Shown piece by piece: positions 1 to 64,000 of a stretch of DNA of 64,000 nt. How positions within the stretch are numbered: position 1 is the stretch's first letter; each line of letters begins with the position of its first letter. Position numbers and translations under genes: made by a program. Below the pieces are notes generated by a model that saw only the letters and a program-made list of their open reading frames with translations, was not told where the DNA came from and made no database searches. The stretch comes from Enteractinococcus fodinae (GTDB lineage Bacteria; Actinomycetota; Actinomycetes; Actinomycetales; Micrococcaceae): the NCBI RefSeq assembly GCF_031458395.1, contig NZ_JAVDYJ010000001.1, positions 248,001 to 312,000 of the forward strand, read 5' to 3'.

Positions 1-1041
1 CAGGACGCCCTCACCCTCGCGCTCAGCGTGCGGGCCAACGACGGGGTCCCGCTGATGATCGATCCGCGGGCGCCGGTGGCCAGTGAGCTGCTTAATGTCC
101 GACTGCCCGACGAAGCGGCCTGGGCAGCGCTGACCTCGGGCACCACGGGAGCGCCCAAAGTGGTCGTCCGCAGCGCCGACAGCTGGCGAGTCGCTTTCAA
201 ACCACTCGACACCCAACTTGGGCTAACCCCCGGTGACGGGCTGTGGATGCCGGTGCACCACGTGTCATCCATGGCGTTATTTTCGGCCGCGTGGGCCCAG
301 GAATCAAGACTCGACCTCATCCTCCCGACTCCCGAGGACCCTGGAGTCGCGCGTGCTGTGGCTGCCCATGTCACCCCGACCTGGTTAGAGCACCTGGTAG
401 AACTGCTTGAAGCCGGCGAACCCAGCACAATACGAACCGTGCTGGTCGGCGGTGACCGAGTCGATCCAGCTCTGGCCGCCCGAGCCCAGGCGGTGGGCTT
501 ACGCATCGTCAGCTACGTGGGAGCCGCAGAGCTCAGTTTCATCGCGTGGGATCTCGGCGACGGCATGCGCCCATTTCCGCACGTTGCCGTGCGCATCATC
601 GACGGGCAACTCTGGGTGGCCGGCCCGCACATCGCCTGCCAGGTACTCCGCGGGACGTTGCGCCGTACCAATCTTGACGGGATCGAATGGGCCACCGTGG
701 GCGACCGCGTACACGCATCCGATGACGGCGCCCTGGAATTCTGCGGACGCTCGGACAACGCGATCCTGACTGCGGGCGCCACCGTCGTACCAGCCGACGT
801 CGAGGCTGTGCTGAACCAGCACCCAAACGTGACCGCCAGCCTGGTGTTGGGTCAACCGGATGCGTTATTAGGTCAGCGTGTCGTGGCCTGGGTTGAAGGG
901 AGCCCGGAGGTCGCTACGCTGCGTGCTTGGGTGCGCTCGCGACTGCCCAAAGCCGCCCAGCCCGTGCAATGGCATACGGTCGACCGGCTGGATCGGACTG
1001 CGTCGGGTAAGATTCGGCGAGTAGTCCCGGAGGTAATATGA
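1..1041 (+). CDS. AMP-binding acyl-CoA ligase, YhfT-like (5' end outside window)
   Basis: An ANL-superfamily adenylating enzyme that would activate a carboxylic acid to acyl-AMP and then acyl-CoA. The frame is open from base 1, so the start lies upstream; 346 residues are visible. The phosphate-binding motif TSGTTGAPK lies near residue 45, and the C-terminal lysine motif ASGKIRR near the end marks an intact C-terminal subdomain. The stop overlaps the thiolase start (ATGA), so the genes are probably co-translated. Followed by a thiolase and the BioM/BioN transporter genes, it matches the known Bacillus subtilis BirA-controlled arrangement bioY-yhfT-yhfS, which suggests a role in biotin or pimelate-precursor metabolism. 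That role is inferred from context. The missing start may sit next to bioY. Confidence 0.85.
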   Translation, partial: QDALTLALSVRANDGVPLMIDPRAPVASELLNVRLPDEAAWAALTSGTTGAPKVVVRSADSWRVAFKPLDTQLGLTPGDGLWMPVHHVSSMALFSAAWAQESRLDLILPTPEDPGVARAVAAHVTPTWLEHLVELLEAGEPSTIRTVLVGGDRVDPALAARAQAVGLRIVSYVGAAELSFIAWDLGDGMRPFPHVAVRIIDGQLWVAGPHIACQVLRGTLRRTNLDGIEWATVGDRVHASDDGALEFCGRSDNAILTAGATVVPADVEAVLNQHPNVTASLVLGQPDALLGQRVVAWVEGSPEVATLRAWVRSRLPKAAQPVQWHTVDRLDRTASGKIRRVVPEVI

Positions 1042-2081
1042 CCCGCATTGTTGTCACCGCCGGTGCCCGCACCGCAGTGACCGGCTGGCATCGCGGTCAA
1101 GCTGACCTCACCGACGACCAACTGGCCGCGACCGTCTTCGCCGCCATGCCCGTCCAGCCGGAGGTCATCATGATCGGCAACACCGTGGGCCCCGGTGGCA
1201 ATATTGCTCGCATCGCCGGATTGGCCGCAGGCTGGGAAACCGCCGGCGCAGTGACCTTGGACGCCCAGTGCGGTTCGAGCCTGGTCGCGATCGGGCAGGC
1301 GGCAGCACACGCCCAGCTCACCGGCCAAACCGTGGTCGCGGGTGGTACGGAGTCACCATCCACGGCCTGGCCGGATACGCAACGCACTCAAACCGCGTTC
1401 ACCCCGGCCGGCTTTGCGGATCCCGACATGACCACCGCCGCCGACGAACTCGCCGTCACCTGCGGGCTGACTCGCCAAGCCCAAGAGGCATACGCGCGGC
1501 AAAGCCACAACCGGGCCATGGCCCACCCGTCAGCGTGGATCGTGGGGCAACACCGCGACGATGGCCCGCGCGACATCCAGAAATTGCTGGGACGGCTCGA
1601 CACCGTCACCGATCATCCACAAGCCACCGTGACCGCACTGTCTGCAGCGCGGATCGCCGATGCCGCAGCCGCCGTGCAGCTCGCCCCTGAGACAGTTCTA
1701 CAAGACCACTTGGGTGTCGAAGTCGTCGACTATCGGCTCGTCGGAGCTGATCCGGCCCTGCCCGGACTCGGCGCAGCACCGGCCATCGAAACGCTGTTGG
1801 CCGCTCACGAACTGGCTATCCAGCAGCTCGGGGTGCTCGATATTGTCGAAGCCTATGCGGCCCAAGTCTTGGCGGTGTGCCAGCGGCTGGGCGTTGACCC
1901 CTCGACGGTCAATCAGCGCGGCGGGGCACTGGCACACGGGCATCCGTGGGCGGCTTCCGGTGCGATCGCCTTGTTGACCACCCTCGAACAACTCCACACC
2001 TCACCATCGGGTACCTTCGCCGTGACCGCCGCAGCAATTGCCGGCGGCATGGGTGTCGCGGTATTAACCAGGAAACTATGA
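1038..2081 (+). CDS. Thiolase-family protein, YhfS-like, lacking the C-terminal catalytic Cys
   Basis: Thiolase fold protein of 347 residues, a little short for a thiolase (usually about 390). Family members condense or cleave acyl-CoA thioesters. The nucleophile motif DAQCGSS (about residue 77) and the histidine motif GHPWAASG (about residue 297) are present. At the C terminus, where thiolases carry a Cys-x-Gly-Gly-Gly motif, the sequence reads AIAGGMG, so the acid/base cysteine is replaced by alanine. A Claisen thiolase with this change would be impaired, and a different acyl-transfer role is possible. The start ATG overlaps the upstream stop and is preceded by CGGAGG. The gene sits between the ligase and bioM in one operon with 4-base overlaps. 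Confidence 0.85.
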   Translation: MTRIVVTAGARTAVTGWHRGQADLTDDQLAATVFAAMPVQPEVIMIGNTVGPGGNIARIAGLAAGWETAGAVTLDAQCGSSLVAIGQAAAHAQLTGQTVVAGGTESPSTAWPDTQRTQTAFTPAGFADPDMTTAADELAVTCGLTRQAQEAYARQSHNRAMAHPSAWIVGQHRDDGPRDIQKLLGRLDTVTDHPQATVTALSAARIADAAAAVQLAPETVLQDHLGVEVVDYRLVGADPALPGLGAAPAIETLLAAHELAIQQLGVLDIVEAYAAQVLAVCQRLGVDPSTVNQRGGALAHGHPWAASGAIALLTTLEQLHTSPSGTFAVTAAAIAGGMGVAVLTRKL

Positions 2082-2746
2082 TCGAACTTGCCAACGTGAC
2101 CGTCACCGTCAAACCGGATGACGCGGTCCTGCTCGACAACGTCTCGCTGACCCTCGACAAGCCAACGACGGCGATTATCGGAGAAAACGGGTCGGGCAAA
2201 TCTACCCTGGCCAAAGTCCTCGCGGGCCTGCTGGACTACACCGGCTCGGCAAAAATTCAGGGCATCGAAGTGGCCACCGGACGCAAAGCGCTCTCCGGGC
2301 GGGTCGGGATGATCATCGCCAACGCCGCAGCCCAGGTCATTATGCCCTCGGTCGCCGAAGACATCGAACTCTCGCTGCGTCACCTGCCCAAAGACCAACG
2401 CCAGGCCACGCTGGAAGCCGTCCTGGCAGAGCACGACCTGACCGAACTGGCGGACCGTCCAGCACTGTCGTTGTCGTCGGGCCAGTTGCAGCGACTGGCG
2501 CTGGCTACCGTGTTGGCGACACGTCCCGATGTGCTCATCGCCGATGAGCCCACGACGATGCTGGACGCCCGATACGCCAAGCTCGTCGCCGACCAACTCT
2601 TCGCCGCATCCGACCGGCAGCTCGTGCTGATTACTCATGACCTAGAGCTCGCGGCCCGATGTGACGACATCCTGTGGGTCCACGATGCCCAGGTCGCCCA
2701 CCGCGGTCCCGACAGCATCTGTAAGTACCGGGAGCACATCGGCTAA
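2078..2746 (+). CDS. bioM: Biotin ECF transporter ATPase BioM
   Basis: ABC-type ATPase of 222 residues that powers uptake by an energy-coupling-factor transporter. Walker A GENGSGKST is at 35-43, the signature LSSGQ at 132-136, Walker B DVLIADEP at 151-158 and the switch histidine at 187, so all catalytic elements are intact. An in-frame upstream extension is possible, but the ATG at 2078 overlaps the thiolase stop (ATGA) and gives the family's usual N terminus. Its stop overlaps the next start (TAATG). With an EcfT protein directly downstream and a ligase/thiolase pair upstream, biotin is the likeliest substrate; the substrate-binding BioY would lie beyond the left edge. The cobalt or nickel CbiO family is the alternative. 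Confidence 0.85.
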   Translation: MIELANVTVTVKPDDAVLLDNVSLTLDKPTTAIIGENGSGKSTLAKVLAGLLDYTGSAKIQGIEVATGRKALSGRVGMIIANAAAQVIMPSVAEDIELSLRHLPKDQRQATLEAVLAEHDLTELADRPALSLSSGQLQRLALATVLATRPDVLIADEPTTMLDARYAKLVADQLFAASDRQLVLITHDLELAARCDDILWVHDAQVAHRGPDSICKYREHIG

Positions 2747-3342
2747 TGCTCTCGTTGTACTACCCGGCAGATTCCTTCATTCACCGCACCCCAACCTGGC
2801 TGAAACTGTTGTGCCTTGCCATCGGGTCGATCGCGCTGTTCTGGCTACCCAATGCGTATTGGTCCGTGGCAGTGGTGGCCGTCCCGGTTCTGGGCTACCT
2901 CGTGGCCCGACTCCCGCTGCGCATCCTGGGCTCCGATGTGTTGCGGATGGCGCTGTTACTCGTCTTCTTGTTGATCACCCAGTTGATTTTCAACGAACCG
3001 GAAGTCGCCGCAACCGTCATCGCGCGGCTGACAACGATCATTTTGGCTGCTCAACTTTTCACCCGCACCACCCGGATCAAACATTTGATTGCCACGGTCG
3101 AGCGGCTGACCACCCCGTTAAAACCCCTGGGTGTGAACCCCTATAAGGTCGCCTTGGCCGTGGCGTTGATGCTGTCGGCACTGGGACAAATCGTCGGCTT
3201 CATCCGGCAGGTACGTGAGGCCCAGCGCGCCCGCGGGGTCCGACTGGCTCCCTGGTCCTGGGTCGTGCCCGTGCTGGTGCTGTCGCTCAAACATGCCGAC
3301 GACGTCGCCGATGCCCTGACCGTGCGGGGACTCGACCGCTAA
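2746..3342 (+). CDS. bioN: Biotin ECF transporter transmembrane protein BioN
   Basis: EcfT-type membrane scaffold of 198 residues that couples the ATPase to the substrate-binding S component. It contains several hydrophobic segments and, near the C terminus, the two Ala-x-x-x-Gly-like coupling helices typical of EcfT (AQRARG around residue 158 and ALTVRG around residue 192). It is shorter than general-purpose EcfT proteins (about 260) and close to dedicated BioN. The start ATG shares a base with the bioM stop. It closes the operon; the next gene starts 138 bases later and has its own leader. Confidence 0.85.
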   Translation: MLSLYYPADSFIHRTPTWLKLLCLAIGSIALFWLPNAYWSVAVVAVPVLGYLVARLPLRILGSDVLRMALLLVFLLITQLIFNEPEVAATVIARLTTIILAAQLFTRTTRIKHLIATVERLTTPLKPLGVNPYKVALAVALMLSALGQIVGFIRQVREAQRARGVRLAPWSWVVPVLVLSLKHADDVADALTVRGLDR

Positions 3343-3368
3343 GCAGCTCGGCAGCGATGATCACAGTT

Positions 3369-3384
3369 AGTTGAAATATCAACT
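3369..3384. promoter_or_regulatory. Inverted repeat upstream of nagB
   Basis: AGTTGA-AATA-TCAACT: 6-base perfect arms around 4 bases, about 97 bases before nagB. It could be an operator for nagB or the end of the bio operon. It does not look like the DasR/NagR consensus (ACTGGTCTAGACCAGT-like), so any regulator is unknown. Confidence 0.3.
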
Positions 3385-3480
3385 GAAAAAAATCCGGCGC
3401 GCACAACTCGGGAAGATAGGCGATACGCCAGCTGGCCAGTACACTTAACCGGTGTAACGTATCGAAACGGGGACAACACA

Positions 3481-4218
3481 ATGGTCAAAGTCAAAATTCT
3501 GCCCGATAAAGAACACGCCTCCGAAGAAGTCGCACAACGGTTGCACGACCTCATCGTAGAAAAGCCCAACGCCGTCATCGGTGTTGCCACCGGCTCCACC
3601 CCGGAACTGGCCTACGCGCTGCTGGCAGACAAGATTCAAGAGCACAATACCGACGTTTCCCAGCTTCAGTTTTTTGCCCTGGACGAGTACATCGGGTTGT
3701 CGTGGGACCACCCGGAGTCCTATCACGCGGTCATCAACCGCACGGTCACCGAACCGTTGAAGGTAGACCCGTCTCAAGTACACATCCCAGAGGCCGGTGA
3801 CGATTCCACCGAAGGCCCGGTCCGCTACTACGACGAGAAGATCGCCGAAGCTGGCGGCATCGACTTGCAGCTGCTCGGCATCGGTCGCAATGGCCACATC
3901 GGCTTCAACGAGCCCGGTACGCCGTTCGATGCCCCGACTCACGTTGGCGCATTGACCGAACTGACCCGCAAAGACAACTCCCGATTCTTTGACGGCGGCG
4001 TGGAAGAAGTCCCACCGCTAGCCGTGACCCAGGGGATCGGTACCATCTTGAAATCCCGCCAAGCCATCCTGATGGCATTCGGGGAAGCCAAAGCCGACGC
4101 GATTCGCGACTCCTTGCAGGAGCCACCGGCAGAAGAACGTCCGGGGTCATCCCTGCAGATGCACAGCGACTGCACGTTTTACCTCGACGAAGCCGCCGCC
4201 TCGAAGGTGGAGCACTAA
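3481..4218 (+). CDS. nagB: Glucosamine-6-phosphate deaminase
   Basis: Converts glucosamine 6-phosphate to fructose 6-phosphate and ammonia, feeding amino sugars into glycolysis. The 245-residue length is normal. Family motifs are clear: ATGSTPELAY near residue 36, the catalytic region FALDEYIGL near 62, and GIGRNGHIGFNEPGTPF near 137 (family: GIGxDGHIAFNEP). No nagA or sugar transporter lies next to it, so it stands alone between the biotin operon and a convergent acyltransferase gene, whose stop overlaps by a few bases. A TACACT hexamer at 3440-3445 could be its -10 box. Confidence 0.95.
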   Translation: MVKVKILPDKEHASEEVAQRLHDLIVEKPNAVIGVATGSTPELAYALLADKIQEHNTDVSQLQFFALDEYIGLSWDHPESYHAVINRTVTEPLKVDPSQVHIPEAGDDSTEGPVRYYDEKIAEAGGIDLQLLGIGRNGHIGFNEPGTPFDAPTHVGALTELTRKDNSRFFDGGVEEVPPLAVTQGIGTILKSRQAILMAFGEAKADAIRDSLQEPPAEERPGSSLQMHSDCTFYLDEAAASKVEH

Positions 4219-4904
4219 CCTTCCCGTTGCAGTTCGGCTGCGATAATCTCTCGAGCTCGAGCCAAAAAATCATCCTGTGCTTCGTTGTCGCCCAAATAGA
4301 TCGGGTCGTGGACGACGACTTGGGAGGGATGGGCTCGAGGGAAAATCGCGCCCTTGGGCAGGACCCGCCCCAAATGTTTGAGCGTCACCGGCACAACCGG
4401 CAGCTGCGGCGCGTGCCGAGCTAGCCGGTAGAGCCCGGCGTGGAACCTCGCGACATGATCGGAGGGTCCACGGGTGCCTTCCGGGAAAATAATCAGCGAG
4501 TTACCCTCGTCCAGGACTTCGGTCATCCCGGCCAGTTGCGCTGCCTTCGGTGAGCTGCCAGAGTCCGTGCGCAGCGTGACCCGCATATCGGCGCGCGTAT
4601 AGGGCCGGTCTTTATAGCGCTGCACCAGGTGCGCGTTGAAAATTCCGCGCGCCACGGCACCCCGGAGGCCCTTGCCCCAATAGTCGGCAGCTGCGATGGG
4701 TCGCACGTGCGGCTGCAGCTCCTTGGGCACGACCGCTAGGATCGCCACGAAGTCCAGGTTCGAGGAATGGTTGGCGTAATAGATTGCCTGGGACGGAAAA
4801 TGTGGTTCGTCGCCGTCCTGGTCAGTTGCCGTCAGCGTGGTCCCGGCAGCAGTCAAAATCGCTCTCGACAGGCCGCGTTTCAATCCGCCTGAACCTTTCG
4901 CCAT
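4215..4904 (-). CDS. 1-acyl-sn-glycerol-3-phosphate acyltransferase (PlsC family)
   Basis: Membrane-associated acyltransferase of 229 residues that would add the second acyl chain to lysophosphatidic acid in phospholipid synthesis. The catalytic HX4D motif is NHSSNLD (near residue 46) and the substrate-binding motif is FPEGTRG (near residue 140). A lysine/arginine-rich N terminus and lack of a long transmembrane segment are usual for this family. It converges on nagB with overlapping stop codons and lies downstream of a thioesterase gene on the same strand, 19 bases away, so the two may be one lipid-related unit. The exact acyl acceptor cannot be told from sequence. Confidence 0.9.
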   Translation of the reverse strand: MAKGSGGLKRGLSRAILTAAGTTLTATDQDGDEPHFPSQAIYYANHSSNLDFVAILAVVPKELQPHVRPIAAADYWGKGLRGAVARGIFNAHLVQRYKDRPYTRADMRVTLRTDSGSSPKAAQLAGMTEVLDEGNSLIIFPEGTRGPSDHVARFHAGLYRLARHAPQLPVVPVTLKHLGRVLPKGAIFPRAHPSQVVVHDPIYLGDNEAQDDFLARAREIIAAELQREG

Positions 4905-4923
4905 CGTGCATCAACCTCTCTTC

Positions 4924-5403
4924 TCAACGCCGTGTCACAGTGCGGAACCGGCCGCGGAATTCTAGAACGACTTGTTGCTGATCATCGGTGACAGTGACAT
5001 CACACAGTCCTGATCGACCGGTCGAGGAGTGACGCACGCCGATCGCAGTCAGCATGGCACCTTCTGCGGGTGAAGACAGGAAATTAACGTCAGCACCCTG
5101 CGTTACGGTGACCACCGAGCCGTCCCCGTCGGGGTTATTGCACGCCCACGCGAAACACGTGTCGGCAAAGGCAAAGATCATGCCACCGTGGGCGATGTTG
5201 AAACCGTTGAGCATATCGGCCCGGACCCGCATGTGCGCCCGAGCATAGCCGTCGCCATATTCGGAAACGTGAAATCCCAGCCACTCCGGCGCCCGGTCTG
5301 GTGAGCCCAAAATGGGATGATCATGCGGACCGAAATCGCCGCGCACGACCGTGGCAGGATCAACTGAAGCGGGCAGCGTGTGATGGCGATCGGGATCTGT
5401 CAT
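4924..5403 (-). CDS. PaaI-type hotdog-fold acyl-CoA thioesterase
   Basis: Hotdog-fold thioesterase of 159 residues. The family signature is seen in FNIAHGGMIFAFADTCFAWA (about residues 68-87): the HGG turn followed by an Asp on the long helix, which carries the active site. It resembles hydroxyphenylacetyl-CoA thioesterase PaaI, which frees CoA from stalled phenylacetate intermediates, but no paa genes are present, so the natural substrate is open. The C terminus ends FRTVTRR. Same strand as the plsC-type gene. The start ATG overlaps the end of a doubtful upstream reading frame (5400-5657). Confidence 0.85.
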   Translation of the reverse strand: MTDPDRHHTLPASVDPATVVRGDFGPHDHPILGSPDRAPEWLGFHVSEYGDGYARAHMRVRADMLNGFNIAHGGMIFAFADTCFAWACNNPDGDGSVVTVTQGADVNFLSSPAEGAMLTAIGVRHSSTGRSGLCDVTVTDDQQQVVLEFRGRFRTVTRR

Positions 5404-5633
5404 GCGGCTCCAAACGCTCGTCTGGCATAGTCAAGGTGTCTTCCAGCATAATACTCGGTGCTCAAGGATGAGCGCTGAGTCGCTGTGCTCGTCGAGATGC
5501 CTAGGTCGCCGTTGACAACGTCGAACGGTCGTTCCTTCCCCTCTGCTCTTTGGCGGTCGTATTCTAGAATGGCTTGCAGACCTTGAATTAGCAGATGCAG
5601 CAACGGCCCGAACCGCGCGAGGAGTACACACCC

Positions 5634-7163
5634 ATGTCCGCAATTGTGGCAGCACACGGCCCTTTCGAAACGTCAGACGTGCAACGCATGCTTGATCGTC
5701 TCGCCCATCGAGGCCCAGACGGGGTGGGGATACAACAAACCGGAGCCGAAACCCCAGCGGTGTTGGGATCACGGTATTTGGCCATCACCGATCCAGAAAA
5801 TGGGTATCAACCGGTAGCTGGACACCAACCAGGAACGTGGATGATCGGTGACGGGAAAATCTATAATTACCGACGCATCCGGGAGCGCCTCGGGACGGAA
5901 CGCTTCCGCACCAACACGGATCTTGAAGCCGCGCTGTTGCTCTTTGAAGACCAAGGTTTGGCGGCATTCGAACAACTCTGGGGTGCCTTTGCGCTCGTCG
6001 TGGCGACTGCCGATGGACAGTTCGTAGCGGCCCGTGACTCACTCGGGGTCGCTCCGCTTTATTGGGCCAGACGTGGTGACACCGTGGTGTTCGCCTCGGA
6101 ACTCAAAGCATTCGACGAAGACTGGCGGCCAGCAGTGGAGCCATTCCCGCCCGGGTACATCTGGACGCCCAGCGGTGGCCTGGAGACCGGACCGCGTTTC
6201 CCCGCGAGCACCCCGGTGTTACTGACGAGTCGGGCTCCCAGCGAAGAGCCACCGGCGTGGATCTTTGACGCCATCCGTGACACCATCATCCGTTCGGTCG
6301 AACGCTCGATGGACGCTGCAGTCCCGATGGGGGTTTTGCTCTCGGGTGGCGTGGATTCCAGCATCGTCACCGCGATCGCCGCCAAACTGGCAGCAGAACG
6401 CGGGTGGACCCTTCCGACCTTCTCGGTGGGCATGGCTGATAGCGGAGATCTGCTCGCAGCACGAGCAGTAGCTGAACACACCGGTACCGAGCACCATGAA
6501 CTCACCTACACCGCAGAGGATGCCATTGCCCTGGTTCCTCGCGTCATCGCGCAGCTCGAGTCCTTCGACCCCAACTTAGTCCACAGCGCGGTCCCTCATC
6601 ATTTCGTCAACCAGCTGGCGGCCGACAAGGTCAAAGTTGTTCTCGCCGGCGAAGGTGCCGATGAATTATTTGCCGGTTATGCGTCCTACGCTCGGCACGA
6701 GACCGGTGAAGCATTGCACGAAGATCTGGTGGCCATGGTCGAAGGGATGCACATCAGTGGTCTCCAGCGAGTTGACCGGATTGCGGGGGCGCATGGGCTC
6801 GAAGCCCGGCTGCCATTCCTCGATCTCGATGTCGTCGAACTGGCTCTCGCGTTGCCTCCGGAATGGAAATTACTCAGCGCAGAACGACCCGCCAAGTGGA
6901 TGCTGCGGCGAGCCTTTGACGGATGGTTGCCCGATGACATTCTCTGGCGCCGTAAAGAAAAATTTGGTGAGGGCACCGGCATGAACGAGGTGCTGCAAGA
7001 CCATTTTGAGGACACCATCCCTGAAGCGGTGTTCCAACAGGAAGCAACTGAGGTGAATCCGCCCTTGCGATCCCGCGAACAGCTGGCCTATTACCGGGTT
7101 TTCACCGACGCCCTGCCAGGATTTGATGTCGATCGGGCCGGCGCCCGGTATATCCAAGGCTGA
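5634..7163 (+). CDS. asnB: Asparagine synthase (glutamine-hydrolysing family) with Ser in place of Cys2
   Basis: AsnB-family protein, 509 residues: an N-terminal class II glutaminase domain and a C-terminal synthetase domain that adenylates aspartate. The PP-loop motif SGGVDSS is at 237-243, and the later motif RRKEKFGEGTGM is present. The start at 5634 is chosen because GAGGAG lies 9-10 bases upstream and the product then aligns as M-S-A-I-V with the family's M-C-G-I-V. The N-terminal nucleophile Cys is therefore Ser and the next Gly is Ala, so glutamine hydrolysis should be lost or altered while HRGPDG (residues 26-31) is kept. It could use free ammonia or make another amide or peptide bond. 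Confidence 0.85.
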   Translation: MSAIVAAHGPFETSDVQRMLDRLAHRGPDGVGIQQTGAETPAVLGSRYLAITDPENGYQPVAGHQPGTWMIGDGKIYNYRRIRERLGTERFRTNTDLEAALLLFEDQGLAAFEQLWGAFALVVATADGQFVAARDSLGVAPLYWARRGDTVVFASELKAFDEDWRPAVEPFPPGYIWTPSGGLETGPRFPASTPVLLTSRAPSEEPPAWIFDAIRDTIIRSVERSMDAAVPMGVLLSGGVDSSIVTAIAAKLAAERGWTLPTFSVGMADSGDLLAARAVAEHTGTEHHELTYTAEDAIALVPRVIAQLESFDPNLVHSAVPHHFVNQLAADKVKVVLAGEGADELFAGYASYARHETGEALHEDLVAMVEGMHISGLQRVDRIAGAHGLEARLPFLDLDVVELALALPPEWKLLSAERPAKWMLRRAFDGWLPDDILWRRKEKFGEGTGMNEVLQDHFEDTIPEAVFQQEATEVNPPLRSREQLAYYRVFTDALPGFDVDRAGARYIQG

Positions 7164-7189
7164 TTCGGCGGATACGACGCGAGAGCCCC

Positions 7190-7195
7190 TAGGCT
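7190..7195 (+). promoter_or_regulatory. Putative -10 box of a leaderless hutG transcript
   Basis: TAGGCT lies exactly 7 bases before the hutG ATG, with no Shine-Dalgarno sequence in between. The same spacing is seen at 33887, 45175 and 61121. Confidence 0.45.
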
Positions 7196-7202
7196 AGAGA
7201 CC

Positions 7203-8189
7203 ATGACTGACTTTGAATTTCCCGAATGGACCGGTCGCAATGATGGTCCCGGCCCGGAACATGCCCGCTGGCACTCCCGAATTGCTCCGGTTGACGAGGC
7301 AACTGCTGGGTTTGTGCTGTTGGGGTTGGCCTCTGATGAGGGCGTGGTCCGGAATCAGGGCCGTGCCGGGGCGGTCGACGGTCCAGCAGCAATTCGAGCT
7401 CAGTTAGGTTCCATTGCCGTCCACCATGATATTCCGTTATTTGATGGCGGCGATGTGCAGGTCGTGGACGGAGATCTTGAATCAGCACAGCAGCGCTATG
7501 GTGAAGCGCTGGCCCAGTTGCTGCGCCAAGGGAAGTTGACCGTAGGGCTGGGTGGGGGCCACGAAATTACCTGGGCATCCTATTTGGGCGTGCGCGGTGC
7601 GTTCCCTGATGCACGGTTAGGCATTATCAATCTGGATGCCCATTTCGATAATCGGCCCACCGAAATCGCCACCTCGGGTACCGGATTCGCGCAAATTATG
7701 GCAGCTGAAGCCGGACGCCCCACACTGGTCTCGGCGATGGGTATCGCCGAGGCGTCCAACACGGCCGATCTCTTCAACCGAGCACGCCAATCCGGTATCG
7801 GGTGGGTCACCGACGATCGATGGATCACCTACCCAAGTGATGCCGGGCAATCGGTCGCGCAATTACTCCAACAAGTCGATATCGTGTATCTGACGATTGA
7901 CCTGGACGTGTTGCCGGCAGCGGTTGCGCCGGGGGTGAGTACCCCGGCGACCTATGGTGTGCCGTTGCCGCTGGTGTCTGCGGTGATTGATCATGTGGCG
8001 TCCTCGGGCAAGCTGGTACACGCCGATATCGCGGAACTTAGCCCGAGCCTGGACCCCACGAACGCAACGGCGGCAGTGGCAGCCCGGTTCGTTGACCGGC
8101 TCACCACTGCCGCGCGCGGCAGGCATCTTACGGGTGGATTAGCGCCCGAATCGGGTCAGCCGCAGGGAGTTGAGTACCACCAGGACTGA
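7203..8189 (+). CDS. hutG: Formimidoylglutamase (arginase family)
   Basis: Ureohydrolase-fold metalloenzyme of 328 residues that hydrolyses N-formimidoyl-glutamate to glutamate and formamide in histidine degradation. Manganese ligands are visible in the ordered motifs GGGHE (about residue 118), NLDAHFD (about 141-147) and TIDLDV (about 231-236), in the order used by arginase-family enzymes; the NxDAHFD form favours HutG over arginase or agmatinase. No hutU, hutH or hutI is nearby, so the pathway assignment rests on the protein alone. The last 17 codons overlap the convergent copA gene by 51 bases, an unusually long overlap, yet both reading frames look genuine. A -10-like TAGGCT 7 bases upstream suggests a leaderless mRNA. 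Confidence 0.85.
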
Positions 8190-10382
8190 CGAGGCCGCCA
8201 TCGCAGCCCCTGCGAACATCGGGTTGAGTAACCCCAGGGCAGCAATGGGGATGCCCGCGGTGTTATAGGCAAATGCCCAGAACAGGTTCGTGCGGATAAT
8301 CTGCAGTGTCTTCCGAGATAGCTGCAGTGCCTGGGACACCTGCGTGACAGATGAGCCCATAACGGTGATGTCTGCGGCTTCGCGGGCCACATCGGTGCCA
8401 GATCCCATGGCGATCCCCAGGTCAGCTTGTGCCAGGGCGGGCGCGTCGTTGATCCCATCGCCGACCATCGCGACGGTACGACCCGCAGCTTGGAGCTCTT
8501 TGACCTTGTCAACCTTGTCTTGGGGTTGCACCCCGGCGAATACGTGCGCCGGATCGATTCCAACTTCCGCCGCGACCTGCCGGGCCACATGCTCGTTGTC
8601 ACCGGTGAGCAGGATTGGGGTCAGGCCCATGTCCTTCAACTCGGCTATGGCGGCCGCCGAGGTGGCTTTAATCTGATCCTGCAGCGAGATGATGCCTGCG
8701 ATCTGCCCGTCAATTGCGACCCAAACGGCAGTCGCTCCAGCAGCTTCCGCCTCAGCGAACATTTGTTCGTGTTCTGCAGTCAGGCCCTCAACGTGCTCCG
8801 CGATGAAGACCGAGCGTCCCGCGGCAACCTTGTACTGCGCATCAGGTGTCAGGATCGTGCCGGTGACGCCGCCACCGGCAGTTGACGAAAAGCCCATCAC
8901 CTGCGGCAGCGTCGTGTGTTGCTGACCAGCGTCAACAATCGCTTGGGCAATCGGGTGCTCTGAGCCGAGCTCGACGGCAGCTGCAGCCACCAGGACATCT
9001 TCGGCATCGCGATTCCCGAAGGCGACAACGTTGGAAACGGCCATGTTCCCTTCAGTCACGGTCCCGGTCTTGTCGAGCACCACGGTGTCGACCCCGCGAG
9101 AATCTTCTAATACCTGTGGGCCGCTAATGAGAATCCCCATTTGTGAGGCCCGGCCGGTCCCGGCCAGCAGGCCAATCGGGGTCGCCAGGCCTAAGGCACA
9201 CGGGCAGGCAATGATCAGCACGGTGACGGCCGCACGAAACGCGGTCGCTGGCTCACCCAACAGCCACCAGACCGCCAACGTCACCAGCGCGATGACCAAG
9301 ACGATGGGGACGAAGACCGACGAAATGCGGTCAGCCAATCGGGCGATTGGCGCTTTTTCGGACTGCGCACGGGAGACGAGCTGCCCCATCTGGGCCAAGG
9401 TCGTGTCTGATCCGGTCCGAGTTGCTCGAACCACGAGCCGACCCGACGTGTTCATCGTCGCGCCGATGACAGTATCGTGTTCAGCGATCTCCACGGGGAC
9501 CGATTCACCGGTGATCAATGAGGTATCCACAGCTGACTGACCGGACACCACAAACCCGTCGGTGGCGATCTTTTCACCGGGACGGACCACGAATTGATCG
9601 CCCACCTGCAGTTCGGCGGCATCAATCACGACTTCTTGGCCATCGCGCAACACGGTGGCCTTGGTTGCGGCCAGGTTCAATAGCGAACGTAGGGCCTCGC
9701 TGGCACGGTTTTTCGCTCGGGCTTCTAAATAGCGACCCAACAATAAGAACGTGGTCACCACGCCGGCGGTCTCGTAATACAGCGAGTGGTCGTGCGTGCC
9801 GGCCGCTGCGGTCATGGTCGGGTGCAGCACCAGTTCCACCGTCGAATATACCCACGCGGCGGTCACCCCGATCGAGACCAGCGTGTCCATGGTCGAGCTG
9901 CCGTGCCGGGCGGCCATGACCGCGCCCCGGTGGAATGGCCAACCGCCCCAGAAGGTCACCGGAAACGACAGCACCATCGCAACCCAGCCCCAGTGCGGGA
10001 ACTGGAAAGCGGTGAACATCGAGATCAGGAACAACGGCACGGTCAGAATTGCCGAGACGATTAGCCGCGGTTTCAGCTCTGCCGCGCCGGGAGCGTCATC
10101 GACTGCTGGTGATTCCAGCTCGTCGTCTTCGCCCTGAGTGGGTTGTTGCTGTCCCGGCAGGGTCGCGTCGTAACCTGCCTTGGAGACCGCCTCGACGAGG
10201 ACCTGATCTTCGAGGCCGACGGGGGCTTTGACGAAGGCTTGGTTCAGCGGCAGGTTGACGGAGGCTTCGACCCCGTCAAGTTTTTCGAGCTGACGTTCCA
10301 CCCGCGAGACACACGCGGCACACGACATGCCGCTGATATCGAGTTGCACTTCGCGGGTGGAATCCGTCGTGTCGGTTGTCAT
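8139..10382 (-). CDS. copA: Copper-translocating P1B-type ATPase
   Basis: Cu(I) efflux pump of 747 residues in the inner membrane. One N-terminal heavy-metal domain carries GMSCAAC (Cys 21 and 24). The actuator motif TGES is at 291-294, the metal-selecting membrane motif CPC at 393-395, the phosphorylation motif DKTGT at 437-441, the HP locus at 476-477, and GDGINDAPA near 650. All catalytic residues are intact, and CPC assigns it to monovalent copper or silver. It is the last gene of csoR-copZ-copA, 8 bases after copZ, with AAGGA before its ATG. Its 3' end overlaps hutG. Confidence 0.97.
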
Positions 10383-10390
10383 GAAATTCC

Positions 10391-10621
10391 TTAGATGTTG
10401 AAGGAGTAGTCAACGACGGTATATCCGGCGTCGTTGATGGCGGTCTGGAACTGTTCGGGGGAAGGCGTCGGGTTCGAGGTGACGATCGCGGTTGAGATAC
10501 CATCGTTGACCAAGTCAACGTCTACCTCTGCAACGCCCGGAAGCCCGTAGAGCGCTTTCGAGACTGAGCCGACGCAGTTCTGGCAGGTAAGGCCTTCAAG
10601 TTGCAGGGTGGTCTGTGCCAT
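10391..10621 (-). CDS. copZ: Copper chaperone, heavy-metal-associated domain
   Basis: Single heavy-metal-associated domain of 76 residues. The copper-binding motif CQNC is at residues 13-16 inside the ferredoxin-like fold. It would carry Cu(I) in the cytosol and pass it to CopA, and perhaps to CsoR. It is 14 bases downstream of csoR and 8 bases upstream of copA in one operon, the usual order for this system in Gram-positive bacteria. Confidence 0.93.
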
Positions 10622-10635
10622 GAGATGTCCGTCCT

Positions 10636-10947
10636 TTACCGTAGGAGCCGGCCGATAGTGGCCGAGACTTCTTGTACTTTTTCTTCAATAACTGCTTCAT
10701 CGCCGGATGCGACCGCATCGATGACGCAGTGGTTCATATGGTCGGTCACCAGTCCCAGGCTCAGCGAGTGGAGCGCTTTATTGACCGCCGAAATTTGAGT
10801 GAGCACATCAATACAGTACGTATCGTTTTCGAGCATGCGCTTGATGCCACGAACTTGGCCTTCAATACGAGCAAGCCGTTTGACGTAGTCATCTTTGGTA
10901 TCGGAATAGCCGACCGAATCGGGTTCCGAAGCTTGTGTGGTTGCCAT
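10636..10947 (-). CDS. csoR: Copper-sensing repressor CsoR
   Basis: All-helical CsoR/RcnR-family repressor of 103 residues. The Cu(I) ligands Cys45, His70 and Cys74 have the same spacing (25 and 4) as in Mycobacterium tuberculosis CsoR (Cys36, His61, Cys65), and the helix motif RLARIEGQVRG is present. The start at 10947 is preferred over an upstream ATG at 10983 because AGGTGA lies 5 bases before it and because 10983 falls inside the predicted -10 box. As the first gene of the operon it should repress its own promoter, copper binding releasing it from the palindrome at 10987-11005. Confidence 0.95.
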   Translation of the reverse strand: MATTQASEPDSVGYSDTKDDYVKRLARIEGQVRGIKRMLENDTYCIDVLTQISAVNKALHSLSLGLVTDHMNHCVIDAVASGDEAVIEEKVQEVSATIGRLLR

Positions 10948-10982
10948 AGGGTCACCTAGTTTCGTTTGGAACGCTAGCTTCA

Positions 10983-11011
10983 TTTCTATACCCCCTAGGG
11001 GTATAGGTCAA
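10983..11011 (-). promoter_or_regulatory. csoR-copZ-copA promoter with CsoR operator in the spacer
   Basis: Reading on the minus strand: -35 TTGACC (11011-11006), 17-base spacer, -10 TAGAAA (10988-10983). The palindrome TATACCCCCTAGGGGTATA (10987-11005; 8-base perfect arms) fills the spacer and matches the known G/C-rich CsoR operator type. A bound repressor would block RNA polymerase directly. Confidence 0.88.
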
Positions 11012-11059
11012 GCCTGATTTGCTTGCGGCAGAGTGCAAGAATGAGTCTTCACACGAAAA

Positions 11060-11092
11060 CATCGTCCCAGGAACTTCCTGGGACGATGCCAT
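11060..11092 (-). terminator. Rho-independent terminator after aconitase
   Basis: Perfect 12-base stem CATCGTCCCAGG / CCTGGGACGATG with a 5-base loop. On the minus strand it is followed by TTTTCG, so it ends acn transcription. It also separates acn from the copper promoter. Confidence 0.8.
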
Positions 11093-11116
11093 GAGGGAGC
11101 GAATGTGGTGATCCGG

Positions 11117-13111
11117 CTAGCCTTCGGGCTGCATGGGCCGGATCTCTTCTTCCGGAGTCTCTTCGGAGCTAGCTTTTTCGGCTGCGCGGTGTGGGATGCG
11201 ACCACCAGCTAAGACCATGTCAACTTGTCGTTCGGACAACCGGTGTCGCAGTGTGAGCTCTTCGCCGTTGAGGTCAGCGGTAATCGTCGAACCCTGTTTC
11301 AGTGCCTCGTGAAGTCCGGTGAAGCGCAGCACATCGTTTTGGCTGAGCCGATCGTAGTCTTCCGGGTTTTCAAATTCGAGGGCCAACACCCCGAAGTTGG
11401 CCAGATTTTGCCAGTGAATGCGCGCAAATGATTGCGCTACGACCACGCGTAACCCCAGATATCGGGGCGCGATGACGGCGTGTTCGCGTGAGGAGCCCTG
11501 CCCGTAGTTGTCCCCACCCACGATGGCATGTTCGCCGGAGTTGTCCGCGGCTCGCTTGGAATAGGTGTCATCAACCTGGATGTACACGAATTCGGCCATC
11601 TTGGGGATGTTGCTGCGATACGGCAGCACGCGTGAACCGGCGGGCATAATTTCATCGGTCGAGACGTTGTCACCGACCTTGAGCAGGACGGGCAATTCAA
11701 GTTCGTCGGGGAGATCATCGAACTCCGGTAAGGACTCGATGTTGTGGCCTTTGACCAGTTCGACTTTCCGGGCCTCTTCCTCGTCCAGAGGCGGCAGCAG
11801 CATGTCATTGTTGACGCTGTACTGCTTGGGCAACTGGAAGCTGGGGTATTCCATGTCCAGCTCACGAGGGTCGGTAATCTTGCCGGTCAGTGCCGCAGCT
11901 GCTGCGGTTTCGGGCGAACATAGCCAGACGGCGTCTTCGTCGGTACCTGAACGGCCGGGGAAGTTTCGCGGCATCGTGCGCAAGCTGTTGCGGCCGATCG
12001 CGGGGGCTTGGCCCATCCCGATACATCCCATACAGCCGGACTGATGCAGGCGAGCGCCGGAACTGAGCAGCTCAAAGGTCCATCCGCCTTTGGTCAGGTC
12101 CATCAGGATCTCTCGAGAGGTGGGGTTGATGTCTAAGGAGACTTGATCGTGTGCTTGGCGTCCGCGAAGTATTTCCGCCACGATCGCGAAATCGCGCAGC
12201 CCAGGATTCGCAGACGACCCGACGACGACTTGGAAGACGTCTTCCCCGGCGACTTCGCGCACGGGGACGACGTTGCCCGGTGAGGATGGGTAGGCGATGA
12301 GCGGTTCGAGTTCGGATAGGTTGATGTGTTCTTGGACGTCGTAGGTTGCGCCTTCATCGGCGATCAACTCGGTGAAGTCTTCGGGGCGTCCCACGGCTTC
12401 AAAGAATTCTCGGGTGACATCGTCGGCCGGGAAGACACTGGTGGTCGCGCCCAGTTCGGCGCCCATGTTGGCAATCACATGGCGGTCCATCGCAGTCAGG
12501 TGTTTCAAGCCGTCGCCGTAGTATTCCACGACTCGCCCGGTCCCGCCTTTGACCCCGTGGCGTCGCAGCATTTCAAGGATGACATCTTTGGCCGAGACCC
12601 AGTCGGGCAACTGTCCGGTCAGTTCGACACCCCAGACTTCCGGCATCTGCACATACAGCGGGTCCCCGGCCATGGCCATTGCGATTTCTAACCCACCGGC
12701 GCCGATGGCCAGCATGCCAATTGCCCCGGCGGCACACGTGTGGGAGTCTGAACCAATCATGGTCACACCCGGCCGGCCGAATCTGGCCTGGTGCACCGGA
12801 TGGGATACGCCATTGCCGGGTTTGGAAAACCAGAGGCCGTAGCGCTGGGCTGCAGACTGCAAAAACTGGTGATCTTCAGGGTTCTTCGCATCGGTTTGCA
12901 GCAAATTGTGGTCCACGTATTGAACCGATAATTCGGTTTGAATGCGGTCCAGACCCAGAGATTCTAATTCGAGCATCACCATGGTGCCCGTGGCATCTTG
13001 GGTCAGGGTTTGGTCTATGCGTAGTCCAATTTCGTGGCCCGGCTGTGCGGTGCCGTTGACCAGGTGACTGTGGATGAGCTTTTCTGTCACGTTGTGTGCC
13101 ATCGTTGACAT
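11117..13111 (-). CDS. acn: Aconitate hydratase
   Basis: Aconitase-superfamily protein of about 664 residues that interconverts citrate and isocitrate in the TCA cycle. It has the [4Fe-4S] cysteines in DSHTC (about 126) and CMGC (about 360-363), the active-site signature GSCTN-like region, and a C-terminal swivel domain with GDNYGQGSSREHA. Its length fits the shorter, single-polypeptide 'Aquifex-type' aconitases rather than the 900-residue AcnA common in actinobacteria. The start is uncertain: a TTG at 13132 or ATGs at 13111 and 13102 are all in frame and none has a strong ribosome site. Homoaconitase or 2-methylisocitrate activity cannot be excluded. Confidence 0.9.
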   Translation of the reverse strand: MSTMAHNVTEKLIHSHLVNGTAQPGHEIGLRIDQTLTQDATGTMVMLELESLGLDRIQTELSVQYVDHNLLQTDAKNPEDHQFLQSAAQRYGLWFSKPGNGVSHPVHQARFGRPGVTMIGSDSHTCAAGAIGMLAIGAGGLEIAMAMAGDPLYVQMPEVWGVELTGQLPDWVSAKDVILEMLRRHGVKGGTGRVVEYYGDGLKHLTAMDRHVIANMGAELGATTSVFPADDVTREFFEAVGRPEDFTELIADEGATYDVQEHINLSELEPLIAYPSSPGNVVPVREVAGEDVFQVVVGSSANPGLRDFAIVAEILRGRQAHDQVSLDINPTSREILMDLTKGGWTFELLSSGARLHQSGCMGCIGMGQAPAIGRNSLRTMPRNFPGRSGTDEDAVWLCSPETAAAAALTGKITDPRELDMEYPSFQLPKQYSVNNDMLLPPLDEEEARKVELVKGHNIESLPEFDDLPDELELPVLLKVGDNVSTDEIMPAGSRVLPYRSNIPKMAEFVYIQVDDTYSKRAADNSGEHAIVGGDNYGQGSSREHAVIAPRYLGLRVVVAQSFARIHWQNLANFGVLALEFENPEDYDRLSQNDVLRFTGLHEALKQGSTITADLNGEELTLRHRLSERQVDMVLAGGRIPHRAAEKASSEETPEEEIRPMQPEG

Positions 13112-13213
13112 CCAATTCTTGCCGGTGTTCAAGGGCAGGGGGCATCTTCTAACCTAGGCGCAACGCTCCTGGTTGGCTAGGCATTGTTCACAGATTTGGC
13201 GCGGTTGACCGGC

Positions 13214-13666
13214 TCAGTCGGGGGTCTCGGTGAGGGGGTTATCCGGAGCGGGACCTAGTTTAAAGGTGCGCCCCGAGATGCGCTCGACATCGATGGCGAT
13301 GACTTCGGGTTTGTAGTCGGCAATCCAGGCGGTAAGGCCCATAGAGTCGACCAGTTGAAGTTCGTCCGGGTATTGGACTTGTCGAGCCGTGCCGTACAGG
13401 ATAGCGCTGGTGGCAGTTTCGGTTTCGACGAGATCCGTTTCCAGGGCGAGCGGTGAGCCGACGGCTGTGGCGAATAATTTATTGCCCGCAGAAGCTCGAA
13501 TATAGGCCACGACATCATCGGGGGAACGTGCGTTGATGGCATAGTTGACCGGGAAAACGTCGGGCCGGCCATTGATTGAAATCGCGAGTCTGCCAAGAGA
13601 CCTTTCAGACAGAAATTTGAGGGCGTCTTCTGCGCTGAGCTGGGTGATGGGGTTTTCAGTGTCCAT
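13214..13666 (-). CDS. PPOX-class FMN-binding split-barrel protein
   Basis: 150-residue protein of the pyridoxamine-5'-phosphate-oxidase-like split-barrel fold. The N-terminal segment ALKFLSERSLGRLAISI and FPVNYAI are typical of actinobacterial members that bind FMN, F420 or heme as small reductases or stress proteins. The start at 13666 is chosen because GGAAGCGAG precedes it at a sensible distance; an upstream in-frame start would add 18 residues of low similarity. Single gene between aconitase and an RraA-like gene on the same strand. The specific reaction is unknown. Confidence 0.8.
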   Translation of the reverse strand: MDTENPITQLSAEDALKFLSERSLGRLAISINGRPDVFPVNYAINARSPDDVVAYIRASAGNKLFATAVGSPLALETDLVETETATSAILYGTARQVQYPDELQLVDSMGLTAWIADYKPEVIAIDVERISGRTFKLGPAPDNPLTETPD

Positions 13667-13751
13667 GATGTGCTCGCTTCCATAGGGATAACGCTCGGAA
13701 GGACAGGTCGTGATCTTCACCCTAGTCGGCGTTGCAGGTCCCGGCTAGAAG

Positions 13752-14252
13752 CTATGACAGCGGTTGTATATCGCGGGCGTCGACGATGACCCCGTCCTCA
13801 TCGGCGTAGACCCTGGCTCCCGGGATGAATTCGACGTTGTGAATGGTCACCGGGATATCACGAACGCCGACGCCGTCTTTGGCGGATTTACGCGGATTCG
13901 AGCCGAGCGCTTTGACACCCATCGGTAGCGCGTTGATCTCGTGACGATCACGTACGGCACCGTGAATGATCACCCCGGCCCAGCCGTTGTCAGCAAAGGC
14001 TTGGGCGATATTGCCTCCCATCAGCGCGCTGTGCAGGCTGCCACCACCATCGACCACCAGAACCTGGCCCTCACCGGGTTCATTCGCGATAGCTTTGACC
14101 AGCCCGTTGTCGTGGAGACACGAGACGGTGCGAATTCGACCGTGGAACTGGCGGTGTGTCCCGAGGCTTTCCAGCTGGAGGTCCAGTGAGGCTACTTCGT
14201 GTTCAGCGGCGTCGTAGATGTCAGAGGTGTAAAAAATATCGCGCGATGTCAT
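13752..14252 (-). CDS. RraA-like protein / 4-hydroxy-4-methyl-2-oxoglutarate aldolase family
   Basis: 166-residue protein of the RraA fold. It shows GGGSLHSALMGGNIA and GVIIHGAVRDRHEI, where the Gly-x-x-x-Arg-Asp element forms the metal and pyruvate site in the aldolase members. In Escherichia coli RraA inhibits RNase E; in many actinobacteria homologues are annotated both ways, and the retained Arg-Asp pair here allows aldolase or oxaloacetate decarboxylase activity. The start at 14252 (ATG, MTSRD) is preferred over an in-frame TTG two codons earlier, with GAAAG upstream. It stands alone, in line with its neighbours on the minus strand. Confidence 0.8.
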   Translation of the reverse strand: MTSRDIFYTSDIYDAAEHEVASLDLQLESLGTHRQFHGRIRTVSCLHDNGLVKAIANEPGEGQVLVVDGGGSLHSALMGGNIAQAFADNGWAGVIIHGAVRDRHEINALPMGVKALGSNPRKSAKDGVGVRDIPVTIHNVEFIPGARVYADEDGVIVDARDIQPLS

Positions 14253-14348
14253 GGTCAACTTTCGTCAGGGATGGGATGGACGTTCTTCCGCGTAGTGCTC
14301 ACCTGCTCTAGCGTAATGACAACGGTGGCGCATGGGTAGCATAAATGT

Positions 14349-14373
14349 GCCGCGGTCCTAAAAGGGCCGCGGC
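14349..14373 (-). terminator. Hairpin after the 38-residue peptide gene
   Basis: GCCGCGGTCC-TAAAA-GGGCCGCGGC, a 10-pair stem with one G-U pair, 25 bases beyond the peptide stop codon on the minus strand. It lacks a clean U tract, so termination is likely but not certain. Confidence 0.5.
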
Positions 14374-14397
14374 GCATCTACCAAAGAGTCCTATGGA

Positions 14398-14514
14398 TTA
14401 GCAGGGTGTTTCAGATACCTGAATCCAATCGAACTCCAACTCGTCATCTGGCACCTGAAGTGGCGGGGTGCCAGGGGTAGGGGTCAAGAAATTGAAGAGG
14501 GTGGTTTTTCTCAT
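14398..14514 (-). CDS. Unrecognised 38-residue peptide ending in Cys
   Basis: Short reading frame with an excellent ribosome site (AAAGGAGG, 9 bases before ATG). The peptide begins MRKTTLFNFL, continues with a Thr/Pro-rich middle (TPTPGTPP) and an acidic part (PDDELEFDW), and ends SETPC with the only cysteine as last residue. It lies 64 bases after the hsp20 stop on the same strand and is followed by a hairpin at 14349-14373, so it may be co-transcribed with hsp20. I recognise no family. It has no signal peptide or membrane segment. A ribosomally made, modified peptide is possible, but no modifying enzymes are nearby. It is too well equipped for translation to dismiss. Confidence 0.6.
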   Translation of the reverse strand: MRKTTLFNFLTPTPGTPPLQVPDDELEFDWIQVSETPC

Positions 14515-14525
14515 TTTCAGGTGCC
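14450..14525 (-). promoter_or_regulatory. Inverted repeat bracketing the start codon of the 38-residue peptide gene
   Basis: On the minus strand GGCACCTGAA (14525-14516), which begins inside the ribosome site, is the exact complement of TTCAGGTGCC (14459-14450) within the gene, 56 bases on. The 10-pair stem would place the ATG in the loop and could mask part of the ribosome site. Inference only. Confidence 0.4.
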
Positions 14526-14578
14526 TCCTTTCGGATCATAACGGGGTGAACTCGTGGCCGAGTTCGGGTGTAGATGCG

Positions 14579-15019
14579 CTAGGACGTGATCGACTTTGCG
14601 CTTCCTCTCGAGTTGGCGTTATGGCCAATTTCGATCTTGCGTGGTTTGGCAGATTCCGCGACCGGGATTTCCAACGCCAGTACACCATCGGCATAGTTCG
14701 CGGTGATGTTGTCGGTGTCGAGGTTCTCACCGAGCACCAATTGCCGACTGAAGTGTCCGCGTGGTCGTTCGGCTGCTAGCCGTTCGACTTCATCGGCCAT
14801 CGATTCGCGGTGTGCATTGACAGTCACGACGTTGCGCTCGACGTCTAGGTCGATGCTCGACGGATCCACGCCGGGAAGGTCGAATTCGACGTGGAAGGTG
14901 TCGCCATCACGCCAGGCGTCCATGAGCATCATGGTCGGACGCGATGTTGTGCCGGTCGTGCCCAACAGCTGTTGGGTGAGTCGGTCAATCTCACGGAACG
15001 GATCTGTGCGCATCAGCAT
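14579..15019 (-). CDS. Hsp20 / alpha-crystallin small heat-shock protein
   Basis: ATP-independent chaperone of 146 residues. The alpha-crystallin domain runs from about residue 30 to 130 and includes [20 protein letters not shown] and the late A[12 protein letters not shown] motif that binds neighbouring subunits. The start at 15019 has AAAGGAG upstream; an ATG at 15034 would place that ribosome site inside the gene. It resembles actinobacterial Hsp18-type proteins. No HspR (HAIR) or CIRCE operator is visible; instead a perfect 18-base palindrome lies 39 bases upstream. Confidence 0.92.
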
Positions 15020-15058
15020 GAATACTCCTTTCATTGGACGTTAAACCACGGGTAGTAC

Positions 15059-15076
15059 AGGAGGTACATACCTCCT
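15059..15076 (-). promoter_or_regulatory. Palindromic candidate operator upstream of hsp20
   Basis: AGGAGGTACATACCTCCT, 8-base perfect arms around CA, between the hsp20 gene and a plausible minus-strand promoter (TTGCTT, 17 bases, TATATC, roughly 15113-15085). It matches neither HAIR nor CIRCE. Confidence 0.5.
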
Positions 15077-15294
15077 ATAGTTCATGGATATACCATAATT
15101 CCTAAAATAAAGCAAGCGCTTCTGACTAGGGGAAGTTTAGCTTTCAAGCTTGTCAGTGGAGAATTTTAAGCGTCGATTTTGGGTTGCGCCGCGGCAGCTG
15201 GTTCTAGCACGATGGTTTTATGAGTCTAAGCCCTTATGGTCTTGAAACTCAGTGGTGATGATGTAAGGCTGAGAGCCCAGCGAAAGGAGTCGTT

Positions 15295-15486
15295 ATGCCA
15301 GCGAAAAACCAAAAACCGCAGGTTGAAGTTCCTGAAGAAGTGCTGATCGATCAATTCGTCGGAGATGACGAGGAGGAAGATCAGCTGGTGCTCCCGCAGG
15401 CCAAGCCGGACACGGTCAGCGAGGTGGACTGGGTGGACCAACAGACCGATGTCCCGATTGAAGAAGACGACGACGATTACGCCTAA
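15295..15486 (+). CDS. Small acidic protein of unknown function
   Basis: 63 residues, strongly acidic (DDEEEDQ in the middle, EEDDDDYA at the end) with a short basic N terminus (MPAKNQK). No membrane segment, cysteine or known motif. The ribosome site AAAGGAG lies 7 bases before ATG and a strong hairpin terminator follows at 15509-15543, so it is a single-gene transcript. Divergent from hsp20, with about 275 bases between them. The function is unknown. Confidence 0.65.
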   Translation: MPAKNQKPQVEVPEEVLIDQFVGDDEEEDQLVLPQAKPDTVSEVDWVDQQTDVPIEEDDDDYA

Positions 15487-15508
15487 CATGTCATAGACAC
15501 ATGTCGCA

Positions 15509-15543
15509 GGGGCGCTCCGGTCGGGTAAAAACCGGGGCGCCCC
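15509..15543 (+). terminator. Hairpin terminator after the small acidic protein gene
   Basis: GGGGCGCTCCGGT / ACCGGGGCGCCCC, 13 pairs with one G-U pair and a 9-base loop. No long U tract follows. Confidence 0.6.
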
Positions 15544-15618
15544 GGTGTGTCTGGACGACCATTCGGCTGAATTTTCAGACTATTGATCTCGATCAGAGCT
15601 TCTGAGATGAGAGCGGGG

Positions 15619-16908
15619 TCAGTTCCCGGGGCGGTGGTCAAGGGCTCCAGAGTTCTCCCACATGTCCCAGGCATAGCTCGACCAGTCTTCATCGGCGGAG
15701 TACCATTCGTCCATCGACTCCATGTCGCCGCCATCTTCGAATCCGAGGTCGGCAACACGCTGCGACCATTTTTCGGTCAGCTCTTCAATGTTTGCGACCG
15801 TATCTTCCGGCAGGTAGCCCTCCGCAATTTGTTCTTCAACCTGACCGATGAGCACCTGTTGGAGTTCCTCTTGGAACGCATCATCAAATTCAGTGATCGT
15901 CCCGTCGACGCTGGCGAGGTCTTGAATGTGCTGAGCGTTAGAGTCAACGTAGCTTTGGGCTGAGCCACTTGTGATGATTGCCGCGCTGTCGAAAATGATC
16001 TGCTGATACGCCAGGGGCAGCTGCTCAAAACTTGGTCCGGCGATGTAGGTGCCGGAGAAGCGCGGCCAGTTTGCCTGAGTCGAATATGCAAGGTGTGGGG
16101 CGGCCTCATAGATGCCGCTGATCTCCTTGGCGCTCATCGGCGATAAATCACAGTCGATCGTATTACGCTGCAGTGCTTCGAATGCCTCGGTAAACTCAAG
16201 GCTCGAAGGAACGGCGTCGAAGTGGGCGATCGCATCGCTCTGTCCAGCACTGCCGGCACGAACTTGCGAGCCGGCAAGGTCCTCTGCGGTATTGATCTCT
16301 GAGTTGCAGTTGAGCGAGTATGCTCCGTTGCCGAGCAGAGGGGTAATCGTCGTGACGCCTTCCGCCTCGTAGCGATCTAAAAGCGCCTCGTCATTCCAAC
16401 CGATCTCGTTTGCGACCGCATTGGTCACCATCTCTCCGACCTTCGGGGAGTACTCGACGAGGCCGAGCGCGGTGCCAATAGCGCTTGCCTCCGGGAACCG
16501 CTGCGGCTCATAAGAAACCAGGTGATAGGAAATATCTACGCGCCCGTCGACTACCGCATCGACCGCCTCTGGGTATCCGGCCACCGCCATGCCCCAGGCG
16601 ATGTCGATCTCGATCTGTCCGTTTGATCGAGTCTCGATTTCTTCTTTGAAGTCCATCATGCGCCGACCAGAAATGGAGTTCTCCGCTGGTGCCCCTGCTT
16701 GTACGGTAAGTTGGACCGGTTCAAGGCCTTCGAGTACCGCATCGACTTCTGACTGTTCGGCGCCGTAGGGAAACCCTTCGCCTCCATCGCTAGCGTCTGC
16801 GTTGCCAGCGTCGCCGGCGCAAGCAGTTAGCAAAGCCAGTGCCGCGCAGGTGGTCACGACTGCCCTGAGGCGCTGCTTTTCTCTTGACGCGTTTCCGGAT
16901 ATGTTCAT
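15619..16908 (-). CDS. TRAP transporter substrate-binding lipoprotein (DctP family)
   Basis: 429-residue extracytoplasmic binding protein, anchored as a lipoprotein: the signal peptide ends in LLTAC with the lipidated Cys at residue 30. A DctP-type domain follows, including the section DFKEEIETRSNGQIEIDIAW and an Arg-containing central region (SQVRAGSAGQ) like that which holds a ligand carboxylate. Longer than usual (about 330), with an extended acidic C terminus ending in tryptophan-rich repeats. The start at 16908 has GGAGAGCGAG upstream; an in-frame start at 16971 lacks one. No DctQ or DctM membrane genes are in the window, so it is an orphan. The neighbouring ectD makes a compatible solute or other carboxylate a tempting ligand, but that is a guess. 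Confidence 0.85.
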   Translation of the reverse strand: MNISGNASREKQRLRAVVTTCAALALLTACAGDAGNADASDGGEGFPYGAEQSEVDAVLEGLEPVQLTVQAGAPAENSISGRRMMDFKEEIETRSNGQIEIDIAWGMAVAGYPEAVDAVVDGRVDISYHLVSYEPQRFPEASAIGTALGLVEYSPKVGEMVTNAVANEIGWNDEALLDRYEAEGVTTITPLLGNGAYSLNCNSEINTAEDLAGSQVRAGSAGQSDAIAHFDAVPSSLEFTEAFEALQRNTIDCDLSPMSAKEISGIYEAAPHLAYSTQANWPRFSGTYIAGPSFEQLPLAYQQIIFDSAAIITSGSAQSYVDSNAQHIQDLASVDGTITEFDDAFQEELQQVLIGQVEEQIAEGYLPEDTVANIEELTEKWSQRVADLGFEDGGDMESMDEWYSADEDWSSYAWDMWENSGALDHRPGN

Positions 16909-17229
16909 ATTCACTCGCTCTCCTGGCCTACTTGCGAAGCCACATAGGTGTGCCCTGGACGATGGATTCACCCTCGCGGGTAAACGTGATGAGCATCACA
17001 GGCCAGGCTTATTATAGGCACGTACAAAATAGCGGTGCAATCATTTGAGCAACTTTAAAAGAATCTTTACGAGCCTCATCAGGCAGGTCAGCGGGTCGAG
17101 GTTCACACCTCAGCGCCATCCCGACGACGAAACTAGGGGCACCTGAGCTCTAGAGCAGTGAGCGTTGTAGAAGAACCGCTGCGGTTTTTGGTGTAGGGGG
17201 GCAGCAGATCTCTTGGTTTTCGGATATGC

Positions 17230-17253
17230 CTCCCGTAGCTCGGTCTACGGGAG
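17230..17253. repeat. Hairpin CTCCCGTAG / CTACGGGAG
   Basis: Perfect 9-base stem with a 6-base loop, next to the ectD terminator. There is no T tract on either strand, so it may be a transcript-stabilising or second termination structure. Confidence 0.5.
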
Positions 17254-17265
17254 CGCGAAAAGCAA

Positions 17266-17301
17266 CTGCCCTGTCAGTTGGATGATGTCCTGACAGGGCA
17301 G
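17266..17301 (-). terminator. Rho-independent terminator after ectD
   Basis: Perfect 11-base stem CTGCCCTGTCA / TGACAGGGCAG with a 14-base loop. On the minus strand it is followed by TTGCTTTT. Confidence 0.75.
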
Positions 17302-17363
17302 CTGAATGATCTACCCGGGTGGTCCGATCGTTTTGACCGGTCTGCCGGGATCAAGCGATCATG

Positions 17364-18269
17364 CTAGGAGCCAGCCGGAGTGAAATCCGTGCTCGCGATA
17401 AACTCGGGACGACGCCCTGGAGCCGCATATGGCTCAACGGCAGCGTTTTCCACCGAGTTGTACACCAAAAACACATTCGAGCGAGAAAACGGGGTGACAT
17501 TGCTGTTCGAGGCGTGCATGCAGTTGGAGTCGAAGATAATGGCATCGCCTGCCTTGCCTGTGAGCACGTCAATGCCGTAGGTGTCAGCAAATTCGGTCAG
17601 GGTTTCTTCGCTCGGGGTGCCTGCACCCTGCATGACCAGTGACTGTTTGTAGTTATTCTCTGGTGTGGCACCCGGTACGGAAATGTACTTCTTGTGCGAG
17701 CCCGGCATGATCATCAGCGGACCGTTGAACGAGTAGTTGTCGGTCAGCAGGATCGAAATGCTCAGGGCGCGAGGTTCGGGTAGACCGTCTTCGGCGTGCC
17801 AGCTTTCGAAATCCGAGTGCCAGGAGAACTCTTTGCCGGCAAAGCCGGGCTTGTAATTGATCCGGCTCTGGTGGATGTAGACCTGGGAGCCTAGGATCTG
17901 TTCGGCGCGGCGAACCAGACGCGGATCATTCGCGATCTTTTTGATAATCTCGTTGGTCTTGTGCACCTCGAAGATCGAGCGCACTTCGTTGGACTTGGGT
18001 TCCACAACGGTGCGGTCGTCCGCCTTTACGTCGGCGTTTTCGGCGAGGCGTTTCAGTTCAGCCTGGAGTTCGGCCAGTTCATCTTTGGTGATGATCTGAT
18101 CGATGACCAGATAACCCTTGTCGTCAAAGTGTTTCAGCAGCTCGGCATCCATGGGGCCGTCTTCGGCGCTGCCGTACACCACGGGTCCTTGACGGTCGAA
18201 TACTCGCGTCTCTGGAACGGAACGAGTGGGATAGAGATCGTGGGTGGTTGAATCTTGAGTCGTTGTCAA
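17364..18269 (-). CDS. ectD: Ectoine hydroxylase
   Basis: Fe(II)/2-oxoglutarate dioxygenase of 301 residues that turns ectoine into 5-hydroxyectoine, a compatible solute. Iron ligands His151, Asp153 and His252 match the EctD pattern, and the EctD signature region (FSWHSDFESWHAEDGLP, about 148-164) separates it from other phytanoyl-CoA-hydroxylase-like enzymes. The start is TTG, with GGGAG 5 bases upstream. The usual partners ectA, ectB and ectC are not next to it, so either they are elsewhere in the genome or the cell hydroxylates imported ectoine. A TRAP binding protein gene lies downstream on the same strand, separated by a terminator. Confidence 0.93.
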   Translation of the reverse strand: MTTTQDSTTHDLYPTRSVPETRVFDRQGPVVYGSAEDGPMDAELLKHFDDKGYLVIDQIITKDELAELQAELKRLAENADVKADDRTVVEPKSNEVRSIFEVHKTNEIIKKIANDPRLVRRAEQILGSQVYIHQSRINYKPGFAGKEFSWHSDFESWHAEDGLPEPRALSISILLTDNYSFNGPLMIMPGSHKKYISVPGATPENNYKQSLVMQGAGTPSEETLTEFADTYGIDVLTGKAGDAIIFDSNCMHASNSNVTPFSRSNVFLVYNSVENAAVEPYAAPGRRPEFIASTDFTPAGS

Positions 18270-18486
18270 CGTTTCTCCCTTCGTACACAGAATGTGCTTA
18301 GAACCTCTGGGGTCAGTTGAGTTGTTAAACAGCTGATAGAGAGCCAGCTGGTGGCTTCGACGCTACCCAGCAGATTTTTACTCTGCAACAGTTCGTGCTC
18401 GTAAAAGCACACGCGGAACTATCGCCGCAAGAGAAGTGAGAAATCTGCATTATCATATCGTGAAGCCGTGTGAGACAATATGGCAG

Positions 18487-19845
18487 ATGGCACAGAAGTA
18501 TATACCTCGCGAACCTGGCACCCGGCCGATGAAGCCTCAGAAAGACCGCTCCGGTCGTCTGAAGCTCAACCCGCCGCGCAAACAATTTTTGGATCCCGAG
18601 GTAGAGCAGCTCGCCGATGAGCGCGCGCGCCTTGCCCAGAACGGTGTCCGTCCAGCGATGGAACGCCCCCGTCCACAGGTGCAACCTCGCACCGAAGGCT
18701 GGACCCAGCAGACCGATACTGAAGGTCGTCCGCTGCTGCAGTTTAAACAGCCGCGAGTCACTCAGCCCGCTCAGCATCTTGCGGATATGTCCATGTCTGA
18801 GCGTGAAGAAAAGGTCAAGGAACTGGGCCTACCGGCGTTCCGGGCTCGTCAGCTGTCGACCCACTACTTCAGCCACTACACGACTGATCCAGCCGATATG
18901 ACAGATCTACCGGCTGATAAGCGTCAAGACCTTGTCGAGAACTTCTTCCCGCAGCTGCTGACCGAAGTGCGCAGGATCGAGACAGAAGACCGCCAGACCA
19001 TCAAATTCCTGTGGAAACTCTTCGACGGTGTGCTGGTCGAATCCGTACTGATGCGCTATCAAAACCGCATCACCCTATGTGTTTCTTCGCAGGCCGGTTG
19101 CGGCATGAACTGCCCGTTCTGTGCCACCGGGCAGGCCGGACTGACCCGAAATCTTTCCACCGCCGAAATCGTCGACCAAATTATCGCAGCCAACCGGGTG
19201 ATTGCCGACGGACAACTTGGCGTGCCAGAAGGTGGCCGCGACATCGAACGCGTCACCAACGTCGTCTTTATGGGCATGGGCGAACCGCTGGCTAACTATC
19301 GCCGGGTGATGAACGCAGTCCACCGGATGGTCGATGATGCACCTGCCGGTTTGGGGATGTCAGCCCGCAATATCACCGTATCCACCGTTGGGCTGGTTCC
19401 TGCGATTAACAAGCTTGCCGCCGAGGGCATCCCAGTCACCTTTGCGCTGTCCTTGCACGCGCCCGATAATGAACTGCGCGATCAGATGATCCCCGTGAAC
19501 TCCCGCTGGGACGCTGACGAAGCGCTCGATGCGGCCTTCAACTACTACATTCAAACTGGGCGTCGTGTTTCTATCGAATACGCTCTGATCAAAGACATGA
19601 ATGATCACGGTTGGCGTGCCGATCTGTTGGCCAAAAAAATCAATGCCCGCGGCCGCGGGTGGGCCCACGTCAATCCGATCCCGCTGAACCCCACCCCGGG
19701 TTCGGTATGGACCGCATCGGAACCAGACGTCACGCAAGAATTCATTGACCGCCTCAACGATGCCGGCGTACCAACCACCCTTCGTGATACTCGAGGAAAA
19801 GAAATCGATGGCGCCTGCGGACAGCTCGCGGCCGAAGATGACTGA
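18487..19845 (+). CDS. rlmN: 23S rRNA (adenine(2503)-C(2))-methyltransferase
   Basis: Radical SAM enzyme of 452 residues that methylates A2503 of 23S rRNA and also acts on tRNA. The radical SAM cysteines lie in CGMNCPFC (Cys 205, 209, 212) and the conserved methyl-carrying Cys region near the C terminus is IDGACGQL. The length exceeds the usual 350-400 because of a basic, Pro/Arg/Gln-rich N-terminal extension of roughly 100 residues. The start at 18487 is uncertain but favoured by a -10-like GACAAT placed 7 bases upstream, as in other leaderless genes here; 18436 and 18532 are alternatives. The stop overlaps the next start (TGATG). Confidence 0.93.
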   Translation: MAQKYIPREPGTRPMKPQKDRSGRLKLNPPRKQFLDPEVEQLADERARLAQNGVRPAMERPRPQVQPRTEGWTQQTDTEGRPLLQFKQPRVTQPAQHLADMSMSEREEKVKELGLPAFRARQLSTHYFSHYTTDPADMTDLPADKRQDLVENFFPQLLTEVRRIETEDRQTIKFLWKLFDGVLVESVLMRYQNRITLCVSSQAGCGMNCPFCATGQAGLTRNLSTAEIVDQIIAANRVIADGQLGVPEGGRDIERVTNVVFMGMGEPLANYRRVMNAVHRMVDDAPAGLGMSARNITVSTVGLVPAINKLAAEGIPVTFALSLHAPDNELRDQMIPVNSRWDADEALDAAFNYYIQTGRRVSIEYALIKDMNDHGWRADLLAKKINARGRGWAHVNPIPLNPTPGSVWTASEPDVTQEFIDRLNDAGVPTTLRDTRGKEIDGACGQLAAEDD

Positions 19846-20045
19846 TGCATAAACACGCATCCGGCATCAAAGTCCTCTGGGTCTTCACCCTGATCGTTGG
19901 ACTCTTACTTGCCGGAGCTGCGGTGCTCAACATACTGACCGGCGATGGCCAGCTCACCACAGAACATTGGGTGATGATTGGGCTGGGTTCGGTAAAAATA
20001 CTGGGTGCCAGCATTGGACTCTGGATGTTTAACCGGTCCGAATAG
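19845..20045 (+). CDS. Small two-helix membrane protein coupled to rlmN
   Basis: 66 residues with two hydrophobic helices (about 10-30 and 43-62) joined by a polar turn (TGDGQLTTEH). The start shares its A with the rlmN stop codon, so it is probably translated by reinitiation. I recognise no family. The coupling suggests fixed stoichiometry or simple co-expression with RlmN, but a functional link is not shown. Confidence 0.7.
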   Translation: MHKHASGIKVLWVFTLIVGLLLAGAAVLNILTGDGQLTTEHWVMIGLGSVKILGASIGLWMFNRSE

Positions 20046-20160
20046 CCCACGGTCTCCAGACAGGTCACAGTACCCGATACCGCGCGTTCATGATATTTCG
20101 GTGCTTTCAAAACCGGACTAGATTGAGAGGTATACCTGTCGCGATCCTGAAAGAGGTCTC

Positions 20161-21390
20161 ATGGCCAAGTCCTTCCCTGGAAACCAAGAACCGGAATACC
20201 AACTCACCGACGCGCTCGACACGGACTATTACGCAGTGTTTTCCGATATCCCTGAGGCGGATCGCAAGATTTGGCAGCGCACCCGAGACTTCGCCCAGGC
20301 CCACGTCGAAACCATGCGCCAGGGCTGGAACGACCACCACTACCCGCTAGAAGTCGCTCGGGCCATGGGCCAGGTAGGCCTGATCAATGACGGCGTAGAC
20401 CACCCAGATCTCGAACAATTCTCTCCACTGGCAGCCGGTCTAGTGAACATGGAACTTTCGCGTGTGGATGGCTCGCTCGGGACCATCCTTGCCGTCCAGG
20501 GTGGCCTAGCATTGCGCACCATCACGATGTTTGGCTCCGAGGAACAACAGGCCAAATACGTCAAAGCCATCGCCAACGTGGACCTGCCAGCCGCGTTTGG
20601 TCTGACGGAGCCGGATCACGGTTCCGACTCCACCGGACTGGAAACCACCGCAACCCGCCAGACCGATGGCTCTTATGTCATCCGCGGTTCTAAACGGTGG
20701 ATCGGCAACGGTTCCTCCGGTGGCATCACGATCACCTTTGCACGCGTGGCTGATCAAGGCGCCGACGACGATGGCAAAGTCCGTGGGTTTATCGTGCCGC
20801 AAGACGCCGAAGGGTATAGCGGGACACCCATCCGCCACAAAGGGGTGCTACGGGCCATCGATCAAGCTCACATTTACTACGACGACGTGAAAGTCGGTAC
20901 GGATGCATTGATCCCCGGTGTGAAATCGTTCCGCAACGTTTCCGAGGTACTGTATGCAACCCGCATCGGTGTCGCCTGGTCCGCTCTGGGGCATGCAACG
21001 GCCGTCTTTGAATCCGCACTTTCATATTCGACCCAGCGTCGACAGTTCGGAAAATACCTGGCCGAACATCAGATGATCCAAGAGCGCCTGACCCGGATGC
21101 TGTCTGATCTGGTGTCGATGCAGTTATACATGGTTCGCATCGCTGAACTGGAAGCTGCCGGAACGCTCAAACCGACCCAGGCTGCTCTAGCAAAGTACAA
21201 CAACACTCGGGTCGCTCGCCGAATTGCCGCTGATGCGCGCGATATGCTCGGCGGCAACGGGATCCTGTTAGAAAACGGAGTGATCCAGCATATGGCCGAT
21301 ATCGAAGGTATTCACACCTATGAGGGAACCGAATCGGTCCAGGCGCTGCTGGTCGGACGCGATATCACCGGTCACGGCGCCTTCGCCTAA
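20161..21390 (+). CDS. Acyl-CoA dehydrogenase, glutaryl-CoA-dehydrogenase-like
   Basis: FAD flavoprotein of 409 residues that removes two hydrogens from the alpha-beta bond of an acyl-CoA. The FAD/substrate motif FGLTEPDHGSDS (about 141-152), the second signature RQFGKYLAEHQMIQERL (about 297-313) and the catalytic Glu in the C-terminal HTYEGTES segment are present, as in glutaryl-CoA dehydrogenases. No electron-transfer flavoprotein or other beta-oxidation genes adjoin. AAAGAGG lies 5 bases before ATG, and a perfect 13-base terminator stem follows, so it is a single-gene unit. The exact chain length or substrate is not determined. Confidence 0.88.
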   Translation: MAKSFPGNQEPEYQLTDALDTDYYAVFSDIPEADRKIWQRTRDFAQAHVETMRQGWNDHHYPLEVARAMGQVGLINDGVDHPDLEQFSPLAAGLVNMELSRVDGSLGTILAVQGGLALRTITMFGSEEQQAKYVKAIANVDLPAAFGLTEPDHGSDSTGLETTATRQTDGSYVIRGSKRWIGNGSSGGITITFARVADQGADDDGKVRGFIVPQDAEGYSGTPIRHKGVLRAIDQAHIYYDDVKVGTDALIPGVKSFRNVSEVLYATRIGVAWSALGHATAVFESALSYSTQRRQFGKYLAEHQMIQERLTRMLSDLVSMQLYMVRIAELEAAGTLKPTQAALAKYNNTRVARRIAADARDMLGGNGILLENGVIQHMADIEGIHTYEGTESVQALLVGRDITGHGAFA

Positions 21391-21408
21391 CCAGCTTTCT
21401 TGATAGCA

Positions 21409-21444
21409 CAAGGGCCACGGAAAAATCCGTGGCCCTTGGCTTTT
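21409..21444 (+). terminator. Rho-independent terminator after the acyl-CoA dehydrogenase gene
   Basis: Perfect 13-base stem CAAGGGCCACGGA / TCCGTGGCCCTTG with a 4-base A loop, followed by GCTTTT. Confidence 0.9.
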
Positions 21445-21463
21445 CTGGTGTTCGATACTTCGG

Positions 21464-21610
21464 CTAGCCTGCTCTGGCGTTGCGGACGATCCACAGGATA
21501 ACCGAAACGGCTGCGAGGATTACCCCGAGCCAGATCAGTACTTGGGCGGCCTCAACGAGTACACCGAAGAGGATCATTGCTAGACCAACCAAAATTAGGA
21601 TGAGCCACAT
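21464..21610 (-). CDS. Small hydrophobic membrane protein
   Basis: 48 residues, nearly all hydrophobic, forming two membrane helices with a charged tail (RNARAG). The start at 21610 has GGAAGGAG 6 bases upstream; a longer in-frame start exists but adds a polar stretch with no ribosome site. Similar tiny membrane proteins occur beside stress genes in actinobacteria. Function unknown. It opens a run of stress-type genes (KGG, ChaB, SDR). Confidence 0.7.
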   Translation of the reverse strand: MWLILILVGLAMILFGVLVEAAQVLIWLGVILAAVSVILWIVRNARAG

Positions 21611-21741
21611 AAGTATCTCCTTCCATAGCGCAGTGTTTTCTGCGATGGGTTCAAGCTTAAGAGACAGCGGCTCGTTTGAACATAACGAATCGACGCTACT
21701 GTAATGGTTTTTAGTGTGTTTATTTGTGGTGTTTAACACAA

Positions 21742-21773
21742 CATCGGCGGGAGGTCTACACCTCCCGCCGATG
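21742..21773 (-). terminator. Hairpin terminator after the KGG-repeat gene
   Basis: Perfect 14-base stem CATCGGCGGGAGGT / ACCTCCCGCCGATG with a 4-base loop, 34 bases beyond the KGG gene on the minus strand, followed there by TTGTGTT. Confidence 0.75.
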
Positions 21774-21806
21774 GAAATATTTGATTATTGTGGCGTGGGC
21801 ACTCGC

Positions 21807-22097
21807 TTAGGAGTTGCGGCCGCCTTTACGTCCAGCCTCTGCTGGATCTGCGCCTTCGCTAGCACCGAACTGGCCTGGGCTCTGTTCGCCACCTTTTTGA
21901 CCAGCCTTCGATGGGTCGGCGCCTTCCGAGCCGTCGAAACGACCGGGGCTTTCTTCGCCGCCTTTTTGGCCGGCGCGCGACGGATCAGCGCCTTCACTTG
22001 CACCGAACTGGCCTGGGCTCTGTTCGCCGCCTTTGCGTGCTTGTTCCTCGGTATCGTTACGGTTTCCGAACTGTCCTGGGTTGTTGTTATCAGCCAT
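21807..22097 (-). CDS. General stress protein with KGG repeats
   Basis: 96-residue hydrophilic protein made of Con-10/GsiB-like KGG repeats: three units of 23 residues, each starting GGE(Q/E)SPG and ending AGQK or AGRK, between an N-terminal variant and a final KGGRNS. Such proteins are hydration- or osmotic-stress proteins, probably disordered in solution. The repeats are also visible in the DNA (69-base period), so copy number could change by slippage or recombination. AAAGGAG lies 7 bases before ATG. It has its own terminator and is divergent from the ChaB-SDR pair. Confidence 0.88.
   Translation of the reverse strand: MADNNNPGQFGNRNDTEEQARKGGEQSPGQFGASEGADPSRAGQKGGEESPGRFDGSEGADPSKAGQKGGEQSPGQFGASEGADPAEAGRKGGRNS
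21829..22034 (-). repeat. Three tandem 69-base repeats coding KGG units
   Basis: Near-identical units encode GGEQSPGQFGASEGADP-type segments; the first and third are almost the same. Boundaries are approximate. Confidence 0.7.
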
Positions 22098-22488
22098 TTA
22101 CAGTCTCCTTTCGATTACACCGAGTGTGCCTGAAACACACTGTGAAGCTTTTGCTTCCGCCCTCCACGTTAGGAAATTCAGAAAGAAAAATACAAGGGAT
22201 TCTGGTCGAAAAAATTGAAAATTCTTCTAACTGAACGGTAGCTGAAAATTCGGATTTGCTGCGATCGCATGATCCTGCGGAAGGGAGTGCGCTTTTGAGG
22301 AAAAATCCAGGATGTGACATTTGTTGAACGCGAACAAGAGAGCCTTCTTGGCCTTCACCTCCGACCGACAAGGAACCCAGAAGCGTGGTTCCCAAGCTGA
22401 AAAGCTTCAACCCAACAGATCTTCCGTCGTGCCGAACAGCATTGTTAGCGTAGTGAGCACCGGCCGCCTACTAGAAGGAGTGGACTCC
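22098..22488. other. Intergenic region between the KGG and ChaB-type genes
   Basis: 391 bases separating divergent stress genes. It is A+T-richer near 22180-22260. Open frames here lack ribosome sites. It presumably holds two divergent promoters, but I could not identify a sigma-B-like or housekeeping promoter with confidence. Confidence 0.5.
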
Positions 22489-22914
22489 ATGCCGAAAACT
22501 TCGAAATCTGGCGACGCAAAGAAATCTGAACTTCCTGACACATTGAAGCGCTCGAATGAGAAGGCACAGCGGACATTTGCCAAAGCCTATGACTCCGCGA
22601 TGGACCAATATAACGACGAAGAGCGTGCACACCGCACGGCTTATGACGCGCTCAAACAAACCCATGAGAAGGTAGGGGACCGCTGGGAACCCAAGCCGGG
22701 GGACTCCGGGCCTTCTGAACCTAAGTCCGAAGAGAAAAAGCAGGGCGGACAAGACCGTGACACATCAGGCGGTGTCGATACGAACGCCTCGAAAGAACAC
22801 CTGTATGAACAGGCTAAAAAGCTCGACATCTCTGGCCGTTCAAAAATGACCAAAGACGAACTGATCGACGCGCTACAAAAAGAAAGCAACCGCCGCACAT
22901 CGAAAAACTCTTAG
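22489..22914 (+). CDS. ChaB-domain protein with C-terminal SAP/Rho-N-like domain
   Basis: 141-residue charged protein. Residues about 14-64 form a ChaB domain (LPDTLKRSNEKAQRTFAKAY, then AHRTAYDALKQTHEKVGDRW), named for the E. coli ChaA regulator. A Gly/Ser/Lys linker leads to a C-terminal helix-extension-helix of Rho-N/SAP type (KEHLYEQAKKLDISGRSKMT), which may bind nucleic acid. The start at 22489 has AGAAGGAG upstream. The SDR gene follows 35 bases later, so they form an operon. Such two-domain proteins are common in actinobacterial stress clusters; the molecular role is unknown. Confidence 0.8.
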   Translation: MPKTSKSGDAKKSELPDTLKRSNEKAQRTFAKAYDSAMDQYNDEERAHRTAYDALKQTHEKVGDRWEPKPGDSGPSEPKSEEKKQGGQDRDTSGGVDTNASKEHLYEQAKKLDISGRSKMTKDELIDALQKESNRRTSKNS

Positions 22915-22949
22915 ACGTTCACGCCGAACACAGGCCGTAAGGAGGCTGC

Positions 22950-23846
22950 ATGATGACAGACCAGTTGACCTTCCAGAACCCAGTAGACCGCTTCCCACAA
23001 ATTAGCCCACCGAAACAGGATCAGCCCGAACCCGGATTCGATGAAGAGATCACCCCCAAGGCAGACCACGGGGAAGAATCGTATCGCGGCACTGGACGAC
23101 TTGAGGGCCGAAAAGCACTCATCACCGGCGCTGACTCCGGGATCGGTGCGGCAGTAGCCATCGCCTTTGCCCGTGAAGGCGCCGATGTCGCGCTAAATTA
23201 TCTTGAAGTCGAAGAAGAAGATGCACAGCACGTCATCGAAACCATCCGCGAGACCGGTCGCAAGGCGGTCGCCCTGCCAGGGGATATTCGCGACAAAGAG
23301 TTCTGCACGCAGTTAGTTGAAGATGCCGCCCGCCAGCTCGAGGGTCTGGATGCGTTGGTCAATAACGCCGGTAAGCAGATTATCGCCGAGGACCTGACTG
23401 AGTTGCCCGATGATCAGTGGGAACAAACATACAAGACCAACATCCAGGCGATGTTTTGGATCACGAAGGCCGCGCTCAAGCATCTGCCGGCGGGATCAAC
23501 CATCGTGAATACGACCTCGATCCAAGGGTATAACCCCAACCCGATGCTCATTGACTACGCCTCCACCAAGGCGGCGATTAATAACTTCAGCAAGGGGCTT
23601 GGCCAACAGCTGGCACCCAAAGGGATCCGCGTCAATGCCGTAGCTCCCGGTCCGATCTGGACACCAATCCAGCCATCCGATGGGCAGCCAAAGGAAAAAC
23701 TGCCGCACTTTGGGCAGAATACTCCGCTGGGTCGTGCCGGTCAGCCAACCGAGGTGGCACCCGCGTTCGTATTCCTCACTTCAGCCGAATCGAGCTATGT
23801 GATCGGTGAAACGCTCCATGTCAATGGAGGCATCCCGACTCCATAA
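22950..23846 (+). CDS. SDR-family oxidoreductase, general stress type
   Basis: 298-residue NAD(P)-dependent short-chain dehydrogenase. The N-terminal extension (FPQISPPKQDQPEPG) is the hallmark of the YhdF/YghA/general-stress-protein-39 group. The cofactor motif TGADSGIG (about 59-66), NNAG (about 138-141) and active-site YASTK (about 205-209) are intact. Family members reduce aldehydes or sugars and are induced by osmotic or general stress. AAGGAGG precedes the start. It is co-directional with the ChaB gene and ends at a bidirectional terminator shared with the protease gene. Confidence 0.9.
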   Translation: MMTDQLTFQNPVDRFPQISPPKQDQPEPGFDEEITPKADHGEESYRGTGRLEGRKALITGADSGIGAAVAIAFAREGADVALNYLEVEEEDAQHVIETIRETGRKAVALPGDIRDKEFCTQLVEDAARQLEGLDALVNNAGKQIIAEDLTELPDDQWEQTYKTNIQAMFWITKAALKHLPAGSTIVNTTSIQGYNPNPMLIDYASTKAAINNFSKGLGQQLAPKGIRVNAVAPGPIWTPIQPSDGQPKEKLPHFGQNTPLGRAGQPTEVAPAFVFLTSAESSYVIGETLHVNGGIPTP

Positions 23847-23862
23847 CGTCCGGGTGAAAAGT

Positions 23863-23898
23863 CCCTAGGGTCCGAGCGCGTCGGGCTCTAGGGCTTTT
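23863..23898. terminator. Bidirectional terminator between the SDR and CPBP genes
   Basis: 13-pair stem CCCTAGGGTCCGA / TCGGGCTCTAGGG with two G-U pairs, followed by CTTTTT on the plus strand. It overlaps the last codons of the minus-strand gene. Confidence 0.75.
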
Positions 23899-24910
23899 TG
23901 CTGTCTGGCGCCCCGGGATGTGGCGCATCGGGCGCGTGTGTAGGGAAATCTCCTGGCCATGCCTTGCCCGCATCGACCTCCGCAGGTGGTGCAGTTCGAA
24001 ATGACTTCGTCAGGAGAAGGACCGCCACCAGGACCGCGGTGATGATCCACCCGGTGGTGCCAGCGATCCCCACATGGGCGGGATCATAGGTACCATCGGC
24101 TGAGAAGAGCAGGGGTAGTCCAGCAGTCGCGTTGATAGTCGAGTGACCCAGGGCGGCGGGCCAGACCGAGTTGGTTCGGATCGTCAGCCAGGTCAGCACC
24201 CCGCCAATGAGGGTGCAAAAGATGACCATGAACACCACCGCGAGCCAGCCGGGCAGGTGGGGATAGTTGTGGCCCAGCAGCATCAACGGGGTGTGCCACA
24301 GCCCCCATATCAGCCCGGTAATGATGATGGTCGGCAGCACGCCGAGGGGTAGGAGCTGAGGTGTCAGCCACCCGCGCCAACCGATCTCTTCGCCGAGTGC
24401 CGGCAGCAGGTTAATGAACCAGGATGCCAGCACCACGTTGATGAATTGGCCGATGAGCAAGACTTCAATTGGAATGCCGGTAACCCCTGCGTCAGCAAAG
24501 GTGTCTTGCAGTCCGGACAGGTTCGCGAAGTCGGCTTCGTAGAGGCCAAGCCCCGCGGCCAGCGGTAAGCTCAACAGGCCAATGCCGACCGGAATGATAA
24601 ACGCTAACGCCAGATATCCGATGAAGCGTGGCACTGGCCGAGGCCGGGTAAATCCGAGTGCTGCAGCGCGCTGTCCCTTGGGTCGGTTTTTGCGCACGAT
24701 GAGCCATGCGATGAACCCGGGGATCCCCATCATGACCAACGAGACGGGCAGATATAACAGTTGCATGGTGACCGGCTCGTCCACAAGATACAACGGTAAG
24801 GCGACGAGCCATGTCAGCCCGAAGGTCAGGACGATGAACCATGCGATGTGCCGCCACGGGATACTGCGCCGGTTCGGTGGTGACGTGGGCAAAAGGTGCG
24901 CGCGATGCAT
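23888..24910 (-). CDS. CPBP-family intramembrane metalloprotease
   Basis: 340-residue polytopic membrane protein of the CAAX protease / bacteriocin-processing family. The three catalytic motifs are seen in order: EEIGWR (Glu-Glu-x3-Arg), IWGLWH (aromatic-x3-His) and HSTIN (His-x3-Asn). In bacteria these enzymes process peptides, confer bacteriocin self-immunity, or act in signalling. No bacteriocin gene lies next to it. A TACACT hexamer 6 bases before the ATG hints at a leaderless transcript. Its 3' end overlaps the terminator shared with the SDR gene. Confidence 0.85.
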   Translation of the reverse strand: MHRAHLLPTSPPNRRSIPWRHIAWFIVLTFGLTWLVALPLYLVDEPVTMQLLYLPVSLVMMGIPGFIAWLIVRKNRPKGQRAAALGFTRPRPVPRFIGYLALAFIIPVGIGLLSLPLAAGLGLYEADFANLSGLQDTFADAGVTGIPIEVLLIGQFINVVLASWFINLLPALGEEIGWRGWLTPQLLPLGVLPTIIITGLIWGLWHTPLMLLGHNYPHLPGWLAVVFMVIFCTLIGGVLTWLTIRTNSVWPAALGHSTINATAGLPLLFSADGTYDPAHVGIAGTTGWIITAVLVAVLLLTKSFRTAPPAEVDAGKAWPGDFPTHAPDAPHPGAPDSKKP

Positions 24911-25072
24911 ACCGCCAGTGTAATCCCACCCGGCCTGAAATTGTATAGAGCCACATCCACGAGGGATCCAGGTGGGCGGGTTGGTAGGACACGGTGATCC
25001 ATCATAGAAAAATCGTCGCCTCGACTACTAAAAGTTTGGCTACTTCCCCATGGTGACGCGGAAGCGCCAGCG

Positions 25073-25084
25073 CTACAATTGTAG
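25073..25084 (+). promoter_or_regulatory. Palindromic -10 region before the SPW-repeat gene
   Basis: CTACAATTGTAG is a perfect 12-base palindrome containing a consensus-like -10 (TACAAT, 25074-25079). It could be both promoter and operator. Confidence 0.4.
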
Positions 25085-25147
25085 TAACGCCATTGTTCGC
25101 GAGCCGACCGCAAAACACGTCCTATGGAGACTTTGGAGGCGAGGCTG

Positions 25148-25621
25148 ATGGCTAAGAAGCATGCTAACTCAGCTGTACAATCGAAAACCACTTTTACGGT
25201 GCAAAAGAGGGACGCCCCTGGGACGCTTCGTCACCCGTTAGTCCATGACGCGGTGGTTGGAAAGAGGCGGCGCTGGGCGGCTTGGCAGGATTGGGTCAGT
25301 GTGGGACTCGGCATCTACTTTGCCTTAGCGCCACTCTGGACCCCGAGTGCGCCGGTAGGTCTGTTCATGACGTTAGGTCTCCTAGTCGTCGCTGTCTCCG
25401 TGTGGGCTGGAAGCACAGCATCGTCGACTTTGGCTGAGTTTATGAAAATGGTGCTCGGTGCCGTGATCATCGTCTCGGCATTCTTCAACGCACACACAGA
25501 AGAGCGTACCGCGATCATGACTTCCTGGTTCGTCGGAGCCGCACTGATTGTCCTGTCCTTGCTTGCTTCACATCGAAACCGCACAGGCAGGTCAGCGACC
25601 AACGCTACTCAACGCACATAA
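25148..25621 (+). CDS. SPW-repeat membrane protein
   Basis: 157-residue membrane protein. A cytoplasmic basic N terminus is followed by four predicted helices; WQDWVSVGLGIYFALAPLW (about 47-65) is the SPW repeat seen in small actinobacterial and alphaproteobacterial membrane proteins of unknown function. The start at 25148 is preferred since GGAGG lies 8 bases before it; an in-frame ATG at 25124 would put that site inside the gene. It is convergent with the GAP-family gene. Confidence 0.75.
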   Translation: MAKKHANSAVQSKTTFTVQKRDAPGTLRHPLVHDAVVGKRRRWAAWQDWVSVGLGIYFALAPLWTPSAPVGLFMTLGLLVVAVSVWAGSTASSTLAEFMKMVLGAVIIVSAFFNAHTEERTAIMTSWFVGAALIVLSLLASHRNRTGRSATNATQRT

Positions 25622-25683
25622 GCGCTTAACTGCTGTCTCAAATAAGAAGGCCCCCACCGTGAGCCGCTATGAACGTTTAACGG

Positions 25684-26364
25684 TCAGAGTAGCTGCGCCA
25701 CGATAATCCCCGCACCGATTACAATCGCCAACCACGACGTAAAAGTCGAACCCGCAGCGCTCATGGTCTCCTGGGTTTTGGATAACAGCAGGTCAGTTTG
25801 TGTTGGATATTTTGTTCGCGCCCACGTCAGGATGATGGCCGGCAGGATCATCAAGACGTTGTAGAAGGCCAGCCAAAAAATATCGAGGGGTAGCCCGGAA
25901 CCGTTGGTCGCGATGAGACTAATCGCCACCAAATACGGCCACATCGTCGCGGCTTCCACTGCGATCGCGGCCACCGCCAGGGTAGCCGTCGACGTGTTGG
26001 ATGCCAGCGCCTTATCGCGTAATCGAGTGATGACTGAGGGCCCCGGCTTGGCTTCTCGCCGACTACGAAAAATGCCGATGATGCCCATAATGATGACCAG
26101 CACCCCGAGCCCAATGAAGATCCGATCCGCAAGGGGCCCCTGGAGAGTGTCGAGGTAGGTATCGATAAGATGCGACGCGACCGTGAGGACCACGATCCCC
26201 AAGACGAGATACGTCCCGGCGGTCACGACCAAGTAGGTGACGAGTCGTCGCGGCTGAAATGGACCGGGCTTGGAAATTAGCCACAAGGGTATGAGCAGCG
26301 TTGATAATGTCGACGCATCCAGGAACGCGAGCCCGATCAGTGCAACAATGCTAGCGAAACTCAT
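25684..26364 (-). CDS. GAP-family (SfLAP-type) membrane protein
   Basis: 226-residue integral membrane protein with about six helices. Its layout resembles the GAP / Sap family (peptidoglycolipid- and sulfolipid-addressing proteins) distantly related to LysE exporters: an N-terminal helix with DASTLSTLLIPLWLI and central charged loop RSRREAKPG. Mycobacterial members help export surface lipids; the substrate in this organism is unknown. It is alone on its strand, divergent from the AAA ATPase gene with 85 bases between. Confidence 0.75.
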   Translation of the reverse strand: MSFASIVALIGLAFLDASTLSTLLIPLWLISKPGPFQPRRLVTYLVVTAGTYLVLGIVVLTVASHLIDTYLDTLQGPLADRIFIGLGVLVIIMGIIGIFRSRREAKPGPSVITRLRDKALASNTSTATLAVAAIAVEAATMWPYLVAISLIATNGSGLPLDIFWLAFYNVLMILPAIILTWARTKYPTQTDLLLSKTQETMSAAGSTFTSWLAIVIGAGIIVAQLL

Positions 26365-26449
26365 GGCACCTTTCGAGGTTAGACAGCATGCTCACTATAG
26401 TTGATGGTAGTGTTGCAGCGATTCATTTTTTCAAGGATTTGATACAACA

Positions 26450-27442
26450 ATGTCAGGACTCAGCCACGATATCGCGGCTATGGTGGCGAACCACGCTGCT
26501 GGTGACGAAGACGGTTTCTATGCGGTGGCCCTAGACGTGGCACACCGGGAACTGTCCGAAGGTCGACGAAACGCAGCGACCGAAATCCGCAAGGCTATCG
26601 AAGAAGCACGCGGAGAAGCCGTAGAACTGCAGACCGTTGAAGAAGACGACCTCGGGGTCGATATCGACTCGGATCTCGCCGAATTCATTCAGGTCGCCAG
26701 ACCAGATGCAGACTTCAACGAACTCACCATCTCTGGCGACCTCGTAGAACGCGTCCGCCAGATTCTCGAAGAGCACCGCAACGCAGCACTGCTTCGCGAT
26801 TTCGGATTCACCCCCGCCCACCGTGTGCTGATGGAAGGCCCGGCAGGTACCGGTAAGACCGCCACCGCCGAGGTGATCTCCGCTGAACTGGGCATTCCGC
26901 TGGTCACCGTTTATCTGGATAACCTGCTCAATGTGTATTCGGCCGAAGAAGACGTCCCCTCGTTACGCGAGGTGTTCGACCGGCTCGCGCGGCGCCGTGC
27001 CGTGTACCTCTTCGATGTGTTCGACACCATCGGGGACGACACCGCCTCAGGGATGACCCGTCGGGTGTTTAAAGCGTTCCTGCTCTTTGTGGACGTGCTG
27101 GGGAAGGGGTCGGTGGCGATTGCGGCCACGAACCGCCGCGGGGTGTTGGATCGGTCGATGTTCCGGCACTTCGATACGGTGCTAACTTTCTCGCTGCCCT
27201 CCCCGGAGGAGGCGATGCGCGTCATTCGTTCCCAGCTCGGCGACCGAGCGCCAGAACCCGTGATGAACGAAGTCGACATCTACGAACAGTACTTCGAAGG
27301 GCTGTCGCAGGCTGAGCTGACCATTGCAGCACGATCAGCCGCTAAGGCCGCGATCATGCGCAATGAAGCAAAAGTCACCCAAGACGACCTCATCTATGCG
27401 CTCACCAACCGCGGTGCGTTTCTGCTCGATGACGAGTACTAA
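26450..27442 (+). CDS. AAA ATPase with Glu-to-Val change in Walker B
   Basis: 330-residue single-AAA-domain protein. After an acidic helical N-terminal domain, Walker A GPAGTGKT is at 130-137, Walker B YLFDVFD at 186-192, sensor-1 Asn at 228 and the arginine-finger helix near RSMFRHFD. In most AAA proteins the Walker B Asp is followed by a catalytic Glu (FDEFD); here codon 190 is GTG (Val), one base from GAG. ATP binding should be kept while hydrolysis may be lost or slow. Homologues act as chaperone-like remodellers, sometimes beside subtilase genes, but no protease gene is present here. Convergent with the Lrp gene; the two stops overlap. Confidence 0.85.
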   Translation: MSGLSHDIAAMVANHAAGDEDGFYAVALDVAHRELSEGRRNAATEIRKAIEEARGEAVELQTVEEDDLGVDIDSDLAEFIQVARPDADFNELTISGDLVERVRQILEEHRNAALLRDFGFTPAHRVLMEGPAGTGKTATAEVISAELGIPLVTVYLDNLLNVYSAEEDVPSLREVFDRLARRRAVYLFDVFDTIGDDTASGMTRRVFKAFLLFVDVLGKGSVAIAATNRRGVLDRSMFRHFDTVLTFSLPSPEEAMRVIRSQLGDRAPEPVMNEVDIYEQYFEGLSQAELTIAARSAAKAAIMRNEAKVTQDDLIYALTNRGAFLLDDEY

Positions 27443-27921
27443 TCAGCAATCCGCTGTAACAACGGTTTGATGCGGTAGCTCAGAAACTCCTTCAACACCA
27501 CTGCGGTTGAGGTACGCACGATACCCGGGATCTCTAAGATCAGCCGGTTGACGCGATACAGGTCCTCGGGGGACTCAGCCACGACTGTTAACCGGAGATC
27601 AGCATCCCCGGTCGTTGCATATATCTCGAGCACCTCGGGAATCTCGGAGAGCGCGGCCATGGTTTCTTTGTCATACCCCTGCCGGATCGAAGCATTCATA
27701 AACGCACTCACCTCGTAACCCAATGATCGAGGGGACAGGCGACGCTGGAACGAGTCCAGCACGTTGTCATTGAGTTTCTGTAACCGTGCCTGCACGGTAT
27801 TCCGTGACACCGATAAGCGTTGGGCCAGTGCCACTGTAGTGGCCGTCGGCTGATCGATCAGCGCCAGCAGGATCTCAGCGTCCAGCCCGTCCAGTTCACG
27901 ACGGGCATCCCTGTTTGTCAT
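27439..27921 (-). CDS. Lrp/AsnC-family transcriptional regulator
   Basis: 160-residue feast/famine regulator. An N-terminal helix-turn-helix (about 12-55, with ATTVALAQRLSVSRNTVQAR as the reading helix) is joined to a C-terminal RAM/AsnC ligand-binding domain (about 65-150) that forms octamers and senses amino acids. It starts 116 bases from, and divergent to, the ThDP enzyme gene, so it probably controls that gene and itself. Ligand unknown. Confidence 0.9.
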   Translation of the reverse strand: MTNRDARRELDGLDAEILLALIDQPTATTVALAQRLSVSRNTVQARLQKLNDNVLDSFQRRLSPRSLGYEVSAFMNASIRQGYDKETMAALSEIPEVLEIYATTGDADLRLTVVAESPEDLYRVNRLILEIPGIVRTSTAVVLKEFLSYRIKPLLQRIAD

Positions 27922-28037
27922 TCTGCTCTTCTTTCTACGTTGTACTCGGCATAATGCTCAATTTTTTCTAAAGCTCTTGTCCGTTCTGCTGCCTTGCGTG
28001 ATGCTGATCATGAGTATAGCGAGCAGGAGATCCCACC

Positions 28038-29681
28038 ATGGTGCAGTCACCGGTCCAACACACCACCGTCACCGAAGAAATGGTTCGTATCATCACCCAA
28101 CGGGTCGACAGAGTATTCGGGCTGATGGGGAACGGCAACGTCGAACTCATTTCCGGGCTGACATCGCAGGGCTTCGCTTTTACCGGCGTGCGTCATGAGG
28201 TCGCAGCGGTCACCGCAGCCGATGCCTACTACCGGGCCACGGGCAAACTCGCGGTGGCGACGGCAACGTACGGTGCGGGATTCACTAATATGGCGACCGG
28301 CTTGGCGGAAGCGCAATTGGCTCGGATCCCGATGGTTGTTGTGGTTGGTGACGCTCCTTCGACAGGGCGCCGCCCCTTCGATATCGACCAGCAGACCGTG
28401 ACCGTAGGGCTGAACATCCCGGTCATGACGATCAGCGCCGATAATGTCACCGCGACGCTCACCCGTGCTTTCGACATGGCTGAAGATGGCCAGGAACCGG
28501 TCATGGTGTTGGTGCCCTACGACCTTGGGCCACGCCCTGCGGGTGATCGGGCATCGCATGAGGCATATGAACCCATCGCGCAGCCGACTGCCAGCGATGA
28601 GCAACTGCAGACGATCGCCCAAGCACTGGTGACAGCCAAGCGACCCCTGATTGTGACCGGCGGTGGCGTGGTCCGCACCGGTACCGGCCAACTGGTACGC
28701 CGACTCGGTGATGCGGTAGGTGCAGTCTTTATGCATTCCTTGACCGCTTCGAACGTCTGCGGCTCAGAGCATAGCCTGGGCATAGCCGGTGGTTTCACCC
28801 CGGAACACAAACTTCCTGCGGTGCACGCCGCTGACATGGTGCTCATCCTGGGCGCCACCAGCAACGCGTTCCAAACCCGGAAGGGCACCTTATTCGGGAC
28901 GGACAATATTTACCGGATTGATCTCAGCGATAAATGGAACCAGACCCTGCCGACCGCACAGACCGTCTTCGCGGACTTGACCGACGCGCTGCCCAGACTG
29001 CTGCATGCCGTCGAGTCGCTGCAGCCGCGGCCATCCTCCTACCGCCAAGAATTGCCCGGCCTCATCGGCACAGACGGGCTCGACCACGAACCGGTCTACG
29101 GTACCGACGGATACCTCAATCCACGCCACGTGGCGGCGAAACTGAACGAAATCCTGCCCGCCAACCGCCAGATCGTGCTGGACGGCGGCCACTACATCAC
29201 CTGGATCGGCGAACGCTTCGACATCCCAGACCCGGCCAGCCTCATTGCGGTGGGCACGGCCTTCCAATCTATTGGTCTCGGTTTTGGCTCCGCCGTTGGA
29301 GCGTCTGTCGGGAGTCCGGAGAAATTTACGGTCTGTATTTCCGGCGATGGCGGCGGCCAAATGGCACTGGCCGACTTGGGGACCTTCATCAACCAGACAG
29401 ACCGCGGTGCAGTGATCGTTTTCAATGACGCAGCATACGGGGCTGAGATCCATCAGTATGCCGTACAAGGAGCCGATCCGAGCGCCATGTATCTGCCATA
29501 TGTCGACTTCGCCGCGGTTGGGCAAGCTATGGGCGGCATTGGTATCACCGTTAACACACTGGAAGACCTTGATGATTTTGCCCAGTGGTTAAGCAGCGGC
29601 GCAGACGGGGTTGCCGTCGTGAATATTCGGATCTCCACAGAATTCGCTCATCCTGCCATGCGGCCGGGTGCGACCGGGTAA
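28038..29681 (+). CDS. Thiamine-diphosphate-dependent acetolactate-synthase-like enzyme
   Basis: 547-residue three-domain ThDP enzyme. The N-terminal domain holds the cofactor-activating Glu in VRHEVAAVTAADAYYRATG (about 52-70), the middle is the transhydrogenase-like domain, and the C-terminal ThDP/Mg motif starts SGDGGGQMALADLGTF (about 435) and continues to the Asn of IVFNDAAYGAE. Members include acetolactate synthase, benzoylformate decarboxylase and related carboligases. No small regulatory subunit gene adjoins, so a catabolic decarboxylase or carboligase is likelier than the biosynthetic synthase. AGGAG precedes the ATG. The divergent Lrp gene is the probable regulator, and a strong bidirectional terminator follows. 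Confidence 0.85.
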   Translation: MVQSPVQHTTVTEEMVRIITQRVDRVFGLMGNGNVELISGLTSQGFAFTGVRHEVAAVTAADAYYRATGKLAVATATYGAGFTNMATGLAEAQLARIPMVVVVGDAPSTGRRPFDIDQQTVTVGLNIPVMTISADNVTATLTRAFDMAEDGQEPVMVLVPYDLGPRPAGDRASHEAYEPIAQPTASDEQLQTIAQALVTAKRPLIVTGGGVVRTGTGQLVRRLGDAVGAVFMHSLTASNVCGSEHSLGIAGGFTPEHKLPAVHAADMVLILGATSNAFQTRKGTLFGTDNIYRIDLSDKWNQTLPTAQTVFADLTDALPRLLHAVESLQPRPSSYRQELPGLIGTDGLDHEPVYGTDGYLNPRHVAAKLNEILPANRQIVLDGGHYITWIGERFDIPDPASLIAVGTAFQSIGLGFGSAVGASVGSPEKFTVCISGDGGGQMALADLGTFINQTDRGAVIVFNDAAYGAEIHQYAVQGADPSAMYLPYVDFAAVGQAMGGIGITVNTLEDLDDFAQWLSSGADGVAVVNIRISTEFAHPAMRPGATG

Positions 29682-29690
29682 AGCTCAGCA

Positions 29691-29738
29691 AAGCCCTCGG
29701 GGCGGACGTTCTAGAACGTCTGTCCCGAGGGCTTTTGC
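29691..29738. terminator. Bidirectional terminator between the ThDP enzyme gene and purB
   Basis: Long interrupted stem beginning AAAGCCCTCGGG and ending CCCGAGGGCTTTT, with an inner GACGTTC/GAACGTC arm. T runs flank both sides. Confidence 0.9.
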
Positions 29739-29754
29739 AATAAGGTGCGTTAGC

Positions 29755-31167
29755 TTAGCTGTCGAGCTGTTCGCGAGCCAGATCTGCGGCTAGACCGGTG
29801 TAGGTGTGCGGGGTGAGGTTTTTGAGGCGCTGTTCGGCGGCTTCTGGCAGGCCGAGCTCGCCGACAAATTCCCGCATCCGTGCAGCATCAACGCGCTGGC
29901 CACGAGTGAGATCTTTGAGGCGCTCGTAGGGGTTATCCATGCCTTCCACCCCGGCGATGGCTTCGGCACGCATCACGGTCTGGATAGCTTCACCCAGGAC
30001 TTCCCAGTTGCCATCGAGATCGGTTGCCAGGGCGTCTTCGGCGACATCGAGCTGGCCCATCCCGCGGGTGACGTTCTGCAGTGCCAAGACGGAGTGTCCC
30101 AGTGCGACACCAATGTTGCGCTGGGAAGTGGAGTCGGTCAGGTCGCGCTGCCAGCGGGACTCGATCAGCGTGGAACCCAAGGTGTTCAGCAGGGCGTTGG
30201 ACAGCTCGAGGTTGGCTTCGGCGTTTTCAAAACGGATCGGGTTGACCTTATGCGGCATCGTTGAGGAACCGGTGGCACCAGCGACCGGGATCTGCGCGAA
30301 GTAGCCGATGGAAATGTAGCTCCAGACGTCGACGCAGAAGCCGTGAAGAATCTGGTTGAAACGTGCGATGTCGTCGTACAGTTCTGACATCCAGTCGTGG
30401 TTTTCGATCTGGGTGGTCAGCGGATTGAAGGTCAGGCCTAGGCCTTCAACGAAGTCTTGGGCGATGACCGGCCAGTTAGCGTGCGGGACTGCGGCCACGT
30501 GCGCCGCGTAGGTTCCGGTAGCGCCGTTGATTTTGCCCAGGTACTGCTGTGCTGCAATGCGGCGCAACTGGCGGTTCAAGCGGTGCACAAAGACTGCGAG
30601 CTCTTTGCCCAGTGTGGTGGGGGTGGCTGGTTGGCCGTGGGTGCGCGACAGCATCGGGGTTTCGACCGCGGCCTTGGCTACCTCGGCGATCGAGTCGACC
30701 ATCTTGTGAGCGGCTGGCAGCCAGACATCCTGGACCGCATCGCGCACACCCAGCGCATAGGACAGGTTGTTGATGTCTTCAGAGGTGCAGGCGAAGTGCA
30801 CCAGCGAGCTGAGATGGCCGAGCCCCAGGCCTTCAAGTCGGTTGGCGATGAAGTATTCGACAGCTTTGACGTCATGGACGGTCACAGCTTCCGTTTCGGC
30901 CAGTTCAGCCACCGAGGCCTCATCAAATTCGGTGACGATAGCGCGCAATCCGTCGCGCTGTGCATCGGTGAGACGCTGCAGGCCGGGCACCACCATGCCG
31001 TCGGCCAAGTGAATGAACCACTCGACTTCGACGTGGACGCGGTTGCGGTTCAGGGCTGCCTCGGAGAGGTGGTCCACTAAATCTGCTACGTAACCACGGT
31101 AGCGGCCATCCAAGGGGCCTAAAGGAATATCTGTCTCAGCCAAACGCACGCGCATATTTTCAGTCAT
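29755..31167 (-). CDS. purB: Adenylosuccinate lyase
   Basis: 470-residue lyase of the fumarase/aspartase superfamily that acts twice in purine synthesis, forming AICAR and AMP with release of fumarate. The superfamily signature GATGSSTMPHKVNPI carries the mobile catalytic serine loop; RTHGQPATPTT is the second conserved region. The N terminus PLGPLDGRYRGYV matches the E. coli-type branch. The start at 31167 is favoured by this alignment; AAGGG is only 3 bases from the ATG, and CAGAAT 7 bases upstream could instead be a -10 box of a leaderless mRNA. A longer frame to 31275 seems too long. Confidence 0.95.
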   Translation of the reverse strand: MTENMRVRLAETDIPLGPLDGRYRGYVADLVDHLSEAALNRNRVHVEVEWFIHLADGMVVPGLQRLTDAQRDGLRAIVTEFDEASVAELAETEAVTVHDVKAVEYFIANRLEGLGLGHLSSLVHFACTSEDINNLSYALGVRDAVQDVWLPAAHKMVDSIAEVAKAAVETPMLSRTHGQPATPTTLGKELAVFVHRLNRQLRRIAAQQYLGKINGATGTYAAHVAAVPHANWPVIAQDFVEGLGLTFNPLTTQIENHDWMSELYDDIARFNQILHGFCVDVWSYISIGYFAQIPVAGATGSSTMPHKVNPIRFENAEANLELSNALLNTLGSTLIESRWQRDLTDSTSQRNIGVALGHSVLALQNVTRGMGQLDVAEDALATDLDGNWEVLGEAIQTVMRAEAIAGVEGMDNPYERLKDLTRGQRVDAARMREFVGELGLPEAAEQRLKNLTPHTYTGLAADLAREQLDS

Positions 31168-31365
31168 GTCCCTTATTCTGCCACTGGCAGTGACAGGCTG
31201 CCGATCAATGTCAGGCCCGTGACACATCTGACCCAGCCTTTTCCACATCGAGATACGCCGGCAACGCTTGTCCACAGCTTGGGCTAGGACCCCTACCTCC
31301 CACGGCCCGGGTTCCTACGCTAGAGCGCATGAATGACAGGTGGGCGGTGGCAAAGGAGGAAGCTG

Positions 31366-31833
31366 ATGGTCATGGTTGAGATCCCCTCGATGGCAGAGAT
31401 CGGTACCGGGATGGGTCTGGTGGCCCAGGGCGCCTGTGAGATGGCATCTCAAACGGTCCAACAGTTCGTGTCCAGTCCCTCAATTGCGCAGGCGGGGTTG
31501 AACGCAGTGGCCGCGCAGATCGAGGTGTTAGAACAACTCGTAGCTAAATTGCGGGAGGTGGCTGCGGGTATCGAGGATGTGCAGCGGCAGTTGGGTGCCA
31601 CATTGATCATGGAATGGCATTCTCCGGCCGGTGAAGCCTTTCGGACTGCTGTGGGCGAAAGGCAGAACCAGGCCCAACATTTAGCGGGCATGACCCAGGA
31701 GACCGCACGACTAGCAGGACAGGGGATCGATGAGTTGCGCACGATGATTGCGAGTCTGCAATCCCTGCTTGCAACCGCCAGAGCCTCAATGGGTGATGTT
31801 GCCTCTGGGGCGATTGCGCAGGTGTGCGCATGA
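31366..31833 (+). CDS. WXG100-like helical protein
   Basis: 155-residue, mainly helical protein of the ESAT-6/WXG100 type. The central turn between two long helices reads EWHSPAGEAF (Trp84-x-Ser86, a common variant of Trp-x-Gly), followed by a Gln/Ala-rich helix. These proteins are typically small partners or leaders of type VII secretion substrates. AAAGGAGG lies 7 bases before ATG, and the stop overlaps the next gene's start (ATGA), so it is co-translated with the hydrolase-domain protein. No EccC-type ATPase is in the window. The last residues are VCA. Confidence 0.75.
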   Translation: MVMVEIPSMAEIGTGMGLVAQGACEMASQTVQQFVSSPSIAQAGLNAVAAQIEVLEQLVAKLREVAAGIEDVQRQLGATLIMEWHSPAGEAFRTAVGERQNQAQHLAGMTQETARLAGQGIDELRTMIASLQSLLATARASMGDVASGAIAQVCA

Positions 31834-33353
31834 GTGCCAACGTGACCGGTGGGCCGACGCATTGGCGTGCAAATCTTGATGAGCTTGGCCTGGGAGCGGC
31901 CCGGCTTCAAGAAGCTACCGAACAAACCATGCGGCTAGCTGGTGACGCCGCCGCAGCGGGCGGCTTGCTGGCGGGCGTGACGATCATGACCCCGCAGGGT
32001 CCGCTGATCGGCGCCAACACGGTGGGCATTTCGACCGGGCTGATCGCCATGCGGGCTGAAGTGCAAGCGCTCACCACAGGTGTCGAATATGCGGTAGCGG
32101 GATATCTGGAAGCCGAAGCTCACATTTCGAATCTGGTGGACTTCGCGGTGACTCCAACGGCCGTGATGCTGAGCATTCTGGGGCTCACCACGAGCCTGAA
32201 CGTCCCCAATGACATGTACGAAATCGCGATCCGGGGCGCTAATACCTACATGTGGGCTCCGGTTGAAGCCGCCTTCACTGCACTGGATGGGACCGTGCCG
32301 GGCGCAAAACTTGCGATGGGACATGCCATCGGGTGGATGTTTGGACTGGAGGAAAGTCTTTGGGACGTGGACCCCTCACAGCGAACCTACGGCATGTTGG
32401 CCCACGCCTTACAACACGCAGGACTCATGCGATTGGCACCCTACGACGTTGACAATGTGACCCCGCAGCCCGCGGCGGATGGCTGGCAGACTCGTGACAG
32501 CCTCGGGATGGACAGTTCGATGCAGGCGATGGACCTATTGCAGGATTACGCTCAAGAGGCCGATACGGTGACGATCGCTCGGATTGGTCAATCGGACGGT
32601 TCTGATGCCTATGCGGTGATGTATCCGGGCACGACCCCGTTGGGTGATGACAGTGGCCCGTTGGGCGCCCTCCGCGATGATGCGGCGTTCGGCGCGACCG
32701 GTGTGGTGGAAGCCATCGCTGCTGATTCGGCACATGTTGAGGAAGCCACGCTGCAGATACTTGCCCAAGCCGGTGTCCCCGCCGGGGCGAAGATCATTCC
32801 GATGGGGTATAGCCAAGGCGGGATGCACGCCATGAATGTGGCCCTGAGCAAGAAGGTCACTTCAAAATATGAGGTTTCCGACGCGCTCACGGTTGCGGCC
32901 CCGACGGGACACCGGAGCACCGATGATCTGTCGACAAACTTTGTGCACATCGAACATCAACACGACAAAGTCACGGCCCTGACAGGGGCCAGCAATGAGG
33001 CCCGAGTCAATCGCACCACCGTGGAGGTCCATGGCTATCCCGCTGAAGACGTTGAGGCCGGGGTATTCGGGGCCGAACACAATATTTCGGTGATTGATCA
33101 GCAGTTAGCAACCGCGTTGGACGATCCAGAAGTCGCTCGGGCGACCGAAATTCCCTTCGGCAACTTAGAGATGAAGATGGGCGGGCCGGTGGCGATTCAA
33201 CAGTTCACGTTGAAGCGGCAGCAGGCGCCGGTGCCGCAACATCCTTTCGAAGCGCCCCGCGGGCCCAAACGCTCCGGTGCGGGATCCCCTCCGGTCTCGA
33301 TCCGACCGTTAGATGAGTGGCTGACCGGCACCGTCCGACGGCAGCCTTTCTAG
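31830..33353 (+). CDS. WXG/PPE-like N-terminal region fused to alpha/beta-hydrolase domain
   Basis: 507-residue protein. The first 100 residues are Ala/Gly-rich helices resembling WXG100 or PPE-type leaders. From about 230 to 440 there is an alpha/beta-hydrolase or PE-PPE-like fold: nucleophile motif GYSQG (Ser328), with Asp379 (QHDK) and His417 (GAEHN) in the right order for a catalytic triad. The C terminus is a Pro/Arg-rich tail. Co-translated with the WXG100-like gene. I infer a secreted or surface lipase/esterase carried as a partner pair. A cytosolic enzyme is also possible, since there is no Sec signal peptide. Its substrate is unknown. Confidence 0.75.
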   Translation: MSANVTGGPTHWRANLDELGLGAARLQEATEQTMRLAGDAAAAGGLLAGVTIMTPQGPLIGANTVGISTGLIAMRAEVQALTTGVEYAVAGYLEAEAHISNLVDFAVTPTAVMLSILGLTTSLNVPNDMYEIAIRGANTYMWAPVEAAFTALDGTVPGAKLAMGHAIGWMFGLEESLWDVDPSQRTYGMLAHALQHAGLMRLAPYDVDNVTPQPAADGWQTRDSLGMDSSMQAMDLLQDYAQEADTVTIARIGQSDGSDAYAVMYPGTTPLGDDSGPLGALRDDAAFGATGVVEAIAADSAHVEEATLQILAQAGVPAGAKIIPMGYSQGGMHAMNVALSKKVTSKYEVSDALTVAAPTGHRSTDDLSTNFVHIEHQHDKVTALTGASNEARVNRTTVEVHGYPAEDVEAGVFGAEHNISVIDQQLATALDDPEVARATEIPFGNLEMKMGGPVAIQQFTLKRQQAPVPQHPFEAPRGPKRSGAGSPPVSIRPLDEWLTGTVRRQPF

Positions 33354-33742
33354 CTGGTGACTGAAGAGACCAACCAGTTCATAATGGTCGAGACGACTGA
33401 GATAATCAGCGCTGCCAGGATGGCGGTCCAAAAGAAACTGTCAATTACCACGTACATCGGTAGAAACGAGGTCAGCCACACGGTGAGCGCGAGCATCGCC
33501 GCATTGATAATCAGCGTGAACAGACCCAGGGTTATGCACGTGATCGGGAGCGATAACAAGCTCACAATCGGGCGAACGATCGAATTCACCACGCCAAAGA
33601 TCACTGATACAATCAGTAGCGCAATAACGGTTTCACCGGTGTCTGGAGCACCGCTATCGGTCATCACTTCCATGCCGGGCAGCAGCCACACTGCCACCCA
33701 GAACGATGCCGCAGTCACCAACACGCGCAAAAGATAATTCAT
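33350..33742 (-). CDS. Four-helix membrane protein, phage-holin-4 superfamily (PF04020-like)
   Basis: 130-residue membrane protein with four hydrophobic helices and the motif SIVRPIVSLLSLPITCITLG typical of the widespread bacterial 'phage holin family' proteins. Despite the name, these are chromosomal membrane proteins of unknown function, not lysis genes. The start at 33742 gives the usual MNYLLR N terminus; a longer frame adds a Cys-rich stretch of low likelihood. The stop overlaps the convergent hydrolase gene. Confidence 0.85.
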   Translation of the reverse strand: MNYLLRVLVTAASFWVAVWLLPGMEVMTDSGAPDTGETVIALLIVSVIFGVVNSIVRPIVSLLSLPITCITLGLFTLIINAAMLALTVWLTSFLPMYVVIDSFFWTAILAALIISVVSTIMNWLVSSVTS

Positions 33743-33886
33743 ATCCGTATTCTGACACGAACAACCGACAGCGCCCAAACAGAGCGCCGCCGGTTAGCAC
33801 GGGCCGGCCGACTACTGCTGCGGGGGCTTAGCATTATCCGACAAGCTTGGTCGTGCCTGATGATGCCGGGATCCCAGTTGGCTCGC

Positions 33887-33892
33887 TAGACT
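33887..33892 (+). promoter_or_regulatory. Putative -10 box of a leaderless aminotransferase transcript
   Basis: TAGACT ends 7 bases before the ATG; no ribosome site lies between. Confidence 0.45.
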
Positions 33893-33899
33893 AACGCGT

Positions 33900-35012
33900 A
33901 TGGATTCTTCTGCTATCACTCCGCGTTCCGTGCTGAACACCTTGCCCACCTACCAGGCTGGCAAGCCTCCGGCTGCGACGCCGGGGCTAACCTCCTATAA
34001 GCTCGCTTCGAATGAAAATCCGTATGCCCCGATTCAGGCGGCCACCGATGCGATGATGCAAGCAGCGACCGCGGAGTCGGTCCAGCGTTACCCGGAGACG
34101 ACCTACGCGCACTTGCGGGAATTGATTAGCGAAACCTACCAGGTGCCGTTCAATGACATCACCGTTGGTGCAGGATCATTGGGCGTACTCACCGCGCTGG
34201 TGCAGACGTTTGCCGGCACGAACGACAACGGCACCCAAGATGAAGTCATCATCCCGTGGCGCTCATTCGAGGCCTATCCCATCGTCATCCGCACGGCCGG
34301 AGCACGCGACGTCATGGTGCCGCTGCAAGATACCGGTGAGTTGGATCTAGAGGCCATGCTCGAGGCCATCACCGATCGCACGCGCATCATCATGCTGTGC
34401 ACGCCGAATAATCCAACCGGTGCGGTCTTGAGTACCCAGGCGGTCCGAGATTTCATGGCACGGGTGCCATCCCACATCCTGGTCGTGATCGATGAGGCCT
34501 ACATCGAATTCATCCGCGACGAGGCTGCCGTCGATGGGCTGGCCATGTATCGCGACTATCCGAACGTCGCCGTGCTGCGGACCTTCTCCAAAGCACACGG
34601 GTTGGCCAATCTGCGCATCGGATACGGTGTCGCTCAACCTGAAATTTCGCAGCCGTTGAAGGTTATCCATCCGCCTTTTGCTACCTCAAGTCTTGCCGAG
34701 CAGGCGGCTCATGCCTCGTTGTCGCATCTGGACGAAGTGCTGGCCAATACTGAGCAGGTCGTTACAGAACGGACGCGGGTGTGGGAAGCTCTGGATGGCC
34801 TCGGCTATGCGCCTCCGGCCAGTCAGGCGAACTTCGTCTGGCTCCCCCTGGGGGAGTTGGCTCAACCGTTCGCCGATGCCTGCGGGGAGCAAGCGCTGTC
34901 AGTGCGTGCATTCCACCCCGAGGGCGTGCGAGTGTCCATCGGCGAAGTCGAAGCCAACGATCGCCTCATCGAGGTGGCAACCGCCTTCGCTGAACAACGC
35001 CTGAACCGTTAG
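33900..35012 (+). CDS. Histidinol-phosphate / aromatic aminotransferase family (HisC/Pat)
   Basis: PLP-dependent class I/II aminotransferase of 370 residues. The PLP lysine is in TFSKAHGLANLRIGY (Lys about 229), the cofactor-binding Asn-Pro-Thr-Gly in CTPNNPTG (about 167), and the Asp-x-Ala-Tyr in DEAYIEF. This set is typical of HisC and its actinobacterial paralogue Pat, which makes phenylalanine from phenylpyruvate. No his genes are close, so the Pat assignment is somewhat likelier. A TAGACT box 7 bases upstream and the lack of a ribosome site suggest a leaderless mRNA. Stop overlaps the convergent oxidase gene. Confidence 0.88.
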   Translation: MDSSAITPRSVLNTLPTYQAGKPPAATPGLTSYKLASNENPYAPIQAATDAMMQAATAESVQRYPETTYAHLRELISETYQVPFNDITVGAGSLGVLTALVQTFAGTNDNGTQDEVIIPWRSFEAYPIVIRTAGARDVMVPLQDTGELDLEAMLEAITDRTRIIMLCTPNNPTGAVLSTQAVRDFMARVPSHILVVIDEAYIEFIRDEAAVDGLAMYRDYPNVAVLRTFSKAHGLANLRIGYGVAQPEISQPLKVIHPPFATSSLAEQAAHASLSHLDEVLANTEQVVTERTRVWEALDGLGYAPPASQANFVWLPLGELAQPFADACGEQALSVRAFHPEGVRVSIGEVEANDRLIEVATAFAEQRLNR

Positions 35013-36268
35013 AGCGAAAAGGGCGTCATGTCGACTTCGGCGCCGGCAACGATGCCGGGTCTGCCCTCGACCATGGATGTCACAATTTCGGCGGTGACCG
35101 GTCCCAGTGAGAGGCCGTGCATGTTGTGCCCCGTGGCCACGATGACATCCGGTGCGGATTTGAGCGGCGAAATAATCGGCAGGCCGGTCGGCGTCATCGG
35201 GCGCGGGCCGGTCCATTCGTTATAGCGCGGCTTGTCGCCGATACCCTTGATGAATGCGGATGCCTGAGAGGCCAGGTGGTGGATGCGTTGTGGCTCAAAT
35301 TTCTCCACTTCGGTCGAGAAATCCATCAACCCAACCACACGCAGCTCACCGGACAACGGGACGCCGATGGTCTTACGATCGATCGACGCGACCAGATAGC
35401 CCGGTAGGCGGTCCGGTTGGACGTGGTAGGAGTAGCCGGTTCCCGAGGTAATCCAGGTCGTCCTGGTGGCTTCGAGCCCTTTGATTTTAGGGGTGGTCCA
35501 GGCCCCGGTGGCAACCACAGCCCGATCGAATCCAAGCTGACTTTCCCCGCTTGCGCTGCGCAGTGTGGCCTGATGGCTATCGATGCCCACCAGCTCGGTG
35601 TGCTCCATGATCTGGGCGCCATAGTCGAGCAGTTTGGCGTGCAATTCGTCAACGAAGATATTTGGATCGATGTAGCGTTCGGTGGGCGCCAAAAAGCCTG
35701 CCCGGACGTGCTCATCGAGGACGGGTTCAAAATCGTGGAGCTCGCCGTCGAGCATGATCTGTCCGGGGCGCTTCTGCCCGAGCATGTCTGCGCGCGCAAC
35801 TTGGTTATCACGGAACACCTGCAGCGCATCGGCTGACACATGGGTATTCAGGAAACCGTACCCACCACCTGCAAGCGAGATACCGTCCTGGTGGTAGGAG
35901 TCAAAGGCTGCAAAAGCGCCGCGGGCGAGCTGGTCGAGATCTCGAGTGTTTTTCCGGACTCTGGAGGGTAGCGTGTTATAGATAAACCCCGCACCAAAAG
36001 CTGACAATAGCGGCGTGGAAAGCGGGGAAATATTGAGGTAGTGCCGACGCGTGGTGAGCCCTTTGACGATTTCGCTCAGCTGTTCGGGCTGTGGCATCGG
36101 CGTGACTTGTATCGGCGTGATCTCCCCGGCGTTGCCGCGAGCCGCGCCCGAACCGACCTTATCTTTATCAATGAGCGTCACACGATGACCCGCTCGAGCC
36201 AGTGAATAGGCGGTGCATAAGCCAATGAGCCCTGCCCCCGCTACCAGTACATCCTTCGAAGCGGCCAT
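35009..36268 (-). CDS. FAD-dependent D-amino-acid dehydrogenase (DadA-like)
   Basis: 419-residue DAO-family flavoprotein. The N-terminal FAD motif GAGLIGLCTAYSLARAGH (about 11-28) and the C-terminal ATGHNMHGLSLGP segment (about 380) are the expected nucleotide and flavin contacts, and RPMTPTGLPIISP is the usual substrate-side region. Members deaminate D-alanine or other D-amino acids, passing electrons to the respiratory chain. GAGG precedes the ATG. No alanine racemase gene is next to it. It is convergent with the aminotransferase gene and divergent from the 2-oxoacid dehydrogenase operon. Confidence 0.85.
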   Translation of the reverse strand: MAASKDVLVAGAGLIGLCTAYSLARAGHRVTLIDKDKVGSGAARGNAGEITPIQVTPMPQPEQLSEIVKGLTTRRHYLNISPLSTPLLSAFGAGFIYNTLPSRVRKNTRDLDQLARGAFAAFDSYHQDGISLAGGGYGFLNTHVSADALQVFRDNQVARADMLGQKRPGQIMLDGELHDFEPVLDEHVRAGFLAPTERYIDPNIFVDELHAKLLDYGAQIMEHTELVGIDSHQATLRSASGESQLGFDRAVVATGAWTTPKIKGLEATRTTWITSGTGYSYHVQPDRLPGYLVASIDRKTIGVPLSGELRVVGLMDFSTEVEKFEPQRIHHLASQASAFIKGIGDKPRYNEWTGPRPMTPTGLPIISPLKSAPDVIVATGHNMHGLSLGPVTAEIVTSMVEGRPGIVAGAEVDMTPFSL

Positions 36269-36424
36269 AACGCCATCCTCCCACGTTGAAGAAGCAATCT
36301 TGTCTCGAGTCTACAAACTTCCCCTGCCAACTACGAGGCGAGCACTGCGGTCAAAGACACGTACTATGAAGAATTCTTTGCCATGACTTCCGACACGTTC
36401 GACCGAAAGCGTCACATCGAGCAT

Positions 36425-36447
36425 AATACTGGAGATATTCCAGTATT
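36425..36447. promoter_or_regulatory. Perfect inverted repeat AATACTGGA / TCCAGTATT with T run
   Basis: 9-base perfect arms around GATAT; on the plus strand five T's run on from the right arm (36446-36450). With no plus-strand gene ahead of it, it could be an operator for the divergent genes or the terminator of a short unannotated RNA. Confidence 0.5.
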
Positions 36448-36536
36448 TTTCAGGTGTAACCTGCCCGCAAATGGTACACATCGTTGCGCTCGCATGCATG
36501 TGGCAATTTCCGCGGATTTCCGCGCCATGTACACGG

Positions 36537-36565
36537 TTGACCAGTTCGCACCGACGGCGTATAGC
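36537..36565 (+). promoter_or_regulatory. Predicted housekeeping promoter of the 2-oxoacid dehydrogenase operon
   Basis: -35 TTGACC (36537-36542), 17-base spacer, -10 TATAGC (36560-36565). This would give a leader of about 150 bases before the first gene. Confidence 0.5.
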
Positions 36566-36722
36566 ATGCTGCACACGCGACCAGTCGAAGGGGTGTACAA
36601 TACATGTGACTAGCCTCACGAGTACCCTCCACCATTGGGTACGATGGGGGTAAGTCCTGCAAGTCGCGGCGCCTATTCTGACCCGAAGCGGCGTCGCCTG
36701 TCTCTCACCAGGAGAAGCAAAT

Positions 36723-37868
36723 ATGTCTACTATTTCGTCCCCGACCGGGCATCAACTTCCTGAAGAAGCCATTGGCGTTCTATCGGCCGACGGGTTCATT
36801 GATCCCACCGATGCCGCAAAAGATTTTGTTGACGATGCCACCGCTATCGGACACGAACGAGTGGCCGAAATGTACCGGCTCATGGCCCACACTCGCCGTC
36901 TGGACACAGAAGGGGTCAACCTTCAGCGCCAAGGCCAATTAGTGCTGTGGACCCCCTCAGTAGGACAAGAAGCAGCCCAGGCCGGTGTGGTGACCGCCCT
37001 GGAGGACCGGGACTGGATCTTTCCTACTTACCGCGAGCACGTCATGGCACGAGGTCGCGGCATCCCTGACGAATACGTTTTTGATTTCTTCCGTGGGGCA
37101 GTCCATGGCGGTTGGAACCCCAACGACTACAACATGCAGCCCTACACCGTTGTGTTGGCAGCCCAAGTACCGCACGCCGTGGGCTACGGCTGGGGTATTG
37201 CTCAGCAGCAACGCGGCTGGACTGACGCACGACGCAAAGCCGAAGGTCGCGTAGCCATCGCATGTTTCGGGGACGGTGCTTCGACCGAAGGCGATATTCA
37301 CGAGGCCATGGTCTTTGCCGCATCCTTCGATACGCCGGTCGTGTTTTTCATTCAAAACAACTACTGGGCTATCTCGACCCCATTCGAAGTTCAATCCAAG
37401 GTGCCGCTGTTCAAACGAGCCCAAGGGTATGGTTTCGATGGTTTCGCCGTCGATGGCAACGACCCAATCGCCACTGCCGCCGTGATGGACCGGGCCGTGG
37501 ATCATGCTCGTCGTGGTGGGGGACCGGTGCTGGTCGAAGCCCACACCTACCGGATGGGGGCCCACACCACCGCTGATGATCCGACGAAGTACCGCACCAA
37601 AGAAGAAGAACAAGCCCATGCTCAGGCCGACCCGATGGTTCGCACCGAAGCATATCTGCGCCGCCGCTTCGACTACGGCGATGCGTTCTTCTCCGAGGTC
37701 ACTGAAGAAGGTGAACAGCTCGCCGCCAAGCTGCGCGACAATATCATTGATGCCCCCGATACCGTCTCGCTGCGGGAAAAATTTGACCTGGTCTACGCCG
37801 AAGAGCATTCCCTGGTTGAAGCCCAGGCAGCAGAATTTGACCGGTGGATGGAGGACGAGCAAGCGTGA
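36723..37868 (+). CDS. 2-oxoacid dehydrogenase E1 component, alpha subunit
   Basis: 381-residue E1 alpha of a pyruvate or branched-chain 2-oxoacid dehydrogenase. The ThDP-binding motif GDGASTEGDIHEAMVFA (about 182-198) continues to the Asn-Asn of QNNYWAIS, and the phosphorylation-loop-like region AHTYRMGAHTTADDP is present. Its GTGA overlap with the E1 beta gene implies coupled translation to give the alpha2-beta2 enzyme. Actinobacteria usually use a single-chain AceE for pyruvate, so a branched-chain substrate (BKD) is more likely; the sequence alone cannot decide. GGAGAAG precedes the ATG. Confidence 0.9.
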   Translation: MSTISSPTGHQLPEEAIGVLSADGFIDPTDAAKDFVDDATAIGHERVAEMYRLMAHTRRLDTEGVNLQRQGQLVLWTPSVGQEAAQAGVVTALEDRDWIFPTYREHVMARGRGIPDEYVFDFFRGAVHGGWNPNDYNMQPYTVVLAAQVPHAVGYGWGIAQQQRGWTDARRKAEGRVAIACFGDGASTEGDIHEAMVFAASFDTPVVFFIQNNYWAISTPFEVQSKVPLFKRAQGYGFDGFAVDGNDPIATAAVMDRAVDHARRGGGPVLVEAHTYRMGAHTTADDPTKYRTKEEEQAHAQADPMVRTEAYLRRRFDYGDAFFSEVTEEGEQLAAKLRDNIIDAPDTVSLREKFDLVYAEEHSLVEAQAAEFDRWMEDEQA

Positions 37869-38872
37869 CCACGGTATTTGATGAAGTCGCATCCGGTACG
37901 CAGAAGCTCACGATTGGCCAAGCCGTCAACCGCGCCCTCGGTGATGAACTGGCCTCAGACGATTCGGTCCTGCTCCAGGGTGAAGACATTGGCGCCCTGG
38001 GCGGGGTCTACCGGGTAACGGAGGGACTTGCTGCCAGATTCGGTTCTGACCGGGTCGTGGACGCACCGTTGGGAGAGTCGGGGATCGTGGGCACCTCCAT
38101 CGGGCTGGCCCAGGCCGGTTTCCGGCCGGTGGCAGAGATCCAGTTCGACGGGTTCGTCTACCCGGCGTTCGACCAGATCGTATCGCAGCTGGCCAAGATG
38201 CATTCCCGGTTCCGTGGGGCCCAACAGTTCCCGGTGACCATTCGCCTGCCCTATGGCGGTGGCATCGGTTCGGTTGAACACCACAGTGAATCTCCCGAAG
38301 TGTATTTCGCTCACACTGCCGGGCTGAAAGTCGTCACCTATTCCAACGCCCACGATGCTTACTGGGTCACCCGGGCCGCAATCCGATCGGCCGATCCGAT
38401 CATGCTCTTGGAACCCAAGAAACACTACTTTGTGCGCGGTGAGGTCAACTTCGACCAGCCGGTGGAAGACCCCTTCGCCACGGTTGAAGTACGCCCCGGT
38501 AAAGACGCGACCCTGATGGCCTGGGGGCCTCAGGTCGCCACCGCCCTGGCTGCCGCCGAAGCCGGTGAAGAAGACGGTTACGACCTGCAGGTGTTGGATA
38601 TCCGCGGCCTATCGCCGCTGGATATGGACACCATCGCGCAAGCCGTGAAAACCACCGGCCGGGCGATCATCATCCACGAGGCATCCACGTTTGCCGGGTT
38701 CGGAGCGGAAATCTCGGCCGGGCTCATGGAACGCGCCTTTTTGAGCCTCGAAGCGCCGGTGCAACGCGTGGGCGGCTACCACATGCCGTACCCGCCGTCG
38801 CGGCTGGAACACGACTATCTGCCCTCGGTGGATCGGGTCTTGGATGCCGTAGACGAAACCTTCACCTACTAG
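37865..38872 (+). CDS. 2-oxoacid dehydrogenase E1 component, beta subunit
   Basis: 335-residue E1 beta. The start is GTG, overlapping the E1 alpha stop; the product begins VTTVFDEVASGTQ. Family features: GEDIGALGGVYRVT (about 44-57), DAPLGESGIVGTSIGLA, and the central RLPYGGGIGSVEHHSESPE containing the His pair near ThDP. The C-terminal transketolase-like domain follows (RVGGYHMPYPPSRLE). It pairs with E1 alpha to bind ThDP at the subunit interface and precedes the E2 gene by 21 bases. Confidence 0.9.
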   Translation: MTTVFDEVASGTQKLTIGQAVNRALGDELASDDSVLLQGEDIGALGGVYRVTEGLAARFGSDRVVDAPLGESGIVGTSIGLAQAGFRPVAEIQFDGFVYPAFDQIVSQLAKMHSRFRGAQQFPVTIRLPYGGGIGSVEHHSESPEVYFAHTAGLKVVTYSNAHDAYWVTRAAIRSADPIMLLEPKKHYFVRGEVNFDQPVEDPFATVEVRPGKDATLMAWGPQVATALAAAEAGEEDGYDLQVLDIRGLSPLDMDTIAQAVKTTGRAIIIHEASTFAGFGAEISAGLMERAFLSLEAPVQRVGGYHMPYPPSRLEHDYLPSVDRVLDAVDETFTY

Positions 38873-38893
38873 ACGCCGCGCAAGGAGCACACA

Positions 38894-40216
38894 TTGAAGA
38901 TTTTTACCCTGCCCGACGTGGGCGAAGGACTCACCGAAGCTGACCTCGTCAACTGGCTGGTCGACGTCGGAGACACCGTGACCGTCAATCAAGTCGTCGC
39001 AGAAATCGAAACTGCCAAATCGCTGGTCGAAATCCCCAGCCCGTGGGCCGGGACCGTCAAAGAGCTCTACGTTCAAGTAGGCGACACCGTCAACGTCGGG
39101 GATAATTTTTTTGCCATCCAGATCACCGCGGGTGGCACGGACAACGACGACGATGATGCACCCGTCCAAGCTCCTCTGGTCGGATCCGGGCCGAAAGAAG
39201 ATACCCCGGGCCGTCGCAGACGTCGCCGCAAACCCGCAGCGGCCGCACCCGCCGAAGTCGAAACCCCGGTTGAGAACCACCCAGAGGTCACCGAGGCACC
39301 CGAAGAGCTGGAACCTGAGCCGGCCCCAGCGACACCCCAGAAGTCAGATCTCTTTGCCAAAGTCTTAGCCAAACCTCCAGTGCGGAAGCTGGCCAAAGAC
39401 CACGGGCTGGATCTGACGACGATCACGCCAACCGGTCAACACGGTGAGGTCACCCGTGATGATGTTCGTGCCGTGCTCGATGGTGCGGTCTCGAGCGCTG
39501 CGGCATCGCAGTCCCACACCACCAAGGCCACTTCTGAGACCATCCCAGTCACGGGCGTGCGCAAAGCGACGGCCAAAGCCGTCACCGAGTCCTATACCAC
39601 CGCACCGCACATCACCGCGTACCGGCAGGTCGACGCCACGCGCACCATGGAGTACATCCAGCGCCTCAAACAGCACCCGCGCTTTACTGACGTGAGAGTC
39701 TCGCCGCTATTAGTGGTCGCGATGGCCGTCACCCAGGCTGCGCTAAACACCCCCGAAACCAATGCCACCTGGCACGGCGACAGCTACACCCTGCACCACC
39801 ACGTCAATCTTGGCATCGCGGCAGCGACCCCGCGCGGACTGCTCGTGCCGAACATCAAAGATGCCCACAACCTTAACCAGCTGGAAATGGCACAGGCGAT
39901 CCAGGAGCTGACCCAGCGCGCCCGGGACGGTAAAACCCAGCCCGCAGAGCTGGCTGACGGCACCATCACCATCACCAGCGTGGGCCCGTTGGGTATCGAT
40001 ACCGCAGCCCCCATCATCAACCCTGGTCAATCCGGCATCCTCGCCTTCGGCACAATAAAGCAGCAGCCGTGGGTCGTTGACGGCAAGATCGAACCGCGCT
40101 GGGTGACCACGCTGGGTGGGGCCTTTGATCATCGAATTGTGGACGGGGCCGAGGCGGGTGCCTTTTTGGCTGATGTGGCAGCTATCCTGGAGGAACCAGC
40201 CCTGTTGATTAGCTAG
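38894..40216 (+). CDS. 2-oxoacid dehydrogenase E2, dihydrolipoamide acyltransferase
   Basis: 440-residue E2. An N-terminal lipoyl domain (about 1-77) carries the lipoylated Lys42 in ETAKSLVE. A Pro/Ala/Glu linker holds a basic patch (RRRRRK). A peripheral-subunit-binding domain lies at about 160-195 (PPVRKLAKDHGLDLTTI), and the catalytic core ends with AFDHRIVDG, where His and Asp do acyl transfer. TTG is the start, with AGGAG 7 bases before it. It forms the core of the complex with the two E1 genes upstream; no E3 gene is in the operon, so dihydrolipoamide dehydrogenase must be elsewhere. Confidence 0.93.
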   Translation: MKIFTLPDVGEGLTEADLVNWLVDVGDTVTVNQVVAEIETAKSLVEIPSPWAGTVKELYVQVGDTVNVGDNFFAIQITAGGTDNDDDDAPVQAPLVGSGPKEDTPGRRRRRRKPAAAAPAEVETPVENHPEVTEAPEELEPEPAPATPQKSDLFAKVLAKPPVRKLAKDHGLDLTTITPTGQHGEVTRDDVRAVLDGAVSSAAASQSHTTKATSETIPVTGVRKATAKAVTESYTTAPHITAYRQVDATRTMEYIQRLKQHPRFTDVRVSPLLVVAMAVTQAALNTPETNATWHGDSYTLHHHVNLGIAAATPRGLLVPNIKDAHNLNQLEMAQAIQELTQRARDGKTQPAELADGTITITSVGPLGIDTAAPIINPGQSGILAFGTIKQQPWVVDGKIEPRWVTTLGGAFDHRIVDGAEAGAFLADVAAILEEPALLIS

Positions 40217-40233
40217 ACCTGGAGAGTGAATCC

Positions 40234-41034
40234 GTGGCCAGCCCCAATTTCGCCGCAGTCCGTCTGACCGAATCCGGTTCCTTCGACCCCGAAGGACGTG
40301 ACACCTTGATCGTGGGGCCCGGCATGGGCACCGCGGTCCGCGCACTGTATGCCGACATGGCGCGTCATTTGACCCACCGGTTCCAAATCATTGGCATTGA
40401 CTTGCCCGGCCACGGCGAATCACCGGCACACCACGACACGATCACCATCGAAGAACTAGCCGATGCGGTCGCAGAACTGGTCATCAACCTGCGCACTACT
40501 GGCACAATCAAAGAAGAATCGAAAGTCTACTTCGCAGGCCTGTCAATCTCGGGACTCATTGCCCTGCAACTGGCCCTGGAACACGCCGAATTATTTGACG
40601 GCATTGCGGTGATGGCTTCCTCAGCGGTCATAGGCACCCCCGAAGACTGGGCCGAACGCGCCGAAGCCGTCGAGGTTTCCGGCACTGAATCCATGGTCGA
40701 ATCCTCGGCCAGCCTCTGGGTGGCACACACCTTCACGGACGACACCAAACTTCAAGTGCAAAAACGAGCCCTGGCGGCCGCCGATGATCAATCCTATGCG
40801 GCCTTGTGTCGAGCGCTGGGCGCGTACGATGCCACGTCCCGGTTGGGCGAGATCAGCATCCCCATCTTCACCGTTGCCGGAGACCAGGACCAAATGTGCA
40901 CCGTCGCCGAGGCGGATCAGATCGCAACCGCGGTGCAACACGGCAGCACCGCGGTTGTTGAAGACGCAGCACACCTGCTGCCGCTAGAGCATCCGCAACG
41001 GCTCGCTGAGTTGCTCGATAACAATCTCGCTTGA
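40234..41034 (+). CDS. Alpha/beta hydrolase
   Basis: 266-residue alpha/beta hydrolase resembling 3-oxoadipate enol-lactonase (PcaD) and similar esterases. The nucleophile elbow is GLSISG (Ser about 108) where Gly-x-Ser-x-Gly is usual, with Ser in the last small position. The oxyanion/Gly region LPGHGESPAHHD (about 52-63) and a final His (DAAHLLPLEHPQ) are in place. GTG start with GGAG 9 bases upstream. It lies 17 bases after the E2 gene, so it is probably in the 2-oxoacid dehydrogenase operon, perhaps recycling or hydrolysing acyl products; the substrate is unknown. Confidence 0.8.
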   Translation: MASPNFAAVRLTESGSFDPEGRDTLIVGPGMGTAVRALYADMARHLTHRFQIIGIDLPGHGESPAHHDTITIEELADAVAELVINLRTTGTIKEESKVYFAGLSISGLIALQLALEHAELFDGIAVMASSAVIGTPEDWAERAEAVEVSGTESMVESSASLWVAHTFTDDTKLQVQKRALAAADDQSYAALCRALGAYDATSRLGEISIPIFTVAGDQDQMCTVAEADQIATAVQHGSTAVVEDAAHLLPLEHPQRLAELLDNNLA

Positions 41035-41039
41035 GCGAG

Positions 41040-41960
41040 CTAGGCCTCGCTGAGATCTGCTGACATCTGATCGACGACCTCCGGGTTGTCTTCCGCCCAC
41101 GCTTGGACGGCAGCTGAGTCATCGTCATCGAACTCGTTGACCATGGTGTCTTGCAGATCGGTCACCTGCTCGGCGGTCAGTGAGAAGTTCTCGATCATCG
41201 CAGCGATCTCTGGATAATCCTCGGCAAAACCGGTACGCCCTAAGGTATGCACGTTTTCTGGCTCCCCGTAGATCATGTCGGGGTCTTCCAGCGCTCGCAC
41301 ATCGTACTGCTCGGTCACCCAGTACGGGGTCCATAGCGTCACGACGATTTCCTCGTTATTTTCGATCGCCTCTTCAAGCTGGCCCACCATGCCACTGGCT
41401 GAGGACAGCTGCAGCTCAAAGTCCTCCTCCAAGCCGTAATGCGGCATAACTTCTTCTTCGGTCAGCACGCTCAGACCAGCTCCAGATTCGATACCCGTAA
41501 TCTGGCCGTTGAGCTCATCTGCGTAGTCGGGCAGCTCTTCGATGGACGTGATCTCTGAATACTCCGGCACCCCGAGGAACAGCTGTGCATCCTGGTAAAT
41601 GTCGCCGAGGTCTTCTACATTGTCTTGGTGCTCTTCCCAATAGACCTGTTGAGCCACCTCTGGCCAGGCAGCCGCGTACAGGTCGAGTTCTCCTTCAGCC
41701 ACTGCCTCATAGGCCGGTGCAACATCCAAGGTGTCTTGGACTTCGACCTCGTAGCCGTTTTCCTCTAGGACATACTCATAGAGGTGCGCGATACCCGCCT
41801 GATCAGACCATCCTGTCACGCTACCGATGCGGATGACGTCTTGTTCCTCGTCGGTAGTGTGATGATCGGCTTCGGGATCGTCACCGGTACACGCGGTCAG
41901 CATCAGCGAGCCGGCAAGCAACATCATAGGGACTCGCCACGGACGCATTGAATGACTCAT
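41040..41960 (-). CDS. Glycine betaine ABC transporter substrate-binding lipoprotein (OpuAC type)
   Basis: 306-residue binding lipoprotein. The signal peptide ends MLTAC (lipidated Cys about 24), then an acidic linker and an OpuAC-type fold start at about residue 43 (IRIGSVTGWSDQAGIAHLYE). Trp residues of the kind that form the quaternary-ammonium cage are spread through the fold (AAAWPEVAQQVYWEEH and TLWTPYW). GGGAG precedes the ATG. No permease or ATPase gene adjoins, so it is an orphan or works with components encoded elsewhere. Betaine or proline-betaine is the likely ligand. Together with the BCCT gene at 47476 it points to osmoprotectant uptake. Confidence 0.88.
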   Translation of the reverse strand: MSHSMRPWRVPMMLLAGSLMLTACTGDDPEADHHTTDEEQDVIRIGSVTGWSDQAGIAHLYEYVLEENGYEVEVQDTLDVAPAYEAVAEGELDLYAAAWPEVAQQVYWEEHQDNVEDLGDIYQDAQLFLGVPEYSEITSIEELPDYADELNGQITGIESGAGLSVLTEEEVMPHYGLEEDFELQLSSASGMVGQLEEAIENNEEIVVTLWTPYWVTEQYDVRALEDPDMIYGEPENVHTLGRTGFAEDYPEIAAMIENFSLTAEQVTDLQDTMVNEFDDDDSAAVQAWAEDNPEVVDQMSADLSEA

Positions 41961-42083
41961 TGATCTCCCTAGAGCTCACAAGATAGAACACATCGACATG
42001 CTTACTGGGTCTGCGGCCGGGGGCCAGACCGTTTCGGCAAAATGAACTCTATCAACCCGAACCGTGGGGTGAATACCACGCAA

Positions 42084-42114
42084 AACGGGTGGGGCATTCC
42101 TGCCACCACCCGTT
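42084..42114 (-). terminator. Terminator after the zinc-ribbon gene
   Basis: AACGGGTGG / CCACCCGTT, 9-base perfect stem with an inner GGCA/TGCC arm; on the minus strand it runs into TTTTG. Confidence 0.75.
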
Positions 42115-42137
42115 GTCCTATTCTGCGTCAGCTACCC

Positions 42138-42377
42138 TTAGGACGACACACGGTCTTTGACGTCCGTCTGGCCTTTCTGCCGGGCACAACTTGCGCAGCA
42201 ATACAGTTGGTCCGAGTCTTCGACGCCGTGACCAATGATCTTCACACCGCAGTGTGCGCACTCGGGTGCCATCCCAGCAATTGCGCACTCGAAACTATCG
42301 AACGTTCCGGTGCGGTCCTGATATTGGATAGTAAAAACTTTGTCGTACTCGTTGCCACAAACATCACAGGTTGCCAT
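42138..42377 (-). CDS. Small zinc-ribbon protein
   Basis: 79-residue protein with eight cysteines in an order that fits a metal-binding fold: CDVCG at 4-8, a lone Cys near 31, then ECAHCG and YCCASC. The spacing resembles small actinobacterial 'prokaryotic metallothionein' / zinc-ribbon proteins. The start at 42377 has GGAGG 5 bases before it; a frame five residues longer would place the site inside. Likely a zinc-binding or metal-handling protein. It is in line with the CBS gene upstream (27 bases) and has its own terminator. Confidence 0.75.
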   Translation of the reverse strand: MATCDVCGNEYDKVFTIQYQDRTGTFDSFECAIAGMAPECAHCGVKIIGHGVEDSDQLYCCASCARQKGQTDVKDRVSS

Positions 42378-42404
42378 AGGCACCTCCATCATCGAGGGGA
42401 TCGG

Positions 42405-42818
42405 TTACCAGGACACCAGTTTCACCAGTTCACCGACCTTATCTTCGGGGATTGACCGAGCGATATCGGCTTGGGCCACCATCCCGACCAGTTCGTGCCC
42501 ATCAATGACGGGCAACCGGCGGACTTGGTGTTCTTGCATTGTTTTGATGGCTTCATCAATGGAATCATCCGCGCCAATGGTGACTGGTTTCTCCCCACCG
42601 AAATCCCCGGCGGGCGTCTTATCCGGGTCACGTCCGGCTGCGACACAGCCGACCACAATGTCACGGTCGGTCAGCATGCCCTTGAGACGGTTATCTTCGC
42701 CGCAAATCGGCATTGAACCAACCCCGAGATCACGCAGCTTCTGGGCCGCTTCGGTGAGGCTGTCGTGTTCGCCAATACACTCTGCATTTGGTGTCATAAT
42801 GTCGCGTGCTGTCAGCAT
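42405..42818 (-). CDS. CBS-domain pair protein
   Basis: 137-residue protein made of two CBS domains (about 3-60 and 73-130), each ending in the usual Gly-Met-Leu/Val-Thr-Asp/Ala-x-Asp pattern (LKGMLTDRDIV and LVGMVAQADIA). Such free-standing pairs bind adenosine nucleotides and sense energy state or, in mycobacteria, respond to hypoxia. AGGAG lies 9 bases before the ATG at 42818; a longer in-frame extension has no ribosome site. Divergent from the binding-lipoprotein/CDF pair. Confidence 0.88.
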   Translation of the reverse strand: MLTARDIMTPNAECIGEHDSLTEAAQKLRDLGVGSMPICGEDNRLKGMLTDRDIVVGCVAAGRDPDKTPAGDFGGEKPVTIGADDSIDEAIKTMQEHQVRRLPVIDGHELVGMVAQADIARSIPEDKVGELVKLVSW

Positions 42819-43003
42819 TGTTCTGCTCCTAAAAACGGGTGAACTCTGACATTTTCCACGCTTCCAGCCCCCGTTTGGACTGTCAAGAGACCTCAGCAAA
42901 TTCTCAGCCTGAGGTGCCAATGTTGAGGTAGCACCTAGGAACTTGTTTTTTCGTTCTACTCGTTCCTAAAGTCAACCAAGTGACCACGATTTTGAGACAC
43001 GAT

Positions 43004-43540
43004 ATGCGCCACATCAACACACTGCGACAACGGATCACCCGCGGGCTCGTATTGCTCGCCGTGCTGGTCGGACTCGTTGGCTGCACGGGACACTATCCGG
43101 CAGACCCCGAGGGCACCTTGGACCGCGTGAGCGGTGGGACGTTGCGAGTCGGCGTCTCCCACGAACCGCCTTGGACTGACACGCTAGGCGAGGGGAATTC
43201 GGAAGAAGACCCTGGAGGCATTGAACCCCAACTGATCCAAGACTACGCTCGGTCGATCGGCGCGGAAGTGGAGTGGCACGCCGGTGGCGAAGAGCAACTG
43301 ACAACGATGCTTGAGGAAAGCCAACTTGACCTAGTCATCGGCGGGATAACAGATGAGTCGCCGTGGTCCTCGAAGGGGGGCCTGACCACCACGTATGCTG
43401 AGTCACTCGGCGTGGACGGTAGCACTTCCAAGCATGTAATGGTCGTGCCCATGGGGGAGAACGCTTTCATGACCAGCTTGGAAAGCTTCCTGCTTGACCA
43501 GGATATCGACAAGCAACTGCCCGAGGAGATGCGTCCATGA
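43004..43540 (+). CDS. Single-lobed solute-binding-like lipoprotein
   Basis: 178-residue lipoprotein: signal peptide ending LVGC, then a region like lobe 1 of an amino-acid-binding protein (SBP_bac_3), from GTLRVGVSHEPPW through IEPQLIQDYARSIGAEVEW and LDLVIGGITDES. In typical family members (about 250 residues) a second lobe follows; here it is cut to a short link before the return strand and helix (KHVMVVPMGENAFM, SLESFLLDQ). The remaining elements look ordered, so it is a compact one-lobed form rather than a broken gene. Its stop overlaps the CDF transporter start (ATGA), implying shared translation. It may present or sense metal for that carrier; this is inference. Start uncertain (42980 or 43004). 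Confidence 0.65.
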   Translation: MRHINTLRQRITRGLVLLAVLVGLVGCTGHYPADPEGTLDRVSGGTLRVGVSHEPPWTDTLGEGNSEEDPGGIEPQLIQDYARSIGAEVEWHAGGEEQLTTMLEESQLDLVIGGITDESPWSSKGGLTTTYAESLGVDGSTSKHVMVVPMGENAFMTSLESFLLDQDIDKQLPEEMRP

Positions 43541-44550
43541 GGCGAGACCAAAGCAAAATTCGCGAGACGACGTACTTCGGGGAACACGATCTGCCCGAGG
43601 AGCAGCAGAAGACCTTGCAAAAAGCGATCCGTGTTGAGCGGATCAACATCGTCACCAAAGTGATTGCCGTAATCGCTATTTTCTCGGTTGCCGGCAACTC
43701 GCAGGCGATGAAGGCCGCATGGATTGAAGACTCTCTGGCCATCCTGCCGCCGTTGGCCTTTTTAATTGCGCTGCGCTTTATCAATCGGAAACCCACCCCG
43801 CGCCACCCGTATGGCTATCACCGGGCCATGGGTATTGGCCATCTGGTCGCTGCCGTGGCGCTGTTAGGGTTCGGCACCATGCTGTTGGTTGATTCGGCAA
43901 TGGGTTTATTCGCCGGGGAACATCCAGCAATTGGTTTGATCGAAATCTTTGGGATGGAAATCTGGCAGGGCTGGATCATGGTGGTCGTCTCGGTGATTGT
44001 GGTCATCCCGGCCATTATTATCGGTCGGATAAATGCCAAACTGGCGCCACCGCTGCACAACAAGGTGCTCTATGCCGATGCGGATATGAATAAGGCCGAC
44101 TGGATGACTGGTATTGCGACCGCAGTCGGCCTGACCGGTGTCGGTTTTGGTTTGTGGTGGTTTGATGCTGCCGTCGCGATCTTCATTTCTTTTGACATTA
44201 TTAACGACGGGTATAAGAACGTCCGCGGCGGGCTAGCCGGGCTGATCGACGCCCGCGCGACAACGACGAATATGAAAGATCCGCACCCGCTCATCCAACA
44301 GGTCCGTGAGCAAGTCATGGAGCTCGACTGGGTTGACGAAGCCGATGTTCGCATGCGCGACCTCGGCATGGTCTTCCATACCGAAGTTTTTGTGGTCCCG
44401 TATCAGGGCCAGATGCCGCCCCTGGACGAGGTGGAAAGAATCCGCAAGAAACTCAGCGAGTCGGACTGGAAACTCCATGATCTGGTGATCATCCCGGTGG
44501 CCGAACTGCCCGAAGAGTTCCTGCCACAGATCGATCAGAAAGAGGTCTAG
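43537..44550 (+). CDS. Cation diffusion facilitator family transporter
   Basis: 337-residue CDF metal exporter (Zn, Mn, Fe or Co by proton antiport). Six membrane helices are predicted; the helix 2 metal-site motif is IEDSLA and the helix 5 site is in ADADMNKADWMTG, where an Asn replaces the usual His, which would alter metal preference. A cytoplasmic C-terminal domain (about 245-337) follows, with DEADVRMRDLGMVFHTEVFV. The N terminus starts at an ATGA overlap with the single-lobed lipoprotein gene. Convergent with the next gene. Confidence 0.88.
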   Translation: MRRDQSKIRETTYFGEHDLPEEQQKTLQKAIRVERINIVTKVIAVIAIFSVAGNSQAMKAAWIEDSLAILPPLAFLIALRFINRKPTPRHPYGYHRAMGIGHLVAAVALLGFGTMLLVDSAMGLFAGEHPAIGLIEIFGMEIWQGWIMVVVSVIVVIPAIIIGRINAKLAPPLHNKVLYADADMNKADWMTGIATAVGLTGVGFGLWWFDAAVAIFISFDIINDGYKNVRGGLAGLIDARATTTNMKDPHPLIQQVREQVMELDWVDEADVRMRDLGMVFHTEVFVVPYQGQMPPLDEVERIRKKLSESDWKLHDLVIIPVAELPEEFLPQIDQKEV

Positions 44551-44557
44551 TTCTCGC

Positions 44558-45088
44558 CTAGTCGGCGGCCTCGGAGATGGACGCGACAATCGCATCCATT
44601 GTGTCGACGAACGCGTTGGCGGCCTCGGTGGTCAAAAAGAAACCGATGGGCCGATAGTTCTCGGGATCGCGAGTGTCGACCAGCGCGACCGACTTCTCAT
44701 CCGAAGCTGGCAGCAGCCACACCACGGCACGCGGATTGTCGGTATCGGGAGCGGGTTGGCCGTCCACAACCTTCAGGTCGAAACCAACCCAGCGGATGCC
44801 CTGTTTGAACTTGCCCTTGCGGAAGATCACAAACGGCCCACCGATCCGACCGGTGGCCGGGGAATCCAGGGTTTTGTTGATCAGTTCGACCGCGGTCTGC
44901 GCGTCGGTGCGATCACGGAACGCCGCCGACCCCACCGTCCCATCGGGAGCCACCGCGATCAGGTTGAAACGCTCACCGGTACTATCCGAGCCGATGACCA
45001 TCCCAACGTCAGGATTATTGTGCACACCCCACTGGTCTAAGGGGTGCGCGATCAGCCGGTTGGGTTGTTCTGCAGCGGAATTCGACAT
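44558..45088 (-). CDS. Conserved hypothetical protein
   Basis: 176 residues, soluble, no recognised motif. It has alternating hydrophobic strands (GMVIGSDS, FNLIAVAPDG, FVIFRKGKF, IRWVGFDLKVVD, AVVWLLPAS) and a C-terminal helix (AANAFVDTMDAIVASI), suggesting an alpha/beta domain. No cysteines. Upstream, TAGGCT lies 6 bases before the ATG (possible -10 of a leaderless mRNA). It is divergent from argG with 99 bases between and convergent with the CDF gene. The function is unknown. Confidence 0.6.
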   Translation of the reverse strand: MSNSAAEQPNRLIAHPLDQWGVHNNPDVGMVIGSDSTGERFNLIAVAPDGTVGSAAFRDRTDAQTAVELINKTLDSPATGRIGGPFVIFRKGKFKQGIRWVGFDLKVVDGQPAPDTDNPRAVVWLLPASDEKSVALVDTRDPENYRPIGFFLTTEAANAFVDTMDAIVASISEAAD

Positions 45089-45149
45089 GCCTCCAGCCTA
45101 GGTCACCGGGCACCTGGCACGTCGGTATCACCGACGCGTTGTGCAACGA

Positions 45150-46609
<1,460 letters not shown>

Positions 46610-46625
46610 TACACCCGTACATACA

Positions 46626-46660
46626 ATTGCCCCCGTCTACACGCTGTGGACGGGGGCAAT
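46626..46660 (+). terminator. Terminator after argG
   Basis: Perfect 12-base stem ATTGCCCCCGTC / GACGGGGGCAAT, followed by CGTGTTT. Confidence 0.85.
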
Positions 46661-46680
46661 CGTGTTTGCGCTAGATGTCT

Positions 46681-47169
46681 TTAGTGATCGTGGACGTCTC
46701 GCCAGTTGTGTTTGTTTTTCATGATCTCAATTAGCATCTGTTCTGACGGATTCGGCCGAGCACCGAAGTCGATGACTGGTTTGCCAAAGTGGAGAAGATA
46801 CTCTTGCAAGCGCAGTAGGACTGCTTCTTTGAGGAAGTCATGGTCCCACGAAGGCTTGAAGTAGACGTTCTGGTAGATAACCTCGTGGTCTTCTTCAGAG
46901 ATCTCAATGTCAATCGATGAGTTCTGACGGCCGCTGGTTGCTACGGTGGAATCGGCGGCCGGTTCGTCAGGGCCGGGGTAGAGCGGTTCAGCATGGAAGT
47001 GATTGCTGCCTGGCTCTCGGATCACGAGTAGCTCGAGATCTTTGACAGTTTCTGGAGTGGGCACCTTGCGCGGGGCCAGCCTGGCCTGCTGGAACTCCCC
47101 GGTGGGCGCCTCTTGGAGCTCAAGAATCTTATATTCCCAAGAGATTTTTGGTTCTTGTGAGTATGACAT
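46681..47169 (-). CDS. Hypothetical protein
   Basis: 162 residues, acidic and soluble. The middle has ISEEDHEVIYQNVYFKPSW, and the end is histidine-rich (NKHNWRDVHDH). No family recognised. The start at 47169 has GGGGAG 8 bases upstream; a longer frame to 47388 lacks one. Located between argG (convergent) and a BCCT carrier gene (divergent). The function is unknown. Confidence 0.6.
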   Translation of the reverse strand: MSYSQEPKISWEYKILELQEAPTGEFQQARLAPRKVPTPETVKDLELLVIREPGSNHFHAEPLYPGPDEPAADSTVATSGRQNSSIDIEISEEDHEVIYQNVYFKPSWDHDFLKEAVLLRLQEYLLHFGKPVIDFGARPNPSEQMLIEIMKNKHNWRDVHDH

Positions 47170-47475
47170 AACGCTGCTCCCCTTCGATAAACGAGAGATA
47201 GTATTTTCCGCTATGCCTCGAATGCTACTACGTGATCCACTCGAAGGCCTCGGCTGAGCAGCCCAAAACGTGGGCAAGATGACGCTTACAAAATTGAGCA
47301 TTCCGACACCGCGGGTAGTACAGTAAAGCAGTCGAGGCACCCTCCAGGATCTCCGTACATTCCTGAGAGTTGTCCGTGCCAGCATCAAGCTGTGACCTCA
47401 TCCCGTCCCACACCACCCGGTGTTTTCGCGCGTCAACTTCTGTGACGCAATCCCGTGCTCACAAGGAGACCACCC
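47170..47475. other. Intergenic region upstream of the BCCT gene
   Basis: 306 bases between divergent genes. A minus-strand frame of about 57-62 codons (47228-47416) looks protein-like (ends CSAEAFEWIT) but has only a weak ribosome site, so it is not called. No clear promoter seen. Confidence 0.4.
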
Positions 47476-49446
47476 ATGAACCCCAACGCGCCTGATAGTC
47501 CCACGGGACCGCATACAAAAGTGCCGTTGACTGAGAAATTGCGATCCAAACGCAAGACCCTAGCCGTCGGGCTCTATCCGGGAGATATCCACCCCGGCCT
47601 GTTGTCCGGTGTTGGCGTCGACGATCAGCAACGCGACTTTCGTGTCGACAAGACGATCTTCGCGGTCACAGCGACCTTCATCGTCGCATTTGTCGCCTGG
47701 GGCATTCTCAGCCCAGAATCGGTGGGAACCGTGGCGAGCGCGGCCTTCAGCTGGGCTATGGAAAACATGGGCTGGCTGTTGAACTTTGCAATGGGCGTGG
47801 GCTTATTCGTCATGCTCTACGTCGCGTTTGGGCGCTACGGCAAAATCAAACTCGGCAAAGATGACGAAAAACCAGAGTTCTCGCGGTTCTCGTGGGTCGC
47901 GATGATGTTCGGGGCCGGGCTGGGCGTGGGCCTATTTTTCTACGGCCCATCCGAACCGCTGTCGCACTTCTTGTCGCCGCCACCGCATACGATGGCAGAT
48001 CAACAAGAGACCGTCAATGAACTCCAACGCGCCGCAGGTGAAGATCCCGGGGTCAACCGAGAAGCCATCCACCAGGGTGTCTCGCAAGCCAGCTACCACT
48101 GGGGTCTGCATATCTGGAGCATGTACGCCCTCGTGGGTGGGGCACTGGCCTATGCGACCTTCCGCCGCGGTCGCCCAACCTTGATCTCTTCGATCTTCCA
48201 AACCCTGTTCGGCAAGTCCAAAACCGACGGCTTCGCAGGCAAACTCATCGACATCTTCGCGATCATTGCCACCCTGTTCGGTACCGCCACAACACTGGGA
48301 CTCTCGGCCATCCAGATCGGTCAGGGTGTCACGATTGTCAGTGGCATGGGCCCGATCGGCAACAACGCGCTGATCCTCATCATCGGGGTGCTCGGCGCAG
48401 GCTTTGTCATCAGTGCGGTCTCCGGGGTCTCGCGCGGGGTTCGGTATCTGTCCAATATCAATATCACCTTCACGCTCGGGCTGGTGCTGTTCGTATTCTT
48501 CGCCGGTCCCACCTTGTACTTGCTGAATCTGGTGCCCTCGGGCATCCTGCACTACATCGACAACTATCTGCCGATGATGGCCAAGTCGCTGTCCTGGGGT
48601 CCCGAAACCGTGGAATTCCAAACCTGGTGGACCGCGTTCTACTGGGCCTGGTGGATCGCCTGGACACCGTTTGTCGGCACCTTCATCGCGCGTATTTCCC
48701 GCGGCCGCACGCTGCGTGAATTCGCGCTGGTCACCATGGGTGTGCCGACGCTGATTCTGATCTTGGCCTTCACTGTGTTCGGTGGGGCCTCGATTATCAA
48801 CTCAATCAACGGGGTCGAAGGTTTCGACGGTGAAGCATCCCCTGAGGCCGTGCTGTTCAATCTGTTCGATACGCTGCCCTTCAACGCGATCACCCCGTTC
48901 ATTTTGATCGGGGTGTTGGCCATCTTTTTCATCACCGCAGCGGACTCGGCCTCGGTGGTCATGGGCATGATGACCTCACGCGGGAATCCGGCACCGAAGA
49001 AGAGCCTGGTGGTGTTCTGGGGACTGTCCATGATGGGCATTGCCATCGTCATGCTGCTTTCCGGTGGCGAAGACGCCCTGTCGGGATTGCAAAGCCTGAC
49101 CTATCTGATTGCCCTGCCCTTTAGTATCGTGCTCATTTTGATGGTCTGGGCTTTCCTGAAAGACCTGTCCACCGACCCAGCCCGTATTCGACATGACTAT
49201 GCTCGCAAAGCCGTGTCAGATGCTGTCATTCGAGGGATCGAAGATCACGGCGAGGAATTTGAGTTCGCGGTGCAGCACTCTCCTGACGGTCGCGGGGCTG
49301 GGACCGGGGTGGATGCGTCGGCGCCGAAATACACCGACTGGTATAAGGAAGAAGCCGAAACCAGCGCGATGAAGCTGGTCACCGGTGAAGAGACCGACCC
49401 GCCAGAGGCCAGCGACAATATCTCTCCGAAGGAACCGAAGGACTAG
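47476..49446 (+). CDS. BCCT-family betaine/choline/carnitine transporter
   Basis: 656-residue secondary carrier with 12 helices. The Trp-rich substrate signature is clear: FYWAWWIAWTPFVGTFIARISRGRTLREF (about residues 388-416; shown in parts), and GAGLGVGLFFYGPSEPL is the sodium/substrate region of helix 3. Long charged N- and C-terminal tails resemble the osmosensing tails of Corynebacterium BetP. AGGAG is 8 bases before the ATG at 47476; a GTG at 47455 is an alternative. With ectD and the OpuAC protein it fits betaine or ectoine uptake under salt stress. Confidence 0.93.
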   Translation: MNPNAPDSPTGPHTKVPLTEKLRSKRKTLAVGLYPGDIHPGLLSGVGVDDQQRDFRVDKTIFAVTATFIVAFVAWGILSPESVGTVASAAFSWAMENMGWLLNFAMGVGLFVMLYVAFGRYGKIKLGKDDEKPEFSRFSWVAMMFGAGLGVGLFFYGPSEPLSHFLSPPPHTMADQQETVNELQRAAGEDPGVNREAIHQGVSQASYHWGLHIWSMYALVGGALAYATFRRGRPTLISSIFQTLFGKSKTDGFAGKLIDIFAIIATLFGTATTLGLSAIQIGQGVTIVSGMGPIGNNALILIIGVLGAGFVISAVSGVSRGVRYLSNINITFTLGLVLFVFFAGPTLYLLNLVPSGILHYIDNYLPMMAKSLSWGPETVEFQTWWTAFYWAWWIAWTPFVGTFIARISRGRTLREFALVTMGVPTLILILAFTVFGGASIINSINGVEGFDGEASPEAVLFNLFDTLPFNAITPFILIGVLAIFFITAADSASVVMGMMTSRGNPAPKKSLVVFWGLSMMGIAIVMLLSGGEDALSGLQSLTYLIALPFSIVLILMVWAFLKDLSTDPARIRHDYARKAVSDAVIRGIEDHGEEFEFAVQHSPDGRGAGTGVDASAPKYTDWYKEEAETSAMKLVTGEETDPPEASDNISPKEPKD

Positions 49447-49474
49447 TCCAACCACGATAGATAAGCTGCGGACA

Positions 49475-49984
49475 TCACGTGCGGTGGGATTGCTCTGTGA
49501 GCTTGCGACCAAGCTCGATACCCCATTGGCGAGCTCTTTCCAGTTCACCGGGCGACAGCGGGCCCTCGTAATCCTCGACATCAAAACTCTCTGGATCAAC
49601 GAGTAACGTACAGCCAAGCTTCTTGAGTTTCTTCGCCGCCTTACGACTGGCATGCCCAGGAAGATTTGGGCGCCTGACATGAGTATCAAACGTGGCGACG
49701 GACAGCGACACGGGCCCGGACTCGAGCCACTCGCGGACACCCGTGGCAATCAATTCACCGCCCCGGTTATGAGCCTCCTGGCGCGTGGCTTCTCGGCTGA
49801 GACCAAACGCATGGGTCGGGGCGCCGACCACAAGCAGATCCACTTGCACCTGGTGTAACGCAGGGGCATCTTGTACAGCACGAACATCTACCTCAATATC
49901 GTGTTCCGTTAGTCCTTCGCTGACGGCCTCGGCAACGGCCGTGGTGTTTCCCCACGCCGATTCGTAAATGATGAGGGCCCGCAT
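49475..49984 (-). CDS. Flavodoxin-family protein
   Basis: 169-residue protein with a flavodoxin-like FMN fold. The phosphate-binding loop is YESAWGNTTAVAEAV (about 8-22), and the isoalloxazine-side loop GAPTHAFGLSREATRQ follows at about 54. The length is typical of single-domain actinobacterial members. Probable electron-transfer or quinone-reductase role; partner unknown. It is convergent with the BCCT gene. Confidence 0.85.
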   Translation of the reverse strand: MRALIIYESAWGNTTAVAEAVSEGLTEHDIEVDVRAVQDAPALHQVQVDLLVVGAPTHAFGLSREATRQEAHNRGGELIATGVREWLESGPVSLSVATFDTHVRRPNLPGHASRKAAKKLKKLGCTLLVDPESFDVEDYEGPLSPGELERARQWGIELGRKLTEQSHRT

Positions 49985-50110
49985 AGAATCCTCCTCTTCC
50001 GTCGGGCTGAGGCAAAGACGCGCTACCGTGAATGGGACTCGTGAGACGACCTTGGGCGTCGGCGGTGGCCCGTCCCGATAGATGCTGCAATGCGCTCATG
50101 GTATTGAATG

Positions 50111-51643
50111 CTAGAGACCGGGTTGTGGCGTTTCGTGATGGGCCGGTTGGTACGGCGGTGGGTCTGTAGGACCCTGGTCGAGCCGGAACGGCGGGTATTC
50201 GTCTCGCAGCAGTAAGACGTAGGTTGAGACACGGTAGGTCCACCGGTTGAGCCCAATCACTAAGGCAAACAGGCCTGCCATATAACGACCGGTAAACAGC
50301 AGCCCGATTGCTGCAATGAGCACCAGCAGCCCTAAAAGCGAGAAACCCCAGCTTGCCGAGGTATTGCCCGCGCCCAGCCAGACGACGCCACCTCCACCTG
50401 CAATGATCCCCAGGAGCAAGATGTGCGGCAGCGCTAGTAGCCACCATTTGACTAGCACTAGCCCGCGAGACAGTTGTGCGGGGTAGGGGACATCTAATTC
50501 GGCGGGGTATGCAGCATGAGCGAGGGTAAATGGCGGATACCGGTCAGTTCCCAATGCCAAGTAGCCGTAAAAGCCCACCCGCCAGCTCCAGCGCAGCACC
50601 CCGACGCTAAAGGCAAACAACGATCGGGGGTACCGGGCCGTAAAGAGAATGACGATTCCAGCGGCGATGGTGGTGACCACCAGAGCGAACCACAGCAAGG
50701 CCAGCACGATATAGTGCGGGATGGCCAGCAACCACTTCACCAACCACAATCCTCGTGATAGCTGCCCGTCGAGATGCCCGCTGAACGCCAGTGGATACAC
50801 TGGCACGGCAGCACCGCTCGTCGTTGCTGCCGGAGATAGTCCGTGGTGCTGCTGCGGATGATCCTGGTCAATGTCTCGGCCCAGGCCAGCCGCGCCCAGT
50901 AGCAGCAGCGGGATACCCAGAACAAGCCCGACGATACCGGCGATCAGTAGGCCGGGGCTGACCGGATCCATCAGCTCGGTGCGAGCGCCCGCCTGCAGAT
51001 CAACCCAGACCGGGCGGGTGCCGTCAGCGTTGAGCACCACCAGTGTCCACTGACCCTCTTGCAGCTCGAACGTGAGGTCTTGGGTACCGGTGCCGGTGGT
51101 CGATTCAACCCAGATATCTTCTTCAGCCGGAGCAGCAGGAGTTGCAGAGCCGGCGACCTCTTGGAGCCGTTGGTCAACCTCGGTGTCCCAGGTCCATTCG
51201 TCTGAAAATTGTTCCTGTTGGGTCCAAGTCACGTCTTCGAGCACCGCGTGCGGGACGTCGTCGAGATAGGCTGCGGCATCGGTCGCCTCGGCGACGCCGA
51301 CGAAGAGTTCTTGATCGGGAATGACAGGGGTCGCACGGATCTGGAAGTTGGCAATGTCTTCTAGGGGTGGGAGCTCGGCCGTCTCGGTTTCTTCGAGTTC
51401 CAGGGTTAATGGCGGGCTGGCAATTGCATGCCCAGTCGTTTGGTAGCGATGCGCGTCGGTGGTGAGGAACTGACCGTCCCGTTGGGCGGCTCCAGCGCTC
51501 AATAGCACAGCCCCCGCAATGATCAGACCAATGCCCAAAAGCATGAGCAAGACGCCGACGACAAGCATCACCCAATTCCAGGGCTTCATGCGTAGCGGTT
51601 GCGTTGGGGCCGAATAATTCGGAGTAGCGGGATAAGCATCCAT
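50111..51643 (-). CDS. DUF4389-containing membrane protein
   Basis: 510-residue membrane protein. An N-terminal helix pair (about 20-50) is followed by a long extracellular part (about 55-245) rich in acidic residues, another helix, and then two homologous four-segment membrane units (about 310-400 and 400-490), each beginning YPLAF/YPAEL-SRGL-LVKW-LLA(I/L)PH and ending W-YRV-YPPF, the DUF4389 repeat. GGAAG lies 6 bases before ATG. No known function; likely cell-envelope. Divergent from the helicase-sigma gene with about 294 bases between. Confidence 0.85.
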   Translation of the reverse strand: MDAYPATPNYSAPTQPLRMKPWNWVMLVVGVLLMLLGIGLIIAGAVLLSAGAAQRDGQFLTTDAHRYQTTGHAIASPPLTLELEETETAELPPLEDIANFQIRATPVIPDQELFVGVAEATDAAAYLDDVPHAVLEDVTWTQQEQFSDEWTWDTEVDQRLQEVAGSATPAAPAEEDIWVESTTGTGTQDLTFELQEGQWTLVVLNADGTRPVWVDLQAGARTELMDPVSPGLLIAGIVGLVLGIPLLLLGAAGLGRDIDQDHPQQHHGLSPAATTSGAAVPVYPLAFSGHLDGQLSRGLWLVKWLLAIPHYIVLALLWFALVVTTIAAGIVILFTARYPRSLFAFSVGVLRWSWRVGFYGYLALGTDRYPPFTLAHAAYPAELDVPYPAQLSRGLVLVKWWLLALPHILLLGIIAGGGGVVWLGAGNTSASWGFSLLGLLVLIAAIGLLFTGRYMAGLFALVIGLNRWTYRVSTYVLLLRDEYPPFRLDQGPTDPPPYQPAHHETPQPGL

Positions 51644-51937
51644 AACGCTTCCTTCGCGATAGCGCCGCAAAGTGAGATACCCGGAGCAACGACTGGGGCT
51701 GGCTTGATGGGACAGCCCCAAATAATCGTCGGGTGATTCTTGACTTTACCATCCGGCAGTGGTTCAGAAGGGTGAATCGGAGGGTGAAATCGGGGCATGC
51801 GTATTTGCTGTGCTAGACATTGTTTGAGTGACCTACCTTGTTTCAAATCGTCATAGAGCGAGTTAAAGCTAGGAACTAGGAATTAGGGCCGATAATTATT
51901 AGTAGCTCAGCTCACACTTTTAGACCGGTGGATCACC
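51644..51937. other. Divergent intergenic region before the helicase-sigma gene
   Basis: 294 bases. It carries three related GGGTGA-type direct repeats (51731, 51770, 51782; see 51769-51793). It is A+T-rich from 51850 to 51910. No confident promoter. Confidence 0.5.
51769..51793. repeat. Tandem direct repeat AGGGTGAATCGG / AGGGTGAAATCGG
   Basis: Two adjacent near-identical 12-13-base units, with a third partial copy (GGGTGATTC) at 51731-51739. Possible multi-site operator. Confidence 0.5.
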
Positions 51938-54379
51938 ATGCAAGATACGGATCTCCCAGTCCTCGATTACCAGACGGTGACCGGGGACTTTCAATTTGCC
52001 GAGTTATACGACTGGCAGCAGCAGGCGCTGCGATCCTGGAAAGCGCATAATTTCCAAGGCGTCATCGAAGCAGTTACCGGAGCAGGGAAAACCCGGGTAG
52101 GGATTGCTGCCATCGCCCAAGCGCTTCGGTTTGGTATGAAGGTCACCGTGCTCGTCCCCACTACTGAATTGCAAGAGCAGTGGATGACCAGCCTTCGTAA
52201 AGACCTGCCGCGTGCTTCGATAGGACGACTCGGTGGCAGCCATACAGCTGATTTCCGTAGTGTGGATGTCATTGTGGCGATCGTCAACACTGCCGGTAGC
52301 CGCTCACTGATCGAACATTTCCGAGCCGGGCTGGTCGTCGCAGACGAGTGTCACCGGTATGCGGCACCATTGTTTGCTCGCGCACTTGATGAACAATACA
52401 TATGGCGTCTGGGGCTCACCGCAACGTACACACGCCATGACGGTCGGAATCAAGTGCTCGACGAATACTTTGGCTCAATTGTCTACAAAATTTGGTACGA
52501 CGAAGCGCAACGCTACGGGGTTATCTCCGAATTCGATATCGCGCTGGTGGGACTCCAACTGCAGAATCATGAGCAGGTCGAGTATGACATGCTGTCAGAT
52601 GAGATTTCCACGGATACGCTCAGTCTGCGCAACTACTTCGACCAGGCGGCACTGAGCGAACACGATTTCATGGAGGCAGTTGGACGTCTATCGAAACTAG
52701 AAGATGGCTCAGCAGCCAGTGCGATCGCTCGACGCTTCCTGCGGAACGTGGCGAAACGCCAAAGCCTCCTGGCTAACACTCCGGTAAAGAATTTTGCTTT
52801 AGCAGCGCTGGCGCCCTCACTTGCTGCTGCAGAACGAGCATTAGTGTTCGGGTCGAGTAAGGAACAAGCACAGGCTGCTACCCAGGCGCTACAAGCCGTT
52901 GGCGTCCCGGCAGGTCACCTCATGTCAGGTATGACGAAGGTCGATCGGTTGGGCACAATGAACGCCTTCCGACGCGGCGAGCTCCATGTTCTGTGTGCAC
53001 CGCGTGTTCTAGACGAAGGTGTGGATGTGCCAGCTGCTGATCTAGCCATCCAGACTTCTGGCACACGGGTGCAGCGACAATTTATCCAACGTCTTGGCCG
53101 CGTCATTCGCAAACGACCCTCCGGGGACCGGGGACGGTTTGTCTACCTCTACGCTTTTGGGACGATTGAAGACCCAGCGCTGCGAGACGATTTCCTGACT
53201 GATGTGCTGCCGTTTGCGCGTGACTACATGTACTTTAACTTGGAGCAGCACCTCGATGAATTGATCGAGTTTCTGGCACCTGAGCCACAACCGGAAATCA
53301 GCGTTGAACTGCCCCTTGAAACGCCAGCACCAACCGAATACGAGACGAGTTCTGAGCAACCAGAATTCGAAGGTCAGCCACCACGCTGGAATGACATTCT
53401 GGACGATGGGGAACTGCCCGAGCAGCTGTCAGAGACTGTACTGACCGACGACATTATTGGCGACTACTTCCGTAAGATTGCACAGTATCCGTTGCTCGCC
53501 CATGAAGAAATGGTGGAGTTGGCCCAACAGGTCGAAGCCGGGGTGTATGCGCAACATCTATTGACCACAAACTACACCGGCTCTCGAAAAGAACGCCGGG
53601 ACTATTGGCGTCTAGTGGACTTAGGCGAGGAAGCATTCAATAGAATGTTTACCTCAAATTTGCGATTAGTGGTATCGGTAGTCAAGCGATACTTCTGGGG
53701 AAATGGGGAGCCCTCTTTTAGCTTTCTTGATGTTATCCAGGAAGGGAATCTTGGACTGCAACGTGCTGTGCAATTGTGGGACTATACCCGGGGCTTCCAG
53801 TTCTCCACATACGCTCATGCTTGGATCCGGCAAGCAGCGACCCGAAGCATTGCCGAGAGTTCACGGACTATACGGTTGCCCGTGCATCTAGTCGAACAGC
53901 TCAATGCTATCCGGAGGATCGAAAATGTATGGATCCACGAGGGAAACGAGCCGACTACGCAAGAGATCGCACTGGTCCTAGAAGAGGAGCCTGACAAAGT
54001 GGATGCCGCCCGGAATGCAGAGGCCAGGATCCTTTCTTTGTCGTCCGAACGGTGGATCAATGGAGTGCCCTATTTACTGGCTGATCTGATCGTGGATGAA
54101 CTCACTTTGGAGGCCGAACAGTGGAGCGTCATAAATTCGTTCCTCCGAGGCCTGCGAATCGCGCTGCAACGAGCAACTGCAGGCTTCAAGGAGCGTGACC
54201 AATCAATCCTGTTCCATCGGTGGGGCCTCACAACCGACGATGGAGAGATGGCCACCTTAGAAGAAGTGGGGCGTAAGTACGGTGTCAGTCGCGAGCGGAT
54301 TCGCCAGATTGAGCGTAAGCTCCTCAAGGAACTCGCCGATCATGAGGGGATCAAAGCTGTGTGGGTGCTCGAGAGGTAG
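51938..54379 (+). CDS. Fusion of XPB/RAD25-like SF2 helicase and sigma-70 factor
   Basis: 813-residue protein with two complete modules. Helicase (about 1-440): DWQQQAL near 25-31, motif I GAGKT 48-52, motif Ia near 70-77, motif II DECH 136-139, motif III TAT 161-163, motif IV region VFGSSKEQ near 303, motif V near 357-363, and motif VI QRLGRVIR 384-391. An acidic/proline linker (about 441-500) follows. Sigma-70 (about 503-800): region 1.2 near 503-540, region 2 (LRLVVSVVKRYF, DVIQEGNLGLQRA, FQFSTYAHAWIRQA) near 575-632, region 3 near 650-700, and region 4.2 helix-turn-helix TLEEVGRKYGVSRERIRQIE near 773-792. There is no region 1.1. One ribosome site, one frame, no stop. Neighbours are unrelated. 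I know of no characterised example. Confidence 0.92.
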   Translation: MQDTDLPVLDYQTVTGDFQFAELYDWQQQALRSWKAHNFQGVIEAVTGAGKTRVGIAAIAQALRFGMKVTVLVPTTELQEQWMTSLRKDLPRASIGRLGGSHTADFRSVDVIVAIVNTAGSRSLIEHFRAGLVVADECHRYAAPLFARALDEQYIWRLGLTATYTRHDGRNQVLDEYFGSIVYKIWYDEAQRYGVISEFDIALVGLQLQNHEQVEYDMLSDEISTDTLSLRNYFDQAALSEHDFMEAVGRLSKLEDGSAASAIARRFLRNVAKRQSLLANTPVKNFALAALAPSLAAAERALVFGSSKEQAQAATQALQAVGVPAGHLMSGMTKVDRLGTMNAFRRGELHVLCAPRVLDEGVDVPAADLAIQTSGTRVQRQFIQRLGRVIRKRPSGDRGRFVYLYAFGTIEDPALRDDFLTDVLPFARDYMYFNLEQHLDELIEFLAPEPQPEISVELPLETPAPTEYETSSEQPEFEGQPPRWNDILDDGELPEQLSETVLTDDIIGDYFRKIAQYPLLAHEEMVELAQQVEAGVYAQHLLTTNYTGSRKERRDYWRLVDLGEEAFNRMFTSNLRLVVSVVKRYFWGNGEPSFSFLDVIQEGNLGLQRAVQLWDYTRGFQFSTYAHAWIRQAATRSIAESSRTIRLPVHLVEQLNAIRRIENVWIHEGNEPTTQEIALVLEEEPDKVDAARNAEARILSLSSERWINGVPYLLADLIVDELTLEAEQWSVINSFLRGLRIALQRATAGFKERDQSILFHRWGLTTDDGEMATLEEVGRKYGVSRERIRQIERKLLKELADHEGIKAVWVLER

Positions 54380-54538
54380 AGGGTGTTACAAGGGATACAT
54401 CAGAGACCCGTGCCCCAGTACTAAAATCGTCCAATCGCTCAATCCATGGTCGGTGCTATTCCTGCTGACTACACTTTCAGGTAGCGGTGTCCGAAAAGTT
54501 TTATCGGGTACTAAAGTTTCCAATATAGGAGGAGCGTT

Positions 54539-56017
54539 ATGACACGAACACAAGAAAACACCTCACTGCTCAAAGATTCACGCTGGCACCACAAGATTCA
54601 CAGCGGCGGCTGGACCTCCGGTTCCGGAGAAGACATCGCGATCACCGAGCCGGCAACCGGCGAAACGCTCGGCACCATCGGCGGGGCCAGCCCCGAGGAC
54701 GTAAAGCGTGCGGCCAAAAAAGCTGCCCGTGCACAGAAAACTTGGGCTGCGATGAAGCCCACCAAGCGCGCTGGCATCCTGCGCAAAGCTGGTCTGCTCT
54801 TCGAACAACACGCTGAAGAACTCCAGTCCTGGGTCATGCGCGAAACCGGCGCAATCCGTCCAAAGGCCGGTCTGGAACTGCACGTTGCCGCGCAAGAATG
54901 TTATGAAGCCGCAGCGCTGTGCACCGCCCCGCAGGGCGATGTACTGGCCACCGATGACCCGCGCTGGTCATTCTCGCGTCGCCGTCCTGCCGGTGTCGTC
55001 GCGGTGATCTCACCGTTCAACTTCCCGTTGATTCTGTCCATCCGTTCGGTTGTGCCAGCACTGGCCCTGGGCAACACCGTGCTGCTGAAACCAGATCCCC
55101 GCACCCCAGTGACCGGTGGGCTGATGATTGCACGCGTACTAGAAGAAGCCGGACTGCCAGAAGATGTGCTCTACCTACTGCCAGGTGGCGGTGACACCGG
55201 TGCTGCCATGACCGAGGCGCCAGAAGTTCGCGTCGTGTCCTTCACTGGTTCCACCGCGGCCGGGCGTAAAGTCGGCGAAGCAGCAAGCCGCAACCTTAAA
55301 CGTGCCCACCTAGAACTCGGCGGCAACAATGCCCTGGTCGTGCTGCCCGGGGCGGATCTCGACGCTGCTGTTTCCGCGGGCGCGTTCGGGTCCTTTATGC
55401 ACCAGGGCCAAGTCTGTATGAGCGCCGGTCGTCACTTGGTGCACGAATCGATTCGTGACGAGTACGTGGCCAAGCTGGCCGAAAAAGCCAAGAACATGCC
55501 GGTCGGCAACCCCAACAAAGAATCAGTTGCGATGGGCCCGATCATCGACGAAGGTCAGCGGGATAACATCCACTCGATCGTCGAAAATGCTCAGTCCCAA
55601 GGCGCCAAAGTGGAAGCCGGTGGCGAGTACAAGAAACTGTTTTACTCGCCAACTGTGCTGTCGAATGTCAGCAAAAACAACACCGCCTGGACCGATGAAA
55701 TCTTCGGGCCGGTGGCTCCAGTCATGTCGTTCTCGAGCCTTGAAGAAGCCGCAGATATCGTCAATGCATCCGACTACGGTCTGTCTGTGGGCATCCTCGG
55801 AGATGTCGGGCCCGCGATGGATCTTGCGGACATGATCGACTCGGGCATCATCCACATCAACGAACAAACCGTCGGAGACGAAGCAACCGCACCATTTGGT
55901 GGCACGGGAGCCTCCGGTACCGGTTCCCGATTCGGTGGCGCGCAAGCCAATATCGAAGCGTTCACCGAAACCCAGTGGCTGACCGTGCGCTCCACGATCG
56001 CCGAATACCCGTTCTAA
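54539..56017 (+). CDS. Aldehyde dehydrogenase, benzaldehyde-dehydrogenase-like
   Basis: 492-residue NAD(P)-dependent aldehyde dehydrogenase. Active-site Cys is in QGQVCMSAGR (about 292-301), the general-base Glu in LELGGNNALV (about 258-267), and the cofactor loop FTGSTAAGRKVGE is present. The nearest named group is benzaldehyde/vanillin-type dehydrogenases. GGAGGAG precedes the ATG, and a strong terminator follows. A single-gene unit, 160 bases after the helicase-sigma gene. Confidence 0.9.
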   Translation: MTRTQENTSLLKDSRWHHKIHSGGWTSGSGEDIAITEPATGETLGTIGGASPEDVKRAAKKAARAQKTWAAMKPTKRAGILRKAGLLFEQHAEELQSWVMRETGAIRPKAGLELHVAAQECYEAAALCTAPQGDVLATDDPRWSFSRRRPAGVVAVISPFNFPLILSIRSVVPALALGNTVLLKPDPRTPVTGGLMIARVLEEAGLPEDVLYLLPGGGDTGAAMTEAPEVRVVSFTGSTAAGRKVGEAASRNLKRAHLELGGNNALVVLPGADLDAAVSAGAFGSFMHQGQVCMSAGRHLVHESIRDEYVAKLAEKAKNMPVGNPNKESVAMGPIIDEGQRDNIHSIVENAQSQGAKVEAGGEYKKLFYSPTVLSNVSKNNTAWTDEIFGPVAPVMSFSSLEEAADIVNASDYGLSVGILGDVGPAMDLADMIDSGIIHINEQTVGDEATAPFGGTGASGTGSRFGGAQANIEAFTETQWLTVRSTIAEYPF

Positions 56018-56031
56018 CAATTCTTCATTCG

Positions 56032-56069
56032 AAGGGCACCTCTTGCGATACTCGCGAGAGGTGCCCTTT
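56032..56069 (+). terminator. Terminator after the aldehyde dehydrogenase gene
   Basis: Perfect 12-base stem AAGGGCACCTCT / AGAGGTGCCCTT with a 13-base loop. Confidence 0.85.
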
Positions 56070-56141
56070 GGGTTCCGTCTCCCATGCACTTTGTAGTCTG
56101 AGCATTGTTTCCGCTCTGTGAGCTCTGGCACACTGAGGTGT

Positions 56142-57635
56142 ATGAGGGGTGAGCAAGCGGAAGACCCGGCGGAGGATACCCAGAGCTCCTCACGGGGACC
56201 CGTAACGAAGCAGCGTATTGGGCTGGTCCTGGGCCCCCTTCTCTTTGCGGTTTTCTTCTTCATCCCCGCTATCACAGACCTCGAAGACGCCCCGCGTGCA
56301 GTCCTAGCGGTCACCCTGTGGGTAGGGACCTGGTGGATCACCGAGCCGATTCCGATCCCGGCGACGTCGCTGTTACCGATCATCTTGCTGCCGGTGACCG
56401 GGGGAACAGACCAAGAGACTGCGACTACCGCCTACGGCGACCCCATTGTCTTCATGTACCTGGGCGGGTTCATCATTGCGATGGCCATCCAACGCTGGGG
56501 TCTGCATCGACGTATCGCCATGACCATCATTCAGATGGTGGGTACGAGCGGTTCACGCATCATGCTGGGCGTCATACTGGCATGCGCATTCCTGTCCATG
56601 TGGATATCAAACGCAGCGACTGCTCTGATGATGCTGCCCATCGGCCTGGCACTGGTCGAGGAAGTCCGCGAGCGCGAGCTCTATGATGAGAAATCGTTCA
56701 AGCGGTTTGCTACCGGATTGATGCTGTCCATTGCCTATGCTTCAACCATAGGAGGCCTGGCAACGCTCATCGGTTCGGTACCGAACGCTGTCTTTGCTGC
56801 CCAAGCGTCCATCCTTCTCGACCAAGAAGTCACCTTTGCTTCGTGGATGCTCTTCGCCGGGCCGATGACCCTGATGATGCTGCTGGTGTTATACCTGTTG
56901 TTTACCCGCGTCCTGTTCAAAGTCTCGATGCAGGTGGATACCCCACCAGATTTTGTCAAGGAAGAGCTGAAGAAGCTCGGGCCCATTAGTTACGAAGAAA
57001 AAGTGGTCTTGGCTGTGTTCGCCACTGTCGGCACGCTGTGGATCTCCAGCGGGTTTATCCCCGAAGAGTTCCGCCTCAGCGATACAACGATCTCCATATT
57101 GGGCGCCGCGATCATGTTTCTGATCCCCGCACGCGAACGCGAGGGTGGGGGTGGCGTGCTAGTATGGCAGGACCTCATAGACCTGCCGTGGGGGATTCTG
57201 TTGCTCTTCGGCGGTGGCCTGTCTTTAGCTGCCGCCTTTGAGGACTCAGACCTCACCAGTTGGTTCGGGGATCTGCTGGAGGGGCTAGATGTTCTTCCAT
57301 ACGCCCTGATCATCATTGCGCTCGCCGCCATCATTTTGTTCATGACCGAGATCATGTCCAACACCGCAGTATCCAATATGTTGATTCCGGTAGCTGCCGG
57401 CATGGCATTGGCGATGGGTGTCGACCCCTACTCGATCATGGCCCTGGTGGCTATCAGCTCCAGTTGTGCCTTCATGCTACCGGTGGCCACACCCCCTAAC
57501 GCGGCGGTGTTCAGCTCCGGCCACATCACCATGGACGACATGATCAAAGCGGGTTTCTGGATGAATATCACTGCCATCACCCTCGCTTCATTATTCATTC
57601 TGTTCTGGCAGCCTGTCGTACTCAGCGGGGTCTGA
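56142..57635 (+). CDS. SLC13/DASS-family sodium:dicarboxylate symporter
   Basis: 497-residue carrier with about 11-12 helices. The paired substrate motifs are present: SNAATALMMLP in the first half and SNTAVSNMLIP in the second, plus the sodium/substrate loop ATPPNAAVFSSGHI. Imports succinate, malate or related acids with sodium. The start at 56142 is favoured by a CACACT box 7 bases upstream and the lack of homology further out; GTG at 56118 is an alternative. Convergent with the membrane hydrolase gene. Confidence 0.9.
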   Translation: MRGEQAEDPAEDTQSSSRGPVTKQRIGLVLGPLLFAVFFFIPAITDLEDAPRAVLAVTLWVGTWWITEPIPIPATSLLPIILLPVTGGTDQETATTAYGDPIVFMYLGGFIIAMAIQRWGLHRRIAMTIIQMVGTSGSRIMLGVILACAFLSMWISNAATALMMLPIGLALVEEVRERELYDEKSFKRFATGLMLSIAYASTIGGLATLIGSVPNAVFAAQASILLDQEVTFASWMLFAGPMTLMMLLVLYLLFTRVLFKVSMQVDTPPDFVKEELKKLGPISYEEKVVLAVFATVGTLWISSGFIPEEFRLSDTTISILGAAIMFLIPAREREGGGGVLVWQDLIDLPWGILLLFGGGLSLAAAFEDSDLTSWFGDLLEGLDVLPYALIIIALAAIILFMTEIMSNTAVSNMLIPVAAGMALAMGVDPYSIMALVAISSSCAFMLPVATPPNAAVFSSGHITMDDMIKAGFWMNITAITLASLFILFWQPVVLSGV

Positions 57636-57665
57636 ACTACAACGCGCTCGCGGCGCTAAACCCGG

Positions 57666-59282
57666 CTACCTGGAGCGTGCTGCAGCACTGATATCCTGAC
57701 CGGCACTGCTGGGTGGCGCGCCAAAGGCTTCGGTCAAGTACGCGCCCCAGTCGCGCCATACCGGGCAATCTCTGGCCGGCCGCCCATCCAAGAATCGATT
57801 GACCTCTTTGGCATAAACCGCATCCAAGGGCAACTCGGTGTGCGAGGAACGAATCGGGCAGGCATTACGTTCAACATCTAATTGCCACCCACCGGGCATC
57901 AAGGGGAGGTCACCGGCCGTCGTGACGCTCAAGACCTCGACCTCGTCGGGGAGTTCTTGGGCCAGGATATCCCGCGAGGAGTTCGGTGTGCCCTGTAGGT
58001 GCAGCGCTGCTGGCATATCGGGCTGGAATTCGAAATCCGCCCACTGAGCCAAGGGCGCTACCAGTCGCAATAAATCGCCCAGGACGCGACCCGGTCCGTT
58101 TTCGCCCGGCGGGCGATAGCCGACCACACTGTCGGGCAGCGCCCCAACCAAGATCAGTGCATCAACGTGCGCATCACCTCGAGCAAGTGCTTCCCAAGCC
58201 ACCCAAATAGCATGCGAATGTCCTGCGACTACCAGCGGCCGAGGAAGCGCTGGGACCTGCTCGACGAAAGCTTCAACCTGGTACTCCAGCGGTTGTTGGG
58301 TGTGTTCAGCCTCGTAGGGTGCACCCGTGGTGATGGGACACAGGGCATCATTCTGTGGTTGCCCATCGCCAGGACCCTTATAGGAGAAGTAATAGGTCTG
58401 CTCACAGGTGTAGCCAAGCTGTGCAGGGTCGCTGCGGGCCATGTTGCCCCCGCCCGATGAGGTCACGATGCCACCCATGAGCATCAGCGCACCGTCTCGC
58501 TGCGGCGGTGTCGGCACCTCGGGGTCACTAAAGCGTGGCAACACCACGGCGGTGCCCACCAAGAAAAGCGCAGCAGCCGCCACCGAGATCAGTAGGCCTG
58601 GCCGTTCAACCGGCGGGTGACTGAACCCGCGCAGCGCGAGCGCGGTGGCAAGACCGGATACCGGCACCAGCCAAATAGTGATCTCCGGAAAGAGCACCGC
58701 GACAGTCCCGATACCGGTCACTGCGAAAAGATATCCCAAGACGATTTCCAAACGCAGGCCTTGACGCCAGTTTCTACGAAACGCACTGCGCAACCGGACG
58801 CTCCCATGCCAGGGTAAAGCCATCGTCAAAACTGCCGTGAGAGCTACGATCGCAAGAGCACCCCAGAAAAATCGGGCGACCGGCATTGCGGAGGCAACAC
58901 CCATGAAGAAGGCTGCAACTAACAGCGGGAAGCTGACCACACCGTAAAAACGGACAGCCAGACCGAGGTTGCGACGGGTAACAGCACCGACGATATAAGC
59001 AATCATCGTGACGCGCACGGCCACGATCCCCAGCAGTGTCAGGAGAGCGACGGGCCAGGACGTTGCCTGCACAACGATGAGTCGCAGGTCTGTGTAGAGA
59101 TCCAGCGGTGGGAGGGCGACGAGATGTACCAGTCCTGGCCAGTCGGGAAGCACCCCCGTACCCATCAGCAACATAACGGCTACGGTGAGAGCAGCCAGCG
59201 GCCACATACGCAACCAGCTCAAGGGCTGGGCAGCTGGCTGGGCTAGGCGATCGGTGCGGTTCATCGCTCGAGCGCCCGGCAT
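57666..59282 (-). CDS. Membrane-anchored alpha/beta-hydrolase-like protein
   Basis: 538-residue protein. About six to seven hydrophobic helices fill residues 25-250, followed by an alpha/beta-hydrolase-like domain with GHSHA (Ser356) as nucleophile motif and late Asp/His residues (SSHTELPLDAVY). The hydrolase part is predicted on the outer face. GGIVTSSGGGN (about 270) could be the oxyanion strand. Cysteines at about 293, 315 and near the end (NACPI, ARDCPVW) may form disulfides. I do not recognise a named family. GGAAGGGA precedes the ATG. Divergent from the next gene. Confidence 0.6.
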   Translation of the reverse strand: MPGARAMNRTDRLAQPAAQPLSWLRMWPLAALTVAVMLLMGTGVLPDWPGLVHLVALPPLDLYTDLRLIVVQATSWPVALLTLLGIVAVRVTMIAYIVGAVTRRNLGLAVRFYGVVSFPLLVAAFFMGVASAMPVARFFWGALAIVALTAVLTMALPWHGSVRLRSAFRRNWRQGLRLEIVLGYLFAVTGIGTVAVLFPEITIWLVPVSGLATALALRGFSHPPVERPGLLISVAAAALFLVGTAVVLPRFSDPEVPTPPQRDGALMLMGGIVTSSGGGNMARSDPAQLGYTCEQTYYFSYKGPGDGQPQNDALCPITTGAPYEAEHTQQPLEYQVEAFVEQVPALPRPLVVAGHSHAIWVAWEALARGDAHVDALILVGALPDSVVGYRPPGENGPGRVLGDLLRLVAPLAQWADFEFQPDMPAALHLQGTPNSSRDILAQELPDEVEVLSVTTAGDLPLMPGGWQLDVERNACPIRSSHTELPLDAVYAKEVNRFLDGRPARDCPVWRDWGAYLTEAFGAPPSSAGQDISAAARSR

Positions 59283-59417
59283 GATTCCACGTCCCTTCCA
59301 TTGCACACGGCCAGCTCTATGGGGCCATCGTACAATCCGAAGCGGAGGCCTTCCTACCTCCGCCGAGTGCTCCAGTACCCTAAGACTTATAGGACGTTAG
59401 GGAGCAGAAAGCGCACG

Positions 59418-60071
59418 ATGGGTTCTGGTGAATGGTGGTTTGGCCGCAAAAAACACGAAGTTCAGCCCGGTGACGGTCGACCATTGAAGCCTTTCCGTGT
59501 CTGGCAAGGACTGGCCCGGTCGCTGTTCTATGCGCCATTAGAAACCCCAGAGGGTAAACAGCGGCTCTATGCGGTCGAGGTGAATTACTTCGAATGGGAA
59601 GATGGAGCCGACTTGTATCTTAATGGCGTCCATCACGCGCGATCTAAACTACCGGCGGCTTTCCCGGTCGAGGGCGGCACTATCGAGGTAGCCGCGACCA
59701 CCTACGGGTTGAAACGCATGCACTACGTTGATGACAAGGGCACAGCGCGCGTGCTCAAACCTGATCCCGCCAGCGCGGAAGGTATGCGTGCCAGACTCGC
59801 TGCCCGCGCGCCCTTGGTGAGTAAACTGATAGCTGTGCTCGCGGTTACGATTTTATTGATGTTACTGCCATTTAGTGTGCTGCAATTAGCCGAAATCTTG
59901 ACCCACACGGAATGGGTTCAGCAATTTGTTGACCCATTTACGTCCCCGATCCAGTTGCCTAACTGGGCGACGACACCGGCCATGGTTCTGACTATTCTCG
60001 CCGCCATGGAACGTGCCCTAACACTGCGGAATCACTGGCTCATTGATATGGAAACCGGCTGGTTCGACTAA
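59418..60071 (+). CDS. Unknown membrane protein
   Basis: 217 residues. A soluble N-terminal part (about 1-130) with strands such as KQRLYAVEVNYFEW and ADLYLNGVHHARSKLP is followed by two helices (about 140-165 and 185-205). The start at 59418 has AGGGAGCAGAAAG upstream; an in-frame start at 59301 seems too long. Convergent with the DUF3817 gene; the stops are adjacent. No family recognised. Confidence 0.6.
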   Translation: MGSGEWWFGRKKHEVQPGDGRPLKPFRVWQGLARSLFYAPLETPEGKQRLYAVEVNYFEWEDGADLYLNGVHHARSKLPAAFPVEGGTIEVAATTYGLKRMHYVDDKGTARVLKPDPASAEGMRARLAARAPLVSKLIAVLAVTILLMLLPFSVLQLAEILTHTEWVQQFVDPFTSPIQLPNWATTPAMVLTILAAMERALTLRNHWLIDMETGWFD

Positions 60072-60527
60072 TTAGACCGGTGGGCCCATTAGCAGCAGCG
60101 CGATGTACATCACGACCACCGCAGCCAGCCCGATGAGGATGCTGAGTACCGGGTGGTTGATAATCCAGCGCAGTAACCGATCGTGCCAGGCCTGATCCCG
60201 TGGATCATCGGTGGCCAACCGGCGCCAGTCGCCTTCGAGTCGACCGGTACGGTGCAACCATATATCTACCGGGATGGTCGCATAGGGGATCGCGGCACTG
60301 ACAATGGCAATTGCCGACGGTCCGGCGGCCCAGCGTTGATTCTTCGACATCAATACAGCAGTCAGCGCATACGCCAGGAACACGAACCCGTGGATTCCGC
60401 CGCCGATGGTTACGGCCAGGTCCCAGCCCTGAGTGGCCCGTAAGATGATCCCGCCGATCAGCAACGTCCAGGAAATCACCTCCGCGATGGCAAAGAAGCG
60501 GAAAAACTTGCGCGGTGTAGCGAACAT
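60072..60527 (-). CDS. DUF3817 membrane protein
   Basis: 151-residue membrane protein with four helices and the DUF3817 pattern: FRFFAIAEVISWTLLIGGI at the N terminus, then GGGIHGFVFLAYA, and IPYATIPVDIWL. Common in actinobacteria and often near synthesis or transport genes, with no known function. GAGGA precedes the ATG. Confidence 0.85.
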   Translation of the reverse strand: MFATPRKFFRFFAIAEVISWTLLIGGIILRATQGWDLAVTIGGGIHGFVFLAYALTAVLMSKNQRWAAGPSAIAIVSAAIPYATIPVDIWLHRTGRLEGDWRRLATDDPRDQAWHDRLLRWIINHPVLSILIGLAAVVVMYIALLLMGPPV

Positions 60528-60897
60528 GCACGTCCTCGGTCGGTTGGAAACACGATAAACAGGGCCGTGATTACTGTAGCCGATCGACCTTATGGGAGAC
60601 CAAGCGAGCGGCTCATTTCATGCGCAGAGGGGACATCGGCGAACCAGCATCTGCTACGACGTGGTGGAGGCCAACCGGCCAACGATCTTGAATGAAAGAG
60701 TGATGTTTGCTACACAAGGTCTTCTTCTGCGCCGAGATCGGCGCTGATAACGGCCAACACCCATTTCGTTGATTTTTAAAACAGCGTTCCTCGACCGAAG
60801 CCATTGGAGCCGAGGGTAGTTATTATGGGACCAAGCTCAAGACCTGAGCTCCATATAGTCGACCGAAACCCAAGAGGTTTCACGAAAGGGAGATATC
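60528..60897. other. Intergenic region
   Basis: 370 bases. A 64-codon minus-strand frame (60613-60804) lacks a ribosome site and is not called. I see nothing else. Confidence 0.5.
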
Positions 60898-60981
60898 ATG
60901 CGCGGAAGTGGTTTAATCTGGACGATCGTTGGTGTTCTAGCGATCATCGCGCTGTTGATTTTCATTTTCTCAGCGCTGTAA
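60898..60981 (+). CDS. 27-residue membrane micropeptide
   Basis: MRGSGLIWTIVGVLAIIALL followed by IFIFSAL: one hydrophobic helix after a short basic start. The ribosome site AAAGGGAG lies 6 bases before ATG, and a 13-base terminator stem starts 20 bases after the stop, so it is a compact, self-contained gene. Similar tiny one-helix proteins occur in many actinobacteria; function unknown. It is too short for most gene finders. Confidence 0.65.
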   Translation: MRGSGLIWTIVGVLAIIALLIFIFSAL

Positions 60982-61000
60982 ATAGCTCCAATTCTCGACA

Positions 61001-61056
61001 GAAGACCTCCGGTCGGCTGGTGGGGTTACCACCCTCGCCACGAACCGGAGGTCTTC
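61001..61056 (+). terminator. Terminator after the 27-residue gene
   Basis: Perfect 13-base stem GAAGACCTCCGGT / ACCGGAGGTCTTC with a structured 30-base loop. Confidence 0.7.
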
Positions 61057-61120
61057 ACGGTTAATGCCAGTAGGCAACCCTGGTAACGCAAAGGACTCAT
61101 GACGCTGATTACACTTCCAG

Positions 61121-61126
61121 TACAGT
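61121..61126 (+). promoter_or_regulatory. Putative -10 box of a leaderless nitroreductase transcript
   Basis: TACAGT ends 7 bases before the ATG at 61134. Confidence 0.45.
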
Positions 61127-61133
61127 GGGGACT

Positions 61134-61700
61134 ATGACCCGCGATACTTCTTCACAGGGCCCAGTGTTCCAGGCGATGGCCAACCGTGCCTCGCAGTCAA
61201 AAGTCACCGATGAGGCACCCACCCACGAGGAACTCCGCGACTTGATGAGCGTGCTCAATAGCGTGCCGGATCATTCCCGGTTGCGCCCGTGGCGCGTCAT
61301 CGAACTGCGCGGCGACGACCGTGAAGTACTGGGCCGTGCCATGGCCAAGACCCGCGACATGAGTACTGAAAAAGGCATCGCCAAGGCCACTCGGGCACCC
61401 TTGGTGCTGGCCATTGTTGTGTCACCACAAAAATCCAAGAAAGTGCCCTATTGGGAACAAGAAGCCGTGGCCTCTGGGGTCGCGCACTACCTGACGCTGC
61501 TACTGGCCGAAGCAGGCTGGGGCACCATGTGGCGCACGGGCGACGGCACCCGCTCCAAGACCATGCGCAAAGCTCATAAGCTTGCCGACGGTGAAGAACT
61601 GCTGGGCTGGATCTACGTCGGCGGCGTGCCTGAGACCCAGAAGAAACCCAAGCCACGCAAACCGCTCAAAATCGATGAGCACCTCACTCCGGGACTCTAA
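61134..61700 (+). CDS. Nitroreductase-family protein (YdjA-like)
   Basis: 188-residue FMN protein of the short YdjA-like nitroreductase branch. RPWRVIELRG (near residue 50) and the Trp-containing AEAGWGTMWRTGDGTRS match the flavin and substrate sites. These reduce nitro, quinone or related groups with NAD(P)H, often unspecifically. Chosen start ATG 61134; a GTG at 61125 is in frame. The upstream box suggests a leaderless mRNA. The last residues (KKPKPRKPLK) are basic. Confidence 0.8.
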   Translation: MTRDTSSQGPVFQAMANRASQSKVTDEAPTHEELRDLMSVLNSVPDHSRLRPWRVIELRGDDREVLGRAMAKTRDMSTEKGIAKATRAPLVLAIVVSPQKSKKVPYWEQEAVASGVAHYLTLLLAEAGWGTMWRTGDGTRSKTMRKAHKLADGEELLGWIYVGGVPETQKKPKPRKPLKIDEHLTPGL

Positions 61701-61855
61701 GGCTCCACGCGAACCTGCCACCCCTTTCGGAAAGTCTGTTCACCCACCACAATGGGATATGAGGCGTTCGCGGGCACGGCGTTGTCCAATGCAGCGCGAC
61801 ACCTCGCAAACGTCTGGTCGACCGCACCCGAAACATCTGACGAAGGAGTGGCATT

Positions 61856-62284
61856 TTGACCAGCAACACCTCAGACATTTCCCTACAACTGGCCCAAACC
61901 GTGGCCGACGCAGCACTGCGCCGGGCCGAAGAGCTCGAACTGAAAATGAACGTGGCAGTCGTCGACGCGGGTGCCAATCTCAAAGCATTTCATCGCATGG
62001 ACGGTGCCTGGCTGGGCAGCATCGACATCTCCATCAAAAAAGCCCGCACCGCACGGTATTTCGATATGGAAACCGGCGCACTATCACCCATGGTGCAGCC
62101 CGGCAAACCGCTGTATCACATGGAATTCTCCAATGACGGCCTGATCACCTTCCCGGGCGGCATCCCGCTGAAACTCGACGACGGCACCATCATCGGTGCG
62201 ATCGGGGTCAGCGGATCGACCGTCGATAATGATCAAATCGTGGCCGAAGCAGGCGTGGCAGCCCTCGAATCTGCAGTCAAGTAA
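61856..62284 (+). CDS. GlcG/HbpS-family heme-binding-like protein
   Basis: 142-residue DUF336 / GlcG-HbpS fold. Typical features are MNVAVVDAGANLKAFHRMDGAWLGSIDIS at about 31-59 (given here as a run of the family's core strand and turn) and PGGIPLKLDDG and GAIGVSG in the second half. Streptomyces HbpS binds heme and senses redox stress; GlcG members have unknown roles in glycolate or diol operons. TTG start with AAGGAG about 8 bases before it. It precedes the zinc dehydrogenase gene by 23 bases, so the two form an operon. Confidence 0.85.
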   Translation: MTSNTSDISLQLAQTVADAALRRAEELELKMNVAVVDAGANLKAFHRMDGAWLGSIDISIKKARTARYFDMETGALSPMVQPGKPLYHMEFSNDGLITFPGGIPLKLDDGTIIGAIGVSGSTVDNDQIVAEAGVAALESAVK

Positions 62285-62307
62285 CACCCCAGGATGAGGA
62301 GTGAACA

Positions 62308-63447
62308 TTGAAAGCTGTTGTTTATAAAGGACCATTTGAAGTCGCCGTCGAAGAAGTCGAGGACCCCAAAATCCAAGACCCGACCGACGTGATCGTTCGT
62401 ATCACCTCGACCGCGATCTGTGGTTCGGACCTCCACATGTACGAAGGCCGCACCGACGCTGAACCGGGTATTACGTTCGGCCACGAGAATATGGGCATCG
62501 TGGAAGAAGTCGGCGACGGGGTACACGTCGTCAAGAAAGGCGACCGCGTCGTGATGCCCTTCAACGTTGCCTGTGGCTTCTGTGATAACTGCCGCAAAGG
62601 AAAATCCGCGTTCTGCCTAACCGTCAACGTCGACGGTTTCGCTGGCGGTGCCTACGGGTACGTCGGAATGGGCCCGTATGCGGGTGGCCAGGCTGAATAC
62701 CTGCGCGTGCCGTTCGCGGACTACAACTGTGTGCCACTGCCAGAGGGCACCGAACACGAAAAAGACTTCGCGCTGCTGGCCGATATCTTCCCAACCGGCT
62801 ACCACTCGACCGAACTCGCCGGGGTACGCCCAGGCGACACCGTCGCGGTCTACGGTGCAGGACCGGTCGGCATCATGGCCGCTTACTCTGCACAGCTCAA
62901 AGGCGCCAGCCGTGTGTTTGTGGTCGATAACGTCGCCAACCGGCTGGATATTGTCAAAGACATGGGGGCCGAGCCGATCAACTTCGACGACGGCGACCCG
63001 GTCGAACAAATCCACGACGCCGTCCAAGACTACGGTGTCGATCGCGGTATCGATGCTGTCGGGTACCAAGCGACCGCAGCCGACGGCGAAGAACAACCAG
63101 CAGTGGTACTCAACCAGCTGGTGGGCACCGTCAAAGCCACCGGAGGATTGGGCATCATTGGACTGTATGTCCCATCGGACCCGGGCGCCCCTGATGAACA
63201 CTCGGCAAAAGGCGAGCTGCTATTCAAGGTTGGCAAGTTCTTCGAAAAAGGCCAGACCATGGGCACCGGACAGGCCGACGCGAAACAGTATGCGCATACG
63301 CTGCGCGACCTGATTATCGCTGGTCGGGCCAAACCCGGGTTCATTGTCTCCAAGGAACTGCCACTGGAAGACGCACCGGATGCCTACGAGCGTTTCGACA
63401 AGCGTGAAGAAGGCTACTCCAAAGTGCTACTTCAGCCAGGACGCTAA
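62308..63447 (+). CDS. Zinc-dependent alcohol dehydrogenase, formaldehyde-dehydrogenase-like
   Basis: 379-residue MDR-family enzyme. Catalytic-zinc region ICGSDLHMYEGR with the following His (FGHENMG), the structural-zinc cysteines in CGFCDNCRKGKSAFC (about 91-105), and the NAD motif GAGPVGIMAA (about 187) are present. It closely follows the pattern of glutathione-independent formaldehyde dehydrogenase (FdhA). TTG start with GGAG 8 bases before it. With the AhpD-like gene downstream (across a terminator) and the GlcG-like gene upstream it may detoxify aldehydes; substrate is unproven. Confidence 0.88.
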   Translation: MKAVVYKGPFEVAVEEVEDPKIQDPTDVIVRITSTAICGSDLHMYEGRTDAEPGITFGHENMGIVEEVGDGVHVVKKGDRVVMPFNVACGFCDNCRKGKSAFCLTVNVDGFAGGAYGYVGMGPYAGGQAEYLRVPFADYNCVPLPEGTEHEKDFALLADIFPTGYHSTELAGVRPGDTVAVYGAGPVGIMAAYSAQLKGASRVFVVDNVANRLDIVKDMGAEPINFDDGDPVEQIHDAVQDYGVDRGIDAVGYQATAADGEEQPAVVLNQLVGTVKATGGLGIIGLYVPSDPGAPDEHSAKGELLFKVGKFFEKGQTMGTGQADAKQYAHTLRDLIIAGRAKPGFIVSKELPLEDAPDAYERFDKREEGYSKVLLQPGR

Positions 63448-63468
63448 GCGCCTCGTGCCATAAACCCA

Positions 63469-63514
63469 ACGGCTCCTGAGCCGAGCAACACTGTTCGGCT
63501 CAGGAGCCGTTTCT
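63469..63514 (+). terminator. Terminator after the zinc dehydrogenase gene
   Basis: Perfect 16-base stem ACGGCTCCTGAGCCGA / TCGGCTCAGGAGCCGT with a 10-base loop, followed by TTCT. Confidence 0.9.
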
Positions 63515-63556
63515 GTACGTCACAAAGAACACCGCAACGTCTACGAAAGGACACCT

Positions 63557-63910
63557 ATGCAGCACTACGATTCAAAAGACAGTAAGTTCGGCCGCAACCT
63601 CCGCAAAGGTGCCCCGGATGATTTCGCCAAGTTCGTTGAGTGGGATCAGCAAGTCTTCGCCGAAGAAGGCCACGAGCTATCGAAAAAGACCCGCGAACTG
63701 ATTGCCATCGGGGTCGCCGCGACCACCCAGTGCCCGCACTGCATTGAGATCCACTCCCGGGCCGCTGCCAAAGCCGGAGCGACCGAAGCCGAACTGTCGG
63801 AAGCGGTCATGGTTGCCATGGCAATGCGCGCCGGCGGTGCGATGACGCACGGGTGGATGGCCATGAAATACTTCCAAGACGAAAACGATACAGGCCAAAG
63901 CGAACAGTAA
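63557..63910 (+). CDS. Carboxymuconolactone-decarboxylase-family / AhpD-like protein
   Basis: 117-residue all-helical protein with the AhpD-type active site CPHC (about 57-60) followed by IEIHSRAA, plus the C-terminal AGGAMTHGW helix. The paired Cys can act as a peroxidase or disulfide reductase. AAAGGA precedes the ATG. It has its own strong terminator. Confidence 0.85.
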   Translation: MQHYDSKDSKFGRNLRKGAPDDFAKFVEWDQQVFAEEGHELSKKTRELIAIGVAATTQCPHCIEIHSRAAAKAGATEAELSEAVMVAMAMRAGGAMTHGWMAMKYFQDENDTGQSEQ

Positions 63911-63927
63911 GCTCCAACCGGAAAAGC

Positions 63928-63963
63928 ACGGCCACTTGAGCAGAGCTCTGCTCAAGTGGCCGT
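63928..63963 (+). terminator. Terminator after the AhpD-like gene
   Basis: 36-base perfect palindrome built on ACGGCCACTTGAGCAGAG and its complement, followed by TTGT. Confidence 0.8.
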
Positions 63964-64000
63964 TGTCGTGCAAGCGTCCGGGTTTATGAACCGACAGCAG

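Follow-up and report, generated by a model that had tools for sequence, protein, structure and literature searches.

A helicase-sigma-70 fusion in Enteractinococcus fodinae and other actinobacteria, a candidate promoter-tethered translocase of the anti-invader gene pool

Promoters read by sigma-70 open without ATP hydrolysis, unlike those of sigma-54 and RNA polymerase II, which depend on helper proteins driven by ATP. XPB (ERCC3/RAD25), the helicase of TFIIH and of the archaeal XPB-Bax1 pair, has a RED motif after motif III and an N-terminal damage-recognition domain. Sigma parts and SF2 helicases are also found in antiviral systems. MzaA is the anti-phage sigma factor of the MZA system, and PbeA is the SF2 helicase of PbeABCD, a CxC ABC-ATPase antiviral system; PbeA is described as a helicase fused to an HKD nuclease (PMC10853773). 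Two papers describe a sigma-like helix-turn-helix (HTH) in BrxL of BREX and in a variant of DndH, in each case a single HTH-type domain, unlike the regions 1.2 to 4 of the proteins considered below (PMC12839542, PMC10853773). A helicase-sigma fusion was not found in the open-access texts searched by phrase. The combination appears not to have been studied before, and its parts are of known kinds.

We analyzed a stretch of 64,000 nucleotides of Enteractinococcus fodinae (assembly GCF_031458395.1, contig NZ_JAVDYJ010000001.1, positions 248,001-312,000 of the forward strand), called the window below; all features are on its plus strand and are given in its coordinates. Enteractinococcus is a genus of Micrococcaceae. 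The first-pass annotation of the window reported an uninterrupted frame of 813 codons, and this is borne out: the gene (51938..54379) runs from ATG to stop with zero internal stops and encodes 813 aa. A weak ribosome-site-like GGTGGA (51927..51932) lies 5 nt before the ATG. Residues 22-445 (52001..53272) form an SF2 helicase half, an XPB-like translocase, in which all four reported motifs are present: motif I (Walker A) GAGKT at residues 48-52 (52079..52093), motif II DECH at residues 136-139 (52343..52354), TAT at residues 161-163, and motif VI QRLGRVIR at residues 384-391 (53087..53110). A linker (residues 446-504, 53273..53449) separates this half from sigma-70 region 1.2 (53450..53551), region 2 for core binding and the -10 element (53645..53866), a degenerate region 3 (53894..54061), and region 4 with the -35-reading helix SRERIRQIE (54188..54334). 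The linker is predicted to be disordered at residues 452-502 (AlphaFold pLDDT below 50), as are residues 1-19. Between residues 443 and 518 the window gene lacks any in-frame ATG, GTG or TTG, which means that translation of the sigma half cannot begin separately in the linker.

Profile searches agree with this layout. Pfam families over their cut-offs are ResIII (residues 22-165), Helicase_C (295-392), and Sigma70 r1.2 (PF00140, 505-538), r2 (PF04542, 570-643) and r4 (PF04545, 751-799); Sigma70 r3 (PF04539, 653-708) falls just short of its cut-off of 25.3 bits, with a score of 23.4. TIGR02937, a general model of sigma factors, scores 76.5 bits against a cut-off of 42.9 and is the only one above its curated cut-off among the 25 of 71 NCBIfam matches listed; in these, the first half matches XPB and Dnd restriction helicase models and the second half SigB/SigA-type models. 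Sequence matches in the PDB are archaeal XPB over residues 21-402 and HrdB/SigA over residues 460-800.

The earlier description of the helicase half as an XPB-like motor stands with respect to its fold: the XPB-type two-domain helicase fold is present, and in a fold comparison XPB was the closest. It does not extend to membership of the XPB family. The window protein reaches 113.7 bits with NF045503, far under the cut-off of 610, and 26.9 against 27 with PF16203. In place of RED it has RHD; R-x-D is kept in 23 of 23 aligned fusions, and RED itself occurs among them only in Pseudoclavibacter sp. 13-3. There is no room for an N-terminal damage-recognition domain of the XPB type, because the helicase begins near residue 22. 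Furthermore, this motor, unlike XPB, is joined to a sigma factor. The best PADLOC profile for the helicase half is PbeA (197 bits), covered over positions 251-620 of 672; the HKD nuclease is unmatched in the window protein, and PADLOC found no PbeB, PbeC or PbeD among nine neighbouring proteins.

We number sigma residues (D403 to Q589) by what we take to be their E. coli equivalents, with Q437, T440, R584, E585, R588 and Q589 presumably reading the -10 and -35 elements and F427, Y430, W433 and W434 presumably acting in melting. Equivalents of D403, F427, Y430, W434, Q437, H455, R584, E585, R588 and Q589 are retained in all 23 aligned fusions; partly retained are Q406 (21 of 23), W433 (21), E458 (20), N409 (19) and T440 (14). 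The claim that the promoter-reading helices of the window protein are close to those of the housekeeping factor holds for all six reading residues, but one melting tryptophan of region 2, W433, is replaced by alanine. In E. helveticum it is asparagine, and these two proteins account for the sole losses among the 23. A putative core-binding motif, D-V-IQEGN, is present in the window protein. Similarly, the sigma factor called complete by the first-pass annotation has regions 1.2, 2 and 4, but its region 3 is degenerate: regions 3.0-3.2 are 28% identical to SigA of the same genome, against 61% in region 2. Over the fusions, median identity to SigA is 69% in region 2, 48% in region 1.2, 46% in region 4 and 23% in regions 3.0-3.2; regions 3.0-3.2 of three SigB-like factors are 56-76% identical to SigA. 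Judging by the residues retained and by these identities, the fusions conserve their contacts with promoter and core but not region 3, which bears the finger.

The fusions therefore resemble group 1/2 sigma-70 factors (SigA/HrdB, SigB) in regions 1.2, 2 and 4 and in core-binding and promoter-reading residues, and differ from them in carrying a helicase in place of region 1.1 and a degenerate region 3. The window genome has three frames with Pfam sigma-70 region 2: a SigA-like protein of 432 aa, one of 262 aa, and the fusion. The sigma parts also match MzaA (NF041931, 210.5 bits over residues 553-803; PADLOC, 115 bits), far under the cut-off of 800 and within positions 463-705 of the 726 of the profile, so the first part of MzaA does not match the helicase half. 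No mzaBCDE genes were found with PADLOC among the nine proteins neighbouring the window gene.

Canonical initiation by the fusions is not assured, because region 3 and its finger are degenerate, no more than 14 of 23 retain T440, and the window protein lacks W433. This bears on whether the protein could be an ATP-driven alternative sigma factor, whose holoenzyme would initiate at its own promoters with the motor melting DNA as TFIIH does for RNA polymerase II, and for which neighbouring defence genes would be a regulon. The conserved promoter- and core-binding residues and XPB as the best fold match both speak for such a factor. Region 1.1 lies near downstream DNA, and the N-terminal attachment would set the motor at that very position. 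The loss of W433 in Enteractinococcus could be tolerated if the motor melts DNA, but 21 of 23 fusions retain this residue, which means that motor-assisted melting is not generally its replacement. The degenerate region 3 and finger also count against it. We regard an ATP-driven alternative sigma as rather unlikely.

The same helicase-sigma order is found in a single frame in 24 complete genes, i.e., in the window and in 23 others (Pseudoclavibacter caeni carries two). The alignment includes 23 of them; the 24th, a Geodermatophilaceae protein of 992 aa, was checked in region 2 and region 4. In a sample of 396 genomes of the taxonomic order, 11 matches at E values up to 1e-70 comprised eight fusions and three helicases only. 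A phylum sample, also of 396 genomes, gave 29 matches at 1e-68; 20 of these loci were examined, with a fusion in the window genome and in G017 and a helicase without sigma in the stretch examined at the other 18. Among the best 80 loci obtained from named genomes with the helicase half as query, there were 16 fusions, one of them clipped by a contig end, and additionally Propionibacterium acidifaciens, which has the two halves in two frames. The nearest named relative among these 80 loci is E. helveticum, with 76% identity in the helicase half. Two large plasmids encode versions of 990 and 989 aa, with dnaE only a few kilobases away; in the pACHL01 protein the tail contains a helicase-associated domain, and the tail of the pYJN5-1 protein looks alike. 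At least two fusion proteins stand in public records titled only "sigma-70 family RNA polymerase sigma factor".

These counts support the earlier opinion that the gene is not an assembly error. Split versions do exist, as the different frames of the P. acidifaciens helicase and sigma demonstrate, and could suggest that a mistake in sequencing or assembly has merged two genes, or that the gene is decaying. However, there are 24 complete single-frame genes, both halves of the relatives are under purifying selection, and the window lies inside one contig of 2.93 Mb. We consider an artefact extremely improbable, and for the family as a whole it is rejected by the same order in 24 complete genes.

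The SF2 motifs compared are intact in all 23 aligned fusions: G-A/S-GKT and QRLGR occur in each, and motif II is DECH in 22 and DETH in one. The linker varies from 39 to 96 aa. In five of six pairs of relatives, the helicase has dN/dS (Nei-Gojobori) of 0.05-0.07 and the sigma half 0.05-0.14; silent sites are saturated in the sixth pair, which consists of the window protein and that of E. helveticum. The linker has dN/dS of 0.32-0.51 in the four pairs measurable. Pairwise distances of the two halves correlate with r of 0.92, a value reached in 0 of 2000 permutations. The halves co-evolve, and both are under purifying selection in the relatives.

In a helicase tree built with a quick method, 25 fusion rows, counting the P. 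acidifaciens helicase, fall into a clade of 29 with support of 86; the other four rows of the clade are unfused. In the sigma tree, a supported branch divides 22 of 24 fusion rows from SigA and SigB. The remaining two, G403 and the Geodermatophilaceae row, which ended before region 4, group with SigA/SigB, and an exchange of the sigma half or a second capture is possible in them. A phage origin was considered and rejected: among the 10 of 57 phage records listed, matches were to the sigma half only, and 44 IMG/VR matches are just 20-35% identical in the helicase.

The window gene stands at a variable site. Its left edge is a BCCT transporter gene (47455..49446, Pfam), which directly adjoins an aldehyde dehydrogenase gene, the right edge (54539..56017, Pfam), in two other genomes of the genus (G004 and G008), where the junction is empty; in a third (G006) other genes lie between. 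The fusion occupies the junction in the window and in E. helveticum, and the window also has frames at 49475-51721. GC3 of the fusion is 0.57 (0.57 in the helicase half and 0.59 in the sigma half, which do not differ) against a median of 0.69 in 33 neighbouring frames of at least 250 aa. A variable site and low GC3 can be marks of a mobile cargo gene; among the genes beside the window fusion, none was recognized as part of a mobile element. The surroundings include argG, the BCCT transporter, a DUF4389 protein, the aldehyde dehydrogenase, an anion symporter and others (Pfam). A defence cluster was not found: by Pfam the ten neighbours are metabolic, transport or DUF proteins or belong to no family, and the nine scanned with PADLOC were without a match. 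Core genes of BREX, DISARM and type IIG systems were likewise absent beside the window gene (Pfam, PADLOC).

Relatives of the gene have other company. A defence-like gene lies within 1.5 kb at 14 of 24 fusion loci, with neighbours picked by hand. In both P. caeni and Tessaracoccus, three closely spaced genes make up an apparent operon. The fusion apparently heads it, and the next two genes encode a SNF2 helicase of DrmD-like type and a homologue (1558-1580 aa) of type IIG restriction enzyme-methyltransferases; the type IIG assignment comes from the Aestuariimicrobium homologue (1436 bits), to which the other two are linked by 43-55% identity to it and to each other. In Aestuariimicrobium itself, the SNF2-IIG pair is about 10 kb upstream of the fusion, and a HEC-05 protein (641 bits) adjoins. 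BrxHI (907 bits) and BrxD (664 bits) adjoin the fusion in B. daeguense, ZacC (1076 bits) is 1.3 kb away in G176, a GmrSD-RAMA protein is found by the fusion in Brevibacterium sp. CCUG 69071, and an AbiH protein lies at 1.4 kb in G121. GmrSD-type or HEC-05-like proteins are near the fusion in B. linens (1.1 kb) and G399. A NERD-helicase adjoins at four loci of the Arthrobacter group, scanned in G017 and assigned in the others by BLAST cluster; some assignments of defence neighbours are weak, including this one (80-96 bits in G017). The Pseudarthrobacter fusion shares 4 nt with a gene from a cluster that is represented in G017 by a PD-(D/E)XK nuclease. In Geodermatophilaceae a helicase of the same clade, which seems to carry a type IV restriction enzyme as a fusion partner (assigned through a Blastococcus homologue, 710 bits), is followed by an HNH gene and then the fusion, with BrxHI-like and GmrSD-like genes nearby.

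No adjoining defence gene was seen at the other ten of the 24 loci, with neighbours scanned at a minority of them: the window, E. helveticum, Pseudoclavibacter 13-3, the second copy of P. caeni, B. luteolum, Granulicoccus, a Propionibacterium MAG, G403 and the two plasmids. A GmrSD_C-Excalibur protein is encoded near the fusion of Pseudoclavibacter 13-3. We found no fixed partner gene across the fusion loci; partners differ between loci, so no single defence system is indicated. The place of the fusion as apparent first operon gene with defence genes in two genera favors an ATP-driven alternative sigma, but the variation of partner genes from locus to locus counts against it.

Twenty stretches of 13 kb from fusion-bearing genomes, at positions fixed beforehand, served as a control (99 proteins). 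At 1e-20 they matched 44 PADLOC families; among the 25 listed, 24 were matched by one protein and one by two. At 1e-60, 15 of the families listed were matched, each by one protein; all 15 bear what we take to be kinase-type names and therefore probably represent one gene. At the same threshold, seven of 24 fusion loci have a PADLOC match (P. caeni, Tessaracoccus, Aestuariimicrobium, Geodermatophilaceae, B. daeguense, CCUG 69071 and G176). The difference is suggestive and not a formal test, because the fusion neighbours were chosen by hand and the control proteins by rule. An AddB-like nuclease occurs in 39 of 396 genomes, namely in 4 of 8 with a fusion against 35 of 388 others (p 0.004, on the assumption that both counts drew the same 396 genomes). 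One genus often has the nuclease and no fusion, so shared descent may explain this association.

The closest helicases outside the clade that contains the fusions are those of G037 and G168 (support 86). In G037 the helicase is part of a DISARM-like locus with DrmA (346 bits), DrmB (114 bits) and a cytosine methyltransferase. Just before drmA, and overlapping it by 4 nt, this locus has a gene for a separate protein of 737 aa that contains sigma regions 1.2-4; the helicase is about 10 kb away. No separate sigma gene was found in G168 at E values up to 1e-15 within 39 kb. The neighbourhood of helicase and sigma in the defence-like locus of G037 fits a shared task, as one case.

Other relatives of the helicase are joined to a domain with sigma region 4 only (in Rhodococcus), to a winged helix, or to the type IV restriction enzyme. 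With such varied attachments, the helicase is the constant part and whatever is attached looks like a targeting or effector module. The sigma half could accordingly be a tether only, recruiting the helicase to polymerase or promoter-like DNA for restriction, repair or removal of polymerase (as with Mfd, RapA and HelD) with no initiation. The degenerate region 3 would suit such a tether, as would the plasmid copies near dnaE, of which the one scanned carries a helicase-associated domain. On the other hand, the retained regions 1.2, 2 and 4 with their -10 and -35 residues exceed the need of a simple tether, and the Rhodococcus proteins are in a different helicase clade. We consider a pure tether improbable.

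The reading that we prefer, to which we would give an even chance, is a sigma-guided translocase in anti-invader defence whose output is left unspecified. It would work as follows. The sigma half would dock on core RNA polymerase and recognize SigA-type -10 and -35 elements, and the flexible tether would keep the XPB-like motor, which occupies the position of region 1.1, at promoter DNA, on which it would translocate with ATP. The anatomy suggests as much, a promoter-reading sigma positioning an XPB-type translocase at promoter DNA. The motor would then act on RNA polymerase-promoter complexes, most likely for anti-invader defence, either by stalling or remodelling complexes on incoming DNA or by forcing transcription of co-travelling defence genes. 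Genomic contexts suggest that the family is largely part of the anti-invader gene pool. It is patchily distributed, with plasmid copies and an empty site, and many relatives have defence-like neighbours. That the fusions are a coherent, horizontally moving actinobacterial family within this pool and that their promoter-tethered motor acts in defence are, taken jointly, evenly balanced in our judgement. The interpretation offered by the first-pass annotation is, as a whole, partly supported.

More tentatively, and with some doubt, the fusion may be a sigma factor with a built-in ATP-driven DNA motor, the bacterial equivalent, in one chain, of sigma together with TFIIH-XPB, and may act on promoters, on the DNA of invaders or in favor of defence genes. 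If true, actinobacteria and their plasmids could do what an ordinary sigma-70 polymerase cannot, and the rule that no ATP hydrolysis is needed to melt sigma-70 promoters would be broken. Since a sigma-70 factor and an XPB-like motor are joined in one chain in several families, with both halves selected, one protein makes promoter opening that is driven or policed by a translocase directly testable for sigma-70. Alongside MzaA, BrxL and the DndH variant, the family is a further sign that sigma parts are put to use against phages, and it suggests that the polymerase of a host can be redirected by a mobile gene.

The site that holds the fusion gene in Enteractinococcus fodinae, between the BCCT transporter and aldehyde dehydrogenase genes (window positions 49447-54538), varies within the genus: the junction is empty in the genus-mates G004 and G008, and other genes occupy it in G006. 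Genes encoding UvrD-like and AddB-like proteins near the fusion of another carrier genome, G017, have a homologous pair in the E. fodinae genome (32% and 30%, respectively; locus L236, 6332-12474, i.e., about 2.911-2.917 Mb of G000:C1). This pair is unlinked to the fusion.

The fusions of plasmids pACHL01 (L206, 8917-11889) and pYJN5-1 (L207, 8935-11904) lie, together with dnaE, within a block common to both plasmids. Their tails of approximately 195 aa contain repeated acidic DPF motifs, which recall the tips of SSB, and a helicase-associated domain was detected in the tail of the pACHL01 protein, the one of the two that was scanned. Geodermatophilaceae encode proteins of 1286-1346 aa (L221, 81-4121; L045, 2266-6126) in which a helicase of the same clade and a methyl-directed (type IV) restriction enzyme are fused; the type IV assignment comes from a scan of the L045 protein. 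Additionally, Propionibacteriaceae and Pseudoclavibacter repeatedly carry a conserved gene pair (L214, L215, L216, and L220), in which a DrmD-like SNF2 helicase is accompanied by a type IIG-like restriction enzyme of 1500 aa.

A separate sigma-70 protein of 737 aa is encoded in the DISARM-like locus of genome G037 (L012, 5709-7922, plus strand). It comprises 400 residues with no assigned domain followed by sigma-70 regions 1.2-4, its sigma part is MzaA-like, and its gene has a 4-nt overlap with the drmA frame. In Propionibacterium acidifaciens, the helicase and sigma halves occupy two overlapping frames, one per half (L102, 5860-8935); this locus is a split or broken copy.

Helicase relatives from Rhodococcus (L058, L060, L062, L064, and L084) carry a region 4-like HTH at the C-terminus as their sole sigma portion and belong to a helicase clade distinct from that of the fusions. 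These proteins represent a second, smaller sigma-helicase combination.
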